Below, in pieces: positions 1 to 55,343 of a DNA stretch of 55,343 bases. Source of the stretch: Oscillospiraceae bacterium. GTDB lineage: Bacteria; Bacillota; Clostridia; Oscillospirales; CAG-382. The stretch covers positions 1 through 55,343 of the forward strand of contig SVQU01000012.1 in NCBI GenBank assembly GCA_015065165.1, in the 5' to 3' direction. A model generated the notes under the pieces. The model ran no database searches and had not been told where the DNA came from. It saw only the letters and a list, made by a program, of their open reading frames with translations. Position 1 is the first letter of the stretch, and every line of letters starts with the position of its first letter. Both the position numbers and the translations under genes were made by a program.

Positions 1-12
1 CTCTTCCGATCT
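1..12. other. Illumina adapter remnant at contig end
   Basis: The first 12 bases, CTCTTCCGATCT, are identical to the 3' end of the standard Illumina TruSeq adapter. This is almost certainly untrimmed adapter carried into the assembly and not genomic DNA. It marks the left edge as a contig end. Confidence 0.85.
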
Positions 13-77
13 TTATGATATTGGTTGCCGCCGATGGCACGGTTCGCGAGATAATAGAAAGAAAATTGTTCTTCTAA
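13..77 (+). CDS. possible 3' end of an upstream gene (partial)
   Basis: One frame is open from the contig edge to a TAA at 75-77 and ends ADGTVREIIERKLFF. That ending is loosely like the C-terminus of periplasmic solute-binding proteins, but it is too short to name. It may be chance or part of an assembly chimera, because it abuts adapter sequence. No terminator is visible between it and the promoter at 130. Confidence 0.2.
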
Positions 78-129
78 CGTGGTTTTTCAAGGACATTTAT
101 TGCAATTGTGAATTTTTTTGTAAAAACTA

Positions 130-158
130 TTGAATTTTTATGTCGAGAGATGTAAAAT
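130..158 (+). promoter_or_regulatory. sigma-A-type promoter of the BMP transporter operon
   Basis: TTGAAT at 130-135 and TAAAAT at 153-158 are separated by 17 bases. The leader of about 68 nt contains a weak hairpin near 181-206 and a GGAGG-type ribosome binding site before 233. I looked for the purine riboswitch core often found upstream of nucleobase transporters and did not see it. Confidence 0.6.
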
Positions 159-232
159 ACAAATGTATACTGCGGTGAAGTGTTACCGTAAAAAAACGGG
201 GTAAACCCCCAGAAAATTTATGGAGGAAAACC

Positions 233-1432
233 ATGAAAAAATTTATTTCGATTCTTCTTGTTGCAGTGATGGTTCTCGGTCTTGCCGCTTGCGGTGCTTC
301 TACTGATGAACCCAAGACAGACAGCAAGGCAGATTTCAAGGTTGGTGCGATTTACATTAACAGCAAAAACGACACCGCCGGCTACACCTTTGCCCATCAT
401 AACGGTATCGTTACCGCTATGAAGGCTATGGGTCTCGACGTTGACTCTCAGCTCTTTATTGTTGACGAAGTTCCCGAAGACAAAGAGCAGGTTCTTGCAG
501 CTGTAGATACCCTCGTTGGTAACGACGTTGATATCATTTTCGGTATTTCTTTTGGTTATATCGATGCTTTGGAAGAAGCTGCTAAGGAATATCCCGAGGT
601 TATCTTCTCTCACGCTACCGGCTATAAGAGCAACGACACTAACTTTAACAACTATTTCGGCCGCGCTTATCAGGCACGTTACCTCGCAGGTATCGCTGCA
701 GGTCTTAAGAGCCTTGAAACCGGCAACAATAACGTAGGCTACGTTGCTGCATACGGCACCGAATATGCCGAAACCGCTTCGGGTATCAACGGCTTCGCGC
801 TTGGCGTAATGGCTGCTAACCCCGATGCAAAAATTTACGTTAAGAAGCTTGGCGCTTGGGCAGACGAAGTTAACGAGGCTGCTTTTGCCAAGGAGCTTAT
901 CGAATCCTATAAGTGCGGTATTATTTCTCAGCACTGCGACTCTGCTCAGCCTCAGATTGCTGCTGAAAAAGCAGGCGTTTTCGGTTGTGGATACAACTCT
1001 GATATGACCACCGATGCGCCCAAGGCTCACCTTACCGCCGCAATTTGGAACTGGGACGTTTACTACGGCACCGCTATGAAGGCTGCTATGGACTGCGGTA
1101 CTGCCGATAAGTTCGTTTCTCAGATGGGCACTCCCGCTTACTACGGCGGTTTGAAGGAAAAATTCGTTGACATTTCTCCTCTCACCGAAAACTGCGCTCC
1201 CAACACCGCAAAGGCTATCGATGCAGTTCGCAAGCTCATCGTAGATGGCGAATGGGATGTATTCACCGGCGTTAAGCTTAACATCGCTGCCGACGGTACC
1301 GTTACCAAGACCGATGCGGCTCTTGTTGACAATCAGGGCAACGAAATTGTTGCTGCAGGCGGCGCTTCTGTTGCAGACGGCGTTATCACCGGCACTATGA
1401 ACTATTTCGTAGCAGGCGTTGAACTCGCATAA
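233..1432 (+). CDS. BMP-family ABC transporter substrate-binding lipoprotein
   Basis: Extracytoplasmic substrate-binding lipoprotein of the BMP/PnrA (Bmp) family, which in characterised members binds purine nucleosides for an ABC importer. The 399-residue protein starts with a lipoprotein signal peptide (hydrophobic residues 5-19, lipobox LAAC with Cys20), followed by a short linker and a periplasmic-binding-protein fold from about residue 35. The family-typical stretch NNYFGRAYQARYLAGIAAG and the following GYVAAYG segment lie near residues 141-170. A ribosome binding site (GGAGG) precedes ATG 233. It is the first gene of a four-gene transporter operon; the double ATPase and two permeases follow in the order seen in the B. 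subtilis nupNOPQ guanosine importer. Substrate specificity is inferred from the family; the sequence does not fix it. Confidence 0.9.
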   Translation: MKKFISILLVAVMVLGLAACGASTDEPKTDSKADFKVGAIYINSKNDTAGYTFAHHNGIVTAMKAMGLDVDSQLFIVDEVPEDKEQVLAAVDTLVGNDVDIIFGISFGYIDALEEAAKEYPEVIFSHATGYKSNDTNFNNYFGRAYQARYLAGIAAGLKSLETGNNNVGYVAAYGTEYAETASGINGFALGVMAANPDAKIYVKKLGAWADEVNEAAFAKELIESYKCGIISQHCDSAQPQIAAEKAGVFGCGYNSDMTTDAPKAHLTAAIWNWDVYYGTAMKAAMDCGTADKFVSQMGTPAYYGGLKEKFVDISPLTENCAPNTAKAIDAVRKLIVDGEWDVFTGVKLNIAADGTVTKTDAALVDNQGNEIVAAGGASVADGVITGTMNYFVAGVELA

Positions 1433-1445
1433 TTAAAATTTATAA

Positions 1446-1471
1446 GGGTCGGTCGGGAACCCGACCGACCC
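1446..1471 (+). repeat. perfect 12-bp intercistronic hairpin
   Basis: A 12-bp perfect stem (GGGTCGGTCGGG / CCCGACCGACCC) with a two-base AA loop lies just after the binding-protein stop. No U-tract follows, so it is more likely a 3'-end stabiliser or processing signal than a full terminator. This would allow more binding protein than membrane components. Confidence 0.75.
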
Positions 1472-1486
1472 TGTTATATTAAATTC

Positions 1487-1539
1487 ATCCAAAACGAAAA
1501 AGGATAAACATAAAATGCTTGTCGTTTTTTGTTTTGGAT
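1487..1539 (+). repeat. second long stem-loop before the ABC ATPase gene
   Basis: A 15-bp arm at 1487-1501 (ATCCAAAACGAAAAA) pairs with 1525-1539 with one mismatch around a 23-nt loop. It ends about 9 nt before the AAAGGAG ribosome binding site of the ATPase gene. Together with the hairpin at 1446 it makes an unusually structured gap inside this operon. Confidence 0.6.
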
Positions 1540-1565
1540 TCTATTGTAAAGGAGCAAAGGCTTAA

Positions 1566-3146
1566 ATGGAAAATTACGCAATAGAAATGCGCGGAATTAC
1601 AAAAACCTTTGGCGCGGTTGTTGCCAACAAGGGCATTAACCTAAACGTAAAGCAAGGCGAAATCCTTGCGCTTTTGGGCGAAAACGGTTCGGGTAAAACC
1701 ACGCTTATGAATATGCTTTCGGGTATTTATAAGCCTGACAGCGGCAGTATTTTTATCGACGGCAACGAGGTTTCTATCGATTCCCCCGAGGATTCGAAAA
1801 AGCTGGGCATAGGTATGGTGCATCAGCATTTTAAGCTTGTTGACGTTTTTTCTGCTGCGGATAATATTTGGATGGGTAAGGACAAAACCGGCTTTGCCCT
1901 TAAAAAGAGCCGTTATGCTGAAATCGAAGAAATCGCCCGTAAATTCGGCTTTGATATCGACCCCAAGAAAAAGGTTTACAATATGGCGGTTTCCGAAAAG
2001 CAAACGCTTGAAATAATCAAGGTGCTTTATTACGGCGCGAAGATTATCATTTTGGACGAGCCTACGGCGGTGCTTACAGTTCAGGAAATCGACAAGCTTT
2101 TCGGCGTATTGCGCCGTATGAAGGAAGAGGGCCACGCAATTATAATTATCACCCATAAGCTCAATGAGGTTATGGATATTTCCGACCGTGTGGCTATTCT
2201 TCGCAAGGGAGAATATATCACCACGGTTAATACCTGCGAAACAAACGAGCAGGAATTAACCGAGTGGATGGTGGGCAGAAAGATAGACCTTAACATCGAC
2301 CGTCCCGCGGTTGAAAAAACACGCCCCCTTCTTGAGGTGCGCGACCTTACCATTAATAACGACGAAGGCGCCGTTGCTATCGATAACGTTAGCTTTTATA
2401 TCCGCGGCGGTGAGATTCTCGGTGTTGCGGGGATTGCGGGTTGCGGTCAGAAGGAGCTTTGCGAGGCTATAGCAGGATTGCGTAATATCCAAAAGGGCCA
2501 AATGATTCACAAGGGCGAAAATATTGTCGGACTTTCTCCGAAAGCGATTTTGGAAAAGGGCATTTCTATGTCCTTTATTCCCGAGGATAGGTTGGGTATG
2601 GGTCTTGCGCCCTCAATGTCTATTGCGGATAATATGCTGTTGAAAAATTACCGCGAGGGCAAGGGTCCCTTTGTTGACAGAAAGCGCGGACGTGCCGATG
2701 CGATGCAGATAATAGAGGATTTGGGAGTGGTAACGCCCTCTGCCGAAACCCCTGTAAGACGTCTTTCCGGCGGTAACGTTCAAAAGGTGCTTTTGGGCAG
2801 AGAAATCAAGGCGGGGCCCAACGTGGTTATCACCGCTTATCCCGTGCGCGGGCTTGATATTAATTCGTCTTATGCAATTTACGATATACTTAACCAACAA
2901 AAATTAAACGGCGTGGGAATTCTTTTCGTGGGCGAGGATTTGGACGTTATGATGGCGCTCTGCGATAAAATTCTGGTGCTTTGCCACGGCAAGGTTATGG
3001 GTGTTGTTCACGCCCATAAAACCACTAAAGAGGAATTGGGTCTTATGATGACCGGCGCGCTTGACCTAAGCGAAAAATACGAGGACAAGCCCGCGGGCAT
3101 CGCTAAGGATTCGCTGTTTGGCGAAAATAAAGGCAAGGAGGAATAA
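1566..3146 (+). CDS. ABC transporter ATP-binding protein, duplicated (nucleoside-type)
   Basis: Cytoplasmic ATPase of the BMP-type nucleoside importer. It has two tandem ABC domains in 526 residues, the usual length for this family. Domain 1 has Walker A GENGSGKTT (38-46), a degenerate signature VSEKQ (142-146), Walker B IIILDEP (160-166) and the switch His in IITHK. Domain 2 (about 255-500) has a degenerate Walker A (GIAGCGQKE, about 289-297), a good signature LSGGNVQ (400-406) and the family's altered Walker B ending PVRGLD. One canonical and one degenerate site is normal in sugar/nucleoside ABC ATPases of this kind. The start ATG follows AAAGGAG with suitable spacing. The permease begins 3 bases after its stop, so the two are probably cotranslated. 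Confidence 0.92.
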   Translation: MENYAIEMRGITKTFGAVVANKGINLNVKQGEILALLGENGSGKTTLMNMLSGIYKPDSGSIFIDGNEVSIDSPEDSKKLGIGMVHQHFKLVDVFSAADNIWMGKDKTGFALKKSRYAEIEEIARKFGFDIDPKKKVYNMAVSEKQTLEIIKVLYYGAKIIILDEPTAVLTVQEIDKLFGVLRRMKEEGHAIIIITHKLNEVMDISDRVAILRKGEYITTVNTCETNEQELTEWMVGRKIDLNIDRPAVEKTRPLLEVRDLTINNDEGAVAIDNVSFYIRGGEILGVAGIAGCGQKELCEAIAGLRNIQKGQMIHKGENIVGLSPKAILEKGISMSFIPEDRLGMGLAPSMSIADNMLLKNYREGKGPFVDRKRGRADAMQIIEDLGVVTPSAETPVRRLSGGNVQKVLLGREIKAGPNVVITAYPVRGLDINSSYAIYDILNQQKLNGVGILFVGEDLDVMMALCDKILVLCHGKVMGVVHAHKTTKEELGLMMTGALDLSEKYEDKPAGIAKDSLFGENKGKEE

Positions 3147-3149
3147 ACA

Positions 3150-4262
3150 ATGGGAATACGTATTGTAAAAAGAGATAACTGCCCGTTGTGGAAGAAATGC
3201 TGTTTTTATCTCCTTGCGGTGGTTATTGCGCTTCTTATCGGCGCGGTTATTTTGATTGCTATCGGTGTTAACCCCATCGATTATTATTACCGTATGTTCA
3301 CAATGGGAACGGTGGGCAACAAAATTGCTTATAAAACCTTTATAAATTATCTTGAAAAATTCGTTCCCTTGGCGCTTACCTCGGTGGCGCTGTCCTTGGC
3401 GTTTAAAATGCGATTTTGGAATATCGGCGGCGAAGGTCAGTTTATCGTGGGCGCTATTGCGGCGGCAACGATTGCCTTTAAATGCGGCCCCTCGATGCCT
3501 ATGGTGTTAACGGTTATTCTTATGTGCCTTGCGGCGATGATTACGGCAGGTATTTATGGGTTAATCGTAGGGCTTTTAAAGGTGAATTTCGGTACAAACG
3601 AAACTCTTATGACGCTTATGATGAACTATATCGCCCTTTACGCGCTGTATTTTATCGGCGAAACCAAGGCAGATTGGAATTTCTTTTTAAGCGAGGATTC
3701 CTTGCGTCCCGTGTTTAAAAGCTTTTCGGATTTGGCAGGATTTGTTTCATTTCCCATAGTGGGCAAATTCCAGCTTAATATATGTGTAATTCTTACCCTG
3801 GTTGTAGGTGTGTTGATATTCGTTTATCTTAAATATACCAAACAGGGCTATGAAATCAGCGTTGTGGGTGATAGCGCGGGTACGGCGAATTATGCGGGCA
3901 TGAAGGTTAACCGTATAGTTTTGCGAACGGTTTTCTTATCTGCGGCGCTTATAGGTCTTGCCGCCGCCTTTAAGGTTGGTACGGCAGGCGTGCTTTCCAC
4001 TGCTATAACCGATGACGTGGGTTGGACGGGTATTATCGTTGCTTGGCTGGCGCAGCTTAATACGATTATGATTTTCGTGGTTTCGGCGCTTATTTGTGTG
4101 CTTCAACACGGCTCGATGGTTGCCGCAACGGTGTTCCCTCAGGTAGATTACAGCTTTGCTAATATGCTTCAGGGTGTCATTTTGTTTTTGGTGCTTGCGG
4201 CAGATTTCTACGTTCGCTTTCGTATAGTTTTTGTAAAGAAAGGGGGAAAGAACAATGGATAA
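3150..4262 (+). CDS. ABC transporter permease 1 (nucleoside-type)
   Basis: Inner-membrane channel subunit of the same importer, 370 residues, of the BPD_transp_2 family (RbsC/YufP-like). Hydrophobic segments are spread along the chain, the first at about residues 15-38. The segment FWNIGGEGQFIVGAIAAA (about 89-106) matches the conserved N[IL]G.EG motif of this family. The C-terminus is basic. AGGAGG precedes ATG 3150, and the stop overlaps the next permease start by 8 bases (4255-4262), a tight arrangement typical of heterodimeric permease pairs. Substrate assignment rests on the neighbouring BMP lipoprotein. Confidence 0.9.
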   Translation: MGIRIVKRDNCPLWKKCCFYLLAVVIALLIGAVILIAIGVNPIDYYYRMFTMGTVGNKIAYKTFINYLEKFVPLALTSVALSLAFKMRFWNIGGEGQFIVGAIAAATIAFKCGPSMPMVLTVILMCLAAMITAGIYGLIVGLLKVNFGTNETLMTLMMNYIALYALYFIGETKADWNFFLSEDSLRPVFKSFSDLAGFVSFPIVGKFQLNICVILTLVVGVLIFVYLKYTKQGYEISVVGDSAGTANYAGMKVNRIVLRTVFLSAALIGLAAAFKVGTAGVLSTAITDDVGWTGIIVAWLAQLNTIMIFVVSALICVLQHGSMVAATVFPQVDYSFANMLQGVILFLVLAADFYVRFRIVFVKKGGKNNG

Positions 4263-5253
4263 AATGGGCGTTATAACCTCCTTTATTCATAATATTATCG
4301 TTTTTAACATCCCTCTGCTTTACGGTACAGTGGGCGAAATTGTGGTTGAAAAATCAGGCAGTCTTAACCTTGGCGTCGAGGGTATAATGGCTGTGGGCGC
4401 AATATTCGGATATATCTGCGGTTGTTATGCAAACAGCCTTGCCGTGGGTATCGGTATGGCGTTTCTTATGGGCGCAATTTGCGGTTTGCTTTTTGCCGCG
4501 CTCACGGTTTCGCTTCAGGCAAACCAAAACATAACAGGTCTTACTCTTACCACGTTCGGCCTGGGCGTTTACTTCTTTGTGGGCAATGGACTTAAAGCGG
4601 CGGGCAAGCTTCCCGTTATGAGCAATTCGGAAAATATCGTAAAGGGATTTACCGATATTGAAATTCCGTTTATTTCTGATATCCCCGTTGTGGGTCGCGG
4701 TCTTTTGACACATAACCTTTTGGTTTATTTGGGAATTATTATCGCCGTTGGCGCTTGGTGGTATCTTAATCGCACCACCTTTGGATTAAGGCTTCGCGCT
4801 ATCGGTGAAAATCCCGGCGCGGCAGACTCGGTGGGAATAAACGTAAAGCGTATGAAATATTTGCACATCTGCCTGGGATGCGGTATAATGGGCATCGGCG
4901 GATATTATATGGCGCTTAATATGTCGGGCTCCTTTAACAGCAGCTGTTGGATTAACGGTTACGGTTGGATTGCGGTTGCTTTGGTTATTTTTGCAAATTG
5001 GAACCCCGCTTTGGCAATTGTGGGTACTCTTGTTTTCGGCTTTTTCAACACCCTTCGTGTTTCGGGCAGCAGCCTTGCGATGGCATTCCCCGAAGCATTG
5101 GGTTGGCTTGCCAATATCCCCACCCAGCTTTATCAGGCGCTTCCCTTTATCATTACTGCAATCGTGCTTATCGTTACGTCCATACGTAATAAACGCGGCA
5201 GCAGCGGTCTTCCCGCATCTCTCGGTCTTAACTATTTCCGCGAAGAGCGATAA
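4255..5253 (+). CDS. ABC transporter permease 2 (nucleoside-type)
   Basis: Second membrane subunit of the importer, 332 residues, same superfamily as the preceding gene and probably its heterodimer partner (YufQ-like). The motif SGSLNLGVEGIMAVGAI near residues 35-50 is the counterpart of the NIGGEG motif in permease 1. Several strongly hydrophobic segments follow, with a short charged C-terminus. It is the last gene of the operon and is followed directly by a terminator. The upstream overlap with permease 1 argues for coupled translation. Confidence 0.9.
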   Translation: MDKMGVITSFIHNIIVFNIPLLYGTVGEIVVEKSGSLNLGVEGIMAVGAIFGYICGCYANSLAVGIGMAFLMGAICGLLFAALTVSLQANQNITGLTLTTFGLGVYFFVGNGLKAAGKLPVMSNSENIVKGFTDIEIPFISDIPVVGRGLLTHNLLVYLGIIIAVGAWWYLNRTTFGLRLRAIGENPGAADSVGINVKRMKYLHICLGCGIMGIGGYYMALNMSGSFNSSCWINGYGWIAVALVIFANWNPALAIVGTLVFGFFNTLRVSGSSLAMAFPEALGWLANIPTQLYQALPFIITAIVLIVTSIRNKRGSSGLPASLGLNYFREER

Positions 5254-5256
5254 CAC

Positions 5257-5304
5257 AAAAACCCTCGAATCTCAAAAAGGTTCGGGGGTTTGATTTTTAA
5301 TTTT
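5257..5304 (+). terminator. terminator of the ABC importer operon
   Basis: AAACCCTCGAA and TTCGGGGGTTT pair around an 11-13 nt loop and are followed by a T-rich tract (GATTTTTAATTTT). Confidence 0.75.
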
Positions 5305-5361
5305 CGTTGCGGTTAGAGTGAGTTGAGCATATCCGAACCACCTAAAGGTTTTCGATTTGTA

Positions 5362-5389
5362 TTGAAAAAATCCGAACTTTTGTTATAAT
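5362..5389 (+). promoter_or_regulatory. promoter of the SNF2 helicase gene
   Basis: TTGAAA at 5362-5367 and TATAAT at 5384-5389 are 16 bases apart, and TGT directly precedes the -10 (extended -10). Transcription would begin about 40 nt before the ATG at 5436. Confidence 0.7.
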
Positions 5390-5435
5390 AAATATGTCAA
5401 CCATATAATAACTCCAATTCCGAAAGGACAGTATT

Positions 5436-7673
5436 ATGGCACGTAATATCGATTCTGCATCTGCAAAAAAGACAATAAAGGCACACAAGGAATTTCTTAA
5501 GTATATCGATGAAATTTGCCTTTGCGTGGATAAAGGCGCTTCGGAAATATCAAATTTGGCTGAGAATTTGGTTAAGCACGAGGCTGTGGAAGCACTTAAA
5601 AATATTCCTGTTGACGAATTGAACCGAGAAAAAAAGGGTTTTCGTATAAAAACCCTAAAGGATAACGGATATAATTCCATTGCCGATATCGAAAGGGCAA
5701 CGGCGTCTTCGCTTTCTAAAATCGGCGGTATAAGTCCCGAAGCCGCTATAGAGATAAAGCGCGCCGCTTCGGAAATAGCCAAGCTTTCTTCAAAAACCGC
5801 GCATCTTAAGCTTAGTGCGGATAACAAGAATTCTGCGGCAACCGCCCTTGTTTGCGCGATTTCCCAATATATCAATCTTTCGCCCGTGGCAGAAAAATGC
5901 AAAAGGCTTTCCGCAAACAAAAAAGAAATACTTTCTGCAATAAAGGAAAGCACGGCGCTTACCTCGGGGTTGAAATGGCTTTTCACCTCCAAGGCAAAAA
6001 AGGAGCAAGCCGAAAAAAGCTATGCCTATTTGTATGATCTTACGCAGGGGGATTACGGTGTAGAGGCAAATGATTGCGTAACCCAATATCAAAGCGTAAT
6101 TAAGCAATCAAAGGATATTTCCTGGGCGCACTTCACGTCGGATTCGGTTGCGTTTTTCAATGTGTTGGAGCAGGTTGCCCCCAACCTTATAGAGGTTGAT
6201 AACACGGTATACGGACTGCCCGAGGATTTGGCACTTGCCATTAAGGAGGAGCCTATTCACACCGAGGGGTTGAAATGTACTCTGAGGCACTATCAGGAAT
6301 GGGGCGTTAAATATGCCCTTCATCAAAAAAGAGTGCTTTTGGGCGATGAAATGGGTCTTGGTAAGACTGTTCAGGCAATTGCGGTTATGGTTTCGCTTAG
6401 AAATACGGGCGGACACCATTTCGTGGTGGTTTGCCCCGCCAGCGTTATTACCAACTGGTGTCGCGAAATCGAAAAAATGAGCGACCTTCCCGTTACCCGT
6501 ATTCACGGTGCCAACCGTGCCCAGGCGCTTCAATATTGGAAGGAAAACGGCGGTGTTGCCGTTACCACCTATGAGACCACCGAGCATTTTACCTTGGGCG
6601 AGAAGTTTAAATTTTCTATGCTGGTGGTGGACGAGGCGCATTATATCAAGAATCCCGATGCACAGCGCAGTAAAAACGTTAGAAATATCTGCAACCATGC
6701 CCAAAATATTCTGTTTATGACGGGTACCGCCCTTGAAAACCGAGTTTCGGAAATGGTTACCCTTATGGAGGTTTTAAGTCCCAACGTGGCAAACGGTGTT
6801 CGCGGAATGGAATTTTTGTCCTCTGCACCCGAATTCAGAGAAAAAATCGCCCCCGTTTATTATCGACGCCGCCGCGCAGACGTGCTTAAGGAATTGCCCG
6901 ACCTTATCGAAAATATCGATTGGTGCACAATAAGCGGCGAAGAAGAAAAATGCTATAACGACGCGATACTTTCGGGCAACTTTGCGGCGGCAAGAAGGGT
7001 TTCCTGGAACGTAGCGGATTTGAAAAATTCCTCCAAGGCAAACCGACTTCTTGAAATCGTGGAGGATGCAAAGGAAGAGGGCAGAAAGGTTATTGTTTTC
7101 TCCTTTTTCCTTGATACAATTGCAAAGGTTACCGCCCTTTTGGGAGATGCCTGCATGGAACCCATAAACGGCTCGGTTCCGCCTGCAAGACGTCAGGAAA
7201 TTATCGATGAATTTGATAAAGCCCCCGCGGGCTCGGTGCTTGCGGCGCAAATTCAATCGGGCGGCACGGGCTTGAACATACAAAGCGCAAGCGTTGTTGT
7301 GCTTTGCGAGCCTCAGTTTAAGCCCTCTATCGAAAATCAAGCCGTTTCCCGTGCATACCGTATGGGCCAAACCCGAAACGTGCTTGTTCACAGACTGCTT
7401 TGCGACGAAACGGTTGACGAAAGAATTTCCGAATTGCTTAAAAGCAAGCAGGAAATATTCGATGCCTTTGCAGATGAATCCGCAGTTGGCACAGAAAGCC
7501 TTGAAATTGACGAAAAAACCTTTGGCAGTATAATGGAGGAAGAAAAGAAGCGTATCGCCGAAAAAACCTCCGCCCAACCGCAAGATGCCGAAACACCTGA
7601 ACCCGAAATAAACGAAGTACAGGCGGATTCACAAGTATCCCAAACAACACAAAACACACAAGCTGATGCTTAA
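5436..7673 (+). CDS. SNF2-family DEAD/DEAH-box helicase
   Basis: Likely a DNA-dependent ATPase of the SNF2/RapA superfamily, 745 residues. Helicase motifs in order: Walker A GDEMGLGKT (303-311), DEAH (399-402), motif III TGTALEN (429-435), motif V SGGTGLN (608-614) and motif VI QAVSRAYRMGQ (635-645). The first 280 residues are helical and lack a common SNF2 accessory domain that I recognise; a stretch LSKIGGISPEAA (93-104) resembles a helix-hairpin-helix DNA-binding turn. The C-terminal 60 residues are acidic and Gln/Thr-rich. It sits alone between its own promoter and terminator, so there is no operon clue to its task. It could serve in transcription recycling, repair or defence; the sequence does not decide. 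Confidence 0.88.
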   Translation: MARNIDSASAKKTIKAHKEFLKYIDEICLCVDKGASEISNLAENLVKHEAVEALKNIPVDELNREKKGFRIKTLKDNGYNSIADIERATASSLSKIGGISPEAAIEIKRAASEIAKLSSKTAHLKLSADNKNSAATALVCAISQYINLSPVAEKCKRLSANKKEILSAIKESTALTSGLKWLFTSKAKKEQAEKSYAYLYDLTQGDYGVEANDCVTQYQSVIKQSKDISWAHFTSDSVAFFNVLEQVAPNLIEVDNTVYGLPEDLALAIKEEPIHTEGLKCTLRHYQEWGVKYALHQKRVLLGDEMGLGKTVQAIAVMVSLRNTGGHHFVVVCPASVITNWCREIEKMSDLPVTRIHGANRAQALQYWKENGGVAVTTYETTEHFTLGEKFKFSMLVVDEAHYIKNPDAQRSKNVRNICNHAQNILFMTGTALENRVSEMVTLMEVLSPNVANGVRGMEFLSSAPEFREKIAPVYYRRRRADVLKELPDLIENIDWCTISGEEEKCYNDAILSGNFAAARRVSWNVADLKNSSKANRLLEIVEDAKEEGRKVIVFSFFLDTIAKVTALLGDACMEPINGSVPPARRQEIIDEFDKAPAGSVLAAQIQSGGTGLNIQSASVVVLCEPQFKPSIENQAVSRAYRMGQTRNVLVHRLLCDETVDERISELLKSKQEIFDAFADESAVGTESLEIDEKTFGSIMEEEKKRIAEKTSAQPQDAETPEPEINEVQADSQVSQTTQNTQADA

Positions 7674-7678
7674 AACAC

Positions 7679-7712
7679 AACCCCTCGGCTGTATACCGAG
7701 GGGTTATTTTTC
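7679..7712 (+). terminator. terminator of the SNF2 helicase gene
   Basis: A 10-bp perfect stem AACCCCTCGG / CCGAGGGGTT (7679-7688, 7696-7705) is followed by ATTTTTCG. It also lies just beyond the 3' end of the convergent mnmA. Confidence 0.88.
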
Positions 7713-7776
7713 GCTTGAATTATATTTTAGAATTAACAAAAACACATTTACGAGAGGGCGATGATTGCAAATAGTT

Positions 7777-8826
7777 TCAACAAATGATTCCGCCGCCGAG
7801 AAGTGTATCGCCGTCGTAAAAGACTGCCGACTGACCGGGGGTTACGGCGCGGACGGGTTCGAAAGTTTCCACGGAAAGCATACCGTTTTCGAGAGGGGAA
7901 ACAACACAATCCACGTAAGGGGCGCGGTAACGTATACGCACCTGACAGCGGAAATCCCCCTTGGGATAATCTAATGCGGAAAAATTCGCCTCACGCAGGG
8001 TAAATCGAGTGGTAAACAAATCTTCGTTACTGCCCAAAATAATTTGGTTTTTCGCCATATCACGGGAGATAACGTAAAGAGGTTCGGTATATGCTATCCC
8101 AAGTCCCTTGCGTTGACCTATTGTATAACTGCGCTGACCGAGGTGCTTGCCCAAGGTTTTGCCGTTGGTGTGAACAAAATCCCCTTGTTCGTCGGTTTTT
8201 GGGGCAATTCTGTTTAGAAAGGCTCGATAATCGCCGTCGGGGATAAAGCATATATCCTGACTGTCCCCCTTGTGGGCAACCTCTAAACCCAAGCCCTCGG
8301 CAATTTCTCTAACCTGATTTTTGCTATATTCCCCCAAGGGTGCGTGGAATTTTGAAATCTGCTCTGCCGTAAGACTCCACAAAACATAGCTTTGGTCCTT
8401 GTTAAGGTCGGCGGCGCGAAGTATAACCCGTCTGTCTCCGCAAAGGGATGTGCGCACGTAATGGCCCGTGGCATAAACATCTGCCCCTTGGTTATAGGCA
8501 TAGTCTGCCAGCGCACCGAACTTTAAACATTTGTTACACACAACGCAGGGGTTTGGGGTTTCGCCCATTTCATAAGCATTTATAAAATCCCCGATAACTT
8601 TTTGGCGGAACAGGTCTTTAAGGTCTACCAAATGGTGAGGTACACCCATTTTTTCGCAAAGCTTTTTTGCATCCTCGGCTTCTTGGGGGTTGTAATTGGG
8701 TACAAGCTCGCTGCCGAAGGTTGTCATAGTAATGCCCTCGGTGATAAAGCACTGCTCCTTCAAAAGTGCCAAGGCAACCGCGCTGTCAACACCGCCGCTT
8801 ACTGCCACAAAGCATTTTTTGCTCAT
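7777..8826 (-). CDS. mnmA: tRNA-specific 2-thiouridylase MnmA
   Basis: Thiolates uridine 34 of Lys, Glu and Gln tRNAs in the cytoplasm, using ATP and a relayed sulfur. The 349-residue protein has the N-terminal PP-loop SGGVDS (10-15), the catalytic Cys94 in TPNPCVVCN and the second catalytic Cys193 in SQDICFI, with the C-terminal beta-barrel region after about 270. The start at 8826 was chosen over an in-frame ATG at 8934, because AAGGAGG stands 6-7 bases before it, the protein then begins exactly at the usual MSKKxxVAVSGG, and the predicted promoter lies inside the longer version. It is a single-gene unit, convergent with the helicase and divergent from a lipoprotein. Confidence 0.95.
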   Translation of the reverse strand: MSKKCFVAVSGGVDSAVALALLKEQCFITEGITMTTFGSELVPNYNPQEAEDAKKLCEKMGVPHHLVDLKDLFRQKVIGDFINAYEMGETPNPCVVCNKCLKFGALADYAYNQGADVYATGHYVRTSLCGDRRVILRAADLNKDQSYVLWSLTAEQISKFHAPLGEYSKNQVREIAEGLGLEVAHKGDSQDICFIPDGDYRAFLNRIAPKTDEQGDFVHTNGKTLGKHLGQRSYTIGQRKGLGIAYTEPLYVISRDMAKNQIILGSNEDLFTTRFTLREANFSALDYPKGDFRCQVRIRYRAPYVDCVVSPLENGMLSVETFEPVRAVTPGQSAVFYDGDTLLGGGIIC

Positions 8827-8851
8827 CTTTCCGCCTCCTTGGTTTTTTGAT

Positions 8852-8880
8852 ATTTTACCACGCTTTTGCCTTTTTCGCAA
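8852..8880 (-). promoter_or_regulatory. promoter of mnmA
   Basis: On the minus strand TTGCGA (8875-8880) and TAAAAT (8852-8857) are 17 bases apart, with TGG before the -10. It would start transcription about 20 nt before the ATG at 8826. Confidence 0.6.
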
Positions 8881-8954
8881 CGGTTTTTGTAATAATAATC
8901 CCCGCGTCCACGTATAAATACAGCAAGACAACAATACCCAAAGGAAGGTTTATT

Positions 8955-10217
8955 ATGAAAAAACTGTTGATTTTCTTGGTTGGGATAGCACTTTTGCTTT
9001 CCCTTGCTTCTTGCTCGGGGGGAGACGTGGAGGAAAGCGCCCCCGACGTGCCTCCCGGATTTACGGTGATACAAAACAAGCAAAAGCTTAAAAAACACGG
9101 CGAAAAAGGTGAAAGTGCCGCCTTTTCAAAAGCGGAATTCGTAAATTTTCTTGGTGAAGATCTAAGCTTTATAACCGTAACCGAGCTTCCCGAGCAGGGA
9201 ACGCTTATATGCAACGGCAACCCCGTTTTAAAGGGGCAGACGGTGCCTGCGGACGAATTGGAGTTTATGAAATTTCTTCCCACCGCCGATTGTGAAACCG
9301 CGTTTTTCAATTTCACCTGCGACAGCGCGGGATATTACGGCAAGGAAATGTGCTGTGATATGGTGTTCGGCTCGGAAATAAACACCCCGCCCGTTGCCTT
9401 GGACAGCACCTTGAAAACGGTAGAGGGCATTTCCTGCTTCGGCGAGCTTTCTATACGTGAACCCAACGGCGATGAATACACCATAAACGTGATAACCTAT
9501 CCCACCGACGGATATATAAACGTTAATGCCGACGGAGAAGTGGTTTACACCCCCGAAAAGGGCTTTTTCGGAAACGATAAATTGGTTTACAGCGTAACCG
9601 ATTGCTTTGGAAAAATATCCGAAACCGCAACCCTTAAAATTCAGGTTGCCGAGAACCAAAGCGGTATTACCTTTGCGGATATGGAGGAAAACCCCAACCA
9701 CCTTTATGCTCACCAAATGTGCGAAAACAACGTGATGGTTTACCGCAGTGAAAACGGGGAATACTATTTTGACCCCGATAATCCCGTTTCCAAAATGGAT
9801 TTTTTGGTTATGCTTATGTGCGTGGCGGAAATGGACAGAGATATCACCGCCGTTGCCGACAGTGTTGCCGATGACGATACGGGGTTATCCTCGGGACTTA
9901 AGGGATATCTTTCCGAGGCGTATAATTGCGGGTTGATAAAGCTTAATGACGGCAAATTTATGCCCAAGGAAAGCATAACCGTTGCCGATGCGGCATATAT
10001 GACCGCGGCGGCGTTGAATTTGCCTTTGGGAGATTCCCAAACCGCGACAGGTGAGGAAACAACCGTCTATAATGCCGTTTCAGCCACGGTATATGCAGGT
10101 CTTTTGGAAGCCGAGGACGGTGCCGTAGATACAAAAGCAATACTTACAAAATCCGATGCGGCAAGGCTGCTTTGGGGAATATCCAATTACATAAAGGACA
10201 ATAATATCCAAAAATAG
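8955..10217 (+). CDS. lipoprotein with Ig-like domains and a C-terminal SLH-like region
   Basis: Surface lipoprotein of unknown role, 420 residues from ATG 8955, which follows AAGGAAGG and opens a classical signal peptide with lipobox LASC (Cys20). An upstream in-frame start at 8766 would bury the signal peptide and overlap mnmA, so it was rejected. Two beta-rich parts follow: residues 60-140, and 144-232, which resembles a cadherin/bacterial Ig repeat (NTPPVALD opening, YTPEKGFFGNDKLVYSVTD ending). Residues 240-415 look like degenerate S-layer-homology repeats (FDPDNPVSKMDFLVML, KFMPKESITVADAAYM, TKSDAARLLW). SLH domains normally bind cell-wall polymers, so the protein may bridge membrane and wall; that is inference. 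No gene partner is evident. Confidence 0.72.
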   Translation: MKKLLIFLVGIALLLSLASCSGGDVEESAPDVPPGFTVIQNKQKLKKHGEKGESAAFSKAEFVNFLGEDLSFITVTELPEQGTLICNGNPVLKGQTVPADELEFMKFLPTADCETAFFNFTCDSAGYYGKEMCCDMVFGSEINTPPVALDSTLKTVEGISCFGELSIREPNGDEYTINVITYPTDGYINVNADGEVVYTPEKGFFGNDKLVYSVTDCFGKISETATLKIQVAENQSGITFADMEENPNHLYAHQMCENNVMVYRSENGEYYFDPDNPVSKMDFLVMLMCVAEMDRDITAVADSVADDDTGLSSGLKGYLSEAYNCGLIKLNDGKFMPKESITVADAAYMTAAALNLPLGDSQTATGEETTVYNAVSATVYAGLLEAEDGAVDTKAILTKSDAARLLWGISNYIKDNNIQK

Positions 10218-10251
10218 CACGAAAAAGAAAGTTTTATTAACATTATTGTAA

Positions 10252-10280
10252 TTGACAAAGGGTTTTAAGAGTGATACAAT
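10252..10280 (+). promoter_or_regulatory. promoter of the LCP gene
   Basis: TTGACA at 10252-10257 and TACAAT at 10275-10280 are separated by exactly 17 bases, with an extended TGA before the -10. Confidence 0.8.
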
Positions 10281-10323
10281 GAAGTCGAAAAAACAGAAAA
10301 TTTCTTGATAGGAATTTGTAATA

Positions 10324-11460
10324 ATGGAAAACGAAAATAACTTTGATATGGATAACGTTTCCGAGGACGAAGCGTTGGCAAATCAGGAAAAAAACAAAAA
10401 GAATAAGAAAAAGAAAAAAGCTCTTATAATAATTCTTTCGATTATAGGCGCAATTCTGCTTTTGGGAATAATAGCGTTGTTTTGCCTGAACCGTTATTTC
10501 GACAGTATGCTTTCGCTTATTTCCTACGATACCGGGGACGAAAACGTTTCCTTTGACGAAACCGTAGGGGATGAGGATATGGAATCCTCCATTCCCGAAG
10601 CGCCCGCCCCCGACGAATTGCCCCCTTATGAGATTATCGAGGGCTGGTACGACGGTGATAGCATCGCCGCGGCTTATGAAGAAGAGGTTTTAAACATCCT
10701 TCTTATCGGCGCGGACACCTTGGACGGCAACCACGCGCGAAGCGACACGATGATATTAATGTCTATAAACCCGGTTAAAAACCGCATCGTGCTTACATCC
10801 TTTATGCGCGACAGCTATATCGAGCTACCCGGCAGAAATTATAACCGTCTTAACGCTGCCCACGCAAAGGGCGGTCCCGCTTATCTTATCGAAACCCTGG
10901 AATATAACTTCCACATCGATATAGATAATTATGCAAAGGTGGATTTCAGCTCGTTTAAAGAGGCAGTTGACGCTATCGGCGGTATCACTCTTACCGTAAA
11001 CGACGTTAACTATAACTATTTCTACGATTGGGACGGTATCGACGGTCTTTCTCAATCGAAAGCCACCGACGGCACCCACACCGTTCACCTCAATGGCGCA
11101 GAGGCATTGTCTTATGCCCGTACCCGTAAGGGCCACCGTGTTGAAAACAGCGACTTCGGCAGAACTGCCCATCAGCGCGATTTCCTTTCTCAGTTTGTAA
11201 ACAACTGCAAGGGCTCGTCCCTAAGCGAATTGGATAGCCTTTTGAAAACCCTTTTGCCCCACGTGGTTACAGACATTCCCCAAGAGGATTTGAAGTCCTA
11301 TTTGTTAAACGCTCTCACCTATCTTTCCTATGATATGGATGACGCCCGCGTTCCTTGTGCAGGCTCTTATGAGAACTTTACCACAAACAGCGGCGCGCAG
11401 GTTCTTAATATTAACGTTCCTGCAAACGAAAAGTATGTCAAGGCTGTAATTTACGGTTAA
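10324..11460 (+). CDS. LCP (LytR-CpsA-Psr) family cell-wall glycopolymer ligase
   Basis: Membrane-anchored enzyme of the LCP family, which in characterised members transfers undecaprenyl-phosphate-linked glycopolymers onto peptidoglycan. The 378-residue protein has a Lys-rich cytoplasmic start (22-32), one membrane segment (33-55), an acidic linker (65-100) and the LCP domain from about 122. Conserved features visible are NILLIGAD (124-131), the RSDTM segment (139-143), the MRDS segment (161-164), LNGAEALSYARTRK (256-269) and the later DFGRTAHQR; these Arg and Asp residues bind the pyrophosphate lipid in known structures. It has its own promoter and terminator. The polymer handled here is unknown. 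Confidence 0.9.
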   Translation: MENENNFDMDNVSEDEALANQEKNKKNKKKKKALIIILSIIGAILLLGIIALFCLNRYFDSMLSLISYDTGDENVSFDETVGDEDMESSIPEAPAPDELPPYEIIEGWYDGDSIAAAYEEEVLNILLIGADTLDGNHARSDTMILMSINPVKNRIVLTSFMRDSYIELPGRNYNRLNAAHAKGGPAYLIETLEYNFHIDIDNYAKVDFSSFKEAVDAIGGITLTVNDVNYNYFYDWDGIDGLSQSKATDGTHTVHLNGAEALSYARTRKGHRVENSDFGRTAHQRDFLSQFVNNCKGSSLSELDSLLKTLLPHVVTDIPQEDLKSYLLNALTYLSYDMDDARVPCAGSYENFTTNSGAQVLNINVPANEKYVKAVIYG

Positions 11461-11469
11461 TAAAATCAC

Positions 11470-11516
11470 AAAAAGAGAACGAATCGGTCCAAACCGAAGC
11501 GTTCTCTTTGTTTTTT
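11470..11516. terminator. bidirectional terminator between LCP and dehydrogenase genes
   Basis: AAAGAGAACG pairs with CGTTCTCTTT, with an inner GGTCC-type hairpin, and TTTTTT follows on the plus strand. The minus-strand gene stops at its right edge and the arm is A-rich on the left, so it could serve both convergent genes. Confidence 0.8.
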
Positions 11517-12490
11517 CAGCAAAGCAGATTTTTGCAATCTCCGTTTTTGAAAAATTCGGTTATATTTAAAGTGGTGGTTTCGGCGATATTGTTTAAAGCC
11601 TCTTGGGTTAAAAAGGCTTGGTGGGAGGTAACCAAAACGTTGGGCATGGAAATAAGCCGCGCCAGTGTGTCATCGTCCATTATATTTTGCGACCTGTCCT
11701 CAAAGAAAACCTCCGATTCTTCCTCGTAAACGTCAAGACAAGCGCCCCCGATGTGCCGCGATTTTATGCCCTTAAGAAGTATGTCCGAATCTATAAGCGC
11801 CCCGCGGGAGGTGTTAATTATAATAACCCCCTTTTTCAAATTTTCAAGGGTGGTTTCGTTTATTATATGCCGTGTTTCTTCGGTTAAGGGGCAGTGCAGA
11901 GAAATTATATCACTTTCTTTAAAAAGCCTATCAAGAGAAACGTATTCTAAATTCAAGGCTTGGTCGGGGTATTTGTCAAAGGCAAGTATATTCATCCCAA
12001 AGCCCTTGCATATATTGGCAAAGCATTTGCCGATACGTCCCGTCCCGATAATTCCCACGGTTTTGCCGTTAAGGTCAACCCCCGTTAACCCCGAAAGGCT
12101 AAAGTTGTGGTCCTTGGTTCGGATATATGCCTTGTGAGTTTTCCGCACAAAGGTTAAAAGCATCGCCATGGCGTGCTCCGCCACCGCAAAGGGTGAATAT
12201 GCAGGTACGTTGAATATTGCAATTTTACCCCTTGCATAATTAAGGTCTACGTTGTTATATCCCGCGCATCTTAAAGCCACAGCCTTTACTCCCAAGCTGT
12301 ATAATTTATCTATAACCTCTGCATTTAAAACGTCGTTAACAAAAATACAAACACAATCACACCCCTCGGCAAGCCTTGCCGTGTCGGGGTTAAGCTTGGT
12401 TTCGTAATATTTAAATTCCAACTCATCCGACGAAAATTTGTCAAAGGAGGCTTTGTCATAGGATTTTGTATCGAAAAAAGCGATTTTCAT
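11516..12490 (-). CDS. D-2-hydroxyacid dehydrogenase (D-lactate dehydrogenase type)
   Basis: Cytoplasmic NAD-dependent oxidoreductase of the D-isomer 2-hydroxyacid dehydrogenase family, 324 residues. The nucleotide-binding glycine motif GTGRIG lies at 149-154. The catalytic triad appears as Arg229 (NTSRG), a Glu near 256-258 (DVYEEE) and His290 (TSHQ). The substrate part AEHAMAMLL (104-112) is typical. It most resembles fermentative D-lactate dehydrogenases (LdhA-like), which reduce pyruvate to D-lactate; other 2-ketoacids are possible. It is monocistronic, diverging from the ABC-FtsX gene across a 104-bp AT-rich gap. Confidence 0.87.
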   Translation of the reverse strand: MKIAFFDTKSYDKASFDKFSSDELEFKYYETKLNPDTARLAEGCDCVCIFVNDVLNAEVIDKLYSLGVKAVALRCAGYNNVDLNYARGKIAIFNVPAYSPFAVAEHAMAMLLTFVRKTHKAYIRTKDHNFSLSGLTGVDLNGKTVGIIGTGRIGKCFANICKGFGMNILAFDKYPDQALNLEYVSLDRLFKESDIISLHCPLTEETRHIINETTLENLKKGVIIINTSRGALIDSDILLKGIKSRHIGGACLDVYEEESEVFFEDRSQNIMDDDTLARLISMPNVLVTSHQAFLTQEALNNIAETTTLNITEFFKNGDCKNLLC

Positions 12491-12534
12491 TGGATATCCC
12501 CTTTTTTATTAAATGTAATTTAATTGTTTGTTAA

Positions 12535-12563
12535 TTGACATTAAATTATACTTGGTTTATAAT
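12535..12563 (+). promoter_or_regulatory. consensus sigma-A promoter of the ABC-FtsX gene
   Basis: TTGACA (12535-12540) and TATAAT (12558-12563) with a 17-base spacer match the consensus perfectly. Surrounding sequence is AT-rich and shared with the divergent dehydrogenase gene, for which a minus-strand TATAAT also occurs at 12545-12550 without a clear -35. Confidence 0.88.
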
Positions 12564-12594
12564 TTAATCAGAAAATAAAAGGGAGGAAACCTTT

Positions 12595-15342
12595 ATGTTG
12601 GAAATAAAAAATCTCACCAAGATATACAGACCTAAAAAGGGTGTTCCCGTTGTTGCTTTGGATAGGGTAAGCCTTAAGCTTCCCGAAAAGGGAATGGTGT
12701 TTTTGCTGGGCAAATCGGGATGCGGTAAATCAACGTTCCTTAACCTTTTGGGCGGTCTTGATAAATACGATAACGGAGAAATAATTATAAAGGGTGTTTC
12801 TTCGAAAAAGTTCAAGCAAAAGCATTTCGATTCCTACCGTAACACCTACGTAGGCTTTATTTTTCAGGAATACAATATTTTAGAGGATTTCACCGTTGGC
12901 GCAAATATTGCCCTTGCCATAGAATTGCAGGGGCGCAAAGCCACCGACGAGGAGCTTAACGGTATTCTTAAAGAGGTTGACCTTGCGGGTTACGGCGGCC
13001 GCCGTCCCAACGAGCTTTCGGGCGGTCAAAAACAGCGCGTTGCCATTGCCCGCGCCTTGGTTAAGAACCCTAAAATTATTATGGCGGACGAGCCCAGCGG
13101 AGCATTGGATTCGGTTACGGGCAAGCAGGTTTTCGATACACTTAAAAAGCTTTCTGCCGACAAATTGGTTATCGTTGTTTCCCACGATAGGGATTTTGCC
13201 AACGAATATGCCGACAGAATTATCGAGCTTGCCGACGGCAGAGTTATAAGCGACACCGCCGTTAGCCAAGAAGAATCGGTTTGTGAAGAAGGGGTAATCT
13301 TCCAGGGTAATACTGCGAAAATAACCGCGGGTTATCATCTTACCGAGGAAGACCGAATTGCCATAAACGAATATATGGATAAAATAAATAGCGGCCTTGA
13401 AATAGAATCGGTTTCCAAAACCGAAAACAAAAGGTTCAAGGCTACCGACGAAGAAAAGATTGTTTACAGCGACAATTCTCCCTTTAAGCTTATAAAATCC
13501 AAGCTTTCTCTTAAGCACGCCTTTAAAATCGGCGCAAGCGGTTTAAAGCACAAAAAGTTCCGCCTTGCTATGACAATTTTCCTTTCCTGTATCGCTTTCG
13601 TTTTGTTTGGCTTGGTAGACACCTTCTCGGCTTATGACCATATTTCCGCCACCGCCGATTCTATTTACGATTCGGGCATAAAATATGCCACAATAAGCAA
13701 GCAGATCAGGCACGTGGAAGAGGATGATTATGAATTTTGGATTAATGAGAAGATAACCGACGCGGATATCACACAGCTTGAAAACGCCACGGGTGTAAAA
13801 TTCAAGGGCGTGGTTACCTTGGGATACAGCGGTTTTAATTTTTCGGTTAACCTTGCCGAAAAGGATACAGACTTGGGATATTCCCCCTTTTATGACCTTA
13901 CAACCGATTATTTTTCGGGTATGGTAGAGGTTAACCAAGGCGACCTTGACGAAAAGCATTATAAAATCATCGCAGGCAGAACGCCCGACGGAAGCAAGGA
14001 CGAAATTCTTATCAGTAAATATATCTTTAGCTGCTTCCAAGAAAAGGGTTATAAGGTTGCGGGCAGCGACAAGGCTGTAAAAATCAATAACGAAGCGGAT
14101 ATTCTGGGCAAAAAGCTTATGATGAACGGCGCGGAATATGAAATTGTGGGTGTTATAGATACCAACCTTAATATGGAAAGATATAAGGCTATCACCGAAA
14201 AGAAGGATGATGAAGATGCCGCCGATACTATCATCGATTACGTTCTTTACGAGGAATTCAACTCGGCCGTGGAAAACGATTACACAGGTATGATGATGGT
14301 GGGCGATGGTTTTATCGAAAGATATTTCAATTCCTCCGTTAAAGATATTTACGGCGAGAATAAAAGCATAGCCTTCTTTACCGAGCGTTATTATCTGGAA
14401 GCGAGATTGGCTACCAGATTGGACACTGTTGACAAAAACAAAATAAAATGGTTGGGCGAACCCAAGGACAGCCTTGGTGAAAAGGAAATTATTATTACCG
14501 ACAGAATTCTTACCGAAGCGGGAATATCCGTTTTGACAAACGAGGACGGAAGCGTTACCGTGGACGAAGAACAGACGAAAAAGCTTAATTTACAGTGCTA
14601 TTTTGAGGATTATTCAAAATACGATTACACCTACGGAATCCCCGAAAACGAGACGTTGGCATCCGAGGGCGAATATAAAATTGTCGGCTATATACTTTCT
14701 GATTACAGCTTTGATAACTATGATGATTCTACGGTTGTTCTTTCCGACGGTATGTTCGAAAAATTCTTCCCCAAAACCGAAAATGGATATAACCGTGCCA
14801 TAGGTACAATGCCCGATAACAAAAGAGATATCGAAAAATTCGCAAAGGTTTGCTATGGCGAGGAGGACGGCATTAAATATCCTTTAAGAAACCCCGCCTC
14901 CTTCGAGCTTGACGCCATGGATGAGATTTTAGACGTTCTTGCAGACGTGTTCCTTTATATAGGCATTGGCTTTGCGGTATTCGCGGCAATTTTGCTTTCT
15001 AACTTTATTGCCACAAGTATTTCTTACAAAAAGCAGGAAATCGGTATATTGCGCGCTATCGGCTCCCGCGGGAACGACGTTTTCCGTATCTTCTTTGCCG
15101 AAGCCTTTATAATCGCTATGATAAACTTCGTGCTGGCTTGCCTGCTCACGGGCGGTATCACCGCGGTTATTAACGAGGTGTTAAGACAAGACGTTGGGCT
15201 GCTTATAACCGTTTTGCATTTCGGCATAAGACAAATTCTTGTTGTTCTTGCCGTAAGCGTTGGCGTTGCGGCGGTTGCATCCTTCCTTCCCGTTAAGAAA
15301 ATCGCATCCAAGCGACCTATCGATGCAATTAAAAATATCTAA
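12595..15342 (+). CDS. ABC transporter, ATPase fused to FtsX-like permease
   Basis: Single-chain transporter of the MacB/FtsX (type VII ABC) class, 915 residues. Residues 1-225 are a complete ATPase: Walker A GKSGCGKST (39-47), signature LSGGQKQ (141-147), Walker B IIMADEP (161-167) and the His switch in VVSHD. After a 90-residue acidic linker come one membrane segment (about 322-342), a large extracytoplasmic region of roughly 430 residues, and three closing membrane segments (about 782-808, 835-855, 868-900) with an FtsX-like KKQEIGILRAIGSRG between. In Firmicutes such proteins often move or sense peptide antibiotics or release envelope molecules, but no two-component system or immunity gene is adjacent here, so the substrate is open. 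Confidence 0.9.
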   Translation: MLEIKNLTKIYRPKKGVPVVALDRVSLKLPEKGMVFLLGKSGCGKSTFLNLLGGLDKYDNGEIIIKGVSSKKFKQKHFDSYRNTYVGFIFQEYNILEDFTVGANIALAIELQGRKATDEELNGILKEVDLAGYGGRRPNELSGGQKQRVAIARALVKNPKIIMADEPSGALDSVTGKQVFDTLKKLSADKLVIVVSHDRDFANEYADRIIELADGRVISDTAVSQEESVCEEGVIFQGNTAKITAGYHLTEEDRIAINEYMDKINSGLEIESVSKTENKRFKATDEEKIVYSDNSPFKLIKSKLSLKHAFKIGASGLKHKKFRLAMTIFLSCIAFVLFGLVDTFSAYDHISATADSIYDSGIKYATISKQIRHVEEDDYEFWINEKITDADITQLENATGVKFKGVVTLGYSGFNFSVNLAEKDTDLGYSPFYDLTTDYFSGMVEVNQGDLDEKHYKIIAGRTPDGSKDEILISKYIFSCFQEKGYKVAGSDKAVKINNEADILGKKLMMNGAEYEIVGVIDTNLNMERYKAITEKKDDEDAADTIIDYVLYEEFNSAVENDYTGMMMVGDGFIERYFNSSVKDIYGENKSIAFFTERYYLEARLATRLDTVDKNKIKWLGEPKDSLGEKEIIITDRILTEAGISVLTNEDGSVTVDEEQTKKLNLQCYFEDYSKYDYTYGIPENETLASEGEYKIVGYILSDYSFDNYDDSTVVLSDGMFEKFFPKTENGYNRAIGTMPDNKRDIEKFAKVCYGEEDGIKYPLRNPASFELDAMDEILDVLADVFLYIGIGFAVFAAILLSNFIATSISYKKQEIGILRAIGSRGNDVFRIFFAEAFIIAMINFVLACLLTGGITAVINEVLRQDVGLLITVLHFGIRQILVVLAVSVGVAAVASFLPVKKIASKRPIDAIKNI

Positions 15343-15373
15343 CAAGAAATACTCGTTTTGATTCAAACGATAA

Positions 15374-15407
15374 AAAAGCTTCTCGACATTTAATTCGAGA
15401 AGCTTTT
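15374..15407. terminator. bidirectional terminator between ABC-FtsX and gerW
   Basis: A 13-bp perfect stem AAAAGCTTCTCGA / TCGAGAAGCTTTT (15374-15386, 15395-15407) with an 8-nt loop. A-rich left and T-rich right flanks suit both convergent genes. Confidence 0.88.
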
Positions 15408-15432
15408 GTATTATTGGGTATTAAATTAAAAC

Positions 15433-15921
15433 TTAATTTTCTGTTTCCTCAACCGATTCTTCACTTAAATCGATGTCGGAAATATCCACGTCGTCGGCGG
15501 TATAGCCTTTACCAAAGATTGCGCCGATTTTGGAAATAATATCGGGGGTTTTATCGATAACGCCGTTAATTCCGTCAAGAACGCGGTTAACAGGGTCTTG
15601 GGCAGGCTGGTAGGTTGCGGGGTTGCCCATTTCGATAATACGTGTAACGCCCTTTTCCACAACAATAAAGCCAAGGGGTGTTATGGTTACGCCTGCGCCG
15701 TTACCGCCTGCAAAGTTTGCTCTGCCGTCTGTTCGGGGGTTCTTGCCCACAAATTCGGTACCGCCGGATGCAAATCCAACCGAAACCTTGGAAAAGGGGA
15801 TAATGGAAACCTCACCGGGAAGATTTATAGGCTCGCCGATAACGGTGTTAACGTCAACCACCTCGCGGATTTTCGAGAGGGCGGATTCTATCATTTGCTT
15901 CATAGGCATATCGTTGTTCAT
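15433..15921 (-). CDS. gerW: GerW/YtfJ family sporulation protein
   Basis: Small protein of the YtfJ/GerW family (PF09579), which in Bacillus subtilis is made in the forespore and needed for normal spore germination. The 162-residue product has the family core: a conserved N-terminus MKQMIESALSKIREVVD, the segment IGEPINLPGEVSIIPFSKVSVGFASGG in two pieces around residues 25-55, a Gly-rich loop AGGNGAGVTITP and an acidic tail. AAAGGAG precedes ATG 15921. It is the last gene of a minus-strand run with scpA and scpB, the neighbourhood it also keeps in many Clostridia. It supports a spore-forming host. Confidence 0.9.
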   Translation of the reverse strand: MNNDMPMKQMIESALSKIREVVDVNTVIGEPINLPGEVSIIPFSKVSVGFASGGTEFVGKNPRTDGRANFAGGNGAGVTITPLGFIVVEKGVTRIIEMGNPATYQPAQDPVNRVLDGINGVIDKTPDIISKIGAIFGKGYTADDVDISDIDLSEESVEETEN

Positions 15922-15939
15922 AATAATACTCCTTTTCTG

Positions 15940-16542
15940 TTATTCCTCGGGTGTTTCGGCAGCTTCAGCCGATTGAGATTCTTCGTTTTCGTCCGAAAAG
16001 TCAATAGCAACCTGTTCGCCCGACATTGCAAGCTCGTTCTTGGGTAGATTATCTATACTTTCCAAGCCGAAGCAACGCAAAAACGCGTCTGTCGTGCCGA
16101 ACAAGGTAGGTCTGCCGGGTGCATCAAGGGTGCCTCTTTCGGCAACCAAGCCTTTATCAACCAAGGAAGCCACGATAGATGCGCTGTCAACACCGCGGAC
16201 CATTTCTATAAACGAACGGGTAACGGGCTGGTTATAGGCGATAATCGCCAAAACCTCCAAGGAAGCCTTGGAAAGTGGAGGTGCTTTTCTAAGCTCTAAC
16301 GCCTTTTTTACATATTCCGCAACGTAGGATTTTGTGCAAAGCTGATATGCGTCCTCTACGGTAATAAGCTGAATACCGTTTTCGCGGTCGTCGGAATATT
16401 TTTCTTTAAGAATATTTGCCGCTTCTCGTAATCCCTCGGGGGTTACACCCAAAATTTCACTAAGTCTGTCAAACGCCACAGGGCTTCCGCATGCGAAAAG
16501 GATAGCCTCCAAAGCCGCAGGGGTTTCGTTATTGATATTCAT
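15940..16542 (-). CDS. scpB: segregation and condensation protein ScpB
   Basis: Winged-helix subunit of the Smc-ScpA-ScpB condensin complex, which compacts and separates the chromosome. The 200-residue protein shows the family's N-terminal ALEAILFACGSPV opening, the LSKASLEVLAIIAYNQPVTR core (split near residues 95-115), the RGVDS motif and GRPTLFGTTDAFLRCFGL near 147-165. The tail is acidic. Its start overlaps the end of scpA by 14 bases, so the two are probably translationally coupled. Confidence 0.95.
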   Translation of the reverse strand: MNINNETPAALEAILFACGSPVAFDRLSEILGVTPEGLREAANILKEKYSDDRENGIQLITVEDAYQLCTKSYVAEYVKKALELRKAPPLSKASLEVLAIIAYNQPVTRSFIEMVRGVDSASIVASLVDKGLVAERGTLDAPGRPTLFGTTDAFLRCFGLESIDNLPKNELAMSGEQVAIDFSDENEESQSAEAAETPEE

Positions 16543-17275
16543 CTATTCTTGCCATCCTTTCTGCATTTTCGTTGCCCTCCGCATAGGAAAGCTCGATATC
16601 CTCGCCGTTACGCTCTACGTCGATAAATCCGTCGCGGACAAGCTCTAACAAAGCCATAAACAGTGCCACAGCCTCGCCGCGGCTTCTTATACTTGCGAAC
16701 AAATCGTCAAAAACGCAAATCCGCTTGCTTTCCATAAATTTCATTATATCCGCGGTTTTTTCTTCAACGGTATAATATCTGTCCTCGATACGCTTGAACA
16801 ATTCGGGCTCAACCATATCTTTTCTCGATACTATTCTGTCGGCAATTCTCGAAAAGGCCTCTGCCAACAATTCTACAGCATGCCCGCGGGAATAATCGCT
16901 TTTTTCGGGTTCGCTGGGAAGCTTGGTGAAGGTATCGAAGTGTCCCGCGCTTTGAATACGCAAAAATTCCGCCGCCGCCTTGGCGCGTTGGTGCTCCAAA
17001 AGGGCGTCTACCAAGGGCGCGCGAGGGTCCTCGCTGTCCTCGGTTCGGGGCAACAGCATTTTGCTTTTAATAAGCATAAGGTCTGCCGCCATAACCACGA
17101 ATTCGCTGGTTACCTCCATATCCATCTTCCGCATTGCATCCAGATATGCGATATATTGGTCGCAAATTTCCGAAATGGGTATGTCGAAAATATCTATTTT
17201 GTGTTTGGATATAAGCGCTAACAGCAGGTCTAAAGGACCTTCGTACTGTTCTACTTTAAGATTTATCGTTTCCAT
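16529..17275 (-). CDS. scpA: segregation and condensation protein ScpA
   Basis: Kleisin subunit of bacterial condensin that bridges the Smc heads and binds ScpB. The 248-residue product has the hallmark N-terminus YEGPLDLLLALISKHKIDI, then SEFVVMAADLMLIKSKMLLP (residues 61-80), and a C-terminal winged-helix part with the FMALLELVRDG segment. Length and motif order are standard. It lies between the site-2 protease and scpB on the minus strand with a short gap upstream. Confidence 0.95.
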   Translation of the reverse strand: METINLKVEQYEGPLDLLLALISKHKIDIFDIPISEICDQYIAYLDAMRKMDMEVTSEFVVMAADLMLIKSKMLLPRTEDSEDPRAPLVDALLEHQRAKAAAEFLRIQSAGHFDTFTKLPSEPEKSDYSRGHAVELLAEAFSRIADRIVSRKDMVEPELFKRIEDRYYTVEEKTADIMKFMESKRICVFDDLFASIRSRGEAVALFMALLELVRDGFIDVERNGEDIELSYAEGNENAERMARIDEYQ

Positions 17276-17300
17276 AAATATCCAATCTTAAAAGGTGAGA

Positions 17301-18023
17301 TTAAAAGAAAAAGAATTCAAAAAAGGGGGCAATCATTTTAACTGCCAAGCTCCAAAATCCGTCAAAGATAAAATCTCTTGCAAATCCCAAAAGCGAGAGG
17401 GGGTTAAAGGGGATGGACAATCTCGAAAGAATTATCAACCCAAGAAAAATATAATGGCTGTAATAACGGATTTTAGAATATTGCATTGCCGCCTTGGGGG
17501 GCAAAAGACACATAAGCACGTTAGAGCCGTCCAAGGGGGGCAGAGGGATGAGATTGAATAATCCCAAGCCGAGATTTAGCGTTGCCGAGTACTCGAAAAC
17601 CAAGTAAATCACTTCGACGGTGGTATTCATAGCGTTATAGCGTTGTGCAAGCCAAAGGGTGAAAACCGCAAAAAAGGTAGAAACAAAGGCAACAATAAAA
17701 TTCATCAAGGGGCCTGCCGCCGAGGTAATTGCCAAATCTCTTTTGGGATTTTTAAAGTTCCTTGTGTTTACGGGTACGGGCTTTGCCCAACCGAAGCCCA
17801 CCAAAAACATCATAACCGCACCCAGAGGGTCTATGTGGTCAAGGGGATTAAGCGAAAGACGTCCGTCGGCTTTTGCCGTTCTGTCCCCTAATTTATAAGC
17901 CGCATATCCGTGTGCCCATTCGTGAAAGGTAAGGGCGGGCAACAATGCCACTATCCAAATTAAGACGTTAAGCAATTTTATCGCGATGGGTGCATCGCGC
18001 AGCATAATATCAAATAACATCAA
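17301..18023 (-). CDS. site-2 protease family (M50) membrane metalloprotease
   Basis: Intramembrane zinc metalloprotease homolog of the YwhC-like M50B subfamily, 240 residues. The zinc motif HEWAH is at 34-38 inside the first hydrophobic helix, and the third ligand motif NLIPLPPLDG is at 157-166. About five hydrophobic segments are present and there is no PDZ domain, so it is a minimal form. AAAGGAAG precedes ATG 18023. Targets are unknown; related proteins lie next to scpA-scpB in many Firmicutes, a conserved but unexplained linkage. Confidence 0.9.
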   Translation of the reverse strand: MMLFDIMLRDAPIAIKLLNVLIWIVALLPALTFHEWAHGYAAYKLGDRTAKADGRLSLNPLDHIDPLGAVMMFLVGFGWAKPVPVNTRNFKNPKRDLAITSAAGPLMNFIVAFVSTFFAVFTLWLAQRYNAMNTTVEVIYLVFEYSATLNLGLGLFNLIPLPPLDGSNVLMCLLPPKAAMQYSKIRYYSHYIFLGLIILSRLSIPFNPLSLLGFARDFIFDGFWSLAVKMIAPFFEFFFF

Positions 18024-18042
18024 AAATCTTCCTTTTGTAAGC

Positions 18043-18064
18043 GGGCGGTTTTTGAAAACCGCCC
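18043..18064 (-). repeat. intercistronic hairpin between gpmI and the M50 gene
   Basis: A perfect 10-bp stem GGGCGGTTTT / AAAACCGCCC with a 2-base loop. On the minus strand no U-run follows, so it may reduce or process rather than end transcription from gpmI into the downstream genes. Confidence 0.6.
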
Positions 18065-18081
18065 ATAAAACTTCAATGCAA

Positions 18082-19713
18082 TTATTTAAGGTTAATCAAG
18101 GATTTTTCCCACATTTCGGGAGCATCGTAACCCATCATGGTAACAACGGTTGCCGCAACGTTGGCAAGACCGAAGCTGCCCTCTGCAAAGGTGTATTTAT
18201 CGCTGTAGAAGTTGTCGTAAATATAGCAGGGAACAGGGTTAAGAGTGTGGCTGGTTTTAGCCTTGGGTGTGCCGTCGGAATTGAGCTTTGCGTTGCCGGT
18301 CTTCTTGTCGATTTCATACATTTCGTCGGCATTGCCGTGGTCTGCGGTGATAATTGCAACACCCTTTGCTTCGTCAACAGCCTTTAAAATTCTTGCCAAG
18401 CAAACGTCAAGCGCTTCAACCGAAATCTTAGCTGCAATAAACGAGCCTGTGTGGCCAACCATATCGCCGTTGGGGAAGTTAACTCTGAGCAAACCGAATT
18501 TGCCCTCTTTAATCTTTTCGATAAGAATATCGGTGATTTCAGCACACTTCATCCAAGGTCTCTGCTCAAAGGGAACAACGTCGGAGGGAACCTCGATATA
18601 TTCTTCAAGCTCTTCAGAGAACTTACCGCTTCTGTTGCCGTTCCAGAAATAGGTTACGTGGCCGTATTTCTGGGTTTCGGAAATAGCAAGCTGGCTAACA
18701 CCCTTGTTTACAAGGAATTCGCCCATAGTGTTGCTGATTTCGGGGGGAGAAACGAGATATTTAGAGGGGATGTGAGCATCTCCGTCATATTCAAGCATAC
18801 CTGCGTAAACAACCTTAGGAACACGAACTCTGTCGAACTTGTCGAAATCTGCGCCTGCTTCGAAGGTTTTGGAAATTTCAATAGCTCTGTCGCCGCGGAA
18901 GTTAAAGAACACAACGCTGTCGCCGTCTTCGATTGTGCCGATAGGCTTGCCGTTTTCGGCAATAACAAAGGGAAGAAGGTCTTGGTCGATAAGACCGGTT
19001 TCTTCGCGGATGGTTTTAATAGCTTCTTCGGCGGATGCAAACTGTCTGCCCTCGCCGAGAACGTGTGTCTGCCATCCCTTTTCAACCATAGTCCAGTTTG
19101 CTTCGTATCTGTCCATGGTGATAACCATTCTGCCGCCGCCGGATGCGATTTTTGCATCGAAGGATGCATCGCAAAGGGAAGCAAGGAATTCTTCAAAGGG
19201 GCAAACGTATTCTAACGCGCTGGTTTCGCCAACGTCTCTGCCGTCCAAAAGAATATGAACGCGAACTTTAGCCAAACCTTCTTCTTTAGCGCGGATAACC
19301 ATAGCCTTAAGGTGGTCGATGTGAGAGTGAACGTTACCGTCAGAGAAAAGGCCGAGGAAGTGAAGGGTGTTACCCTTTGCGTTAGCAACAACCTCTTTCC
19401 AGGAATCGCTTTCAAACATTCTGCCGGATTCGATAGCCTCGGAAACGAGCTTTGCGCCCTGTGCGAAAACCTGACCTGCGCCCAAAGCGTTATGACCTAC
19501 CTCGGAGTTACCCATATCGTCATCGGAGGGCAAACCAACGGCGGTACCGTGCGCTTTAAGGCTGAAGCAGTGATACTTTTCAGCAAGCATATCAAGGGTG
19601 GGGGTATCTGCCGCTTTAATAGCGTTGCCGGTTTCGCGGTTGCAAATACCGATACCGTCCATAACAATTGTAACAATGGGGCGCTTTTCTGCGCCGAAAA
19701 TTCCGTTTGACAT
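18082..19713 (-). CDS. gpmI: 2,3-bisphosphoglycerate-independent phosphoglycerate mutase
   Basis: Glycolytic enzyme interconverting 3- and 2-phosphoglycerate through a phosphoserine and two Mn ions. The 543-residue protein is slightly longer than the usual 510 or so. The N-terminal metal Asp is in VMDGIG (18-23), the nucleophile is Ser70 in MGNSEVGH, and the second metal cluster appears as TADHGNADE near residue 450. The phosphotransferase insert with HILLDGRDV and RYEANW is present. It is the first gene of the minus-strand run and has a strong promoter upstream. Being Mn-dependent, this mutase type is common in sporulating Firmicutes, where acidification shuts it off in forespores; that link is family knowledge. 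Confidence 0.96.
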   Translation of the reverse strand: MSNGIFGAEKRPIVTIVMDGIGICNRETGNAIKAADTPTLDMLAEKYHCFSLKAHGTAVGLPSDDDMGNSEVGHNALGAGQVFAQGAKLVSEAIESGRMFESDSWKEVVANAKGNTLHFLGLFSDGNVHSHIDHLKAMVIRAKEEGLAKVRVHILLDGRDVGETSALEYVCPFEEFLASLCDASFDAKIASGGGRMVITMDRYEANWTMVEKGWQTHVLGEGRQFASAEEAIKTIREETGLIDQDLLPFVIAENGKPIGTIEDGDSVVFFNFRGDRAIEISKTFEAGADFDKFDRVRVPKVVYAGMLEYDGDAHIPSKYLVSPPEISNTMGEFLVNKGVSQLAISETQKYGHVTYFWNGNRSGKFSEELEEYIEVPSDVVPFEQRPWMKCAEITDILIEKIKEGKFGLLRVNFPNGDMVGHTGSFIAAKISVEALDVCLARILKAVDEAKGVAIITADHGNADEMYEIDKKTGNAKLNSDGTPKAKTSHTLNPVPCYIYDNFYSDKYTFAEGSFGLANVAATVVTMMGYDAPEMWEKSLINLK

Positions 19714-19758
19714 AAATAATATAACCTTTCAACGTTGAAAATATATTTTAACAAATCG

Positions 19759-19787
19759 ATTATACCGCCAAATCTCTATTTTTTCAA
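19759..19787 (-). promoter_or_regulatory. promoter of gpmI
   Basis: On the minus strand TTGAAA (19782-19787) and TATAAT (19759-19764) are 17 bases apart. It is back to back with the nusB promoter at 19819. Confidence 0.8.
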
Positions 19788-19818
19788 GTATATTTTATTA
19801 ATTATTTTGTAGATTTGT

Positions 19819-19847
19819 TTGACATAGCAAAAAAGAGGTGTTATAAT
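19819..19847 (+). promoter_or_regulatory. promoter of the nusB operon
   Basis: TTGACA (19819-19824) and TATAAT (19842-19847) with a 17-base spacer and an extended TGT. It would drive nusB through the PHP-family gene. Confidence 0.88.
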
Positions 19848-19886
19848 AACATGAATTATTATGTTTGAAGTATGAGGTGTAGCTTT

Positions 19887-20384
19887 ATGGCCTTTAAGAC
19901 AAGACGTGAATCTCGACAAATCGCAATTTCTTTACTTTTCGAGCGCAGCTTCGATTATGAGCGTACCGCACAGGAAATTATGGATTCTGCTGTGGAGGAC
20001 AGAGAAGAAGAAATAAGCGATTTTGCAAAAGAGCTTTTTTTACGCGCCGATGAAAATCTCGGAGATATAAATGAAAAAATAGAGCGTTGCGCGGACAATT
20101 GGCGTATTGACCGTATTGACAGAGTAACCCTTACCATACTTCGTCTTGCAGGCTGTGAAATTGATTATTTCCCTGAAATTCCCGTGGAAATTACCGTTAA
20201 CGAAGCCTTGGAGCTTGCCCGCTTTTACGGCGAGGCAGATTCGGTTGGCTTTATAAACGGCGTTTTGGGTAAATATGCCAAGGGTGTGGAAAAGCCCCTT
20301 GCAAAGCCCCGCCCCCTTTCTGCCGAAGCCGAAGAGGTTGAAGCCGACAGCACGGTTGAGGCTGACGGAGAGGATAATCAATGA
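19887..20384 (+). CDS. nusB: transcription antitermination factor NusB
   Basis: RNA-binding factor that with NusE recognises boxA and supports antitermination of rRNA operons. The 165-residue protein has the all-helical NusB fold; recognisable parts are TRRESRQIAISLLFE at the start, WRIDRIDRVTLTILRLA (about 75-91), and EIPVEITVNEALELARFYG with the closing FINGVLGKYA. The last 30 residues are acidic and not part of the fold. ATG 19887 was preferred to ATG 19872 because GAGGTG sits 7 bases upstream and the protein then begins like its homologs. Its stop overlaps the xseA start (ATGA at 20381). Confidence 0.92.
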   Translation: MAFKTRRESRQIAISLLFERSFDYERTAQEIMDSAVEDREEEISDFAKELFLRADENLGDINEKIERCADNWRIDRIDRVTLTILRLAGCEIDYFPEIPVEITVNEALELARFYGEADSVGFINGVLGKYAKGVEKPLAKPRPLSAEAEEVEADSTVEADGEDNQ

Positions 20385-21583
20385 ACGGCACCCGCCAAAA
20401 TGCCCTTACGGTAGAACAGCTTAACACCTATATTAAAGATTATTTGGGCACTTCGCCCTTGCTTAACAAGGTTTTCGTAAAGGGCGAAATATCCAACCTT
20501 CGTGTTTACGGCGGTTCGGGGCATATTTATTTCACCTTAAAGGACGAAAATTCTTCTATCCCCGCAACAATGTTCGGCGGAGCTTCCAAGCTTAAGTTCA
20601 AGCCCGAAAACGGTATGAAGGTGGTTTGCCTTGGCAGAGTTGCCGTTTTTGTAAGGGACGGACAATATAGAATTTATGCCGAGGAAATGGAGCCGGACGG
20701 AATTGGCTCGCTTTATATCGCCTTCGAACAATTAAAGGCGAAATTACAGCAGGAAGGCTTGTTTGCACCCGAGCATAAAAAGCGTATCCCCAAAATCCCC
20801 TTTTCGGTGGGTGTTATTACCGCCCCCGGCGGTGCGGCAGTAAGGGATATGATAAACGTAACCCAAAGGCGTTTCCCCGCGGCGAGGATTTATTTATACC
20901 CCTCCTTGGTTCAGGGTTCTTCTGCGCCCGCCCAATTGATAAATGCAATTAAAACTCTTGATAAAAGTAAGCTTTGCGACGTTATAATTATCGGCCGAGG
21001 CGGCGGCAGTGCCGAGGATTTGTGGTGCTTTAACGACGAAGCGTTAGCTCACGCGGTTTATGAATGTGAAACCCCGATTATTTCGGCGGTAGGGCACGAA
21101 ACCGATTTTACCATATGCGATTTTGTGGCAGACCTTCGTGCGCCCACACCCAGCGCGGCGGCGGAATTGGCGGTTCCCGACGTTAAAGAGCTTAAAAAGC
21201 AGTTTTCAAACGTTGAAAAACGTATGCTTCAGCATCTTTCCTCCCGTACCGATTATTTAAGACAAAGGCTTAACGCCTTGGCGCAAAGACCTGTTTTGCA
21301 AAGCCCCAAGGGTTATTTTGATGACAGACGTATGGCTTTGGCAAGGGAAGAGGAAAGGCTTTTCAGAATTTTGGAATCCCGTTTGGAGCGTGAAAAAATG
21401 AAGCTTTTTGCTCAAAGCGAAAAGCTTAAAAGCCTAAACCCCTTGGCGGTTTTAGAACGCGGCTTTTCTGTGGCATTCACTGCCGACGGCAAGGCGGTTA
21501 AAAGCGTAAGCGAGCTTCCCGAGGGCACGGAATTTAATTTGAAATTAAGCGACGGCAGTGTTTCTGCCGTTGCCAAAGGATAA
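20381..21583 (+). CDS. xseA: exodeoxyribonuclease VII large subunit
   Basis: Catalytic subunit of exonuclease VII, which degrades single-stranded DNA from both ends. The 400-residue product has the N-terminal OB fold (residues 5-100, with VKGEISNLRVYGGSGHIYF), the catalytic domain with VITAPGGAAVRD, and the highly conserved RGGGSAEDLWCFNDE and VGHETDFTICDFVAD segments, then coiled-coil helices. It overlaps nusB by 4 bases. The small subunit gene xseB, usually directly downstream, is absent: hslO begins 7 bases after the stop. Confidence 0.95.
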   Translation: MNGTRQNALTVEQLNTYIKDYLGTSPLLNKVFVKGEISNLRVYGGSGHIYFTLKDENSSIPATMFGGASKLKFKPENGMKVVCLGRVAVFVRDGQYRIYAEEMEPDGIGSLYIAFEQLKAKLQQEGLFAPEHKKRIPKIPFSVGVITAPGGAAVRDMINVTQRRFPAARIYLYPSLVQGSSAPAQLINAIKTLDKSKLCDVIIIGRGGGSAEDLWCFNDEALAHAVYECETPIISAVGHETDFTICDFVADLRAPTPSAAAELAVPDVKELKKQFSNVEKRMLQHLSSRTDYLRQRLNALAQRPVLQSPKGYFDDRRMALAREEERLFRILESRLEREKMKLFAQSEKLKSLNPLAVLERGFSVAFTADGKAVKSVSELPEGTEFNLKLSDGSVSAVAKG

Positions 21584-21589
21584 AAAATT

Positions 21590-22468
21590 ATGGCAAGAAT
21601 TATAAGAGCAATAACAAAAGACGGTTCGGCAAGAGCGTTTGTTACCGATGCGCGCGACACCGTTGAACGCGCACGTAAAATACACAATACTACCCCCACC
21701 ACCACGGCGGCTTTGGGCAGAACTCTTATTATCGCATCCCTTGCGGGCTCGCTGCTTGGCGAAAAGGATGATTGCTTAACCGTTAACTTCAAGGGCGACG
21801 GCGTGGGCGGTTCGGTTTTGGTTACAAGCGACTGGTGCGGTAACGTGCGCGGGTTTATACAAAACCCCGAAGCAGACCTTCCCTTAAGACCCGACGGCAA
21901 ATTGGACGTTGGCGGTTGCATAGGCAAAGGCTCGCTTTATATTTTAAGGGACGTAAGCGGAAGTAACGAGCCTTACGTTGGTATTTCGGAAATTCAAACC
22001 GGCGAAATCGGTGATGATATCGCTTATTATTACGCCACCAGTGAGCAAATCCCCACGGTTTGCGCTTTGGGTGTTTTGGTTGACCGCGATTACAGCGTTA
22101 AGCAGGCGGGTGGCGCATTGGTTCAGCTTTTGCCCTTTGCCGACGAAGAGGTTGTGGATATTTTAGAAAAGAACGCTTCGGAAATGCGCTCGGTTACCGA
22201 AATTTTAGAAAACGGAACTCTCGAGGACGTTTTGGCTCAGGTGTTTAAAGGCTTGGAATATGATATTTTCGATGAAATCCAATGCGGTTACGTTTGCCCC
22301 TGCGCCCGCGAAAACACCGAAAAAGCGCTTATCGCTATCGGCGAAAAGGAACTTTTGGACATTATAAACACCGAAGAAGAAATAGAAATGACCTGTCGCT
22401 TTTGCGATGCGGTTTATAAATATACCAAGCAGGATTTAATAGAACTTCTGGAAAAGGCGAAGAAATAA
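21590..22468 (+). CDS. hslO: redox-regulated chaperone Hsp33
   Basis: Holdase chaperone switched on when oxidation releases its zinc. The 292-residue protein has the Hsp33 N-terminal domain (TTTAALGRTLIIASLAG, GNVRGFIQNP) and a C-terminal zinc site with Cys236 and Cys238 in a CxC pair and Cys269 and Cys272 in a CxxC pair, the canonical arrangement. It lies between xseA and a reductase gene in a compact operon. It suggests the host meets oxidative stress although Clostridia are generally anaerobic. Confidence 0.95.
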   Translation: MARIIRAITKDGSARAFVTDARDTVERARKIHNTTPTTTAALGRTLIIASLAGSLLGEKDDCLTVNFKGDGVGGSVLVTSDWCGNVRGFIQNPEADLPLRPDGKLDVGGCIGKGSLYILRDVSGSNEPYVGISEIQTGEIGDDIAYYYATSEQIPTVCALGVLVDRDYSVKQAGGALVQLLPFADEEVVDILEKNASEMRSVTEILENGTLEDVLAQVFKGLEYDIFDEIQCGYVCPCARENTEKALIAIGEKELLDIINTEEEIEMTCRFCDAVYKYTKQDLIELLEKAKK

Positions 22469-22469
22469 A

Positions 22470-23186
22470 ATGCAAAAACAAAAGAAGGTTCTTGTTACGG
22501 GCGGTGCAAGAGGAATAGGCGAAGCGATTTGCCGCGCCCTTTCCGCCGATGGCTGGTTTGTGTATATCCATTGTAATTCCAGCGTTAGCGAGGCGGAAAA
22601 CCTTTGCAGTGAGCTTGGCAACAGTCAGGTGGTTGTTGCCGATTTGTCAAGTTCAAGCGCGGTTGACATAATATCGGAAATTTGCGCCGACGCAGACGCT
22701 ATCGTGAACAATGCGGGGGTTGCTTTGGTTGACCTTTTCGATAGGGTAACCGATATGGATATGCGCAGACTTTTCGAAATAAACCTTTTCGCCCCAATGA
22801 ATATAACCCGCAGACTTTTGCCCCAAATGATAAGCAAAAAGCAGGGCGCAATTGTTAATATTTCTTCGATTTTCGGGGAAAACGGCGGCAGCTGTGAGGT
22901 GGATTATTCGGTTTCGAAATCGGCATTAATCGGCTTTACAAAGGCGCTTGCCAAGGAAGTCGGTCCTGCGGGTATAAGGGTTAATTGCGTTTGCCCCGGA
23001 ATAATCGATACGGATATGAACGGCAATCTTTCCTTTGACGATATAGAATCTCTTTGCGATGAAATTCCTATTTCCCGCGTTGGCGAGCCCGAGGACGTTG
23101 CCGATACGGTTGCATTTTTACTTTCGGATAAGGCAAGGTATATTACAGGCGCGGTAATTGACGTAAACGGAGGTTGGCAAGGATGA
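22470..23186 (+). CDS. SDR-family oxidoreductase (FabG-like)
   Basis: Cytoplasmic NAD(P)-dependent short-chain dehydrogenase, 238 residues. The Rossmann motif GGARGIG is at 11-17, NNAG at 80-83, and the catalytic Ser133, Tyr146 and Lys150 are in the canonical YxxxK arrangement. The closing CPGIIDTDM and ITGAVIDVNGGW are typical of 3-oxoacyl-ACP reductases. However, there is no fatty-acid gene nearby, so it may not be the housekeeping FabG. Its stop overlaps the dUTPase start (ATGA at 23183). Confidence 0.9.
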   Translation: MQKQKKVLVTGGARGIGEAICRALSADGWFVYIHCNSSVSEAENLCSELGNSQVVVADLSSSSAVDIISEICADADAIVNNAGVALVDLFDRVTDMDMRRLFEINLFAPMNITRRLLPQMISKKQGAIVNISSIFGENGGSCEVDYSVSKSALIGFTKALAKEVGPAGIRVNCVCPGIIDTDMNGNLSFDDIESLCDEIPISRVGEPEDVADTVAFLLSDKARYITGAVIDVNGGWQG

Positions 23187-23647
23187 ACAGAATTGCTAAA
23201 TTTTTCAAGGTTTCAAAGGAACAGTTCGGCTTGGACTGTTATGACGATATAAAGCTTCCCACTCGCGCCACGTCGGGTTCGGCAGGGTATGATTTTTTTG
23301 CCCCTTACGATTTCACCCTTGACGTAGGTGAGGAAATTGTTATCGATACGGGTATTCGCGCGAAAATTGCCGACGGCTGGGTGCTTATTATATTCCCTCG
23401 CTCGGGTTCGGGCTTTAAGTTCGGCGTTCGCCTTGCAAACACTGCGGGTGTTATCGATTCGGATTATTTTAACGCCGATAACGAGGGACATATAAAAATC
23501 AAATTGGTGGGCGCGGTTAAGCCCTTTTCGGTGAAAGCAGGGGATGCTTTTGCCCAAGGAATTTTCCTGCCCTACGGTATTACCGAGGACGATGATTGCA
23601 CCGAGGAACGCCACGGCGGTTTCGGTTCTACAAGTAAAAAACAATAG
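23183..23647 (+). CDS. dut: dUTP diphosphatase
   Basis: Hydrolyses dUTP to dUMP and so keeps uracil out of DNA. The 154-residue trimeric-type enzyme shows all five motifs: SAGYDFFAP, PRSGSGFK, the GVIDSDYF core containing the catalytic Asp, GDAFAQGIF and the C-terminal RHGGFGSTSK flap. Start 23183 was chosen over an in-frame TTG at 23174, because GGAGG at 23169-23173 would touch the TTG but stands 9 bases before the ATG. It overlaps the upstream SDR stop. Confidence 0.93.
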   Translation: MNRIAKFFKVSKEQFGLDCYDDIKLPTRATSGSAGYDFFAPYDFTLDVGEEIVIDTGIRAKIADGWVLIIFPRSGSGFKFGVRLANTAGVIDSDYFNADNEGHIKIKLVGAVKPFSVKAGDAFAQGIFLPYGITEDDDCTEERHGGFGSTSKKQ

Positions 23648-23667
23648 ATTTAAAGGAAAAAAATAAA

Positions 23668-23970
23668 ATGATAACAACAAAACAAAGAGCATACCTTCGC
23701 GGTCTTGCCAACGATATTCAACCCACCACACAGCTTGGTAAATTGGGTATCGGCGAAACCGTGCTTGACACTGTTTCAAAGGCATTGGAGGCACACGAGC
23801 TTATTAAGCTTACCGTTCTTGAAACCTCGCCTCTTTCTCCCAAGGAGGTTATGGTTGAGCTTTGCGAAAATTTGGGCTGTGAGGCGGTTCAGGTTATCGG
23901 CAGAAAGGTGGTTATCTACCGCCAATCCTCTAAGGTTGAAAACCGCAAAATAGTTCTTCCCAAAAAATAA
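23668..23970 (+). CDS. yhbY: YhbY-family RNA-binding protein (CRM domain)
   Basis: Small CRM-domain protein, 100 residues, the bacterial relative of ribosome-assembly factors such as YhbY/YqeI. The N-terminal helices (TTKQRAYLRGLAND), the GKLGIGETVLDTVSKALEAH segment with the GxxG RNA-binding loop, and the final QVIGRKVVIYRQS strand are all present. It follows dut closely, and a short purine-rich ribosome binding site is visible. The probable role is binding the large ribosomal subunit during assembly. Confidence 0.9.
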   Translation: MITTKQRAYLRGLANDIQPTTQLGKLGIGETVLDTVSKALEAHELIKLTVLETSPLSPKEVMVELCENLGCEAVQVIGRKVVIYRQSSKVENRKIVLPKK

Positions 23971-23986
23971 AAGAGGGTTAAAGGAT

Positions 23987-24835
23987 ATGAAGGATTTTCA
24001 TATACATTTTCATCTTGACGAATGCGGCGCGGATGAAATGACCATGCCCAACATCGAAAAGGCTTGTATAGAGCTTGGCATTGACGAGGGCACGATTATA
24101 AAGCATTATTCTATGCAGCTTCCCAACGGCAAGCCCGATTGGGCGGCGTGGCACACCCAGGGCACGAAAGAGCTTGATGCTTTCCTTGAGGAATATAACG
24201 CATACACTCCCAAAAAGGTGGTTTTTCACAGCGGTGTGGAAACCGAGCTTCTTAACGATAGGGGCGATATAAATATCCCTATTTCCGACCAGGAAAAGAT
24301 AGATATGGTTCAGCTTTCGGTGCATTTTATGATAGATACCGAAAAACTGCCCTTTGATTTTATGCTTTATCCCGACAGTTGGTTTTCTCCCGAATTTGCC
24401 ACCGAGGAGGGACAAAGGCTTTGGCGGGAATGGAAAGAACGCGTTAACGCAGTTGGCGCGGATTATCTTTTAAACGCCACCGCTAACGGATATTTAAACG
24501 CTCTTAAAAGATTCCCCAAAATCAAAAGTCTTGCCCATATGGGGGACGGTATAGGACATTTAAAAACCTTCGGGGCGGATTTGGAAAGTCTTTCTATGTC
24601 CCGCAGGGTTGAAATTTTCGAGCCTCTGATGAAATATATGGGCGAAAACGGTATTTTCTGGGAGCTTACCGCGGGCGGTATGTCCCAAGAAATGTTTGAC
24701 CGCGCCAAGGATTTAGGGGTTATTTTTACCTGCACTGCCGACGGACATCAGCTTTATGAGGGTTGGGGACCGCTTTGCAACCATATCAAGGCAGAGGAAG
24801 CCTTGGAAAAGCTTAATGCCCAATATAAAAAATAA
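23987..24835 (+). CDS. PHP-family metal-dependent phosphoesterase
   Basis: Cytoplasmic protein of 282 residues that looks like a PHP/histidinol-phosphatase-fold hydrolase. The N-terminal HIHFH (5-9) gives the first metal ligands; further candidates are His and Glu in FHSGVETEL, His in QLSVHFM, His in SLAHMGDG and Asp-His in TADGH near the end. No histidine biosynthesis gene is adjacent, so the substrate is unknown. It is the last gene of the nusB operon and is followed by a strong terminator. Confidence 0.7.
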   Translation: MKDFHIHFHLDECGADEMTMPNIEKACIELGIDEGTIIKHYSMQLPNGKPDWAAWHTQGTKELDAFLEEYNAYTPKKVVFHSGVETELLNDRGDINIPISDQEKIDMVQLSVHFMIDTEKLPFDFMLYPDSWFSPEFATEEGQRLWREWKERVNAVGADYLLNATANGYLNALKRFPKIKSLAHMGDGIGHLKTFGADLESLSMSRRVEIFEPLMKYMGENGIFWELTAGGMSQEMFDRAKDLGVIFTCTADGHQLYEGWGPLCNHIKAEEALEKLNAQYKK

Positions 24836-24837
24836 AA

Positions 24838-24890
24838 AACAACAAGGGAAAACACGATTTTTGTTTGTGTTATCCCTTGTTTTTTGTTGT
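24838..24890 (+). terminator. terminator of the nusB-PHP operon
   Basis: AACAACAAGGGAAAACAC pairs with GTGTTATCCCTTGTT with one bulge, followed by TTTTTTGTTGTC. This is a long stable hairpin ending a seven-gene unit. Confidence 0.88.
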
Positions 24891-24954
24891 CATTATATTG
24901 ATTTATTTTATAATTTAGAGTATAATATAATATACTGCATTTTTATGCCCTCTT

Positions 24955-25722
24955 TTATTTCACAAGGTCATATAAACTGCCGAAGGTATAGCCATCATCC
25001 TTAAGCTTGGTTATAACCTCGTCTAAAATCTCGGCGTTGACCTTGCTTGTGGGGTGAAGAAGCATAACACACCCGTTGTGCACGCGGTTAAATATATTCG
25101 CCTTTGCTTTTTCAAGGTTTGGTTGGTTGTTGTCCTCCCAATCCACGTAGGCAAAGGACCAAAAAACGGGGGTATAACCCAATTCCTTGCAAAATTCAAG
25201 GGTGTTTACCGAAAAGCTCCCCTCGGGCGGACGAAAGAATTTTTCCATTTCAAATCCCGTAACACTTTGGTATAATTCCTCCACACCCGTTAATTCTTCT
25301 TTGAAGCGTTGGATATCGGTTATTTTCGACATATCGCCGTGGGTTGTGGAATGGTTGCAAACCAAATGCCCCTCGTTTGCCATACGCTTTACCGTTTCGG
25401 GGCTGTTTTTAATAATCCCCGGCAAAATAAAAAACGCACCTTGAACCTTGTGGTTCTTTAGGGTATCTAAGATTTTTTCCAAACTTTCGTTGGAATAACC
25501 CGCATCAAAGGTGAGATAAACCCTTTTGTCCGTTTCGTCTCCCATATAAATCGCGCCGTATCGGTTGGGCAAATCGCTTCCGCTTAAAATTTCGGGGCGG
25601 GTGTTATTCCCCTTGGATTTAAAATGCCAGCTTATTTTTTCGTTTTTCTCATAAGCTGCGGCGTTTGCGGTAAAAATACAAAAGAGAATTGAAAAAACAG
25701 CAAGGCTTTTTAAAAATTTCAT
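24955..25722 (-). CDS. pdaA: delta-lactam-biosynthetic polysaccharide deacetylase (PdaA-like)
   Basis: Secreted peptidoglycan deacetylase of the CE4 family, 255 residues. An N-terminal signal sequence (about 1-22, ending ANAAA) precedes the NodB domain. Motif 1 reads TFDAGY rather than the common TFDDG, as in B. subtilis PdaA; motif 2 is NHSTTH; motif 3 is RPPEGSFS; then FWSFAYVDW and LLHP. PdaA makes the muramic delta-lactam of spore cortex, needed for germination. The ATG at 25722 has GAAAGGAG 9 bases upstream, better spaced than the in-frame ATG 6 bases before it. With gerW it supports sporulation capability. Confidence 0.9.
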   Translation of the reverse strand: MKFLKSLAVFSILFCIFTANAAAYEKNEKISWHFKSKGNNTRPEILSGSDLPNRYGAIYMGDETDKRVYLTFDAGYSNESLEKILDTLKNHKVQGAFFILPGIIKNSPETVKRMANEGHLVCNHSTTHGDMSKITDIQRFKEELTGVEELYQSVTGFEMEKFFRPPEGSFSVNTLEFCKELGYTPVFWSFAYVDWEDNNQPNLEKAKANIFNRVHNGCVMLLHPTSKVNAEILDEVITKLKDDGYTFGSLYDLVK

Positions 25723-25793
25723 AAGCATTAACTCCTTTCTGTTATATTTTTAGACTTTTGCAAATGTATATTCTTTTTTAAAAGGTGATAATT

Positions 25794-26555
25794 ATGGTAA
25801 TTTGTACTTCCATCGCAACAATTTATGAAAATCCCGACTATATGTCCCAACAGACGGACGAAATGCTTTTCGGTGAAGAAGCCGAAATCTTAGATGAAAA
25901 AGACGGATTTTATAAAATAATTTCCGAATACGGATATTCGGGCTGGACACCGAAAACAAACCTGTTTTCTCAAAAGCAAAAGTCCAATTATATGGTAACC
26001 GCCCCCTTTGCCGATTTACTTCCCGAGGGTAAATATTGGTTTGCGCCATATATGTCCTTACCCCGAGGTGCAAAGGTTTGCGCCGAGTTTTCGGAAAACT
26101 CTCCCCGCTATGCCTACGTTAACCATCCCAGCGAAAACACCTTTTATATCCACAAAAACCAAATAGCACCCATCGAACCCGTGGTTCTTCCCGAGAAAGA
26201 ACTTCGCGCCCGACTTGTGGAAACCGCAAAGGAATATTTGGGCGTTACCTACCGTTGGGGCGGAAGAAGCCACAAGGGTATAGATTGCTCGGGGCTTTGC
26301 TTTAACGCTTACCGCTTTAACGGCTTGACCGTTTGGAGAGATGCGGATATCGACAGAAGCACTCTTTTAAGAAAAATCACCTTGGATGAAATCGACGTGG
26401 GCGACCAGCTGTTTTTCCCCGGACACGTGGCTATGTACGTTGGAGACGGAAAGATAATTCATTCATCTGCCTCCAACGGTTGTGTTGCAATAGAAGTTTT
26501 AAAAGAAAAAGAATGGCTGATGAATAATATCACCGCCATAGGAACGGCATTTTAA
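25794..26555 (+). CDS. NlpC/P60 cell-wall peptidase with SH3-like N-terminus
   Basis: Probable gamma-D-glutamyl-diamino acid endopeptidase of the YkfC type, 253 residues. Residues 1-125 contain two bacterial SH3-like stretches (GEEAEILDEKDGFYKI, GYSGWTPK). The NlpC/P60 domain follows from about 135 with YRWGGRSHKGIDCSG; Cys165 is the nucleophile, His211 in PGHVAMYVGDG the base and His223 the likely third residue. No signal peptide is visible, so it may act on cytoplasmic recycled muropeptides, as related enzymes do. ATG 25794 lies 7 bases after AAAGGTG; an upstream GTG at 25785 is less likely. Its stop overlaps the miaB start by one base. Confidence 0.87.
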   Translation: MVICTSIATIYENPDYMSQQTDEMLFGEEAEILDEKDGFYKIISEYGYSGWTPKTNLFSQKQKSNYMVTAPFADLLPEGKYWFAPYMSLPRGAKVCAEFSENSPRYAYVNHPSENTFYIHKNQIAPIEPVVLPEKELRARLVETAKEYLGVTYRWGGRSHKGIDCSGLCFNAYRFNGLTVWRDADIDRSTLLRKITLDEIDVGDQLFFPGHVAMYVGDGKIIHSSASNGCVAIEVLKEKEWLMNNITAIGTAF

Positions 26556-27940
26556 TGAACGATATTTATATACCCCAATCCGAAATACAAAAACAATTGA
26601 ATATTGCGGATTCACTTAAGGATATCACCAAAGGCAAAAAGGCTTGTGTAATAACCTTCGGCTGTCAGCAAAACGAAAACGACAGCGAGCGTATTGCAGG
26701 CGCGTTGGAAATGTGCGGTTATGAAATTACCGATAACAGCGATATTGCCGACGTTATTATTATAAACACCTGCGCTATCCGCGAGCATGCCGAAATTCGC
26801 GCACTTTCAGAGGCAGGCCAGTTTAAAGGCAGAAAGGCAGCCGACCGAAGCATAAAAATCGGTCTTTGCGGTTGTATGGCACAGCAATCCCACCGCCGCG
26901 AACAGATTTATAAAAGCTATCCTTACGTGGATTTTATCTTCGGCACGGATATGCACCACCGTCTGCCCGAAATTATAAAAACTGCGCTGGAATCGAAAAA
27001 GCGGGTTAGCTTTATCACCGATAAGCCCCACAACGAGTTTGGCGTTATCAGCGAGGGTATGCCCGTCCGCCGTGAAAGCGGTTATAAGGCTTGGGTTCCG
27101 GTTATGTACGGCTGTAACAATTTCTGCACCTATTGCGTTGTGCCCTATGCCCGCGGTCAGGAAAGGTCCAGAAAGAAAGAAGAAGTTTTGGCAGAGGTGG
27201 AATCCCTTGTAAAGCAAGGATATAAAGATATAACCTTGCTGGGACAAAACGTAAATTCTTTTTCGGGCGGTTGCAGTTTTGCCGAGCTTTTAGATAAATG
27301 CGCTTCCTTCGAGGGGGAATATACCGTTAGGTTTATGACAAGCCACCCCAAGGATGCGTCGGACGAATTGATAGAGGTTATGGCAAACAACCCCAAGGTT
27401 GCAAAGCATTTTCATTTGCCTGTTCAATCGGGTTCCAGCCGTGTCCTTAAATTGATGAACCGCAAATACGACAGAGAAAAATATCTTGAAACTGCCATGA
27501 AGATAAAGGCGCGTGTTCCCAACGTAAGCCTTACCACCGATATAATCGTGGCGTTCCCTACCGAAACCGAAACCGATTTCGCCGATACAATGTCCTTGGT
27601 AGAAAACGTTGGGTTCGATATGATATACACCTTTATCTATTCTCCCCGCGTTGGCACGGTTGCGGCAAAAATGGAGGGTCAGATAAAGCGTGAAATTGCA
27701 AACGTAAGGTTTAAAGCCTTGTCGGATTTGCAAAATGACGTGGCGCAAAGACTTAACGAGGAATTCATCGGTCGTACCGTTCGTGTGCTTTCCGACGGAT
27801 ATAACAAAAATGGTATTCCCTGCGGAAGAAGCAGTCAGAATAAAATCGTTACATACGATAAATACGTCCCCGAGGGACAGTTTGTTGACGTAAAGGTCGA
27901 AAACGTAGGGGCATATTTACTTAACGGAAAAATAATTTAA
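26555..27940 (+). CDS. miaB: tRNA-2-methylthio-N6-dimethylallyladenosine synthase MiaB
   Basis: Radical SAM enzyme that adds a methylthio group to i6A37 of tRNAs reading UNN codons. The 461-residue protein has the N-terminal cluster ligands Cys37 (FGCQQN), Cys73 (NTCAIR) and Cys107 (CGCMAQ), then the radical SAM motif CNNFCTYC with Cys187, Cys191 and Cys194, and a C-terminal TRAM-like domain. It is translationally linked to the NlpC/P60 gene and followed at 22 bases by a ricA-like gene, the same pairing as ymcB-ymcA in B. subtilis. Confidence 0.95.
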   Translation: MNDIYIPQSEIQKQLNIADSLKDITKGKKACVITFGCQQNENDSERIAGALEMCGYEITDNSDIADVIIINTCAIREHAEIRALSEAGQFKGRKAADRSIKIGLCGCMAQQSHRREQIYKSYPYVDFIFGTDMHHRLPEIIKTALESKKRVSFITDKPHNEFGVISEGMPVRRESGYKAWVPVMYGCNNFCTYCVVPYARGQERSRKKEEVLAEVESLVKQGYKDITLLGQNVNSFSGGCSFAELLDKCASFEGEYTVRFMTSHPKDASDELIEVMANNPKVAKHFHLPVQSGSSRVLKLMNRKYDREKYLETAMKIKARVPNVSLTTDIIVAFPTETETDFADTMSLVENVGFDMIYTFIYSPRVGTVAAKMEGQIKREIANVRFKALSDLQNDVAQRLNEEFIGRTVRVLSDGYNKNGIPCGRSSQNKIVTYDKYVPEGQFVDVKVENVGAYLLNGKII

Positions 27941-27961
27941 AAACCGAAAGGATAAAACAAA

Positions 27962-28357
27962 ATGAACGAAGCAATGAGAAATGCTATTGAAGCAATGAAA
28001 AAGGCGCTTTCCGAAAGCGACGAACTTAAGGCATACAATGCCGCAAAGGAAGCTTATGACAAGGACGAGGACCTTGCAAAGCTTATTAACGAATATAACG
28101 TTCAGGCAACCTTGCTTGAAACCGAAGGTCAAAAGCCCGAAGCAGAGCGCGACACCGCTGTTATCGAAAGCCTTTCCGCAAGACTCCGCGAGCTTTACGA
28201 TACTATCAGCGAAAACAAATCCTTGGCGATGATGCGCGAGGCAGAAAGCGACCTTTCCGCTATCGTTGGCGAAATCAACCGCGCTGTTCAATTGGCTATC
28301 GACCCCGAATCGGCTAATTGTACACACGATTGCTCCACCTGCGGAGGATGTCATTAA
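27962..28357 (+). CDS. YlbF/YmcA (RicA/RicF) family protein with Cys-rich tail
   Basis: Helical protein of 131 residues from the family of the Bacillus Ric (Y-complex) proteins, which bind iron-sulfur clusters and act in RNase Y-dependent mRNA maturation, competence and sporulation. The helical core has typical A/E/K-rich repeats (AYNAAKEAYDKDEDLAKLI). The C-terminus carries four Cys (120, 124, 127, 130) in CTHDCSTCGGC, likely metal or cluster ligands. Position just after miaB and before mutS-mutL matches B. subtilis ymcA, which supports RicA identity; the Cys tail is more RicF-like, so the exact paralog is unsettled. AAAGGA precedes the ATG. Confidence 0.83.
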   Translation: MNEAMRNAIEAMKKALSESDELKAYNAAKEAYDKDEDLAKLINEYNVQATLLETEGQKPEAERDTAVIESLSARLRELYDTISENKSLAMMREAESDLSAIVGEINRAVQLAIDPESANCTHDCSTCGGCH

Positions 28358-28358
28358 T

Positions 28359-28390
28359 CCCCAAAAAATCCTTGATTTTTCGGGGACCCC
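28359..28390 (+). repeat. CCCC-hairpin-GGGGACCCC element, copy 1
   Basis: CCCC-A-AAAAATC pairs with GATTTTT-C-GGGG around a three-base CTT loop with an A/C mismatch, and ends GGGGACCCC. It begins right after the ricA-like stop. Related copies lie at 35138 and 55136. Confidence 0.7.
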
Positions 28391-28406
28391 GATGACGCTT
28401 CGCTTT

Positions 28407-28437
28407 CAATCAAAAACGTTTGTTTTTGATTGTTTTT
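28407..28437 (+). terminator. terminator of the NlpC-miaB-ricA operon
   Basis: CAATCAAAAAC (28407-28417) pairs perfectly with GTTTTTGATTG (28422-28432) around GTTT, followed by TTTTTCG. It separates ricA from mutS transcription. Confidence 0.7.
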
Positions 28438-28440
28438 CGT

Positions 28441-28506
28441 GAGGTTCGTTCACTCGCGTCAAGTTTGTGCGCGACACTTCGTGTCTTGTCCAAACTTGCG
28501 AACCTC
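28441..28506. repeat. nested three-level stem-loop
   Basis: Outer arms GAGGTTCG / CGAACCTC, middle arms AAGTTTG / CAAACTT and an inner GACAC-TTC-GTGTC hairpin with a three-base loop. No protein-coding signal is present. Confidence 0.7.
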
Positions 28507-28512
28507 TAATGT

Positions 28513-28545
28513 ATATTTTCCAAGGCGCATGTCCTTGGAAAATAT
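28513..28545. repeat. 13-bp perfect inverted repeat
   Basis: ATATTTTCCAAGG pairs with CCTTGGAAAATAT around a 7-nt loop. It is one of a series of hairpins filling 28359-28985. Confidence 0.7.
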
Positions 28546-28561
28546 GAGATTTTATTTAAAG

Positions 28562-28620
28562 TACGCCTTCGGCGTATGAAGTATCGCTTTGCGATATGAA
28601 GTATTTTGCTGCGCAAAATA
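28562..28620. repeat. tandem three-base-loop hairpin array
   Basis: Three hairpins stand in a row: TACGCC-TTC-GGCGTA, TATCGC-TTT-GCGATA and TATTTTGC-TGC-GCAAAATA. The constant spacer TGAAG separates them (28577-28581, 28597-28601). Stems differ but spacer and loop size are kept, like the array at 55191-55331. Confidence 0.8.
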
Positions 28621-28690
28621 TTAATGAAAGGTTTTCGACTCTCGCCGAAAAAATCCAAATTCACATTTGATGTTTCTATGGCAACAATTC

Positions 28691-28835
28691 TAATTGCCTT
28701 GTAGGGAACGGCGTCCTCGACGTTCCGTTCAAAACAGTTACAAATAAGAAACGTTGTGATTGTTTTTGCTTGAAACAAAACCTTTTTCCGTGCGGATACA
28801 CGCGGTGCGTCGAGGACGCCGCACCCTACAATTAT
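28691..28835. mobile_element. MITE-like element with hairpin terminal inverted repeats
   Basis: The left end TAATTG...GTAGGGAACGGCGTCC and the inverted right end (28802-28835, read on the minus strand TAATTGTAGGGTGCGGCGTCC) are inverted copies of one sequence. Each end is also its own hairpin, and stem bases differ in a paired way (GGAACG/CGTTCC on the left, GGTGCG/CGCACC on the right). There is no transposase inside. Size is about 145 bp. Confidence 0.6.
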
Positions 28836-28855
28836 TTCGGAAAATACAAAGGAAT

Positions 28856-28882
28856 GGTTTTCGGTGGCAAACACCGAAAACC
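28856..28882. repeat. 11-bp perfect hairpin
   Basis: GGTTTTCGGTG pairs with CACCGAAAACC around GCAAA, between the MITE-like element and the 35-bp tandem repeats. Confidence 0.65.
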
Positions 28883-28913
28883 TACCTTCACTTTTCACTT
28901 TTCACTCTTCACT

Positions 28914-28983
28914 CTTATTTCGGGCGATTCGTGAATCGCCCCTACAAACTTATTTCGGGCGATTCGTGAATCGCCCCTACGAA
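28914..28983. repeat. two tandem 35-bp palindromic repeats
   Basis: Units at 28914-28948 and 28949-28983 differ by one base. Each holds the palindrome GGGCGATTC-GT-GAATCGCCC followed by CCTAC-type flank. The second ends within 15 bases of the mutS start, just before its ribosome binding site. Similar GTAGGGGCGATTC repeats are widespread in gut Clostridia (recalled, not searched). Confidence 0.85.
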
Positions 28984-28997
28984 AACCGGAGGTTTCT

Positions 28998-31562
28998 ATG
29001 GCACTTTCACCTCTTATGAAGCAATATCTCGAAGTAAAACAAGAGCATCCCGACTGCATTCTTATGTGTCGCATCGGGGACTTTTATGAAATGTTTTTCG
29101 AGGATGCAAAAACCGCCTCCCGCGAGCTGGATTTGGTGCTCACAGGGAAGGATTGCGGTTTGGAGGAGCGCGCCCCTATGTGCGGAGTGCCTCACCACGC
29201 GGTTGAGGGATACATAGCAAAATTGGTGTCCCGCGGTTACCGTGTTGCCATTTGCGAGCAAATGGAGGACCCCGCCACCGCAAAAGGCCTTGTTAAGCGT
29301 GATGTGGTTAGAATTATCACCCCCGGTACGGTTACCGAGGGCGGATATCTTGACGAAAAGAAAAACAACTATATCTGCGCCGCATACAGCGATAATTTCG
29401 GTTGCGGTGTTGCATTTGCCGACGTTTCCACCGGTCAGATAACCGCCACGGAAATTATGGGCGAAAATCTCCCCGCCCGCGTCCTTTCCGAGGCGGCGGC
29501 TTATATGCCCAGCGAGCTTATCGTGCCCGAAAGCTTTTCTAAAGATATTTCTTCTTTGTTCAGCGCAAGGTTTAACACCTTGGTTTCCATGGGCGAGGAA
29601 GAAAGCTTTACGGTTGCAAATTCTGTTTCGGCAATAAAAGAAATCTACGGCGAAAGCCCCGCCACCGACAGCGATTATTCTGTCCGCGCGGTGGGAGGCT
29701 TGGTTGCTTATATCCGCCGTACCCAAAAAATAGACCTTACATATCTTCAAAAAATCAATTTCTATTCCTGCGATGAATTTATGGGTATAGATTCCGCTTC
29801 CCGCCGCAACCTTGAAATTTCGGAATCTATGCGAGCACACCAGCGCAAGGGCTCGCTTTTGTGGGCGGTGGACCGCACCCGTACAAGCGCGGGGGCAAGG
29901 CTTTTGCGCCGTCATCTTGAAAAGCCCCTTGTTAACGAAACTGCGATAAAAGCAAGGTTAGATGCAGTTTCCGAGCTTTATTCCGACGGTATTTTAAGGG
30001 ACGATATCCGCGAGCTTTTAAAGGGTATCACCGATATCGAGCGACTTACAACCCGCTTGGTTTACGGCACAGCCAACGCCCGCGACCTTAAATCTCTTGA
30101 AAAAACCGTTCGCCTTTTCCCTCAGATAAAAGAGCTTCTTGAAAAGGCAAAGACAAATTCTTTAAAAAGGGTAAATTGCGATATTGACTCTTTAACCGAA
30201 ATTGCCGATGCCATCGGCGATACCATTTCCGAAGAACCTGCCCTAACCCTTAAGGAGGGCGGTATAATTCGCCGCGGATGTAACGCCGCGGTGGACGAGC
30301 TTTACGATTTGGTTACCAACGGCAAAGCCTGGATTGCCCGAATTGAAGAAATCGAGCGCGAAAAAACAGGCATTAAAACCTTAAAAGTCGGATATAACCG
30401 AGTTTTCGGATATTATATAGAAGTTTCAAAATCATTTTTGCCCCAAGTGCCCGACCATTACATAAGACGTCAAACCCTTACAAACGGCGAGCGTTTTGTA
30501 ACACCCGAGCTTAAAGAAACCGAAAGCCGAGTTATCGGCGCAAGGGACAGACTTTATGCCCTTGAATATGAGCTTTTCGTGGCTTTGAGAGATTTCGTTT
30601 TGAAATCTCTTGAAAAAATCAAAACCGCCGCAAGCGCTTTGGCAGAGCTGGACGTTTATTGCTCTAACGCGGAAATCGCCCGCGAGCAGGGCTATGTTTG
30701 CCCCGAAATAGACAGAACCGACAAGATTTCAATTAAAAATTGCCGCCACCCCGTTGTAGAACGCTTTTTGGAGGGCAACTATTTCGTTCCCAACGATTGC
30801 GTTTTAGATTGCGGTGCAAACCGAATGATGCTTATCACCGGTCCCAATATGGCGGGTAAATCTACATATATGCGCCAAATCGCCCTTTGCGTTATTCTTG
30901 CTCAGGCGGGTTGCTTTGTACCTGCCACCGAAGCGAGAATCGGCATTGTGGACAGAGTTTTCACCCGTGTGGGTGCTTCCGATGATTTGGCAAGCGGTAA
31001 TTCTACCTTTATGTTAGAAATGAACGAGGTTGCCGATATCCTTAAAAACGCCACCAAAAACAGCCTTATTATCTATGATGAAATAGGCAGAGGTACTTCC
31101 ACCTACGACGGTATGAGTATTGCGAGGGCGGTGGTTGAGTATACCTCGAAAAAAATCGGCGCAAAAACCCTTTTCGCCACCCATTATCACGAGCTTACCG
31201 AGCTCGAGGGCGAAACCGACGGGGTTGTTAACTATAATATCGCCGCGAAAAAGCGGGGTAACGACGTTGTGTTCCTTAGAAAAATTATTAAGGGCGCGGC
31301 GGACGACAGCTATGGTATAGAGGTTGCCCATCTTGCGGGTGTGCCCGAAACGGTGGTTAACCGCGCCAAGCAAATTTTGGCAAGCTTGGACCAACAGCAG
31401 GCACGTCCTGTAAACAGCGTTAAAAACGAAAGCGATAATATAACCTTCGAAGCCCTTGGGGAAAGCAGGGTTATAGATAAGCTTAAAAATTTAGATATAA
31501 ACACTCTCACACCCTATGAAGCCATATCGGTTCTTTACGAACTTAAAAAGGAGCTTGAATAA
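28998..31562 (+). CDS. mutS: DNA mismatch repair protein MutS
   Basis: Mismatch recognition ATPase, 854 residues, standard for MutS1. The mismatch-reading Phe-x-Glu is in GDFYEMFFEDA (about 27-37), the Walker A TGPNMAGKSTYMRQ near 614-627, and DEIGRGTSTYDGMSIA is the Walker B and dimer signature. The C-terminal part with EALGESRVIDKLKNLDINTLTPYEA is the tetramerisation region. GGAGG precedes ATG 28998, directly after repeat DNA, and I see no convincing promoter there, so its transcription start is uncertain. mutL starts 2 bases after the stop. Confidence 0.97.
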   Translation: MALSPLMKQYLEVKQEHPDCILMCRIGDFYEMFFEDAKTASRELDLVLTGKDCGLEERAPMCGVPHHAVEGYIAKLVSRGYRVAICEQMEDPATAKGLVKRDVVRIITPGTVTEGGYLDEKKNNYICAAYSDNFGCGVAFADVSTGQITATEIMGENLPARVLSEAAAYMPSELIVPESFSKDISSLFSARFNTLVSMGEEESFTVANSVSAIKEIYGESPATDSDYSVRAVGGLVAYIRRTQKIDLTYLQKINFYSCDEFMGIDSASRRNLEISESMRAHQRKGSLLWAVDRTRTSAGARLLRRHLEKPLVNETAIKARLDAVSELYSDGILRDDIRELLKGITDIERLTTRLVYGTANARDLKSLEKTVRLFPQIKELLEKAKTNSLKRVNCDIDSLTEIADAIGDTISEEPALTLKEGGIIRRGCNAAVDELYDLVTNGKAWIARIEEIEREKTGIKTLKVGYNRVFGYYIEVSKSFLPQVPDHYIRRQTLTNGERFVTPELKETESRVIGARDRLYALEYELFVALRDFVLKSLEKIKTAASALAELDVYCSNAEIAREQGYVCPEIDRTDKISIKNCRHPVVERFLEGNYFVPNDCVLDCGANRMMLITGPNMAGKSTYMRQIALCVILAQAGCFVPATEARIGIVDRVFTRVGASDDLASGNSTFMLEMNEVADILKNATKNSLIIYDEIGRGTSTYDGMSIARAVVEYTSKKIGAKTLFATHYHELTELEGETDGVVNYNIAAKKRGNDVVFLRKIIKGAADDSYGIEVAHLAGVPETVVNRAKQILASLDQQQARPVNSVKNESDNITFEALGESRVIDKLKNLDINTLTPYEAISVLYELKKELE

Positions 31563-31564
31563 AT

Positions 31565-33604
31565 TTGGGCATTATTAATATTCTCGATACTCAAACGGCA
31601 AATTTAATTGCCGCGGGCGAGGTGGTTGAAAGACCGTCCTCTGCCGTTAAAGAAATGCTTGAAAATTCAATAGATGCAGGTGCGAAGAATATCACCTTGG
31701 AAATAAAAAACGGCGGCAGAAGCTTGGTGCGCGTTTCGGATGACGGCTGTGGCTTTCTGCGGGAGGATATCCCGAAAGCACTTTTGCGCCACGCTACCAG
31801 CAAAATTTCCTGCGGTGATGATATAAACGGCATTAAAACCCTTGGCTTCCGCGGTGAAGCCTTGGCGGCGATAGGCTCGGTTTCCAGAATGGATATCGTT
31901 ACCAAGCACCGTTCTGAGGAAATGGGCACACGCCTTACCTCCGACGAGGATGGTATCGTTATGGTAGACACAGGCTGTCCCGACGGCACTACCGTTTCGG
32001 TTAGGGATTTGTTTTATAACACCCCCGCAAGACAAAAGTTTTTAAAGCGGGATGCCACCGAGGGCGCTTCTTGTATCGCCGCGGCAGAAAAGGTTGCCCT
32101 TTCCCACCCCGAAATATCCTTTACCGTCATTTCCGACGGTGAAAGAAAATTCACCACCCCTGGCGACGGCAAGCTTTATCCCACCATTTATTCTGTTTTT
32201 GGCAGAGAATTTGCCAAAACTTTGGTTGAAATAGATTATTCTCACGAGGGCGTTAGGGTTTACGGATATGTTACCAAACCCGATGCCTCCCGCGGAAGCC
32301 GCGCAATGCAAACGGTTTTCGTAAACGGCAGATACGTTAAAAGCAAAACCGTTCAGGCGGCTTTGGAGGAGGCTTTCCGTTCTTACATACCCCGCGGTAA
32401 ATTCCCCGGATGTGTATTGTTTGTCTCTCTTTCTCCCGAGCTTACCGACGTTAACGTTCACCCCGCAAAAACCGAAATCAAGTTTGCTTCGGAAAAGGAC
32501 GTGTTCCGCGCGGTTTATTACGGAGTAAAGACAAAAATCGATTCGCCTCTTGAAGAAAACCTTTTGGGTAAGACAGAAACTGTCGAGACCTTGCACGAAA
32601 ACAATTCCCCCGAAGCTCGCGAAATTTTCGTGCCTTACGAAGGGGAAAAAGACGGAAAGATTTTGGAAAAAATCAAAGACCGTTTAGAATATATCCCCAT
32701 AACCGATAACCAAACCGAAGCCGAAAAAATCAACCCTGTTGTGAAAATAAGACCTGTTTCCGAGGTTGACTTTTTCCCCAACGATAAACAAACCGACGAT
32801 AAACAAACTAACGATAAACAAACCGACGGTTTCTGTAGCCTGAAAACACAACTTTTAAAACGGTTTCGCGCAGATATCGGCGAGGAGGATTTGATATCTT
32901 CTTCATCGGATTTCCTTTTTAAGGATAAACAGCCTGTTGACGAAAACATCACTTCGCAACCCGAAGAAGATAAAAACACATCCTCCCAAGGGTTAACGGA
33001 AGAAGCATCTTGCCAGCAAACCATTGTTCCCGAAGAAAAGGAATATTGGCGAATGGTCGGTCAGGCATACAATGCGTATATTTTTGTGGAAACCCCCGAA
33101 AATATATTGGTTATCGACAAGCACGCCGCCCACGAGCGTATTCTTTACGAAAAGCTTGCCAAGAATAAAGAGCTTCATATCCAAGAGCTTTTGGCGGGTG
33201 TTCCCGTTTCGGTGGGCAGAGAGCAAGCGGCGGTCCTTTTGGAAAATGCCGATTATCTTGCCGAAAAGGGCTTTGCCCTTGAGGATTTCGGAGAGGGAAG
33301 TGTGATAGTTCGAACCGTACCCTCCACCCTGCATAACCTTAAGGGTCTTTCCTCGGTTTTAGAGGATTTTGCAAAAACCTTGCTTGATGGCAACGGACTT
33401 TCCTTTGAAGAAAAATGCGACCGCGCGTTATATACTGTTGCTTGCAAGGCGGCTTTAAAGGCGGGTATAAAAAACAGTCCCGAGGATGACGAAAACGTTG
33501 TAAGAATGCTTGCGGATAACCCCGCGCTTCGTTATTGTCCCCACGGCAGACCTTTTATTAAAAAACTTCCCAAGCGGGAAATAGAAAAGTATTTTGACAG
33601 GTAA
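31565..33604 (+). CDS. mutL: DNA mismatch repair protein MutL
   Basis: Endonuclease-type MutL, 679 residues. It begins with TTG at 31565, which gives the family start IxxLDxxTANLIAAGEVVERP; no ATG is available there. The GHKL ATPase parts are ENSIDAG, DDGCGF and TLGFRGEALAAIGSV. The C-terminal endonuclease motif DKHAAHERILYE (about 517-528) fits DQHA(X)2E(X)4E, with GRPF and CPHG nearby for metal binding, so it nicks DNA itself. The linker (about 400-480) is acidic and contains a 15-bp in-frame repeat three times (32783-32827, DKQTD/N). It is coupled to mutS. Confidence 0.96.
   Translation: MGIINILDTQTANLIAAGEVVERPSSAVKEMLENSIDAGAKNITLEIKNGGRSLVRVSDDGCGFLREDIPKALLRHATSKISCGDDINGIKTLGFRGEALAAIGSVSRMDIVTKHRSEEMGTRLTSDEDGIVMVDTGCPDGTTVSVRDLFYNTPARQKFLKRDATEGASCIAAAEKVALSHPEISFTVISDGERKFTTPGDGKLYPTIYSVFGREFAKTLVEIDYSHEGVRVYGYVTKPDASRGSRAMQTVFVNGRYVKSKTVQAALEEAFRSYIPRGKFPGCVLFVSLSPELTDVNVHPAKTEIKFASEKDVFRAVYYGVKTKIDSPLEENLLGKTETVETLHENNSPEAREIFVPYEGEKDGKILEKIKDRLEYIPITDNQTEAEKINPVVKIRPVSEVDFFPNDKQTDDKQTNDKQTDGFCSLKTQLLKRFRADIGEEDLISSSSDFLFKDKQPVDENITSQPEEDKNTSSQGLTEEASCQQTIVPEEKEYWRMVGQAYNAYIFVETPENILVIDKHAAHERILYEKLAKNKELHIQELLAGVPVSVGREQAAVLLENADYLAEKGFALEDFGEGSVIVRTVPSTLHNLKGLSSVLEDFAKTLLDGNGLSFEEKCDRALYTVACKAALKAGIKNSPEDDENVVRMLADNPALRYCPHGRPFIKKLPKREIEKYFDR
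32783..32827 (+). repeat. 15-bp tandem repeat within the mutL linker
   Basis: Three copies of GATAAACAAACYRAC encode DKQTD, DKQTN, DKQTD in the disordered linker. Copy-number change would keep the frame. Confidence 0.8.
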
Positions 33605-34747
<1,143 letters not shown>

Positions 34748-34751
34748 CCTT

Positions 34752-34790
34752 CGACTTCGGATTTTGGGATAAACCGTAAAAATCCAATAA
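34752..34790. repeat. CGACTTCGGATTTTGGG repeat, copy 1
   Basis: CGACTTCGGATTTTGGGA, then TAAACCGTAAAA, recurs at 34969 with one substitution (TAAACC to CAAACC). Both copies lead into a hairpin with GTTTTTTC/GTTTTTTGC and CAGACTTG, so the repeat unit extends over about 80 bp. Confidence 0.7.
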
Positions 34791-34795
34791 TCTCC

Positions 34796-34830
34796 ACAGT
34801 GCAGGTTTTTCAGACTTGCACTGTTTTTTG
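34796..34830 (+). terminator. terminator of mutS-mutL-tgt
   Basis: ACAGTGCA pairs with TGCACTGT around a 13-nt loop and is followed by TTTTTTGTTTT. It is itself part of the duplicated repeat at 34752/34969. Confidence 0.75.
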
Positions 34831-34839
34831 TTTTAGGTA

Positions 34840-34856
34840 GAAATTCTTCGAATTTC
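34840..34856. repeat. three-base-loop hairpin
   Basis: GAAATTC-TTC-GAATTTC, a perfect 7-bp stem with a TTC loop like those in the two hairpin arrays. Confidence 0.65.
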
Positions 34857-34870
34857 CTTTTGAATTAATT

Positions 34871-34948
34871 TGGATTTTTACTATCCTGTTTTTCAAGGCA
34901 CGACGTACGTTTGTACGCCTGTACCTTGAAGAAACAGTATTTTATCCT
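34871..34948. repeat. long imperfect palindrome
   Basis: GGATTTTTACTATCCTGTTT pairs imperfectly with a right arm ending AAACAGTATTTTATCC. Inside, TTCAAGG / CCTTGAA flank a GTACG-TTTG-TAC hairpin. It could form a cruciform or a structured RNA. No coding frame is credible. Confidence 0.65.
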
Positions 34949-34968
34949 CAAACTCCATCGTCGGCTCC

Positions 34969-35050
34969 GACTTCGGATTTTGGGACAAACCGTAAAATTC
35001 AAGGTTTTTGCAACAAGTGTGTTTTTTGCAGACTTGTATGTATTTTAGAC
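34969..35050. repeat. CGACTTCGGATTTTGGG repeat, copy 2
   Basis: Second copy of the element at 34752, diverged after the first 30 bases but keeping the order core, CCGTAAAA, GGTTTTT or similar, CAGACTTG, T-rich end. Duplication of a 3'-end module is the simplest reading. Confidence 0.6.
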
Positions 35051-35061
35051 GTAATAAAATC

Positions 35062-35094
35062 AAAAGCTTCCCAATGCAAGGGAAGCTTTTTTAT
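35062..35094. terminator. bidirectional terminator
   Basis: AAAAGCTTCCC (35062-35072) pairs perfectly with GGGAAGCTTTT (35080-35090), with TTAT after it and an A-rich left arm. It lies between tgt and the convergent small membrane protein gene. Confidence 0.85.
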
Positions 35095-35137
35095 ATTCTA
35101 TGTTATTAAATTGCGGACAGTCGAGGACGCAATCACA

Positions 35138-35167
35138 CCCCAAAAATCTGCGATTTTCGGGGACCCC
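35138..35167 (+). repeat. CCCC-hairpin-GGGGACCCC element, copy 2
   Basis: CCCC-A-AAAATC pairs with GATTTT-C-GGGG around a TGC loop, ending GGGGACCCC. It has the same A/C mismatch position as the copy at 28359. An outer GGACAG / CTGTCC pair (35114-35119 and about 35168-35175) encloses it. Confidence 0.65.
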
Positions 35168-35205
35168 GTCTGTCCCTACGGGAAAAATACTATTGTAATC
35201 CGGTT

Positions 35206-35679
35206 TTAATGTCCTCGAATATCAAAGGGATAACTGTATTTGTTTGAGGCGTTAAAGTAATAAATACTGTAATAGGTTTCGTCATTTGAAAGATTTTCGT
35301 CATATTCAAGGTTAACGTGCTCTATAAGCCTATTATTTACCTGCTCGCCGCTTTGAATTGCATATCCCACGGTTTCAAATTCTTCATCAAGCTTAGTCAA
35401 AAGCTTTTTCAAATCCTCATCGGAATTGGCTTTTACAAGCACCGTTCCGAAATAATTAATTCCGTTTCCGTTGCCGTTAAGCTTGCCGCGAACGGATTTT
35501 GATTGGATAATTTCAATTTCACTTTCGGATTTAATGATATCTTTAAATTCCTGCGTAAGATGGTGATTTATAAGAAAATTGTGGTTAATGAAAAATGAAA
35601 GAACAAACAAAAGCATTGAAACAACTAATGCAATAAAAACAGCAAGAACGATTTTCAACGGTTTTTTAATGTATGTCAT
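35206..35679 (-). CDS. hypothetical single-pass membrane protein
   Basis: I do not recognise this 157-residue protein. Residues 9-32 form one strong membrane segment after a short Lys-bearing start, so the remaining 125 residues probably face outside. That part is mixed in composition and has no Cys motifs; the segment NYFGTVLVKANSDEDLKKLLTKLDEEF suggests an alpha/beta fold. AAAGGAG precedes the ATG, codon use is like its neighbours, and it lies alone downstream of the SPFH gene on the same strand. A terminator separates the two. Confidence 0.7.
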   Translation of the reverse strand: MTYIKKPLKIVLAVFIALVVSMLLFVLSFFINHNFLINHHLTQEFKDIIKSESEIEIIQSKSVRGKLNGNGNGINYFGTVLVKANSDEDLKKLLTKLDEEFETVGYAIQSGEQVNNRLIEHVNLEYDENLSNDETYYSIYYFNASNKYSYPFDIRGH

Positions 35680-35787
35680 AGCGCTTTCTCCTTTGTTATG
35701 GGTATATTGTATATCGAAATTGAAGATTTGGCAATATAAAACCGTGAAAGTTTAAAATAATATTATATTTCGTTCAAAAGTGAACAA

Positions 35788-35818
35788 AAACTCCGTTGCT
35801 GATTTGCAACGGAGCTTT
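35788..35818 (-). terminator. terminator of the SPFH gene
   Basis: CTCCGTTGC / GCAACGGAG (35791-35799, 35806-35814) with a 6-nt loop; on the minus strand GTTTTTG follows. Confidence 0.8.
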
Positions 35819-35873
35819 TATATATAAAGAAAGGAAAGAAAATTACATAAAACAATCGTCATTGGGGTTGTGT

Positions 35874-36824
35874 TTAACAACCTTTTTCATCACAGCAAGG
35901 GTCGCCTTTCTTTGCCTTGGGTGTTTCGGCGGCGGATTTTGTGGTGTCGCCCAAGCCCGAGGTTTCGGAAAACATAACGTTGGATTTTGTCATATCAACC
36001 ACGTCAGAGGGGATGATAATCTTCGATGCCTTGCCGTTGGAAAGTGCAACCAAAGCCTCGTATTTCTTAAGCTCTAAAACGATGTTGTCGATGTTGGCAG
36101 CTCTGAGCGCGGCAAGACCGTCTGCCTCTGCCTTTTTGGAAAGGTAAATTGCTTTCGCCTCACCTTCCGCACGGGCAATTCTCGCGTCGCGTTCGCCTTC
36201 TGCCGCAAGAATCATTGCCTGCTTGTCGCCCTCTGCGCGGGTGATGGCTGCTGCCTTGTGGCCCTCTGCCTGAAGCATGGTTTCACGTCTGTCGCGTTCT
36301 GCCTTCATCTGCTTTTCCATTGCGTTTTGGATTTCCGCGGGAGGAATAATGTTTCTAAGCTCAACACGGTGAACCTTAATGCCCCACTTGTCGGTGGCTT
36401 CGTCAAGAATTTCGGTCATTTTGCCGTTTATGGTATCTCTGGAGGTTAAAGTGCCGTCCAATTCAAGCTCGCCGACAATGTTACGCAACGTGGTTGCCGC
36501 AAGGTTTGCTAAAGCCGAAATAGGGTTTTCCGCACCGTAGGCAAAAAGCTTTGCATCGTAAATGGCATAATAAATAACCGTGTCGATCTGCATTGTAACG
36601 TTATCCTTGGTGATAACGGGCTGGGGAGGGGAGTCCAAAACCTGTTCCTTAAGAGTAACGCGTTTTGCAACTCTTTCAAGCAAGGGGATTTTAAAGTGAA
36701 TGCCCGCTGTCCAGGTTTTACTGTATTTTCCGAGGAATTCAATAACGTATTCGTTGGCTTGGGGAACGATTTTGACACAGCATGCCAAAACTGCAATTAT
36801 CAGGATAACAAAAAACGGAATCAT
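35874..36824 (-). CDS. SPFH/Band 7 (stomatin-like) membrane protein
   Basis: Membrane scaffold protein of the stomatin/QmcA type, 316 residues. An N-terminal hydrophobic segment (1-18) anchors it. The Band 7 domain follows with VPQANEYVIEFLGKYSKTWTAG in two parts, VTKDNVTMQIDTVIYYAI-like strands and LRNIVGELELDGTLTSRD. A long A/E/R-rich coiled coil (about 165-235) drives oligomerisation. The last residues carry a Cys cluster (DPCCDEKGC) that is unusual for the family. No NfeD partner gene is adjacent. AGGAG precedes the ATG, and a strong promoter lies upstream. Confidence 0.9.
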   Translation of the reverse strand: MIPFFVILIIAVLACCVKIVPQANEYVIEFLGKYSKTWTAGIHFKIPLLERVAKRVTLKEQVLDSPPQPVITKDNVTMQIDTVIYYAIYDAKLFAYGAENPISALANLAATTLRNIVGELELDGTLTSRDTINGKMTEILDEATDKWGIKVHRVELRNIIPPAEIQNAMEKQMKAERDRRETMLQAEGHKAAAITRAEGDKQAMILAAEGERDARIARAEGEAKAIYLSKKAEADGLAALRAANIDNIVLELKKYEALVALSNGKASKIIIPSDVVDMTKSNVMFSETSGLGDTTKSAAETPKAKKGDPCCDEKGC

Positions 36825-36860
36825 AGCCGATTTCTCCTTAATAAAAATATTTCATTTTGA

Positions 36861-36889
36861 ATTTTATCACAGTGTTTTTGGTTTGTCAA
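36861..36889 (-). promoter_or_regulatory. promoter of the SPFH gene
   Basis: On the minus strand TTGACA (36884-36889) and TAAAAT (36861-36866) are 17 bases apart, with an extended TGA. Confidence 0.82.
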
Positions 36890-36979
36890 TGCTAACAAAA
36901 TATCAAAGTTTGACATTATTGTGCAATTTGTACACTTTTGCTTATTTAAATATAATGAAAATAACATATCCCAAAAACA

Positions 36980-37008
36980 TTGACAACAATATATCACTAT
37001 GTTATAAT
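36980..37008 (+). promoter_or_regulatory. consensus promoter of dockerin protein 1
   Basis: TTGACA (36980-36985) and TATAAT (37003-37008) with a 17-base spacer and an extended TGT. The same TTGACAA start appears in the promoters of the other two dockerin genes (46606, 52434). Confidence 0.88.
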
Positions 37009-37045
37009 GTTTTTACAAATGAACACAAGAAAGGAAATGTGTGAA

Positions 37046-40000
37046 ATGAAACAAACAAAAAGATTCATTGCTTTGTCTCTCGCTTTGTTGATGGTTCTCA
37101 GCTCTTTGCTCGCAGTTGTTGCGGGTGCGGCACAGGCTATCGACCTTTCTAAAAAAGGCGATATTAACGACAACGGCAAAATCGATGCTATGGACTATTT
37201 CATCGCTAAACGTGTGTATTACGGCAAATACAACCTTGATGAAAGTCTTTCCGACCGCCTTGATATCGATATCAACGGCAAATTTGAAGTTATGGACTGC
37301 ATGCTTTTGCAGCGCGTATACTTCAATACTTATGAAATTGCTCTCCCCGTAATGAGCAAGGTTGTAGCTGATTTCGATCCCGAACATTGGACCGATTATC
37401 AGAGCGGCGCTTCTCAGAACTATATCTTCACCGAAGATTATTCTGACGTAGCCGGCGGCTTTGCTTGGTGGCATATGATTTCTCTTAAGCCTGTTGAAGG
37501 CGTAGACAACGTTTACGAAGTTGTTGAAATCAGAATGGCAAACGGCAGCTCCGATGCAGTTGCTATCCCCGAGGGCGGCTTTGTATGGACCGTTCACTGC
37601 GATCCTGCAGCCGACACCAACGCGGCTTGGTTGCTCTCCTTTATGAGCTCCCTTTCCGCAGGTACTATGGTTCAGTTCACCGGCGTAGATTTTGCTAACA
37701 AGACTGCTTCTGCAGATGCTGACGCGGCTATCTACACTCCCGTTGATCCCGATCCTCCCATAGACTCTACCGATGATCCTTCCGAATCCACCGAAGATCC
37801 TACCGAAGATCCTTCTGAATCCACCGAAGAACCTTCTGAATCCACCGAAGATCCTTCTGAATCCACCGAAGATCCTTCCGTAGAACCCGAAGAAAATATT
37901 CTTTTGGACAAGGATGTTTCCGCTAACCTTGAATACTACGTAACCTGGGACGGAATTACAACCAACGGTACAGAATTTACCGATGGCTATCTCATTACCG
38001 ATGAAAACGTATTCTCTCCCATTTATAAAGATGATAACTGGGGCGGCTTCCAGAAGGCAGCAGGAAAGACTCTTGAATTGTCTGTTGCTTTGGACGGCAC
38101 CTTTGATATCAGCAAGATGCAGATTTATGTAGCAAACGGTTCTGCCGGTTCCGGCATTACAGAGCCTGCTACCATCAAAGCGTTCTATAAGAACGGCGAT
38201 GGCGAATGGATACAGCTCGGCGAAACCTTCGTAAGTAGCGAAACCGATGCTAACCAAAACGATAACGCTTCTATTATTACCTTCTTGGAATTCGCGGCTG
38301 ACGCTTCTGTTACAGCAACCGACGTTAAGTTCGAAATGAGTCCCAGAGAAGGCAAGGCGTTGATCTTCATTTCTGAAATTCTTGCATTCGGTAAGGAAGT
38401 AGTTACCGAAGAACCCGATCCTTCCGAAGATCCTTCTGAATCTACCGAAGTTGAGTCTTCCGAAGTTGAGTCTTCCGAAGTTGAATCTTCCGAAGTTGAA
38501 TCTTCTGAAGTTGAATCTTCCGAAGTAGAATCCTCCGAAGTTGAATCTTCTGAAGTCGAGTCTTCCGAAATTGAATCTTCCGAAGTTGAATCTTCCGAAG
38601 TTGAGTCTTCCGAAGTGGAATCCTCCGAAGTTGAATCTTCCGAAGTTGAGTCTTCCGAAGTTGAATCCTCCGAAGTTGAATCTTCCGAAGTAGAATCCTC
38701 CGAAGTTGAATCTTCCGAAGAATCCTCTGACGTTTCTTCTGAAGATCCTATCGAATCCGAAAACCTCGTTGCAGGTATGGATGACGGTGTTGACGGCTAC
38801 GGCAACTACACCGCAGACCTTACCGACGGCGCGGCTTACGGTGAAATCGTCTACAATAACAACTGGTTCGCATTCTATAACAATCCCGGTCATGCAGGCA
38901 TAAACGCTCCCGACGGTCTTGGTACTGTTACCTTCGATCTCGGCGCTCTCTATGCTATTGACGAAGTAAAGGTTAATACCTTCATCGGCAGCCAGTCCGG
39001 TATTAATGCTCCCGCTAAGATGGAAGTATTCTATGCAGGCGCAGACGGCGTTTACGTTTCTCTCGGCGAAGTTGCATACCAGGACAACGGCACCGACGTA
39101 CAGTGGGGTGTTGTTGAAGCAGGCGTTGATGCACAGTTTATCAAAGTTGAAGTTACTCTTAACGGTACTTTCGCGTTCATTAACGAAATCGAAGTTTGGG
39201 GCGTTGCTGCTTCTTCCGATGAATCTTCCGAAGAACCTTCCTCTGAAGAACCTTCCTCCGAAGAACCCTCTTCCGAAGAACCCTCTTCCGAAGAACCCTC
39301 CTCCGAAGAACCTTCCTCCGAAGAACCCTCTTCCGAAGAACCTTCCTCTGAAGAACCTTCCTCCGAAGAACCCTCTTCCGAAGAACCTTCCTCTGAAGAA
39401 CCCTCCTCTGAAGAACCTTCTTCTGAAGATCCCTCTTCTGAAGAATCCTCTGAAGATGAATTTATTGTTCCAGACGAAGTTAGCAACCTTATTTCCGGCA
39501 TGGAAATTGCACAGCTTTCTGTTACCAGCTATACCGGCGGTCTTACCGATGGTATTAAGCCTACCTATCTCGATGGTAACTCCGGCGAATGGTTTGCATT
39601 CTACAATCACGTGAACTATCCCGATAAAGTAAACACTGTTGACGGTATCGGTACTATGTTCATCGATTTGGAAGAAGAAAAACTTCTTACCGATATCAAG
39701 ATTCTCACCTTCCTCAATAGCAAATGGGGTATCAATGCTCCTGCTAAGGTAGAAGTATTCTCCTCCAAGACCGGCGAAGACGGCGATTGGTTGTCCGCAG
39801 GCGAGCCCGTTTATGAAGAAAACAGCAACGAAGGTCGTTGGGGTACTGTTACCATCAACAGACAGGCTCGTTTTGTTAAGGTTATTGTAACTCTTAACGG
39901 AACCTTCGCATTCTTTGGTGAAGTTGAACTTTACGGCGCAGACGTTCCTTCCGAATCTACCGAGGAATCCTCCGAAGTGGTTGAATCCTCCGAAGAATCT

Positions 40001-42733
40001 TCCGAAATCGAAGAATCCTCCGAGGTAGTTGAATCCTCTGAAGTGGTTGAATCCTCTGAAGTAGTTGAATCTTCCGACGTTGAAGAATCCTCTGAAGTTG
40101 AAGTTCCCGAATCCGTAAACCTTGCTTTGGGCAAGGAATACACCGCTTCTGCTGAAGGTGCGGGCGGTTATATCGGTACAGGTCTTACCGACGGTGAAAC
40201 CTTCATTTGGACCACCTACGGTACCGATAAGGCATTCTGCTTTAACGGCAACAACACTGTTGACCGTATCGGTACTTTCACTATCGATCTTGGCGCATAC
40301 TGCACCATTACCGATGTAAATACTCACCTTTACGTATACGAAGTTGACGGCATTAAGGTTCCCGAAGCTATCAAGATCTACGTTTCTGAAAACGGCGAAA
40401 CCTATACCGAGCTCGGCGCATCCGTTCTTCCTTCCTACGATACTTCCGCAGGCGACATGTCTGAAGTTCGTTGGGCAACTCTTAACGCAACTGCAGAAAA
40501 CGTTCGTTTCGTTAAGGTTGAAGTTCTTATCAACTACGGTATGAACATCTTCGATGAAATCCAGGTTATGGGTTACAAGACCGCTGATATCGAAACCGAA
40601 GATTCCTCCGACGTTGAAGAATCCTCCGAAGTAGTTGAATCTTCTGAAATTGTTGAATCTTCTGAAGTAGAAGAATCCTCTGAAGTAATCGAATCCTCTG
40701 ACGAATCCTCCGAAGTTGAAGAATCCTCTGATGCTGACGAATCGTCCGAAGTTGAACCCACTCTTACTCCTGCCCTCGAAGGCAAGGTAGTTAACGCATT
40801 TAACCCTGTAAGTTGGAACAAGATTGAAGATGGCGCTAACCAGGTTTATATCTTCACCGAAGATTTTGACGGTGCAGGTTACTCTTGGTGGACCATGGCT
40901 TCCTTGAAGCCCGTTGAAGGCGAAGACAACGTTTATGAGGTTGTTGAAGCTCGCGCAGCAAATGGTTACACTAACGCTCTCGCAGTTCCCGAAAACGGCT
41001 TTGTTTGGGTTGTATATTGCGCTCCCGAAGAAGGCACCAACGGTGTTTGGGGTCTCTCCTTCATCGGCGGTCTTACCGCAGGCGACCTCGTTAAGTTCAC
41101 CGGCGTAGATATTGCAAACCAGACCACCACTGCAGATTCTAATGCAACCGTAGTTCCCAAGTATTCTGTTGGCAACCTTGCATATGGTAAGGACTGCGAA
41201 GCAGAAATCGACAACACTACCTATACTGCAAGCCTCACCGATGGTCTTGCGGCAAACATTCTTACCTATAACAGCAACTGGTATGCTATGAAGAAGGATA
41301 CCGGTAAAGACTATATCATCGTTAACCTCGGCGATGTTTACGCTATCGACCAGATTAAGGTTAACACCTTCGTTGGTTTTATGTCCGGTATCGGTGCTCC
41401 CGACCGTTTGGAAGTTTTCGTTTCTGAAGACGGCAACACCTACACCTCTCTCGGCTTGATTAGATATTCTTACAACGGCGACGGCAACAACACCGGTGCT
41501 GTTGAATGGGGTATCGCTAATGCATACAACGCAAAAGCACAGTACATCAAGCTTGTAGTTGCAAACAGCACAACCTTCGCGTTCTTCAACGAAATCGTTG
41601 TTACCGAAGGCGATGCAAATGCAGAAGCAATCGTTCCCTCTAAGAACCTTGTTTACGGTAATGCTTACACCTCCACTAAGTCTCCCTCCGACAGCTACCC
41701 TGACAGCGGTAAAGAACTTACCGACGGTATCAGAGTAAACGACGTTACCATTGGCTCTCCTACTTATAAGGATGCAAGATGGGTTGGTTATACTACCGGC
41801 AGCACCAACGTTGAAATCTCTATGGTTCTCGGCGACGGTACAGGTTCGTATATGTTGGATAAGATCGTTACCAACGTTGGTGCCGATAAAATCGGTTCCG
41901 GCATTACTGCCCCCAGAACCATTATCGCTTACTATAAGAACGTAGACGGCGAATGGGTTCAGTTCGGCGAAACCTTCACAACCGAAGCTATTAACGACAC
42001 CTATGCAGTAAACGTTGAATTTACTGTCGATACTGCTGTTGAAGCAACCGAAATCAAGCTTTATTATGAAAATAATATGTGCTGGATCAGCGAAATCGAA
42101 GCTTATGGCGTTAAAGTAGAAGTTGAAGTGCCCGATGTTTCTGACGAAACCTCTGATGAAACCTCTGATGAAACCTCCGACGAATCCACTGAAGATTCCT
42201 CCGAGCCTGTAGAACTCGAAAACGTTCTCCTTGACAAGGTATACACCACCGAAGGCGGTTCTGCTTACTCTTATAAGACTTACGCGGCTACTAACGGCGA
42301 CGAGCTCACCGACGGTTATATCATCACCGATGATAATATGCACGAAACTGCATACAAGGATGACAACTGGGGCGCATACGGAAGCCTTTCCGGCGGCGCT
42401 ACCTTGACTGTAAACTTTGCGTTGGAAGGCTCTTACAAAATCTCTGAAATCGTGATTGATGCTGCAGCTACCAAGTGTGGCTCCGGTATTGCTCAGCCCG
42501 GCACCGTTACTGTATATTACAAGAACGGCGACGGCGAATGGGTTCAGTTTGGCGAAACCTTTATCAGCAGCGAATCTGATGACACTACCGATCCCACTCG
42601 TGTTTCCACCATCACCATTTCTGTTGATGAAGCTGTTGAAGCAACCGAGCTTAAGATTGAAGTTTCTCCCAGAGACGGCAAATCTATGGTATTTATGTCT
42701 GAAATTCAGGCTCTCGGTTACGAACTTGTTTAA
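37046..42733 (+). CDS. secreted dockerin protein 1 with seven discoidin-like modules
   Basis: Secreted multimodular protein of 1895 residues. A signal peptide (1-30, ending AGAAQ) precedes an N-terminal type I dockerin (about 35-95) with loops DINDNGKIDAMD and DIDINGKFEVMD, both calcium-competent. Then come an unnamed module X (about 102-232, DNA 37350-37740), a Ser/Glu linker, discoidin (F5/8 C)-like modules at about 37890-38410, 38757-39210, 39480-39945 and 40108-40585, a second X module (40780-41165), and three more discoidin-like modules to the C-terminus. Linkers are SSEVE and SSEEP repeats. Discoidin folds commonly bind carbohydrate. No catalytic domain and no wall anchor is visible, so it would be held by its dockerin. 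The start ATG 37046 opens the signal peptide; upstream in-frame ATGs are poorly placed. Confidence 0.85.
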   Translation: MKQTKRFIALSLALLMVLSSLLAVVAGAAQAIDLSKKGDINDNGKIDAMDYFIAKRVYYGKYNLDESLSDRLDIDINGKFEVMDCMLLQRVYFNTYEIALPVMSKVVADFDPEHWTDYQSGASQNYIFTEDYSDVAGGFAWWHMISLKPVEGVDNVYEVVEIRMANGSSDAVAIPEGGFVWTVHCDPAADTNAAWLLSFMSSLSAGTMVQFTGVDFANKTASADADAAIYTPVDPDPPIDSTDDPSESTEDPTEDPSESTEEPSESTEDPSESTEDPSVEPEENILLDKDVSANLEYYVTWDGITTNGTEFTDGYLITDENVFSPIYKDDNWGGFQKAAGKTLELSVALDGTFDISKMQIYVANGSAGSGITEPATIKAFYKNGDGEWIQLGETFVSSETDANQNDNASIITFLEFAADASVTATDVKFEMSPREGKALIFISEILAFGKEVVTEEPDPSEDPSESTEVESSEVESSEVESSEVESSEVESSEVESSEVESSEVESSEIESSEVESSEVESSEVESSEVESSEVESSEVESSEVESSEVESSEVESSEESSDVSSEDPIESENLVAGMDDGVDGYGNYTADLTDGAAYGEIVYNNNWFAFYNNPGHAGINAPDGLGTVTFDLGALYAIDEVKVNTFIGSQSGINAPAKMEVFYAGADGVYVSLGEVAYQDNGTDVQWGVVEAGVDAQFIKVEVTLNGTFAFINEIEVWGVAASSDESSEEPSSEEPSSEEPSSEEPSSEEPSSEEPSSEEPSSEEPSSEEPSSEEPSSEEPSSEEPSSEEPSSEDPSSEESSEDEFIVPDEVSNLISGMEIAQLSVTSYTGGLTDGIKPTYLDGNSGEWFAFYNHVNYPDKVNTVDGIGTMFIDLEEEKLLTDIKILTFLNSKWGINAPAKVEVFSSKTGEDGDWLSAGEPVYEENSNEGRWGTVTINRQARFVKVIVTLNGTFAFFGEVELYGADVPSESTEESSEVVESSEESSEIEESSEVVESSEVVESSEVVESSDVEESSEVEVPESVNLALGKEYTASAEGAGGYIGTGLTDGETFIWTTYGTDKAFCFNGNNTVDRIGTFTIDLGAYCTITDVNTHLYVYEVDGIKVPEAIKIYVSENGETYTELGASVLPSYDTSAGDMSEVRWATLNATAENVRFVKVEVLINYGMNIFDEIQVMGYKTADIETEDSSDVEESSEVVESSEIVESSEVEESSEVIESSDESSEVEESSDADESSEVEPTLTPALEGKVVNAFNPVSWNKIEDGANQVYIFTEDFDGAGYSWWTMASLKPVEGEDNVYEVVEARAANGYTNALAVPENGFVWVVYCAPEEGTNGVWGLSFIGGLTAGDLVKFTGVDIANQTTTADSNATVVPKYSVGNLAYGKDCEAEIDNTTYTASLTDGLAANILTYNSNWYAMKKDTGKDYIIVNLGDVYAIDQIKVNTFVGFMSGIGAPDRLEVFVSEDGNTYTSLGLIRYSYNGDGNNTGAVEWGIANAYNAKAQYIKLVVANSTTFAFFNEIVVTEGDANAEAIVPSKNLVYGNAYTSTKSPSDSYPDSGKELTDGIRVNDVTIGSPTYKDARWVGYTTGSTNVEISMVLGDGTGSYMLDKIVTNVGADKIGSGITAPRTIIAYYKNVDGEWVQFGETFTTEAINDTYAVNVEFTVDTAVEATEIKLYYENNMCWISEIEAYGVKVEVEVPDVSDETSDETSDETSDESTEDSSEPVELENVLLDKVYTTEGGSAYSYKTYAATNGDELTDGYIITDDNMHETAYKDDNWGAYGSLSGGATLTVNFALEGSYKISEIVIDAAATKCGSGIAQPGTVTVYYKNGDGEWVQFGETFISSESDDTTDPTRVSTITISVDEAVEATELKIEVSPRDGKSMVFMSEIQALGYELV
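38447..38720 (+). repeat. 15-bp tandem repeat encoding SSEVE
   Basis: About 18 copies of a unit like GAAGTTGAATCTTCC encode (SSEVE)n between discoidin-like modules 1 and 2. Synonymous changes scatter among units. The array is a likely site of length variation and of assembly error. Confidence 0.9.
39222..39445 (+). repeat. 15-bp tandem repeat encoding SSEEP
   Basis: About 14 copies of a unit like TCCTCTGAAGAACCT encode (SSEEP)n between discoidin-like modules 2 and 3. The same unit is reused in the linkers of the protein at 46726. Confidence 0.9.
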
Positions 42734-42756
42734 TTAATAATTAATAAAAGCTCTGA

Positions 42757-42793
42757 GGCGCACTTCGCAAGAAGTGCGCCTTTGTTTTGTCTC
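42757..42793 (+). terminator. terminator of dockerin protein 1
   Basis: GGCGCACTTC / GAAGTGCGCC perfect stem with a GCAA tetraloop, followed by TTTGTTTTG. Confidence 0.88.
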
Positions 42794-42861
42794 GAAAACC
42801 TATTTCAATTGCGCTATGACTTCGCAAAAATGTAGAAATTCTTGAAAAAAGAAAAATACCC

Positions 42862-42890
42862 TTGCATTTCGGGATTTTTTGTAGTATTAT
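42862..42890 (+). promoter_or_regulatory. promoter of the MFS transporter gene
   Basis: TTGCAT (42862-42867) and TATTAT (42885-42890) with a 17-base spacer. This lies upstream of ATG 42931, confirming that start over in-frame codons inside the promoter. Confidence 0.65.
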
Positions 42891-42930
42891 GGTTAGGTTG
42901 AATAAAACAATACGAAAGGAAACTTTTTGT

Positions 42931-44217
42931 ATGGCTTCGGTTAAATCAAAGGGCGGTTGGCGCACCAACAAATGGATTCGCGCGGCAATCCCCGCACTTT
43001 TGCTTCATTGCAGTATCGGTACCGTTTATTGCTGGTCCACTTTTAGTGAAAGAATCGGCGATTATATCGGCTTTTCCAAAAGCTCGGTTGAATGGGCGTT
43101 CAGCTTGGCTATCTTCTTCTTGGGTATGTCCGCGGCATTTTTGGGCAACGTTGTAGAAAAGGATATCCACAAATCCTCTCTTATCGCTTCTATCTGCTTT
43201 GCTTTGGGTATGGCAGGTTCGGGATTTTTCATCTGGTACGGCGGTTCTCATCAAAGCAGCGTTTTCGTTTTGATAGGTCTTTACGTTTGCTACGGATTGA
43301 TTATGGGTATCGGTCTTGGTACAGGATATCTTTCTCCCGTTAAAACCCTTATGCTTTGGTTTAAGGATAATAAAGGCCTTGCTACAGGTCTTGCCGTTGC
43401 AGGTTTCGGCGCGGCAAAGGCAATCGCTACTCCTATTATGGAATGGATGCTTAACAACCTTGGCGACGGCGCGATTTATAAAATGTTCGTTATCCTTGCA
43501 GTGTTCTATTTTGTGCTTATGTTTGTTGGCCACCTTCTTCTTAAAAAGCCTGACGATTGGCACGAACCCACAGACGCTTCCGAAAAGCCCGGCATTATGG
43601 CGGTTATCAAAACCCGTCCCGTGCTTAACTATATCGGAATTTGGTTGATGTTCTACCTTAACATCACCTGCGGTCTTATGCTTATCTCTCAGGAAAAATA
43701 TATCCTTAAATGTCTTGGACTTTCTGTTGTTATTTTCCCTGTAATCTCTGCTGTTTTCAATGCGGGCGGCCGTCTTGGCTTCTCTGCGGCAGGTGATAAA
43801 TGCAAAGACAGAAACACTATTTATAAGGTTATCTTTATTGTTTCCATCGTTACTACCGCGGCGGTTGTTCTTACCAAGGGTATCGTTAACGGCTCGGGCA
43901 ATATGGTTCTTACCGCTTTGGTTGTTGTTCTCATTATGGCGGTTAACGCAGGTTACGGCGGCGGATTCTCCAACGTACCCACACTTCTTTCCGACCATTA
44001 CGGTATGTCCAGCATCAGCGCCTTGCACGGTATAACCCTTTCCGCTTGGGGTTTTGCAGGTCTTACAGGTAATAACCTTGCCAGCCTTATCGTTAACAAA
44101 TTCGGCGCAAATAACGTTGCCGAGGGATATCAGGCTGTGCTTTACGTAACCCTTGCGCTTTATGCGGTTGCGCTTGTGTTAAGCTTTGTGTTCGTTCGTC
44201 CTAACAAAAATAAATAA
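42931..44217 (+). CDS. MFS transporter, oxalate/formate antiporter (OFA) family
   Basis: Twelve-helix membrane transporter, 428 residues. The OFA-type opening is clear: LLLHCSIGTVYCWSTFSERI in the first helix, then WAFSLAIFFLGMSAAFLG, and the family loop LGTGYLSPVKTLMLWFKDNKGLATGLAVAG (split about residues 130-160). A second half follows after DWHEPTDA. OFA members exchange monocarboxylates such as oxalate/formate or move pyruvate and lactate; the substrate here is not readable. AAAGGA stands 9 bases before ATG 42931. It is a single-gene unit with its own terminator. Confidence 0.88.
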   Translation: MASVKSKGGWRTNKWIRAAIPALLLHCSIGTVYCWSTFSERIGDYIGFSKSSVEWAFSLAIFFLGMSAAFLGNVVEKDIHKSSLIASICFALGMAGSGFFIWYGGSHQSSVFVLIGLYVCYGLIMGIGLGTGYLSPVKTLMLWFKDNKGLATGLAVAGFGAAKAIATPIMEWMLNNLGDGAIYKMFVILAVFYFVLMFVGHLLLKKPDDWHEPTDASEKPGIMAVIKTRPVLNYIGIWLMFYLNITCGLMLISQEKYILKCLGLSVVIFPVISAVFNAGGRLGFSAAGDKCKDRNTIYKVIFIVSIVTTAAVVLTKGIVNGSGNMVLTALVVVLIMAVNAGYGGGFSNVPTLLSDHYGMSSISALHGITLSAWGFAGLTGNNLASLIVNKFGANNVAEGYQAVLYVTLALYAVALVLSFVFVRPNKNK

Positions 44218-44226
44218 ATGCAATAT

Positions 44227-44258
44227 AAAAGCCGTTGGAATTACTCCGACGGCTTTTT
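44227..44258 (+). terminator. terminator of the MFS gene
   Basis: AAAAGCCGT-TGGA / TCCG-ACGGCTTTT stem with TTTTTG at the 3' side. Confidence 0.85.
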
Positions 44259-44311
44259 GTATAAGGCGATTTGGGTGTTTCGGGCTTTGCGTTTTTGGGA
44301 AACATCAAAAT

Positions 44312-44343
44312 AAAAAATCCCGTTCGGAAGAACGAGATTTTTT
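44312..44343 (-). terminator. terminator of tRNA-Leu
   Basis: On the minus strand AAATCTCGTTC-TTCC-GAACGGGATTT is followed by TTTATTTT, starting directly after the encoded CCA. Confidence 0.85.
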
Positions 44344-44425
44344 GGTGCGGATGAAAGGACTTGAACCTTCACGCAATTGCACCGGTTTCTAAGACCGGCT
44401 CGTCTGCCAATTCCGACACATCCGC
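44343..44425 (-). tRNA. tRNA-Leu (anticodon UAG), CCA encoded
   Basis: Minus-strand class II tRNA of 83 nt. The acceptor arms GCGGATG and CATCCGC pair perfectly. The anticodon arm is CCGGT-CTTAGAA-ACCGG with anticodon TAG, reading CUA and other CUN Leu codons. A short variable arm TGC-AATT-GCG follows, and the T arm is GAAGG-TTCAAGT-CCTTT. Discriminator A and CCA are encoded. It stands alone with its own promoter and terminator. Confidence 0.95.
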
Positions 44426-44435
44426 GTTAGTTCGA

Positions 44436-44464
44436 ATTGTATCATAAAATAATTCATTTGTCAA
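44436..44464 (-). promoter_or_regulatory. promoter of tRNA-Leu
   Basis: On the minus strand TTGACA (44459-44464) and TACAAT (44436-44441) are 17 bases apart with an extended TGA, ending about 10 bases before the mature 5' end. Confidence 0.88.
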
Positions 44465-44510
44465 CCTATTTATAATATTAGAAAAATATGCATCACTGAA
44501 TTATTTGATG

Positions 44511-44649
44511 CCCTTTGTTCATAGTGAAAAATACAATAAAAAATAGAAAAATACAATAAAAAATAAAAAAAGACTCGGGTTTGCCCGAGTCTTTACATTT
44601 TAAAGCTAAAAAATAACTTTTTCGCGATCTTCGCCTTTATCCAAGCCGA
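44511..44649. repeat. duplicated terminator module, copy 1
   Basis: This copy matches 44758-44876 nearly base for base: CCCTTTGTTCATAG, an A-rich stretch, a terminator AAGACTCGGG-TTTG-CCCGAGTCTT (44570-44593), then TTTTCGCGATCTTCGCC to AAGCCGA. It differs by a 20-bp internal duplication (AAAAATACAAT...) and a few substitutions. No gene is attached to this copy. Confidence 0.9.
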
Positions 44650-44713
44650 GAAACTTTAGGAGATAGGAGGAAACAAATAAAAATAAACGGAGGCGCAGGA
44701 GAGAGGATGAAGA

Positions 44714-44769
44714 ATGGACAAAGAGCCCCGAAGGTGTAGAAATCTACTCCGAGAGGGCCCTTTGTTCAT
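44714..44769. repeat. long stem-loop between the two terminator modules
   Basis: ATGGACAAAGAGCCC (44714-44728) pairs with GGGCCCTTTGTTCAT (44755-44769) with one mismatch and one wobble. An inner GG-GTAGA / TCTAC-CC hairpin sits inside. The right arm is also present in terminator module copy 1 without its left arm. It may be a structured RNA; direction is unknown. Confidence 0.6.
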
Positions 44770-44876
44770 AGCGAAAAATACAATGAAAAATAAAAAAAGA
44801 CTCGGGTTTGCCCGAGTCTTTACATTTTAAAGTCAAATAATAACTTTTTCGCGATCTTCGCCTTTATCCAAGCCGA
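44758..44876. repeat. duplicated terminator module, copy 2 (nagB 3' end)
   Basis: This copy abuts the nagB stop codon at 44877. Its hairpin AAGACTCGGG / CCCGAGTCTT (44798-44820) with a minus-strand TTTTTTTATTTTT run is the nagB terminator. Copy 1 at 44511 is therefore a second terminator 227-247 bases further downstream. Confidence 0.9.
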
Positions 44877-45599
44877 TCAACCGTTGTATGCGTCCTTATC
44901 TGCAATAATAATAGTATTGGGATGCAATTTAAGAAGGGTCGCGGGGTTGGAAGTGGTGATTTTGTCATCGAGAAGTTCGGAAACAGCCTGATGCTTAGCC
45001 TTGCCGGTAGCAAGAAGAATAATTGTCTTAGCCTTCATAATAGAAGCCATACCCATGGTAACTGCCTGAGTGGGAACGTCTTCCTTCTTTTCGAAGAAAC
45101 GAGCGTTTGCATTGATGGTGCTTTCGGTAAGAGAGGTGAGGTGAGTACCTGCAACCAACTTTTCATCGGGTTCGTTAAATGCGATGTGGCCGTTCTGACC
45201 GATACCGAGAACTTGAATGTCAACGCCGCCTGCTGCGTCGATAGCTGCATCATATTCTGCGCCCATAGCTGCGGGATCTTCAGCCAAGCCGTCGGGAACA
45301 CGGGTGTTAGCCTTGTCGATGTCGATGTGATCGAAGAAGTTAACGTTCATAAAGTAACGGTAGCTCTGATCGTGGGTGGGAGCGAGGGGATAGTATTCGT
45401 CAAGGTTAAAGCTCTTGCAATCCTTGAAAGAGATTTCGCCCTTCTGGTTCATATCCGCAAGAATCTTGTACATACCAACGGGGGTAGAGCCTGTAGCAAG
45501 ACCGAGAACGGAATTGGGTTTCATATAAACTTGTGCCGCGAAAATTTTAGCGGCTTCTTTTGCAACTGCATCTGCATTTTCACAAACGATAATTCTCAT
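44877..45599 (-). CDS. nagB: glucosamine-6-phosphate deaminase
   Basis: Converts glucosamine-6-phosphate to fructose-6-phosphate and ammonia, the entry of amino sugars into glycolysis. The 240-residue protein has GLATGSTPVGMYKIL, the Asp-containing FNLDEYYPL and the GIGQNGHIAFNEPDE catalytic loop with ATGKAKHQAV near the end, as in bacterial NagB. ATG 45599 was chosen over an in-frame ATG at 45665 because GGAGG stands just upstream and the promoter covers the longer version. No nagA or amino-sugar transporter gene is next to it. It fits a host that uses mucin or cell-wall amino sugars. Confidence 0.95.
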   Translation of the reverse strand: MRIIVCENADAVAKEAAKIFAAQVYMKPNSVLGLATGSTPVGMYKILADMNQKGEISFKDCKSFNLDEYYPLAPTHDQSYRYFMNVNFFDHIDIDKANTRVPDGLAEDPAAMGAEYDAAIDAAGGVDIQVLGIGQNGHIAFNEPDEKLVAGTHLTSLTESTINANARFFEKKEDVPTQAVTMGMASIMKAKTIILLATGKAKHQAVSELLDDKITTSNPATLLKLHPNTIIIADKDAYNG

Positions 45600-45636
45600 T
45601 GAGATATACCTCCGAAAATTTATTTTTCTGCCTTGG

Positions 45637-45665
45637 ATTATATCACTACTGCGCCGAAAAGTCAA
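45637..45665 (-). promoter_or_regulatory. promoter of nagB
   Basis: On the minus strand TTGACT (45660-45665) and TATAAT (45637-45642) are 17 bases apart with an extended TGA. Confidence 0.85.
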
Positions 45666-45766
45666 GTCAAAAAGCCTTTTATTCTTATATTTGGTGCTGT
45701 TGCTTATTTATGTTTCTGTTCAAGAATAATTTGTGAACATTTTATAAATAAAATGAAAAGTTCACC

Positions 45767-45795
45767 TTGACAGCACCGTGGTAATATGATATAAT
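45767..45795 (+). promoter_or_regulatory. promoter of the DUF975 gene
   Basis: TTGACA (45767-45772) and TATAAT (45790-45795) with 17 bases between and an extended TGA. Confidence 0.88.
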
Positions 45796-45844
45796 AACAC
45801 AAGCGATGATATGTCGCAAATTGTAATTTTGGAGGTTTTTTCAG

Positions 45845-46486
45845 ATGACAAGAAAAGAAATGAAAACACTGGCAAAACAGCAAATCAAAGGGAAAATAGG
45901 CGTATTGTTTTTGATTGCGCTTATTATAGCGTTGGTTAGCGGTATATGCAGCGTGGTACCCGCGGTAGGTTCTATTGCTTCTTTGGTAATCACCCCCGCT
46001 TTAACTCTCAGTACATTTTTGGTGTACTATAAGTTGTCTAAAGATTCTTCGTTCCAGCCTTCTGCGGGCGACTCTTTCGGCGGCTTTAAGTATTTCACCA
46101 AAGCCTTCTGTGTTTATTGGGCACAGGCTATTTTCACCTTCCTTTGGACCTTGTTGTTCTACATCCCCGGTTTGATCAAGGGTATCGCTTATTCTCAGGC
46201 GATGTACATCCTTATAGATAACCCCGAAATCAGCGGCAGAGAAGCAATTAAGAAGTCTTCCGAAATGATGAACGGTCATAAGATGGATTATTTTGTTCTT
46301 CAGCTTTCCTTTATCGGTTGGATTATTTTAGGCTTTTTCACTCTTGGTATTTTGTATATCTGGTTGGTGCCTTATATAAATGCAACCAATGCAAACTTCT
46401 ATCAGAGCATTAAGCCTGCCGAAACCTACGATTTCACCGCAACTGAATCTGTTGCCACCGAAGAAATTCCCGCAGATAATAACTAA
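45845..46486 (+). CDS. DUF975 family membrane protein
   Basis: Integral membrane protein of 213 residues that matches the DUF975 pattern: KEMKTLAKQQIKGKIGVLFLIALI at the start, a second helix around 35-60, SGREAIKKSSEMMNGHKMDYFVLQLSFIGW (about 130-160), and a final hydrophobic stretch ending in Pro and Tyr residues. About five membrane segments are visible, and the C-terminus is acidic and soluble. The function of the family is unknown. GGAGG precedes the ATG. It has its own promoter and terminator, between nagB and the second dockerin gene. Confidence 0.85.
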   Translation: MTRKEMKTLAKQQIKGKIGVLFLIALIIALVSGICSVVPAVGSIASLVITPALTLSTFLVYYKLSKDSSFQPSAGDSFGGFKYFTKAFCVYWAQAIFTFLWTLLFYIPGLIKGIAYSQAMYILIDNPEISGREAIKKSSEMMNGHKMDYFVLQLSFIGWIILGFFTLGILYIWLVPYINATNANFYQSIKPAETYDFTATESVATEEIPADNN

Positions 46487-46498
46487 ATCAACCAAAAA

Positions 46499-46540
46499 GC
46501 ATCACCCGAAGCAGTTTGTTGCCTTCGGGTGATTTTTTGT
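46499..46540 (+). terminator. terminator of the DUF975 gene
   Basis: ATCACCCGAAG / CTTCGGGTGAT (46501-46511, 46523-46533) with TTTTTTGTTT following. Confidence 0.9.
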
Positions 46541-46605
46541 TTCGCGAATATGCAAAATTCAGCAAATAAATCAACTTTATTTATGTGCATTTTAACTGTA
46601 AATCA

Positions 46606-46634
46606 TTGACAATATGCCAAAAATGTGTTAATCT
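46606..46634 (+). promoter_or_regulatory. promoter of dockerin protein 2 (putative scaffoldin)
   Basis: TTGACA (46606-46611) and TAATCT (46629-46634) with a 17-base spacer and an extended TGT. The leader of about 85 nt before ATG 46726 has no riboswitch that I recognise. Confidence 0.72.
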
Positions 46635-46725
46635 TATATAAGTGCGCCCCCTATGTACCCCGAAACGGAGTCATATGGCTGCGTATAAATATAAAATAAG
46701 TATATTATAAAAAGAGGTATACGTT

Positions 46726-49700
46726 ATGAAAAGACTGGTTTCTGTTTTGTTAACGCTTTTTATGCTGTTAACAATGCTGCCCGTTTCGGCATTTATGTCC
46801 GTAAGCGCCGCAGACAGTACGCTCCTTGGTGAAGCCAACGCAAACAGCAGCTTCACTTTGGATATTTCCGCCCCCGACCATTACGTTGCGGGCGAAGAGG
46901 TTACCGTTACCGTTACGGTAAATAACCTTAATACCACCACCGGTTTGCACCACGTTCAAGGCGGTCTTTATTTCGATCCTGACGTTCTCGGCTTCGGTTT
47001 TGACCTTATCGTGAACAAAGAATTGCCGGGCAGCCTTGTTCCTTACGAAGAATGGGAAGATTTTTCCAAGCTTGGTCAGGATGCAAACGGCAATTGGTAT
47101 ATCGTTATCGATGCTGTTACAGCCGGATACGTAGATGATACAACCGGCGAGTATCTCTTTAGCGATGATATTAAGGACGGCGACCTTGTATTTAACTTTA
47201 CGTTTATTGCAAAAGCCGATGCTACCGGCGACACCGCGGTTTATATCCCCCACGCTACGGTTTTGGGTGATTACTACGATGTAGAGCCTCCTTATGCTCA
47301 CACCGCATACGTTGGTAACGGTAGTATTGACTATATCGCAGAAAAGGTTGTTGAGGATTCTTCTTCCGAGGAGCCTTCCTCTTCCGAAGCACCTTCCTCT
47401 TCCGAAGAACCCTCTTCCGAAGAACCTACTCCTTCCGAAGACCCCTCCAACGGCTTTGATGAAAATGCCGAGCTTTTGGGCGATAAGAATGCGGATGCAT
47501 CCTTTACAATGGATATCACCGCGCCCGAATCCTACGTTGCGGGCGAATCGGTTGTGGTAACCGTTACCGTTAATAACGTAACTGCTTCCACAGGTCTTCA
47601 GCACGTACATGGCAACCTTTATTTCGACACCTCTGTTCTTGGCTTTGCGTTTGCCCTTAAGGACAAACAGGAAGTTAAGAACGCTATGGTTGCTCACAAC
47701 GAATGGGAAGATATGACAAGACTTCGCACCGATGGCAACGGTTTGTGGTGGGTAGAGGTTGACGCTATTACCGCAGGTTACGAAGACCCCGAAAACCCCG
47801 GTGAATATACCTTCACTACCTTGAAGGGCGATAATCAGCTTGTATTCAACATTCCTTTCGTTGCTTTGGCAGATGCAAGCGGTGATACCGAGGTTTATAT
47901 CCCTCACTCTACTGTTAAGAGCGAATATTACGATGCTGTAACCTTCGAGCACATTCCTTACGTTGGTAACGGCAGCGGCGCATATGTTGCAGATGCAACT
48001 CCCGTTGAAGAGCCTTCCTCCGAAGAACCCTCTTCCTCTGAAGAACCCTCTTCTTCCGAAGAACCCTCTTCTGAAGAACCCTCTTCCGAAGAACCTTCTT
48101 CTCCCAAGGAACCCTCCTTGCCCGAATCTCCCGAAAACCTTGTAAACCTTGTTTTGGGCAACTCCTATACTCCCTCGATTACTCCCAACGCTTCTTATCC
48201 CGACAGTGGAAACGAACTTACCGACGGTATTCTTGTAAGCGATTCTAACATTACCGAACCTTACTATAAGGACGAAAAGTGGGTTGGTTACAATCTTACA
48301 AAGTCTCTTCGTTCCTTTGATATTTCTGCTGCACTTGGCGACGGCGAAACCGTTTATGCCCTTTACAGAGTAGAAATCAACTTGGGTACCGATGCGGTTA
48401 CTTCCGGTATACATAACCCCGCAAGTGTTACTGCATACTATAAGAACGGCGATGGCGAATGGGTTCAGTTTGGCGAAACCTATTCTAACGGAACAGGCAT
48501 CACCGATACCGTTGCTTTGAACGTTGTTTTCGAAGAAAAGGGCGTTCGCGCAACCGACATTAAGGTTCAGATTACCGGTAGAGACGGCAAAAACCTTGTT
48601 TGGGTTGGTGAAATTGCCGCTTACGGTGTTGACCCCAACCTTCTTTTGGGCAACTCCTATACCTCTACACTTGATCCCAACCCTTCTTATCCCGACAGCG
48701 GAAACGAACTTACCGACGGTATTCTTGTAAGCGATTCTAACATTACCGAACCTTACTATAAGGACGAAAAGTGGGTAGGTTATACTCTTACCAAGTACGT
48801 TCGTTCCTTCGATATCACTGCTGTACTTGGCGATGGCGAAACCGTTTACAACCTCGAAAAGGTTGCTGTTAACGTAGGTACCGATGCGGTTACCTGCGGT
48901 GTCCACAACCCCGCGGGCATTACCGTGTTCTATAAGAACGGCGATGGCGAATGGAAGCAGTTTGGCACAGCATATTCAAACGCAGAACCTATCACCGATA
49001 CCGTTGCTTTGAACGTTGTTTTCGAATCCGATGCAGTTCGCGCAACTGACGTTAAGATTCAGTTCGCCGGCAGAGACGGCAAAAACCTTGTTTGGGTTGG
49101 CGAAATCTCCGCATACGGCTTTGAAGTTAATTTCAATGATGACATACCTGAAGAAGATTCTTCTGAAGACGTTTCTTCTGAAGATCCTTCCTCCTCCGAA
49201 GACGTTTCTTCTGAAGATCCTTCCTCCTCCGAAGACGTTTCCTCCGAAGAACCCTCTTCCTCCGAAGATATCTCTTCCGAAGAACCCTCTTCCTCCGAAG
49301 ATATCTCTTCCGAAGAACCTTCTTCCTCCGAAGAACCTTCCTCCGAAGAACCCTCTTCCTCCGAAGAACCCTCTTCTTCCGAAGAACCTAGCGTTTCGGA
49401 TGACCTTCTCGGTGTTGAAAACGCTAACCCCAACTTTACAATGGATATTACCGCCCCCGAAAGCTACGTTGCGGGCGAAGAAGTTATTGTAACCGTAACC
49501 GTAAATAACGTAAATGCAATCAACGGTTTGCAGCACGTACACGGCAAGATGTATTTCGATCCCGAAGTTCTTGGCTTTAACGTTCCTCTTAAGGATAAGC
49601 AGGAACTTAAGAATACCTTTGCCGGTCTTAACGAATGGGAAGATATGACCAGACTTCGCACCGACGGCAACGGCATTTGGTGGGTAGAAGTAGATGCTAC

Positions 49701-52332
49701 TACCGCAGGTTACGAAAACCCCGAAAAACCCGGCGAATACCTCATTACCGACGTATTCGAAGATGGTGTGTTGGTATTTAACGTTAAATTTATCGCTTTG
49801 GCAGATGCTACGGGCGATACCGCGGTATACATTCCTCACTCTACCGTATACGGCGACTTTTTCCACCTTACCACTTTCGAGCATACCGCTTACGTAGGTA
49901 ACGGTACAAAGGCATATATCGCCGAGGGCGAAGCAGTTGTTGAACCCTCTTCTTCTGAAGAACCTTCTTCCGAAATTGAGTCCTCTGAGGTTGAATCCTC
50001 CGAAGATATCTCTTCTGAAGAACCCTCTTCCTCCGAAGAACCCTCTTCCTCTGAAGAACCTTCCTCCGAAGAACCCTCTTCTGAAGAACCTTCTTCCTCC
50101 GAAGAACCCTCCTCCGAAGAACCCTCTTCCTCCGAAGAACCCTCTTCCTCTGAAGAGCCTTCCTCCGAAGACCCTTCCTCCGAAGAACCTTCTTCTTCCG
50201 AAGAACCTAGCGTTTCGGATGACCTTCTCGGTGTTGAAAACGCTAACCCCAACTTTACAATGGATATCACTGCACCCGAAACCTACGTTGCGGGCGAAGA
50301 ATTTATTGTAACCGTAACCGTTAACAACGTTAACGCCTCTAAGGGTCTCCAGCACGTACACGGTAAGCTTTATTTCGACCCCGAAATTTTCGGATTTAAC
50401 GTTGCGCTTAAGGATAAGCAGGAACTTAAGAACACCTTTGCCGGTCTTAATGAATGGGAAGATATGACCAGACTTCGCACCGACGGCAACGGCACTTGGT
50501 GGGTAGAGGTTGACGCGGTTACCGGTGGTTATGAAGATCCCAATAACTCCGGCGAATACCTCTTTACCGACGTATTTGAAGACGGAATCCTCGTATTCAA
50601 TATTAAGTTTATTGCTTTGGCAGATGCTATAGGCGACACTGCTTTGTATATTCCTCACTCCACCGTATACGGCGACCATTACGAAATGGTTTACCCCTAT
50701 ACTCACACCTCTTATATCGGTAACGGCTCCGCAGTAACTATTGCGCGCAGTGTACACGTATGTAAGGGCGTTGGCGAATGGATTTCCGACGGCACCAACC
50801 ACTGGAAGCTCTGTACCTGCGGTGAAAAGGTTGATGTTGCAACCCACACCCCCGGCGCAGAAGCCGATTGTGAAAACGATCAAATCTGTACCGAATGTGA
50901 ACGTGTACTCGTAGAAGCATACGGCCATAAGGCTGAAAGCGACAAACTCTACAGCGATGCAAACAACCACTGGAAGCTTTGCTCTTGCGGTGAAAAGGTT
51001 GATGTTACAGCCCATACCCCCGGCGCAGAAGCAGATTGCGAAAACGATCAAATCTGTACCGAATGTGAACGTGTACTCGTAGAAGCATACGGCCACAAGG
51101 CTGAAAGCGACAAGCTCTACAGCGATGCAAACAACCACTGGAAGCTTTGCTCTTGCGGTGAAAAGGTTGATGTTACAGCCCACACCCCCGGCGCAGAAGC
51201 AGATTGCGAAAACGATCAAATCTGTACCGAATGCGAACGCGTACTCGTAGAAGCATACGGCCACAAGGCTGAAAGCGACAAGCTCTACAGCGACGGAACC
51301 AACCACTGGAAGCTTTGCTCTTGCGGTGAAAAGGTAGATGTAGCAGAACACACCCCCGGCACAGAAGCAGATTGCGAAAACGATCAGATTTGTACCGAAT
51401 GTGAACACGTACTCGTAGAAGCATACGGCCACAAGGCTGAAAGCGACAAGCTCTACAGCGATGCAAACAACCACTGGAAGCTTTGCTCTTGCGGCGAAAA
51501 GGTTGATGTTACAGCCCACACCCCCGGTGCAGAAGCAGATTGCGAAAACGATCAAATCTGTACCGAATGTGAACGTGTACTCGTAGAAGCATACGGCCAC
51601 AAGGCCGAAAGCGACAAACTCTACAGCGATGCAAACAACCACTGGAAGCTCTGCTCTTGCGGCGAAAAGGTTGATGTTACAGCCCACACCCCCGGCGCAG
51701 AAGCAGATTGCGAAAACGATCAAATCTGTACCGAATGTGAACATGTACTTGTAGAAGCATACGGGCACAAGGCTGAAAGCGACAAGCTCTACAGCGATGC
51801 AAACAACCACTGGAAGCTCTGCTCTTGCGGTGAAAAGGTTGATGTTACAGCCCACACCCCCGGCGCAGAAGCAGATTGCGAAAACGATCAAATCTGTACC
51901 GAATGTGAACGCGTACTCGTAGAAGCATACGGACACTCCGCTAAGGATGACAAGTGGTACAACGATGAAAATAACCACTGGCACGAATGTAACTGCGGCG
52001 AGCATTTGAACGAAGATGCACACGAAGGCGAATGGGTTGTTACGGTTGAACCCGATTTCCGTGTTGAAGGTGAAGAATCTCTTATCTGTAAGACCTGCGG
52101 ACACGTAATGGAAACCAGAACACTTCCCTCGAAGTATATGATTGGCGACCTCGACTACAACGGCGAGATCACCTCTATGGACTACATTCTTCTTAAGCGT
52201 GTATACTTTGATGCATATCAGATCGCAGATATAAGAGCTGCCGACATTAACGGCGACGGCGAGATTACCTCTATGGACTATATCTTGCTCAAGCGCGTAT
52301 ACTTCGACGTATACCACATAACTGTTGATTAA
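46726..52332 (+). CDS. secreted cohesin-like/dockerin scaffold protein with Cys repeats
   Basis: Secreted protein of 1868 residues and the centre of the putative assembly. A signal peptide (1-29) is followed by cohesin-like modules at about 30-205, 246-423, 892-1066 and 1164-1340. Each has the pattern GEEVTVTVTVNN, then G(L)xHVxGxLYFDPxVLGF, WW/YVxxDAxTxGY and DGxLVFNxxFIALADA. Two near-identical discoidin-like modules (about 469-802) lie between the second and third. Linkers are SSEEP repeats. Seven 56-residue Cys/His repeats and a diverged eighth (about 1344-1803) follow, then a C-terminal dockerin (1805-1868) with loops DLDYNGEITSMD and DINGDGEITSMD. The cohesin assignment is from pattern only; no sortase or SLH anchor is present, so attachment would be through its own dockerin. 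Confidence 0.78.
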   Translation: MKRLVSVLLTLFMLLTMLPVSAFMSVSAADSTLLGEANANSSFTLDISAPDHYVAGEEVTVTVTVNNLNTTTGLHHVQGGLYFDPDVLGFGFDLIVNKELPGSLVPYEEWEDFSKLGQDANGNWYIVIDAVTAGYVDDTTGEYLFSDDIKDGDLVFNFTFIAKADATGDTAVYIPHATVLGDYYDVEPPYAHTAYVGNGSIDYIAEKVVEDSSSEEPSSSEAPSSSEEPSSEEPTPSEDPSNGFDENAELLGDKNADASFTMDITAPESYVAGESVVVTVTVNNVTASTGLQHVHGNLYFDTSVLGFAFALKDKQEVKNAMVAHNEWEDMTRLRTDGNGLWWVEVDAITAGYEDPENPGEYTFTTLKGDNQLVFNIPFVALADASGDTEVYIPHSTVKSEYYDAVTFEHIPYVGNGSGAYVADATPVEEPSSEEPSSSEEPSSSEEPSSEEPSSEEPSSPKEPSLPESPENLVNLVLGNSYTPSITPNASYPDSGNELTDGILVSDSNITEPYYKDEKWVGYNLTKSLRSFDISAALGDGETVYALYRVEINLGTDAVTSGIHNPASVTAYYKNGDGEWVQFGETYSNGTGITDTVALNVVFEEKGVRATDIKVQITGRDGKNLVWVGEIAAYGVDPNLLLGNSYTSTLDPNPSYPDSGNELTDGILVSDSNITEPYYKDEKWVGYTLTKYVRSFDITAVLGDGETVYNLEKVAVNVGTDAVTCGVHNPAGITVFYKNGDGEWKQFGTAYSNAEPITDTVALNVVFESDAVRATDVKIQFAGRDGKNLVWVGEISAYGFEVNFNDDIPEEDSSEDVSSEDPSSSEDVSSEDPSSSEDVSSEEPSSSEDISSEEPSSSEDISSEEPSSSEEPSSEEPSSSEEPSSSEEPSVSDDLLGVENANPNFTMDITAPESYVAGEEVIVTVTVNNVNAINGLQHVHGKMYFDPEVLGFNVPLKDKQELKNTFAGLNEWEDMTRLRTDGNGIWWVEVDATTAGYENPEKPGEYLITDVFEDGVLVFNVKFIALADATGDTAVYIPHSTVYGDFFHLTTFEHTAYVGNGTKAYIAEGEAVVEPSSSEEPSSEIESSEVESSEDISSEEPSSSEEPSSSEEPSSEEPSSEEPSSSEEPSSEEPSSSEEPSSSEEPSSEDPSSEEPSSSEEPSVSDDLLGVENANPNFTMDITAPETYVAGEEFIVTVTVNNVNASKGLQHVHGKLYFDPEIFGFNVALKDKQELKNTFAGLNEWEDMTRLRTDGNGTWWVEVDAVTGGYEDPNNSGEYLFTDVFEDGILVFNIKFIALADAIGDTALYIPHSTVYGDHYEMVYPYTHTSYIGNGSAVTIARSVHVCKGVGEWISDGTNHWKLCTCGEKVDVATHTPGAEADCENDQICTECERVLVEAYGHKAESDKLYSDANNHWKLCSCGEKVDVTAHTPGAEADCENDQICTECERVLVEAYGHKAESDKLYSDANNHWKLCSCGEKVDVTAHTPGAEADCENDQICTECERVLVEAYGHKAESDKLYSDGTNHWKLCSCGEKVDVAEHTPGTEADCENDQICTECEHVLVEAYGHKAESDKLYSDANNHWKLCSCGEKVDVTAHTPGAEADCENDQICTECERVLVEAYGHKAESDKLYSDANNHWKLCSCGEKVDVTAHTPGAEADCENDQICTECEHVLVEAYGHKAESDKLYSDANNHWKLCSCGEKVDVTAHTPGAEADCENDQICTECERVLVEAYGHSAKDDKWYNDENNHWHECNCGEHLNEDAHEGEWVVTVEPDFRVEGEESLICKTCGHVMETRTLPSKYMIGDLDYNGEITSMDYILLKRVYFDAYQIADIRAADINGDGEITSMDYILLKRVYFDVYHITVD
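49145..49390 (+). repeat. Ser/Glu-rich codon repeat (linker 3 of protein 2)
   Basis: Repeats of units such as GATATCTCTTCCGAAGAACCC encode SSEDVSSEDPS and SSEEPSSSEE runs between discoidin-like module 2 and cohesin-like module 3. Confidence 0.85.
49940..50210 (+). repeat. Ser/Glu/Pro-rich codon repeat (linker 4 of protein 2)
   Basis: SSEEP-type units separate cohesin-like modules 3 and 4. The closing segment, SSSEEPSVSDDLLGVENANP, is shared with the end of linker 3, so module and linker were duplicated together. Confidence 0.85.
50755..52134 (+). repeat. tandem 168-bp Cys/His repeats (seven plus a diverged eighth)
   Basis: Units start at 50755, 50923, 51091, 51259, 51427, 51595, 51763 and 51931. 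Each 56-residue unit contains NHWKLCSCGEKVD, then HTPGAEADCENDQICTEC and VLVEAYGH. Four Cys and several His per unit suggest a small zinc-bound module. Units 2-7 are nearly identical in DNA, indicating recent duplication; unit 8 is diverged and reads into the dockerin. Confidence 0.92.
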
Positions 52333-52343
52333 ACTATAAAAAG

Positions 52344-52377
52344 TGCCGAAACGGGTTTTCCGTTTCGGCATTTCTTT
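52344..52377 (+). terminator. terminator of dockerin protein 2
   Basis: TGCCGAAACGG / CCGTTTCGGCA perfect 11-bp stem (52344-52354, 52360-52370) followed by TTTCTTTAT. Confidence 0.88.
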
Positions 52378-52433
52378 ATACACCGTTTGTTTGTACAAAA
52401 GGGCGAAAATGTTTTTTTGTACCCCACCATCTG

Positions 52434-52462
52434 TTGACAATATATCTAAAATGGTGTATAAT
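52434..52462 (+). promoter_or_regulatory. consensus promoter of dockerin protein 3
   Basis: TTGACA (52434-52439) and TATAAT (52457-52462) with a 17-base spacer. The gene is therefore not in an operon with protein 2, although it is 194 bases downstream. Confidence 0.88.
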
Positions 52463-52525
52463 ACTGACATAAGTATGTAAACAGCGCGCGTATATGTAAA
52501 AAAGGCGCGTAAACGGAGGTTAATT

Positions 52526-55066
52526 ATGCAAAAAATCAAAAAGCTGTTGTGCGTTCTTTTGGTTGCCACCATGGTTTTCTCTATGGTTGTTGCTACCACT
52601 TTGAGCGCTTCTGCAGCATCACCTTTACCTCACCTTGTTCAGCTTGACACCGTTTGGAAGAGCTATTCCTACGGCGGCGGCACTCTTTATAAAACAGGTT
52701 GTGGTATTTTCTCGTTAAGTAACGCTGTAGGTTATCTTACAGGTAAAAGAATCGACGTTCCCACTGCCGCAAAGTGGGCTCACAGCATTAATGCTTATAA
52801 CGTAAACGGCGGCGACGGTACATACAGATTGGTTCTTTACCCTAAGGTTCAGGCTAAATATGGCGCGCAGTATGGCTTCACCTTGAACTGCAACGGCGGT
52901 CAGGGTTGGTGGGCAGGTTCTTCCAGCTCGGTTCTTAAACAGCACCTTGCCAACGGCGGTGTTGCTATCGGCCACGTTCCCGGCCACTTTATCGCTATTG
53001 TAGACTATAACTACACCACCAATAAATTCCACGTACTTGACAGTGCACCTTCTACCGCAAGAGGTACAACCAGCGGCAGAGGCGACTGTTGGGTAACTCA
53101 GTCCCGCCTTGCTACCGGCAAGCTTAAGCTGGACTGGTTCTGTCTCCTTTCTGCAACAGGTACTCCCGCAGACGAACAGGATAACGAAAAATCCCTTCTT
53201 GCATCTGCAATCGAAACCGCAAAGGATAAGCGTTACGACCAATACAGCGCGGAAAGTATTGCTACCTTCCGTTCTGCTTACAGCAACGCGGTTACGGTTT
53301 ATAATAATGCATCCTCTACTTCCGATAACTATAAATCCGCAAGAACCGCTTTGGAATCGGCTATGAAAACCTCTGCCGCTACCATCGTTTCCTCGGGTAA
53401 ATCCTACACTACTTCTGCTGTGTTCAATCCCGATGGCGACCAAAAGGACAACGGCGTTAAGCTTGTTGACGGCTCTAAGGGTAATTCCGACGGCGGTACC
53501 GCAAACTTCGTTGGCTTCAAGGGCGAAGCAAGCGTTGTTGTAGACCTCGGTTCTGTTCAGCAGTCCAATATGTACAAAATTTATATGACAGCGGGCGACT
53601 GGGGTGTTGCAGTTCCTTACGGCGACCAGCTCTCTATGAAAATTTCTGTTTCGGATAACAACTCTACCTTTACCGAGGTTGCTTCCGTAAATAATTCTAT
53701 CCGTACAGGCGTTAAAAACGGCAATTGGGAAACCGTAACTCTTACCGCCGTTTTGGACCAAAAGGTCAGCGCAAGATATGTTAAATTTACAGTTAACAGC
53801 ACCGCTTCCAACAATTTCGTTTGGTTGGATGAGGTTGAGGTTATGTCCGGCGATCCCTTGCTTTCGGGCCATATCTATATAAACGGCATTAACAAAAAAA
53901 TCGGCTCGGGCGACTGTTTTATCTTCACCCCTGCCTTCGGCGCAATCACTGTTGACACCGCAAACCACGCTTGGACAGCAAACGTTGTTGCAAAGTGGGA
54001 CGAGGTTAAATACGGTTACGTTGTAACACAGCGTTTCTTCGGCGAAGGCGCATCTACACCTTCCGTAACCTTGGCTTCCGATGAAATCTTTATTGCCGCT
54101 AACAACTGGGAAACCGGTGTTACCGACGGCAGTGCGGTTAAAGGCAGTGCGGCTAACACCAACACTGTAAACGCAATTCAGGTTGGCGATATCGTTCGTC
54201 TTGACGGTATCGACGTTGTATATACCAATACAATCGAGGTGGCTTCCTACGTTAAGGTTGAAACCGCTTCGGCACCCCCTGTACAGACCGAATGCCCCCA
54301 CGTTGCAGGTCCCGAAAGCTGTACAAATGATCAGGTTTGCTTAAGCTGCGGCGTTGTTCTTGCAACCGCAAAGGGACACGATGACGGCGAATGGGAACTT
54401 GAAGAAAACCTTAAGCACCGCAAGTGTACCAAGTGTGGCGAGGTTCTCGAAACTGTGGAGATAAGCGACGAGGATCCTGCCGATATGGGCGATATCGACG
54501 GCAACGGTTCTTTGAACTCTATGGACTATATGCTCCTTAAGCGCGCATATTTCGATGCTTACGCTATGGCAAAGCCTGAAAATGGCGACATTGACGTTAA
54601 CGGCAATTTGAACTCTATGGACTATATGCTTCTTAAGCGTGCTTACTTCGGCATTTATAAGCTGAACGACGGCGCTTACGAATCTGCATACGAAGCAGTT
54701 GTTAACGATTGGAAATCCCAGGAAAGCGACACCGTTATTCTCGGCGGCGCATGGACCTATGACCTTAACGATGACGGCGACCGCGAGCTTGTGGTTCAGA
54801 TTTCCGACGATGAGGGCAGAAGCACCTATTACTTCTACGCTTACGAAAACGAAAAGGCTGTAAAAATCGGCGAAAAATACGGCGATTACAGCACAATCGA
54901 AACCGACGGCGCAAACCTTTATATCTGCTGTACCGATGCAGATTTGCACATCGCTTATAAGGTTACTTATGAAAACGGCACCTTCTTGACCAAGAGCCAA
55001 GAATACGACGGCGAAAAACTTCCTTACGTAGGTACCGACGTAGATAATCCTTTGAAAGCGTTTTAA
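52526..55066 (+). CDS. secreted C39-like peptidase with discoidin-like, Cys and dockerin modules
   Basis: Secreted protein of 846 residues. A signal peptide (1-31, ending SASAA) precedes a papain-fold domain of the peptidase C39-like type (about 32-215): Cys59 in KTGCGIFSLSNAVGYLTG, a His near 154 in PGHFIAIVDY and an Asp near 172 in HVLDSAPS form the likely triad. Then come a FIVAR-like helical repeat (about 215-285), a discoidin-like module (about 290-445), a beta module (about 450-590), a Cys/His module like those of protein 2 (CPH ... CTNDQVCLSCG ... CTKCGE), a type I dockerin (about 652-712; DIDGNGSLNSMD and DIDVNGNLNSMD) and a C-terminal domain of 130 residues with a DLNDDGDRELVV calcium-like loop. 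C39-like domains cleave peptides, but this one has no transporter part, so it may process or degrade extracellular proteins. Confidence 0.82.
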   Translation: MQKIKKLLCVLLVATMVFSMVVATTLSASAASPLPHLVQLDTVWKSYSYGGGTLYKTGCGIFSLSNAVGYLTGKRIDVPTAAKWAHSINAYNVNGGDGTYRLVLYPKVQAKYGAQYGFTLNCNGGQGWWAGSSSSVLKQHLANGGVAIGHVPGHFIAIVDYNYTTNKFHVLDSAPSTARGTTSGRGDCWVTQSRLATGKLKLDWFCLLSATGTPADEQDNEKSLLASAIETAKDKRYDQYSAESIATFRSAYSNAVTVYNNASSTSDNYKSARTALESAMKTSAATIVSSGKSYTTSAVFNPDGDQKDNGVKLVDGSKGNSDGGTANFVGFKGEASVVVDLGSVQQSNMYKIYMTAGDWGVAVPYGDQLSMKISVSDNNSTFTEVASVNNSIRTGVKNGNWETVTLTAVLDQKVSARYVKFTVNSTASNNFVWLDEVEVMSGDPLLSGHIYINGINKKIGSGDCFIFTPAFGAITVDTANHAWTANVVAKWDEVKYGYVVTQRFFGEGASTPSVTLASDEIFIAANNWETGVTDGSAVKGSAANTNTVNAIQVGDIVRLDGIDVVYTNTIEVASYVKVETASAPPVQTECPHVAGPESCTNDQVCLSCGVVLATAKGHDDGEWELEENLKHRKCTKCGEVLETVEISDEDPADMGDIDGNGSLNSMDYMLLKRAYFDAYAMAKPENGDIDVNGNLNSMDYMLLKRAYFGIYKLNDGAYESAYEAVVNDWKSQESDTVILGGAWTYDLNDDGDRELVVQISDDEGRSTYYFYAYENEKAVKIGEKYGDYSTIETDGANLYICCTDADLHIAYKVTYENGTFLTKSQEYDGEKLPYVGTDVDNPLKAF

Positions 55067-55092
55067 GTAAAAACAATAAAACGGACGTTATT

Positions 55093-55128
55093 TGCGAGAC
55101 TTCCCATAAGGAAGTCTCGCAGTTTTAT
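55093..55128 (+). terminator. terminator of dockerin protein 3
   Basis: TGCGAGACTTCC / GGAAGTCTCGCA perfect 12-bp stem with a 5-nt loop, followed by GTTTTATT. Confidence 0.9.
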
Positions 55129-55135
55129 TCGCCGT

Positions 55136-55168
55136 CATGGGGTCCCCGCAAAACATGGTTTTGCGGGG
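55136..55168 (-). repeat. CCCC-hairpin-GGGGACCCC element, copy 3
   Basis: CCCCGCAAAAC (55144-55154) pairs perfectly with GTTTTGCGGGG (55158-55168) around ATG. Read on the minus strand it ends GGGGACCCCATGACGG, matching the GGGGACCCCGATGACG flank of copy 1 at 28382. Confidence 0.8.
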
Positions 55169-55181
55169 TTGTTTATTCAGC

Positions 55182-55334
55182 GAGTGATATTGCTCCGCAG
55201 TGATATTATGCTTCGCATAGTTATATTGCCTACGGCAGTTTAAGGCGAATAAAATAACACTGAAGCCGATAGGCTTCAATAACACTATTGCTTTGCAATA
55301 ATATCACTCCGACGAAGTCGGAATAAAACTTGAA
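55182..55334. repeat. tandem three-base-loop hairpin array with inverted spacers
   Basis: Hairpins TGC-TCC-GCA, ATGC-TTC-GCAT, TGCC-TAC-GGCA, GAAGCC-GATA-GGCTTC, ATTGC-TTT-GCAAT and CCGAC-GAA-GTCGG stand in series. Spacers left of centre read AGTGATATT or AGTTATATT; those right of centre read AATAACACT or AATATCACT, their reverse complement. The array therefore folds back on itself. TTTTATTCGCC near 55123-55133 and GGCGAATAAAA at 55243-55253 form a further inverted pair. No credible gene is present up to the contig end. Confidence 0.82.
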
Positions 55335-55343
55335 AAGCATTAT

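Follow-up and report, generated by a model that had tools for sequence, protein, structure and literature searches.

The intervening sequence (IVS) of 23S rRNA is an insert that carries a small gene and has spread without an obvious transposase. Its product, the 23S-rRNA-intervening-sequence protein (IVP), is also annotated as 'four helix bundle protein' or 'S23 ribosomal protein'; IVP genes are widespread, with no job known to us, and we know of no explanation for the spread of the IVP-encoding 23S rRNA inserts. Gut-1 (RF01706) is a family previously seen only in gut metagenomes and, in the passages of Weinberg et al. (2010, PMC2864571) considered here, guessed to be probably a non-coding RNA (ncRNA).

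Here we describe a palindromic mini-hairpin array that closes the window, by which we mean the whole 55,343-nucleotide stretch of Oscillospiraceae DNA that was analysed. The array probably serves, in cis, as the left end of a small mobile 'IVP element'. No description of this element was found in the open literature searched on Gut-1, IVP and mobile-element topics (subscription papers lay outside this scope), and a minimal mobile element of a new kind explains the array best.

Layout of the array at the contig end

The array starts at about 55121, or at 55094 if its terminator is counted, and is truncated by the end of the contig, which comes 14 bases past the last spacer. Six mini-hairpins lie within 55190-55321 (loops TCC, TTC, TAC, GATA, TTT and GAA), separated by 9-base spacers whose motif inverts at the centre. 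The features below were read from the sequence, with other support named where it exists.

55094..55126, + strand: intrinsic-terminator hairpin GCGAGACTTCC/GGAAGTCTCGC with T-run, left end of the unit
55120..55231, + strand: Rfam RF01706 (Gut-1) hit scoring 46.5 bits, less than the gathering score
55122..55129, + strand: outermost left spacer S0, GTTTTATT; conserved in loci L003, L006, L158, L160, L016 and L026
55127..55183, + strand: first hairpin, with an ATTCGCC arm and a GCGA arm, its loop filled by a 46-base repeat hairpin (55134-55179)
55183..55191, + strand: left spacer S1, AGTGATATT
55191..55199, + strand: mini-hairpin 2 (TGC-TCC-GCA)
55199..55207, + strand: left spacer S2, AGTGATATT
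55208..55218, + strand: mini-hairpin 3 (ATGC-TTC-GCAT); other paired stems in its place in L158, L159 and L160
55219..55227, + strand: left spacer S3, AGTTATATT, a variant
55227..55237, + strand: mini-hairpin 4 (TGCC-TAC-GGCA)
55244..55255, + strand: GGCGAATAAAAT, a second, central partner for the outer left arm, whose ATTCGCC end it repeats in inverted form
55253..55261, - strand: right spacer S'3, AATAACACT, motif inverted
55262..55277, + strand: mini-hairpin 5 (GAAGCC-GATA-GGCTTC); compensatory stems in L158, L159 and L160
55278..55286, - strand: right spacer S'2, AATAACACT
55287..55299, + strand: mini-hairpin 6 (ATTGC-TTT-GCAAT)
55300..55308, - strand: right spacer S'1, AATATCACT
55309..55321, + strand: mini-hairpin 7 (CCGAC-GAA-GTCGG), GNA-type DNA loop; also from loop statistics
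55322..55329, - strand: outermost right spacer S'0, AATAAAAC (9-base form AATAAAACT, 55322-55330)
55330..55343, + strand: start of the IVP promoter, at the contig end; from overlap with contigs C25 and C30

The sequence-only reading had described six mini-hairpins with a constant, inverting spacer. The array itself is real: exact AGTGATATT occurs three times in the window against 0.28 expected, a count that none of 100 shuffles reaches, and its fold is more stable than that of any of 200 shuffles (z = -3.6). The constancy of the spacer does not hold strictly, since AGTTATATT, AATATCACT and AATAAAACT occur beside AGTGATATT and AATAACACT; the spacer is a motif with variants. The start given earlier, 55182, falls inside the element, with the outer spacer, the first hairpin and the terminator lying further left. 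Nor is this a single occurrence: searched with a 244-base query, the same genome yielded 25 related matches.

The terminator hairpin recurs in copies on contigs C16, C12, C39 and C42, and the central partner GGCGAATAAAAT is found in other spacer families as well as in every aligned copy. In L003, L016 and L158, the first hairpin has a loop of 3-4 bases. The 46-base repeat that fills this loop in the window (core GGGGTCCCCGCAAAACATGGTTTTGCGGGG) has similar counterparts inserted in two C42 copies and in L113, and is also found alone at other places in the genome. Just upstream of the array, two adjacent large secreted-protein genes occupy 46726-55066; dockerin-like MDYxLLKR repeats stand near the end of each, and the first also has low-complexity linkers of the SSEEPS type.

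Linkage of arrays to IVP genes

The contig ends in 127 bases that are identical to the first 127 of C25 and C30; the assembly seems to have broken here within a repeat. Both contigs run on into a promoter, the -35 box of which (TTGAAA) lies at 55330-55335 in the window, and then into an IVP gene at 174-482 (PF05635), which is assigned to the window copy through this overlap. The genome has five IVP genes, each of them directly behind an array.

Linkage was quantified with an array score based on convergent six-mer counting with controls, adopted after short stems and protein-repeat regions had swamped hairpin-array detection. Among loci with enough upstream sequence in the same genome and 28 relatives, the upstream score is at least 5 for 36/56 IVP loci compared with 10/613 control windows. 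An independently fetched set of 80 IVP loci, drawn almost entirely from Clostridia of the gut and rumen, gave the same picture (53 of the 73 scored, against 7/863 controls), and 33 of these 73 have a same-strand tRNA gene within 420 bases upstream. With both flanks counted, a convergent score of at least 6 was reached by 106/144 IVP loci, compared with 11/518 control positions (p = 3e-76); these loci include 13 of 16 plasmid or phage records. The scoring is crude, and most of the 21 loci out of 144 that score below 5 look like degenerate arrays by eye. IVP and Gut-1 also co-occur between genomes (both in 55, IVP only in 16, Gut-1 only in 9, neither in 67; p = 1.4e-16).

A terminator stands just upstream of 52/84 arrays, compared with 6/194 control positions, and at many loci the two halves of the array flank an IVP gene at its centre. 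The partner genes are diverse (GNAT, MazG, ASCH, kinase-like, deaminase, nucleotidyltransferase, Vut_1 and others), and homology between loci typically stops near the IVP stop codon. The array could instead be an operator or insulator through which IVP regulates its own operon, in a module that moves only passively by genomic rearrangement. Such a role would suit the promoter (at most two mismatches) that follows directly in 26/64 cases, against 2.3% of shuffles, so that the array abuts the -35 box, as well as the many loci at which the partner gene overlaps the IVP stop as ATGA. It is hard to reconcile, however, with the many dispersed arrays that have both ends in common but no IVP gene or promoter, or with loci at which the gene lies inside the array and one half is downstream; we consider a purely regulatory function unlikely.

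In the subfamily of the window, a hairpin-rich conserved 3′ motif, GGGTTTGGGC...TTTGTATTTACAAATGCGATGCTGGTT, is found after the IVP gene or, in copies that lack IVP, after the promoter (L039 512-590, L040 512-590, L014 at about 1690-1800). A gene behind the C16 unit (L014, about 1800-2600), not assigned to a family, has an inverted repeat, GATAAATAAGAATTT / AAATTCTTATTTATC, at its borders.

Inverted short-repeat arrays also flank IVP on plasmids of Nostoc, Planktothrix, Dolichospermum, Euhalothece, Anabaena, Treponema, Bernardetia and Chlorohelix. These are mostly heptamers without hairpins and seem to be simpler cousins of the element in several other bacterial phyla. Some plasmid IVP genes lie in or beside defence operons (hsdS-hsdR, drmD-pglX, csx2-cas1 and cas2-cas1; L298, L300, L302 and L306). 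A role as a defence system was rejected after PADLOC returned no match for IVP or three partner proteins. Scanning viral contigs with the DNA pattern gave no match. Two unannotated human-faecal 'Bacteriophage sp.' records, MT835815 (L292) and MT835590 (L293), carry array-IVP units, one of them behind a tRNA gene, and may represent bacterial sequence or phage cargo.

Spacer families and IVP

Each array has its own spacer, examples being GTGATATT, GTGAAAT, GTGAAGT, GTGATG, ATGAATTG, TCGATAT, GTTATGA and GCTAAAT. All spacer copies within one array change together, suggesting a trans-acting reader. Across 88 arrays, spacer distance tracks IVP protein distance (Mantel r = 0.66, 0/5000 permutations), a correlation to which simple co-inheritance could contribute in part. 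Pairing between left and right spacers is not supported as the cause of their conservation, as S2/S'2 and S3/S'3 mismatch in the window and spacer identity follows the IVP protein. On balance, we favour the spacers as putative IVP binding sites. Convergent arrays whose motif changes with the protein provide a concrete candidate ligand for IVP, and suggest a mobile-element role for it.

Mini-hairpins and the Gut-1 family

The earlier view that the architecture is maintained, not decaying, is borne out by pairing that is kept while stem sequences vary between copies. At least five Watson-Crick pairs form in 47% of 371 inter-spacer segments, compared with 4% of shuffled segments and 8% of chimeras, in which arms from different arrays were joined. 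The stems thus covary, as tested hairpin by hairpin because variable hairpin lengths rule out column-wise use of the MAFFT alignment. The left-hand loops are TNC/TNNC and the right-hand ones GNA/GNNA, mostly closed by C-G (80/104 and 61/112 of the three- and four-base loops), whereas either class is found in 24% and 19% of other hairpins; in each half, one strand carries loops of the GNA/GNNA type. GNA and GNNA loops are the mark of extraordinarily stable DNA mini-hairpins (PMC4686876). We lean towards folded DNA as the working form of the array. This would give a possible natural use to GNA/GNNA DNA mini-hairpins, otherwise known to us from test-tube DNA and aptamers.

Rfam scans of the window and eight copies returned tRNA and Gut-1 matches only. 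The window copy, at 46.5 bits, is below the Gut-1 gathering cut-off of 50 bits, but 13 other matches in the genome exceed it (best, 73.2 bits), which overturns the statement that no named element has this design: the left half matches Gut-1. Because Gut-1 hits often come as convergent pairs, one per half, the Rfam family corresponds to half of the palindrome. It is present in 64/147 genomes of the order, often in many copies each. The array has been partly catalogued as Gut-1 and probably misread there as a stand-alone RNA, in which case an Rfam 'sRNA' family would be reinterpreted as half of a DNA element. Elsewhere in the window, at 28553-28626, lies a half array with spacer TGAAGTA (Gut-1, 35 bits), apparently without a convergent half or an IVP gene.

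If Gut-1 were read as it has been, the array would be transcribed and act as a structured small RNA, as the RF01706 match to the left half and the 'probably ncRNA' judgement in the passages of PMC2864571 considered here would have it. Several properties argue against this. The array takes up the whole gap from the terminator T-run to the IVP promoter, and no space is left there for a separate array promoter. In-stem G.T and A.C mismatches are about equally frequent (8 and 7, small numbers), so that there is no strand-specific wobble, unlike in an RNA selected on one strand. Left four-base loops are mostly TNNC and never TTCG, and since the structure is a dyad, neither strand presents one consistent loop class. 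The array is, moreover, dispersed in multiple copies. We give a small-RNA function a low probability.

Insertion sites and mobility

Two genomes of one genus carry units of about 320 bases for which both ends are clear. These units lie between the tRNA CCA and differing native terminators, with no clear target-site duplication seen there. Units of this size stand behind several tRNA genes, at times in tandem, and one right end is common to many of them. The same right end follows IVP and its partner in L126 (genome G005), which suggests that the short units arose from a larger element by internal deletion; similarly, copies on C12 and C16 keep the promoter and 3′ part and lack IVP. Such derivatives are a MITE-like trait, as are terminal inverted repeats, which are GTTTTATT...AATAAAAC in the window and of the AGTGATATT...AATATCACT type in other copies. 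Copies without the IVP gene outnumber those with it. The window copy follows a protein gene and the others tRNA genes, and none of these lies within 23S rRNA.

Occupancy was compared between species of one genus, with one genome per species. One tRNA-Ser site holds one family in G012, another in G002 and G015, and no unit in G009 and G005, and the end of a tRNA-Gly cluster holds different families in several genomes and is empty in others. At tRNA-Ala and tRNA-Ser sites, occupancy differs between genomes, but downstream synteny is not conserved. From these comparisons of sequence, it is well supported that the element is mobile, or recently was, and we regard a mobile, IVP-linked element as very probable. 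It would be one more element class that settles behind tRNA genes. Another small element found behind tRNA genes (L267, L272, L262, L283) starts like GGGGATTCGAAGGGCGG and ends in a sequence identical to the 3′ end of the host tRNA (T-arm side to CCA), differing per tRNA.

In the IVP element as we picture it, a unit consists of its own terminator, the palindromic spacer/mini-hairpin array, a promoter, the IVP gene, often one coupled partner and a short right end. It would settle downstream of 3′ ends that form hairpins, most often in the gap from a tRNA CCA to the native terminator, and as the unit brings its own terminator, the tRNA would still be properly ended. IVP oligomers may bind the repeated spacers, and the stable mini-hairpins may keep each strand folded, so that the convergent halves are offered as one single-stranded or cruciform substrate. 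Copies that lack IVP would be moved in trans.

IVP and candidate enzymes

An AlphaFold model of IVP (pLDDT 95) matches 2rld, 2gsc and Avd (4dwl, 8ub7), the accessory protein of diversity-generating retroelements (DGRs), with a TM of about 0.80 to Avd. Conserved residues of IVP include E50, Y53, D59, K63, E70 and E73. It is plausible that IVP binds nucleic acid, as Avd belongs to a ribonucleoprotein that also contains a reverse transcriptase. By the same fold, IVP could act like Avd in a retroelement, with reverse transcriptase supplied in trans, for example by a group IIC intron enzyme that targets terminators; intrinsic terminators are indeed the upstream neighbours of group IIC intron insertions (PMC4424553). 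However, no RVT_1 (PF00078) match was found in the genome of the window (G000, 97% complete), and reverse transcriptase was rejected as the mover there. Among 40 genomes searched, RVT_1 is present in 11 and IVP in 28, and the window and eight copies gave no Rfam match to a group II intron ribozyme core. A retroelement origin is, in our assessment, quite improbable. Spread by a RAYT (Y1) transposase, as for REP/BIME palindromes, would fit a short conserved motif beside variable hairpins in multi-copy, convergent mosaics, but is scarcely credible, as the genome has no Y1_Tnp (PF01797) match in a search that was positive in 6/14 control genomes, and the linked gene is IVP.

For the mobile IVP element, joining by IVP itself, by a host recombinase or by replication-linked annealing is possible. 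That IVP is a recombinase we hold to be doubtful. Equally tentative is the broader proposal that it is the recombination protein of cross-phylum minimal mobile elements, a four-helix bundle in which acidic, lysine and tyrosine residues are invariant and which would read convergent short-motif arrays. Were this broader proposal true, one system would explain the Gut-1 'RNA', heptamer arrays of the cyanobacterial type, the long-puzzling 23S rRNA IVSs and orphan genes for a 'four helix bundle protein'.

Comparison with known systems

The heptamer arrays around IVP on Nostoc, Planktothrix and Dolichospermum plasmids resemble what we take to be the STRR heptamer repeats of cyanobacteria, and a link between STRR and IVP is proposed; the plasmid motifs differ in having no mini-hairpins between them. 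DGR Avd (4dwl, 8ub7) is close to IVP in fold, whereas the genome of the window lacks a reverse transcriptase. Group IIC introns and integron attC cassettes similarly target or use DNA hairpins and terminators, and the partner genes are cassette-like; unlike group IIC introns, the element has no ribozyme match, and the genome lacks a reverse transcriptase. REP/BIME sequences with RAYT share guide-like short motifs beside hairpins, convergent arrays and many non-autonomous copies, but here there is no Y1 transposase, the protein is an unrelated four-helix one, and the hairpins vary freely in sequence around a spacer that is fixed per array.

Gut-1 agrees with the left half of the array in sequence and hairpin structure, and its spacer, GUGAAAU, is one of the spacer families described here. 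Its model, however, spans only one half of a palindromic element, and the passages of PMC2864571 considered here give no gene context, IVP linkage, tRNA sites or mobility. The 23S rRNA IVS encodes a protein of the same family, PF05635 (5e-28), whereas the units described here lie behind tRNA genes or other terminators and carry spacer arrays and, often, a partner gene.
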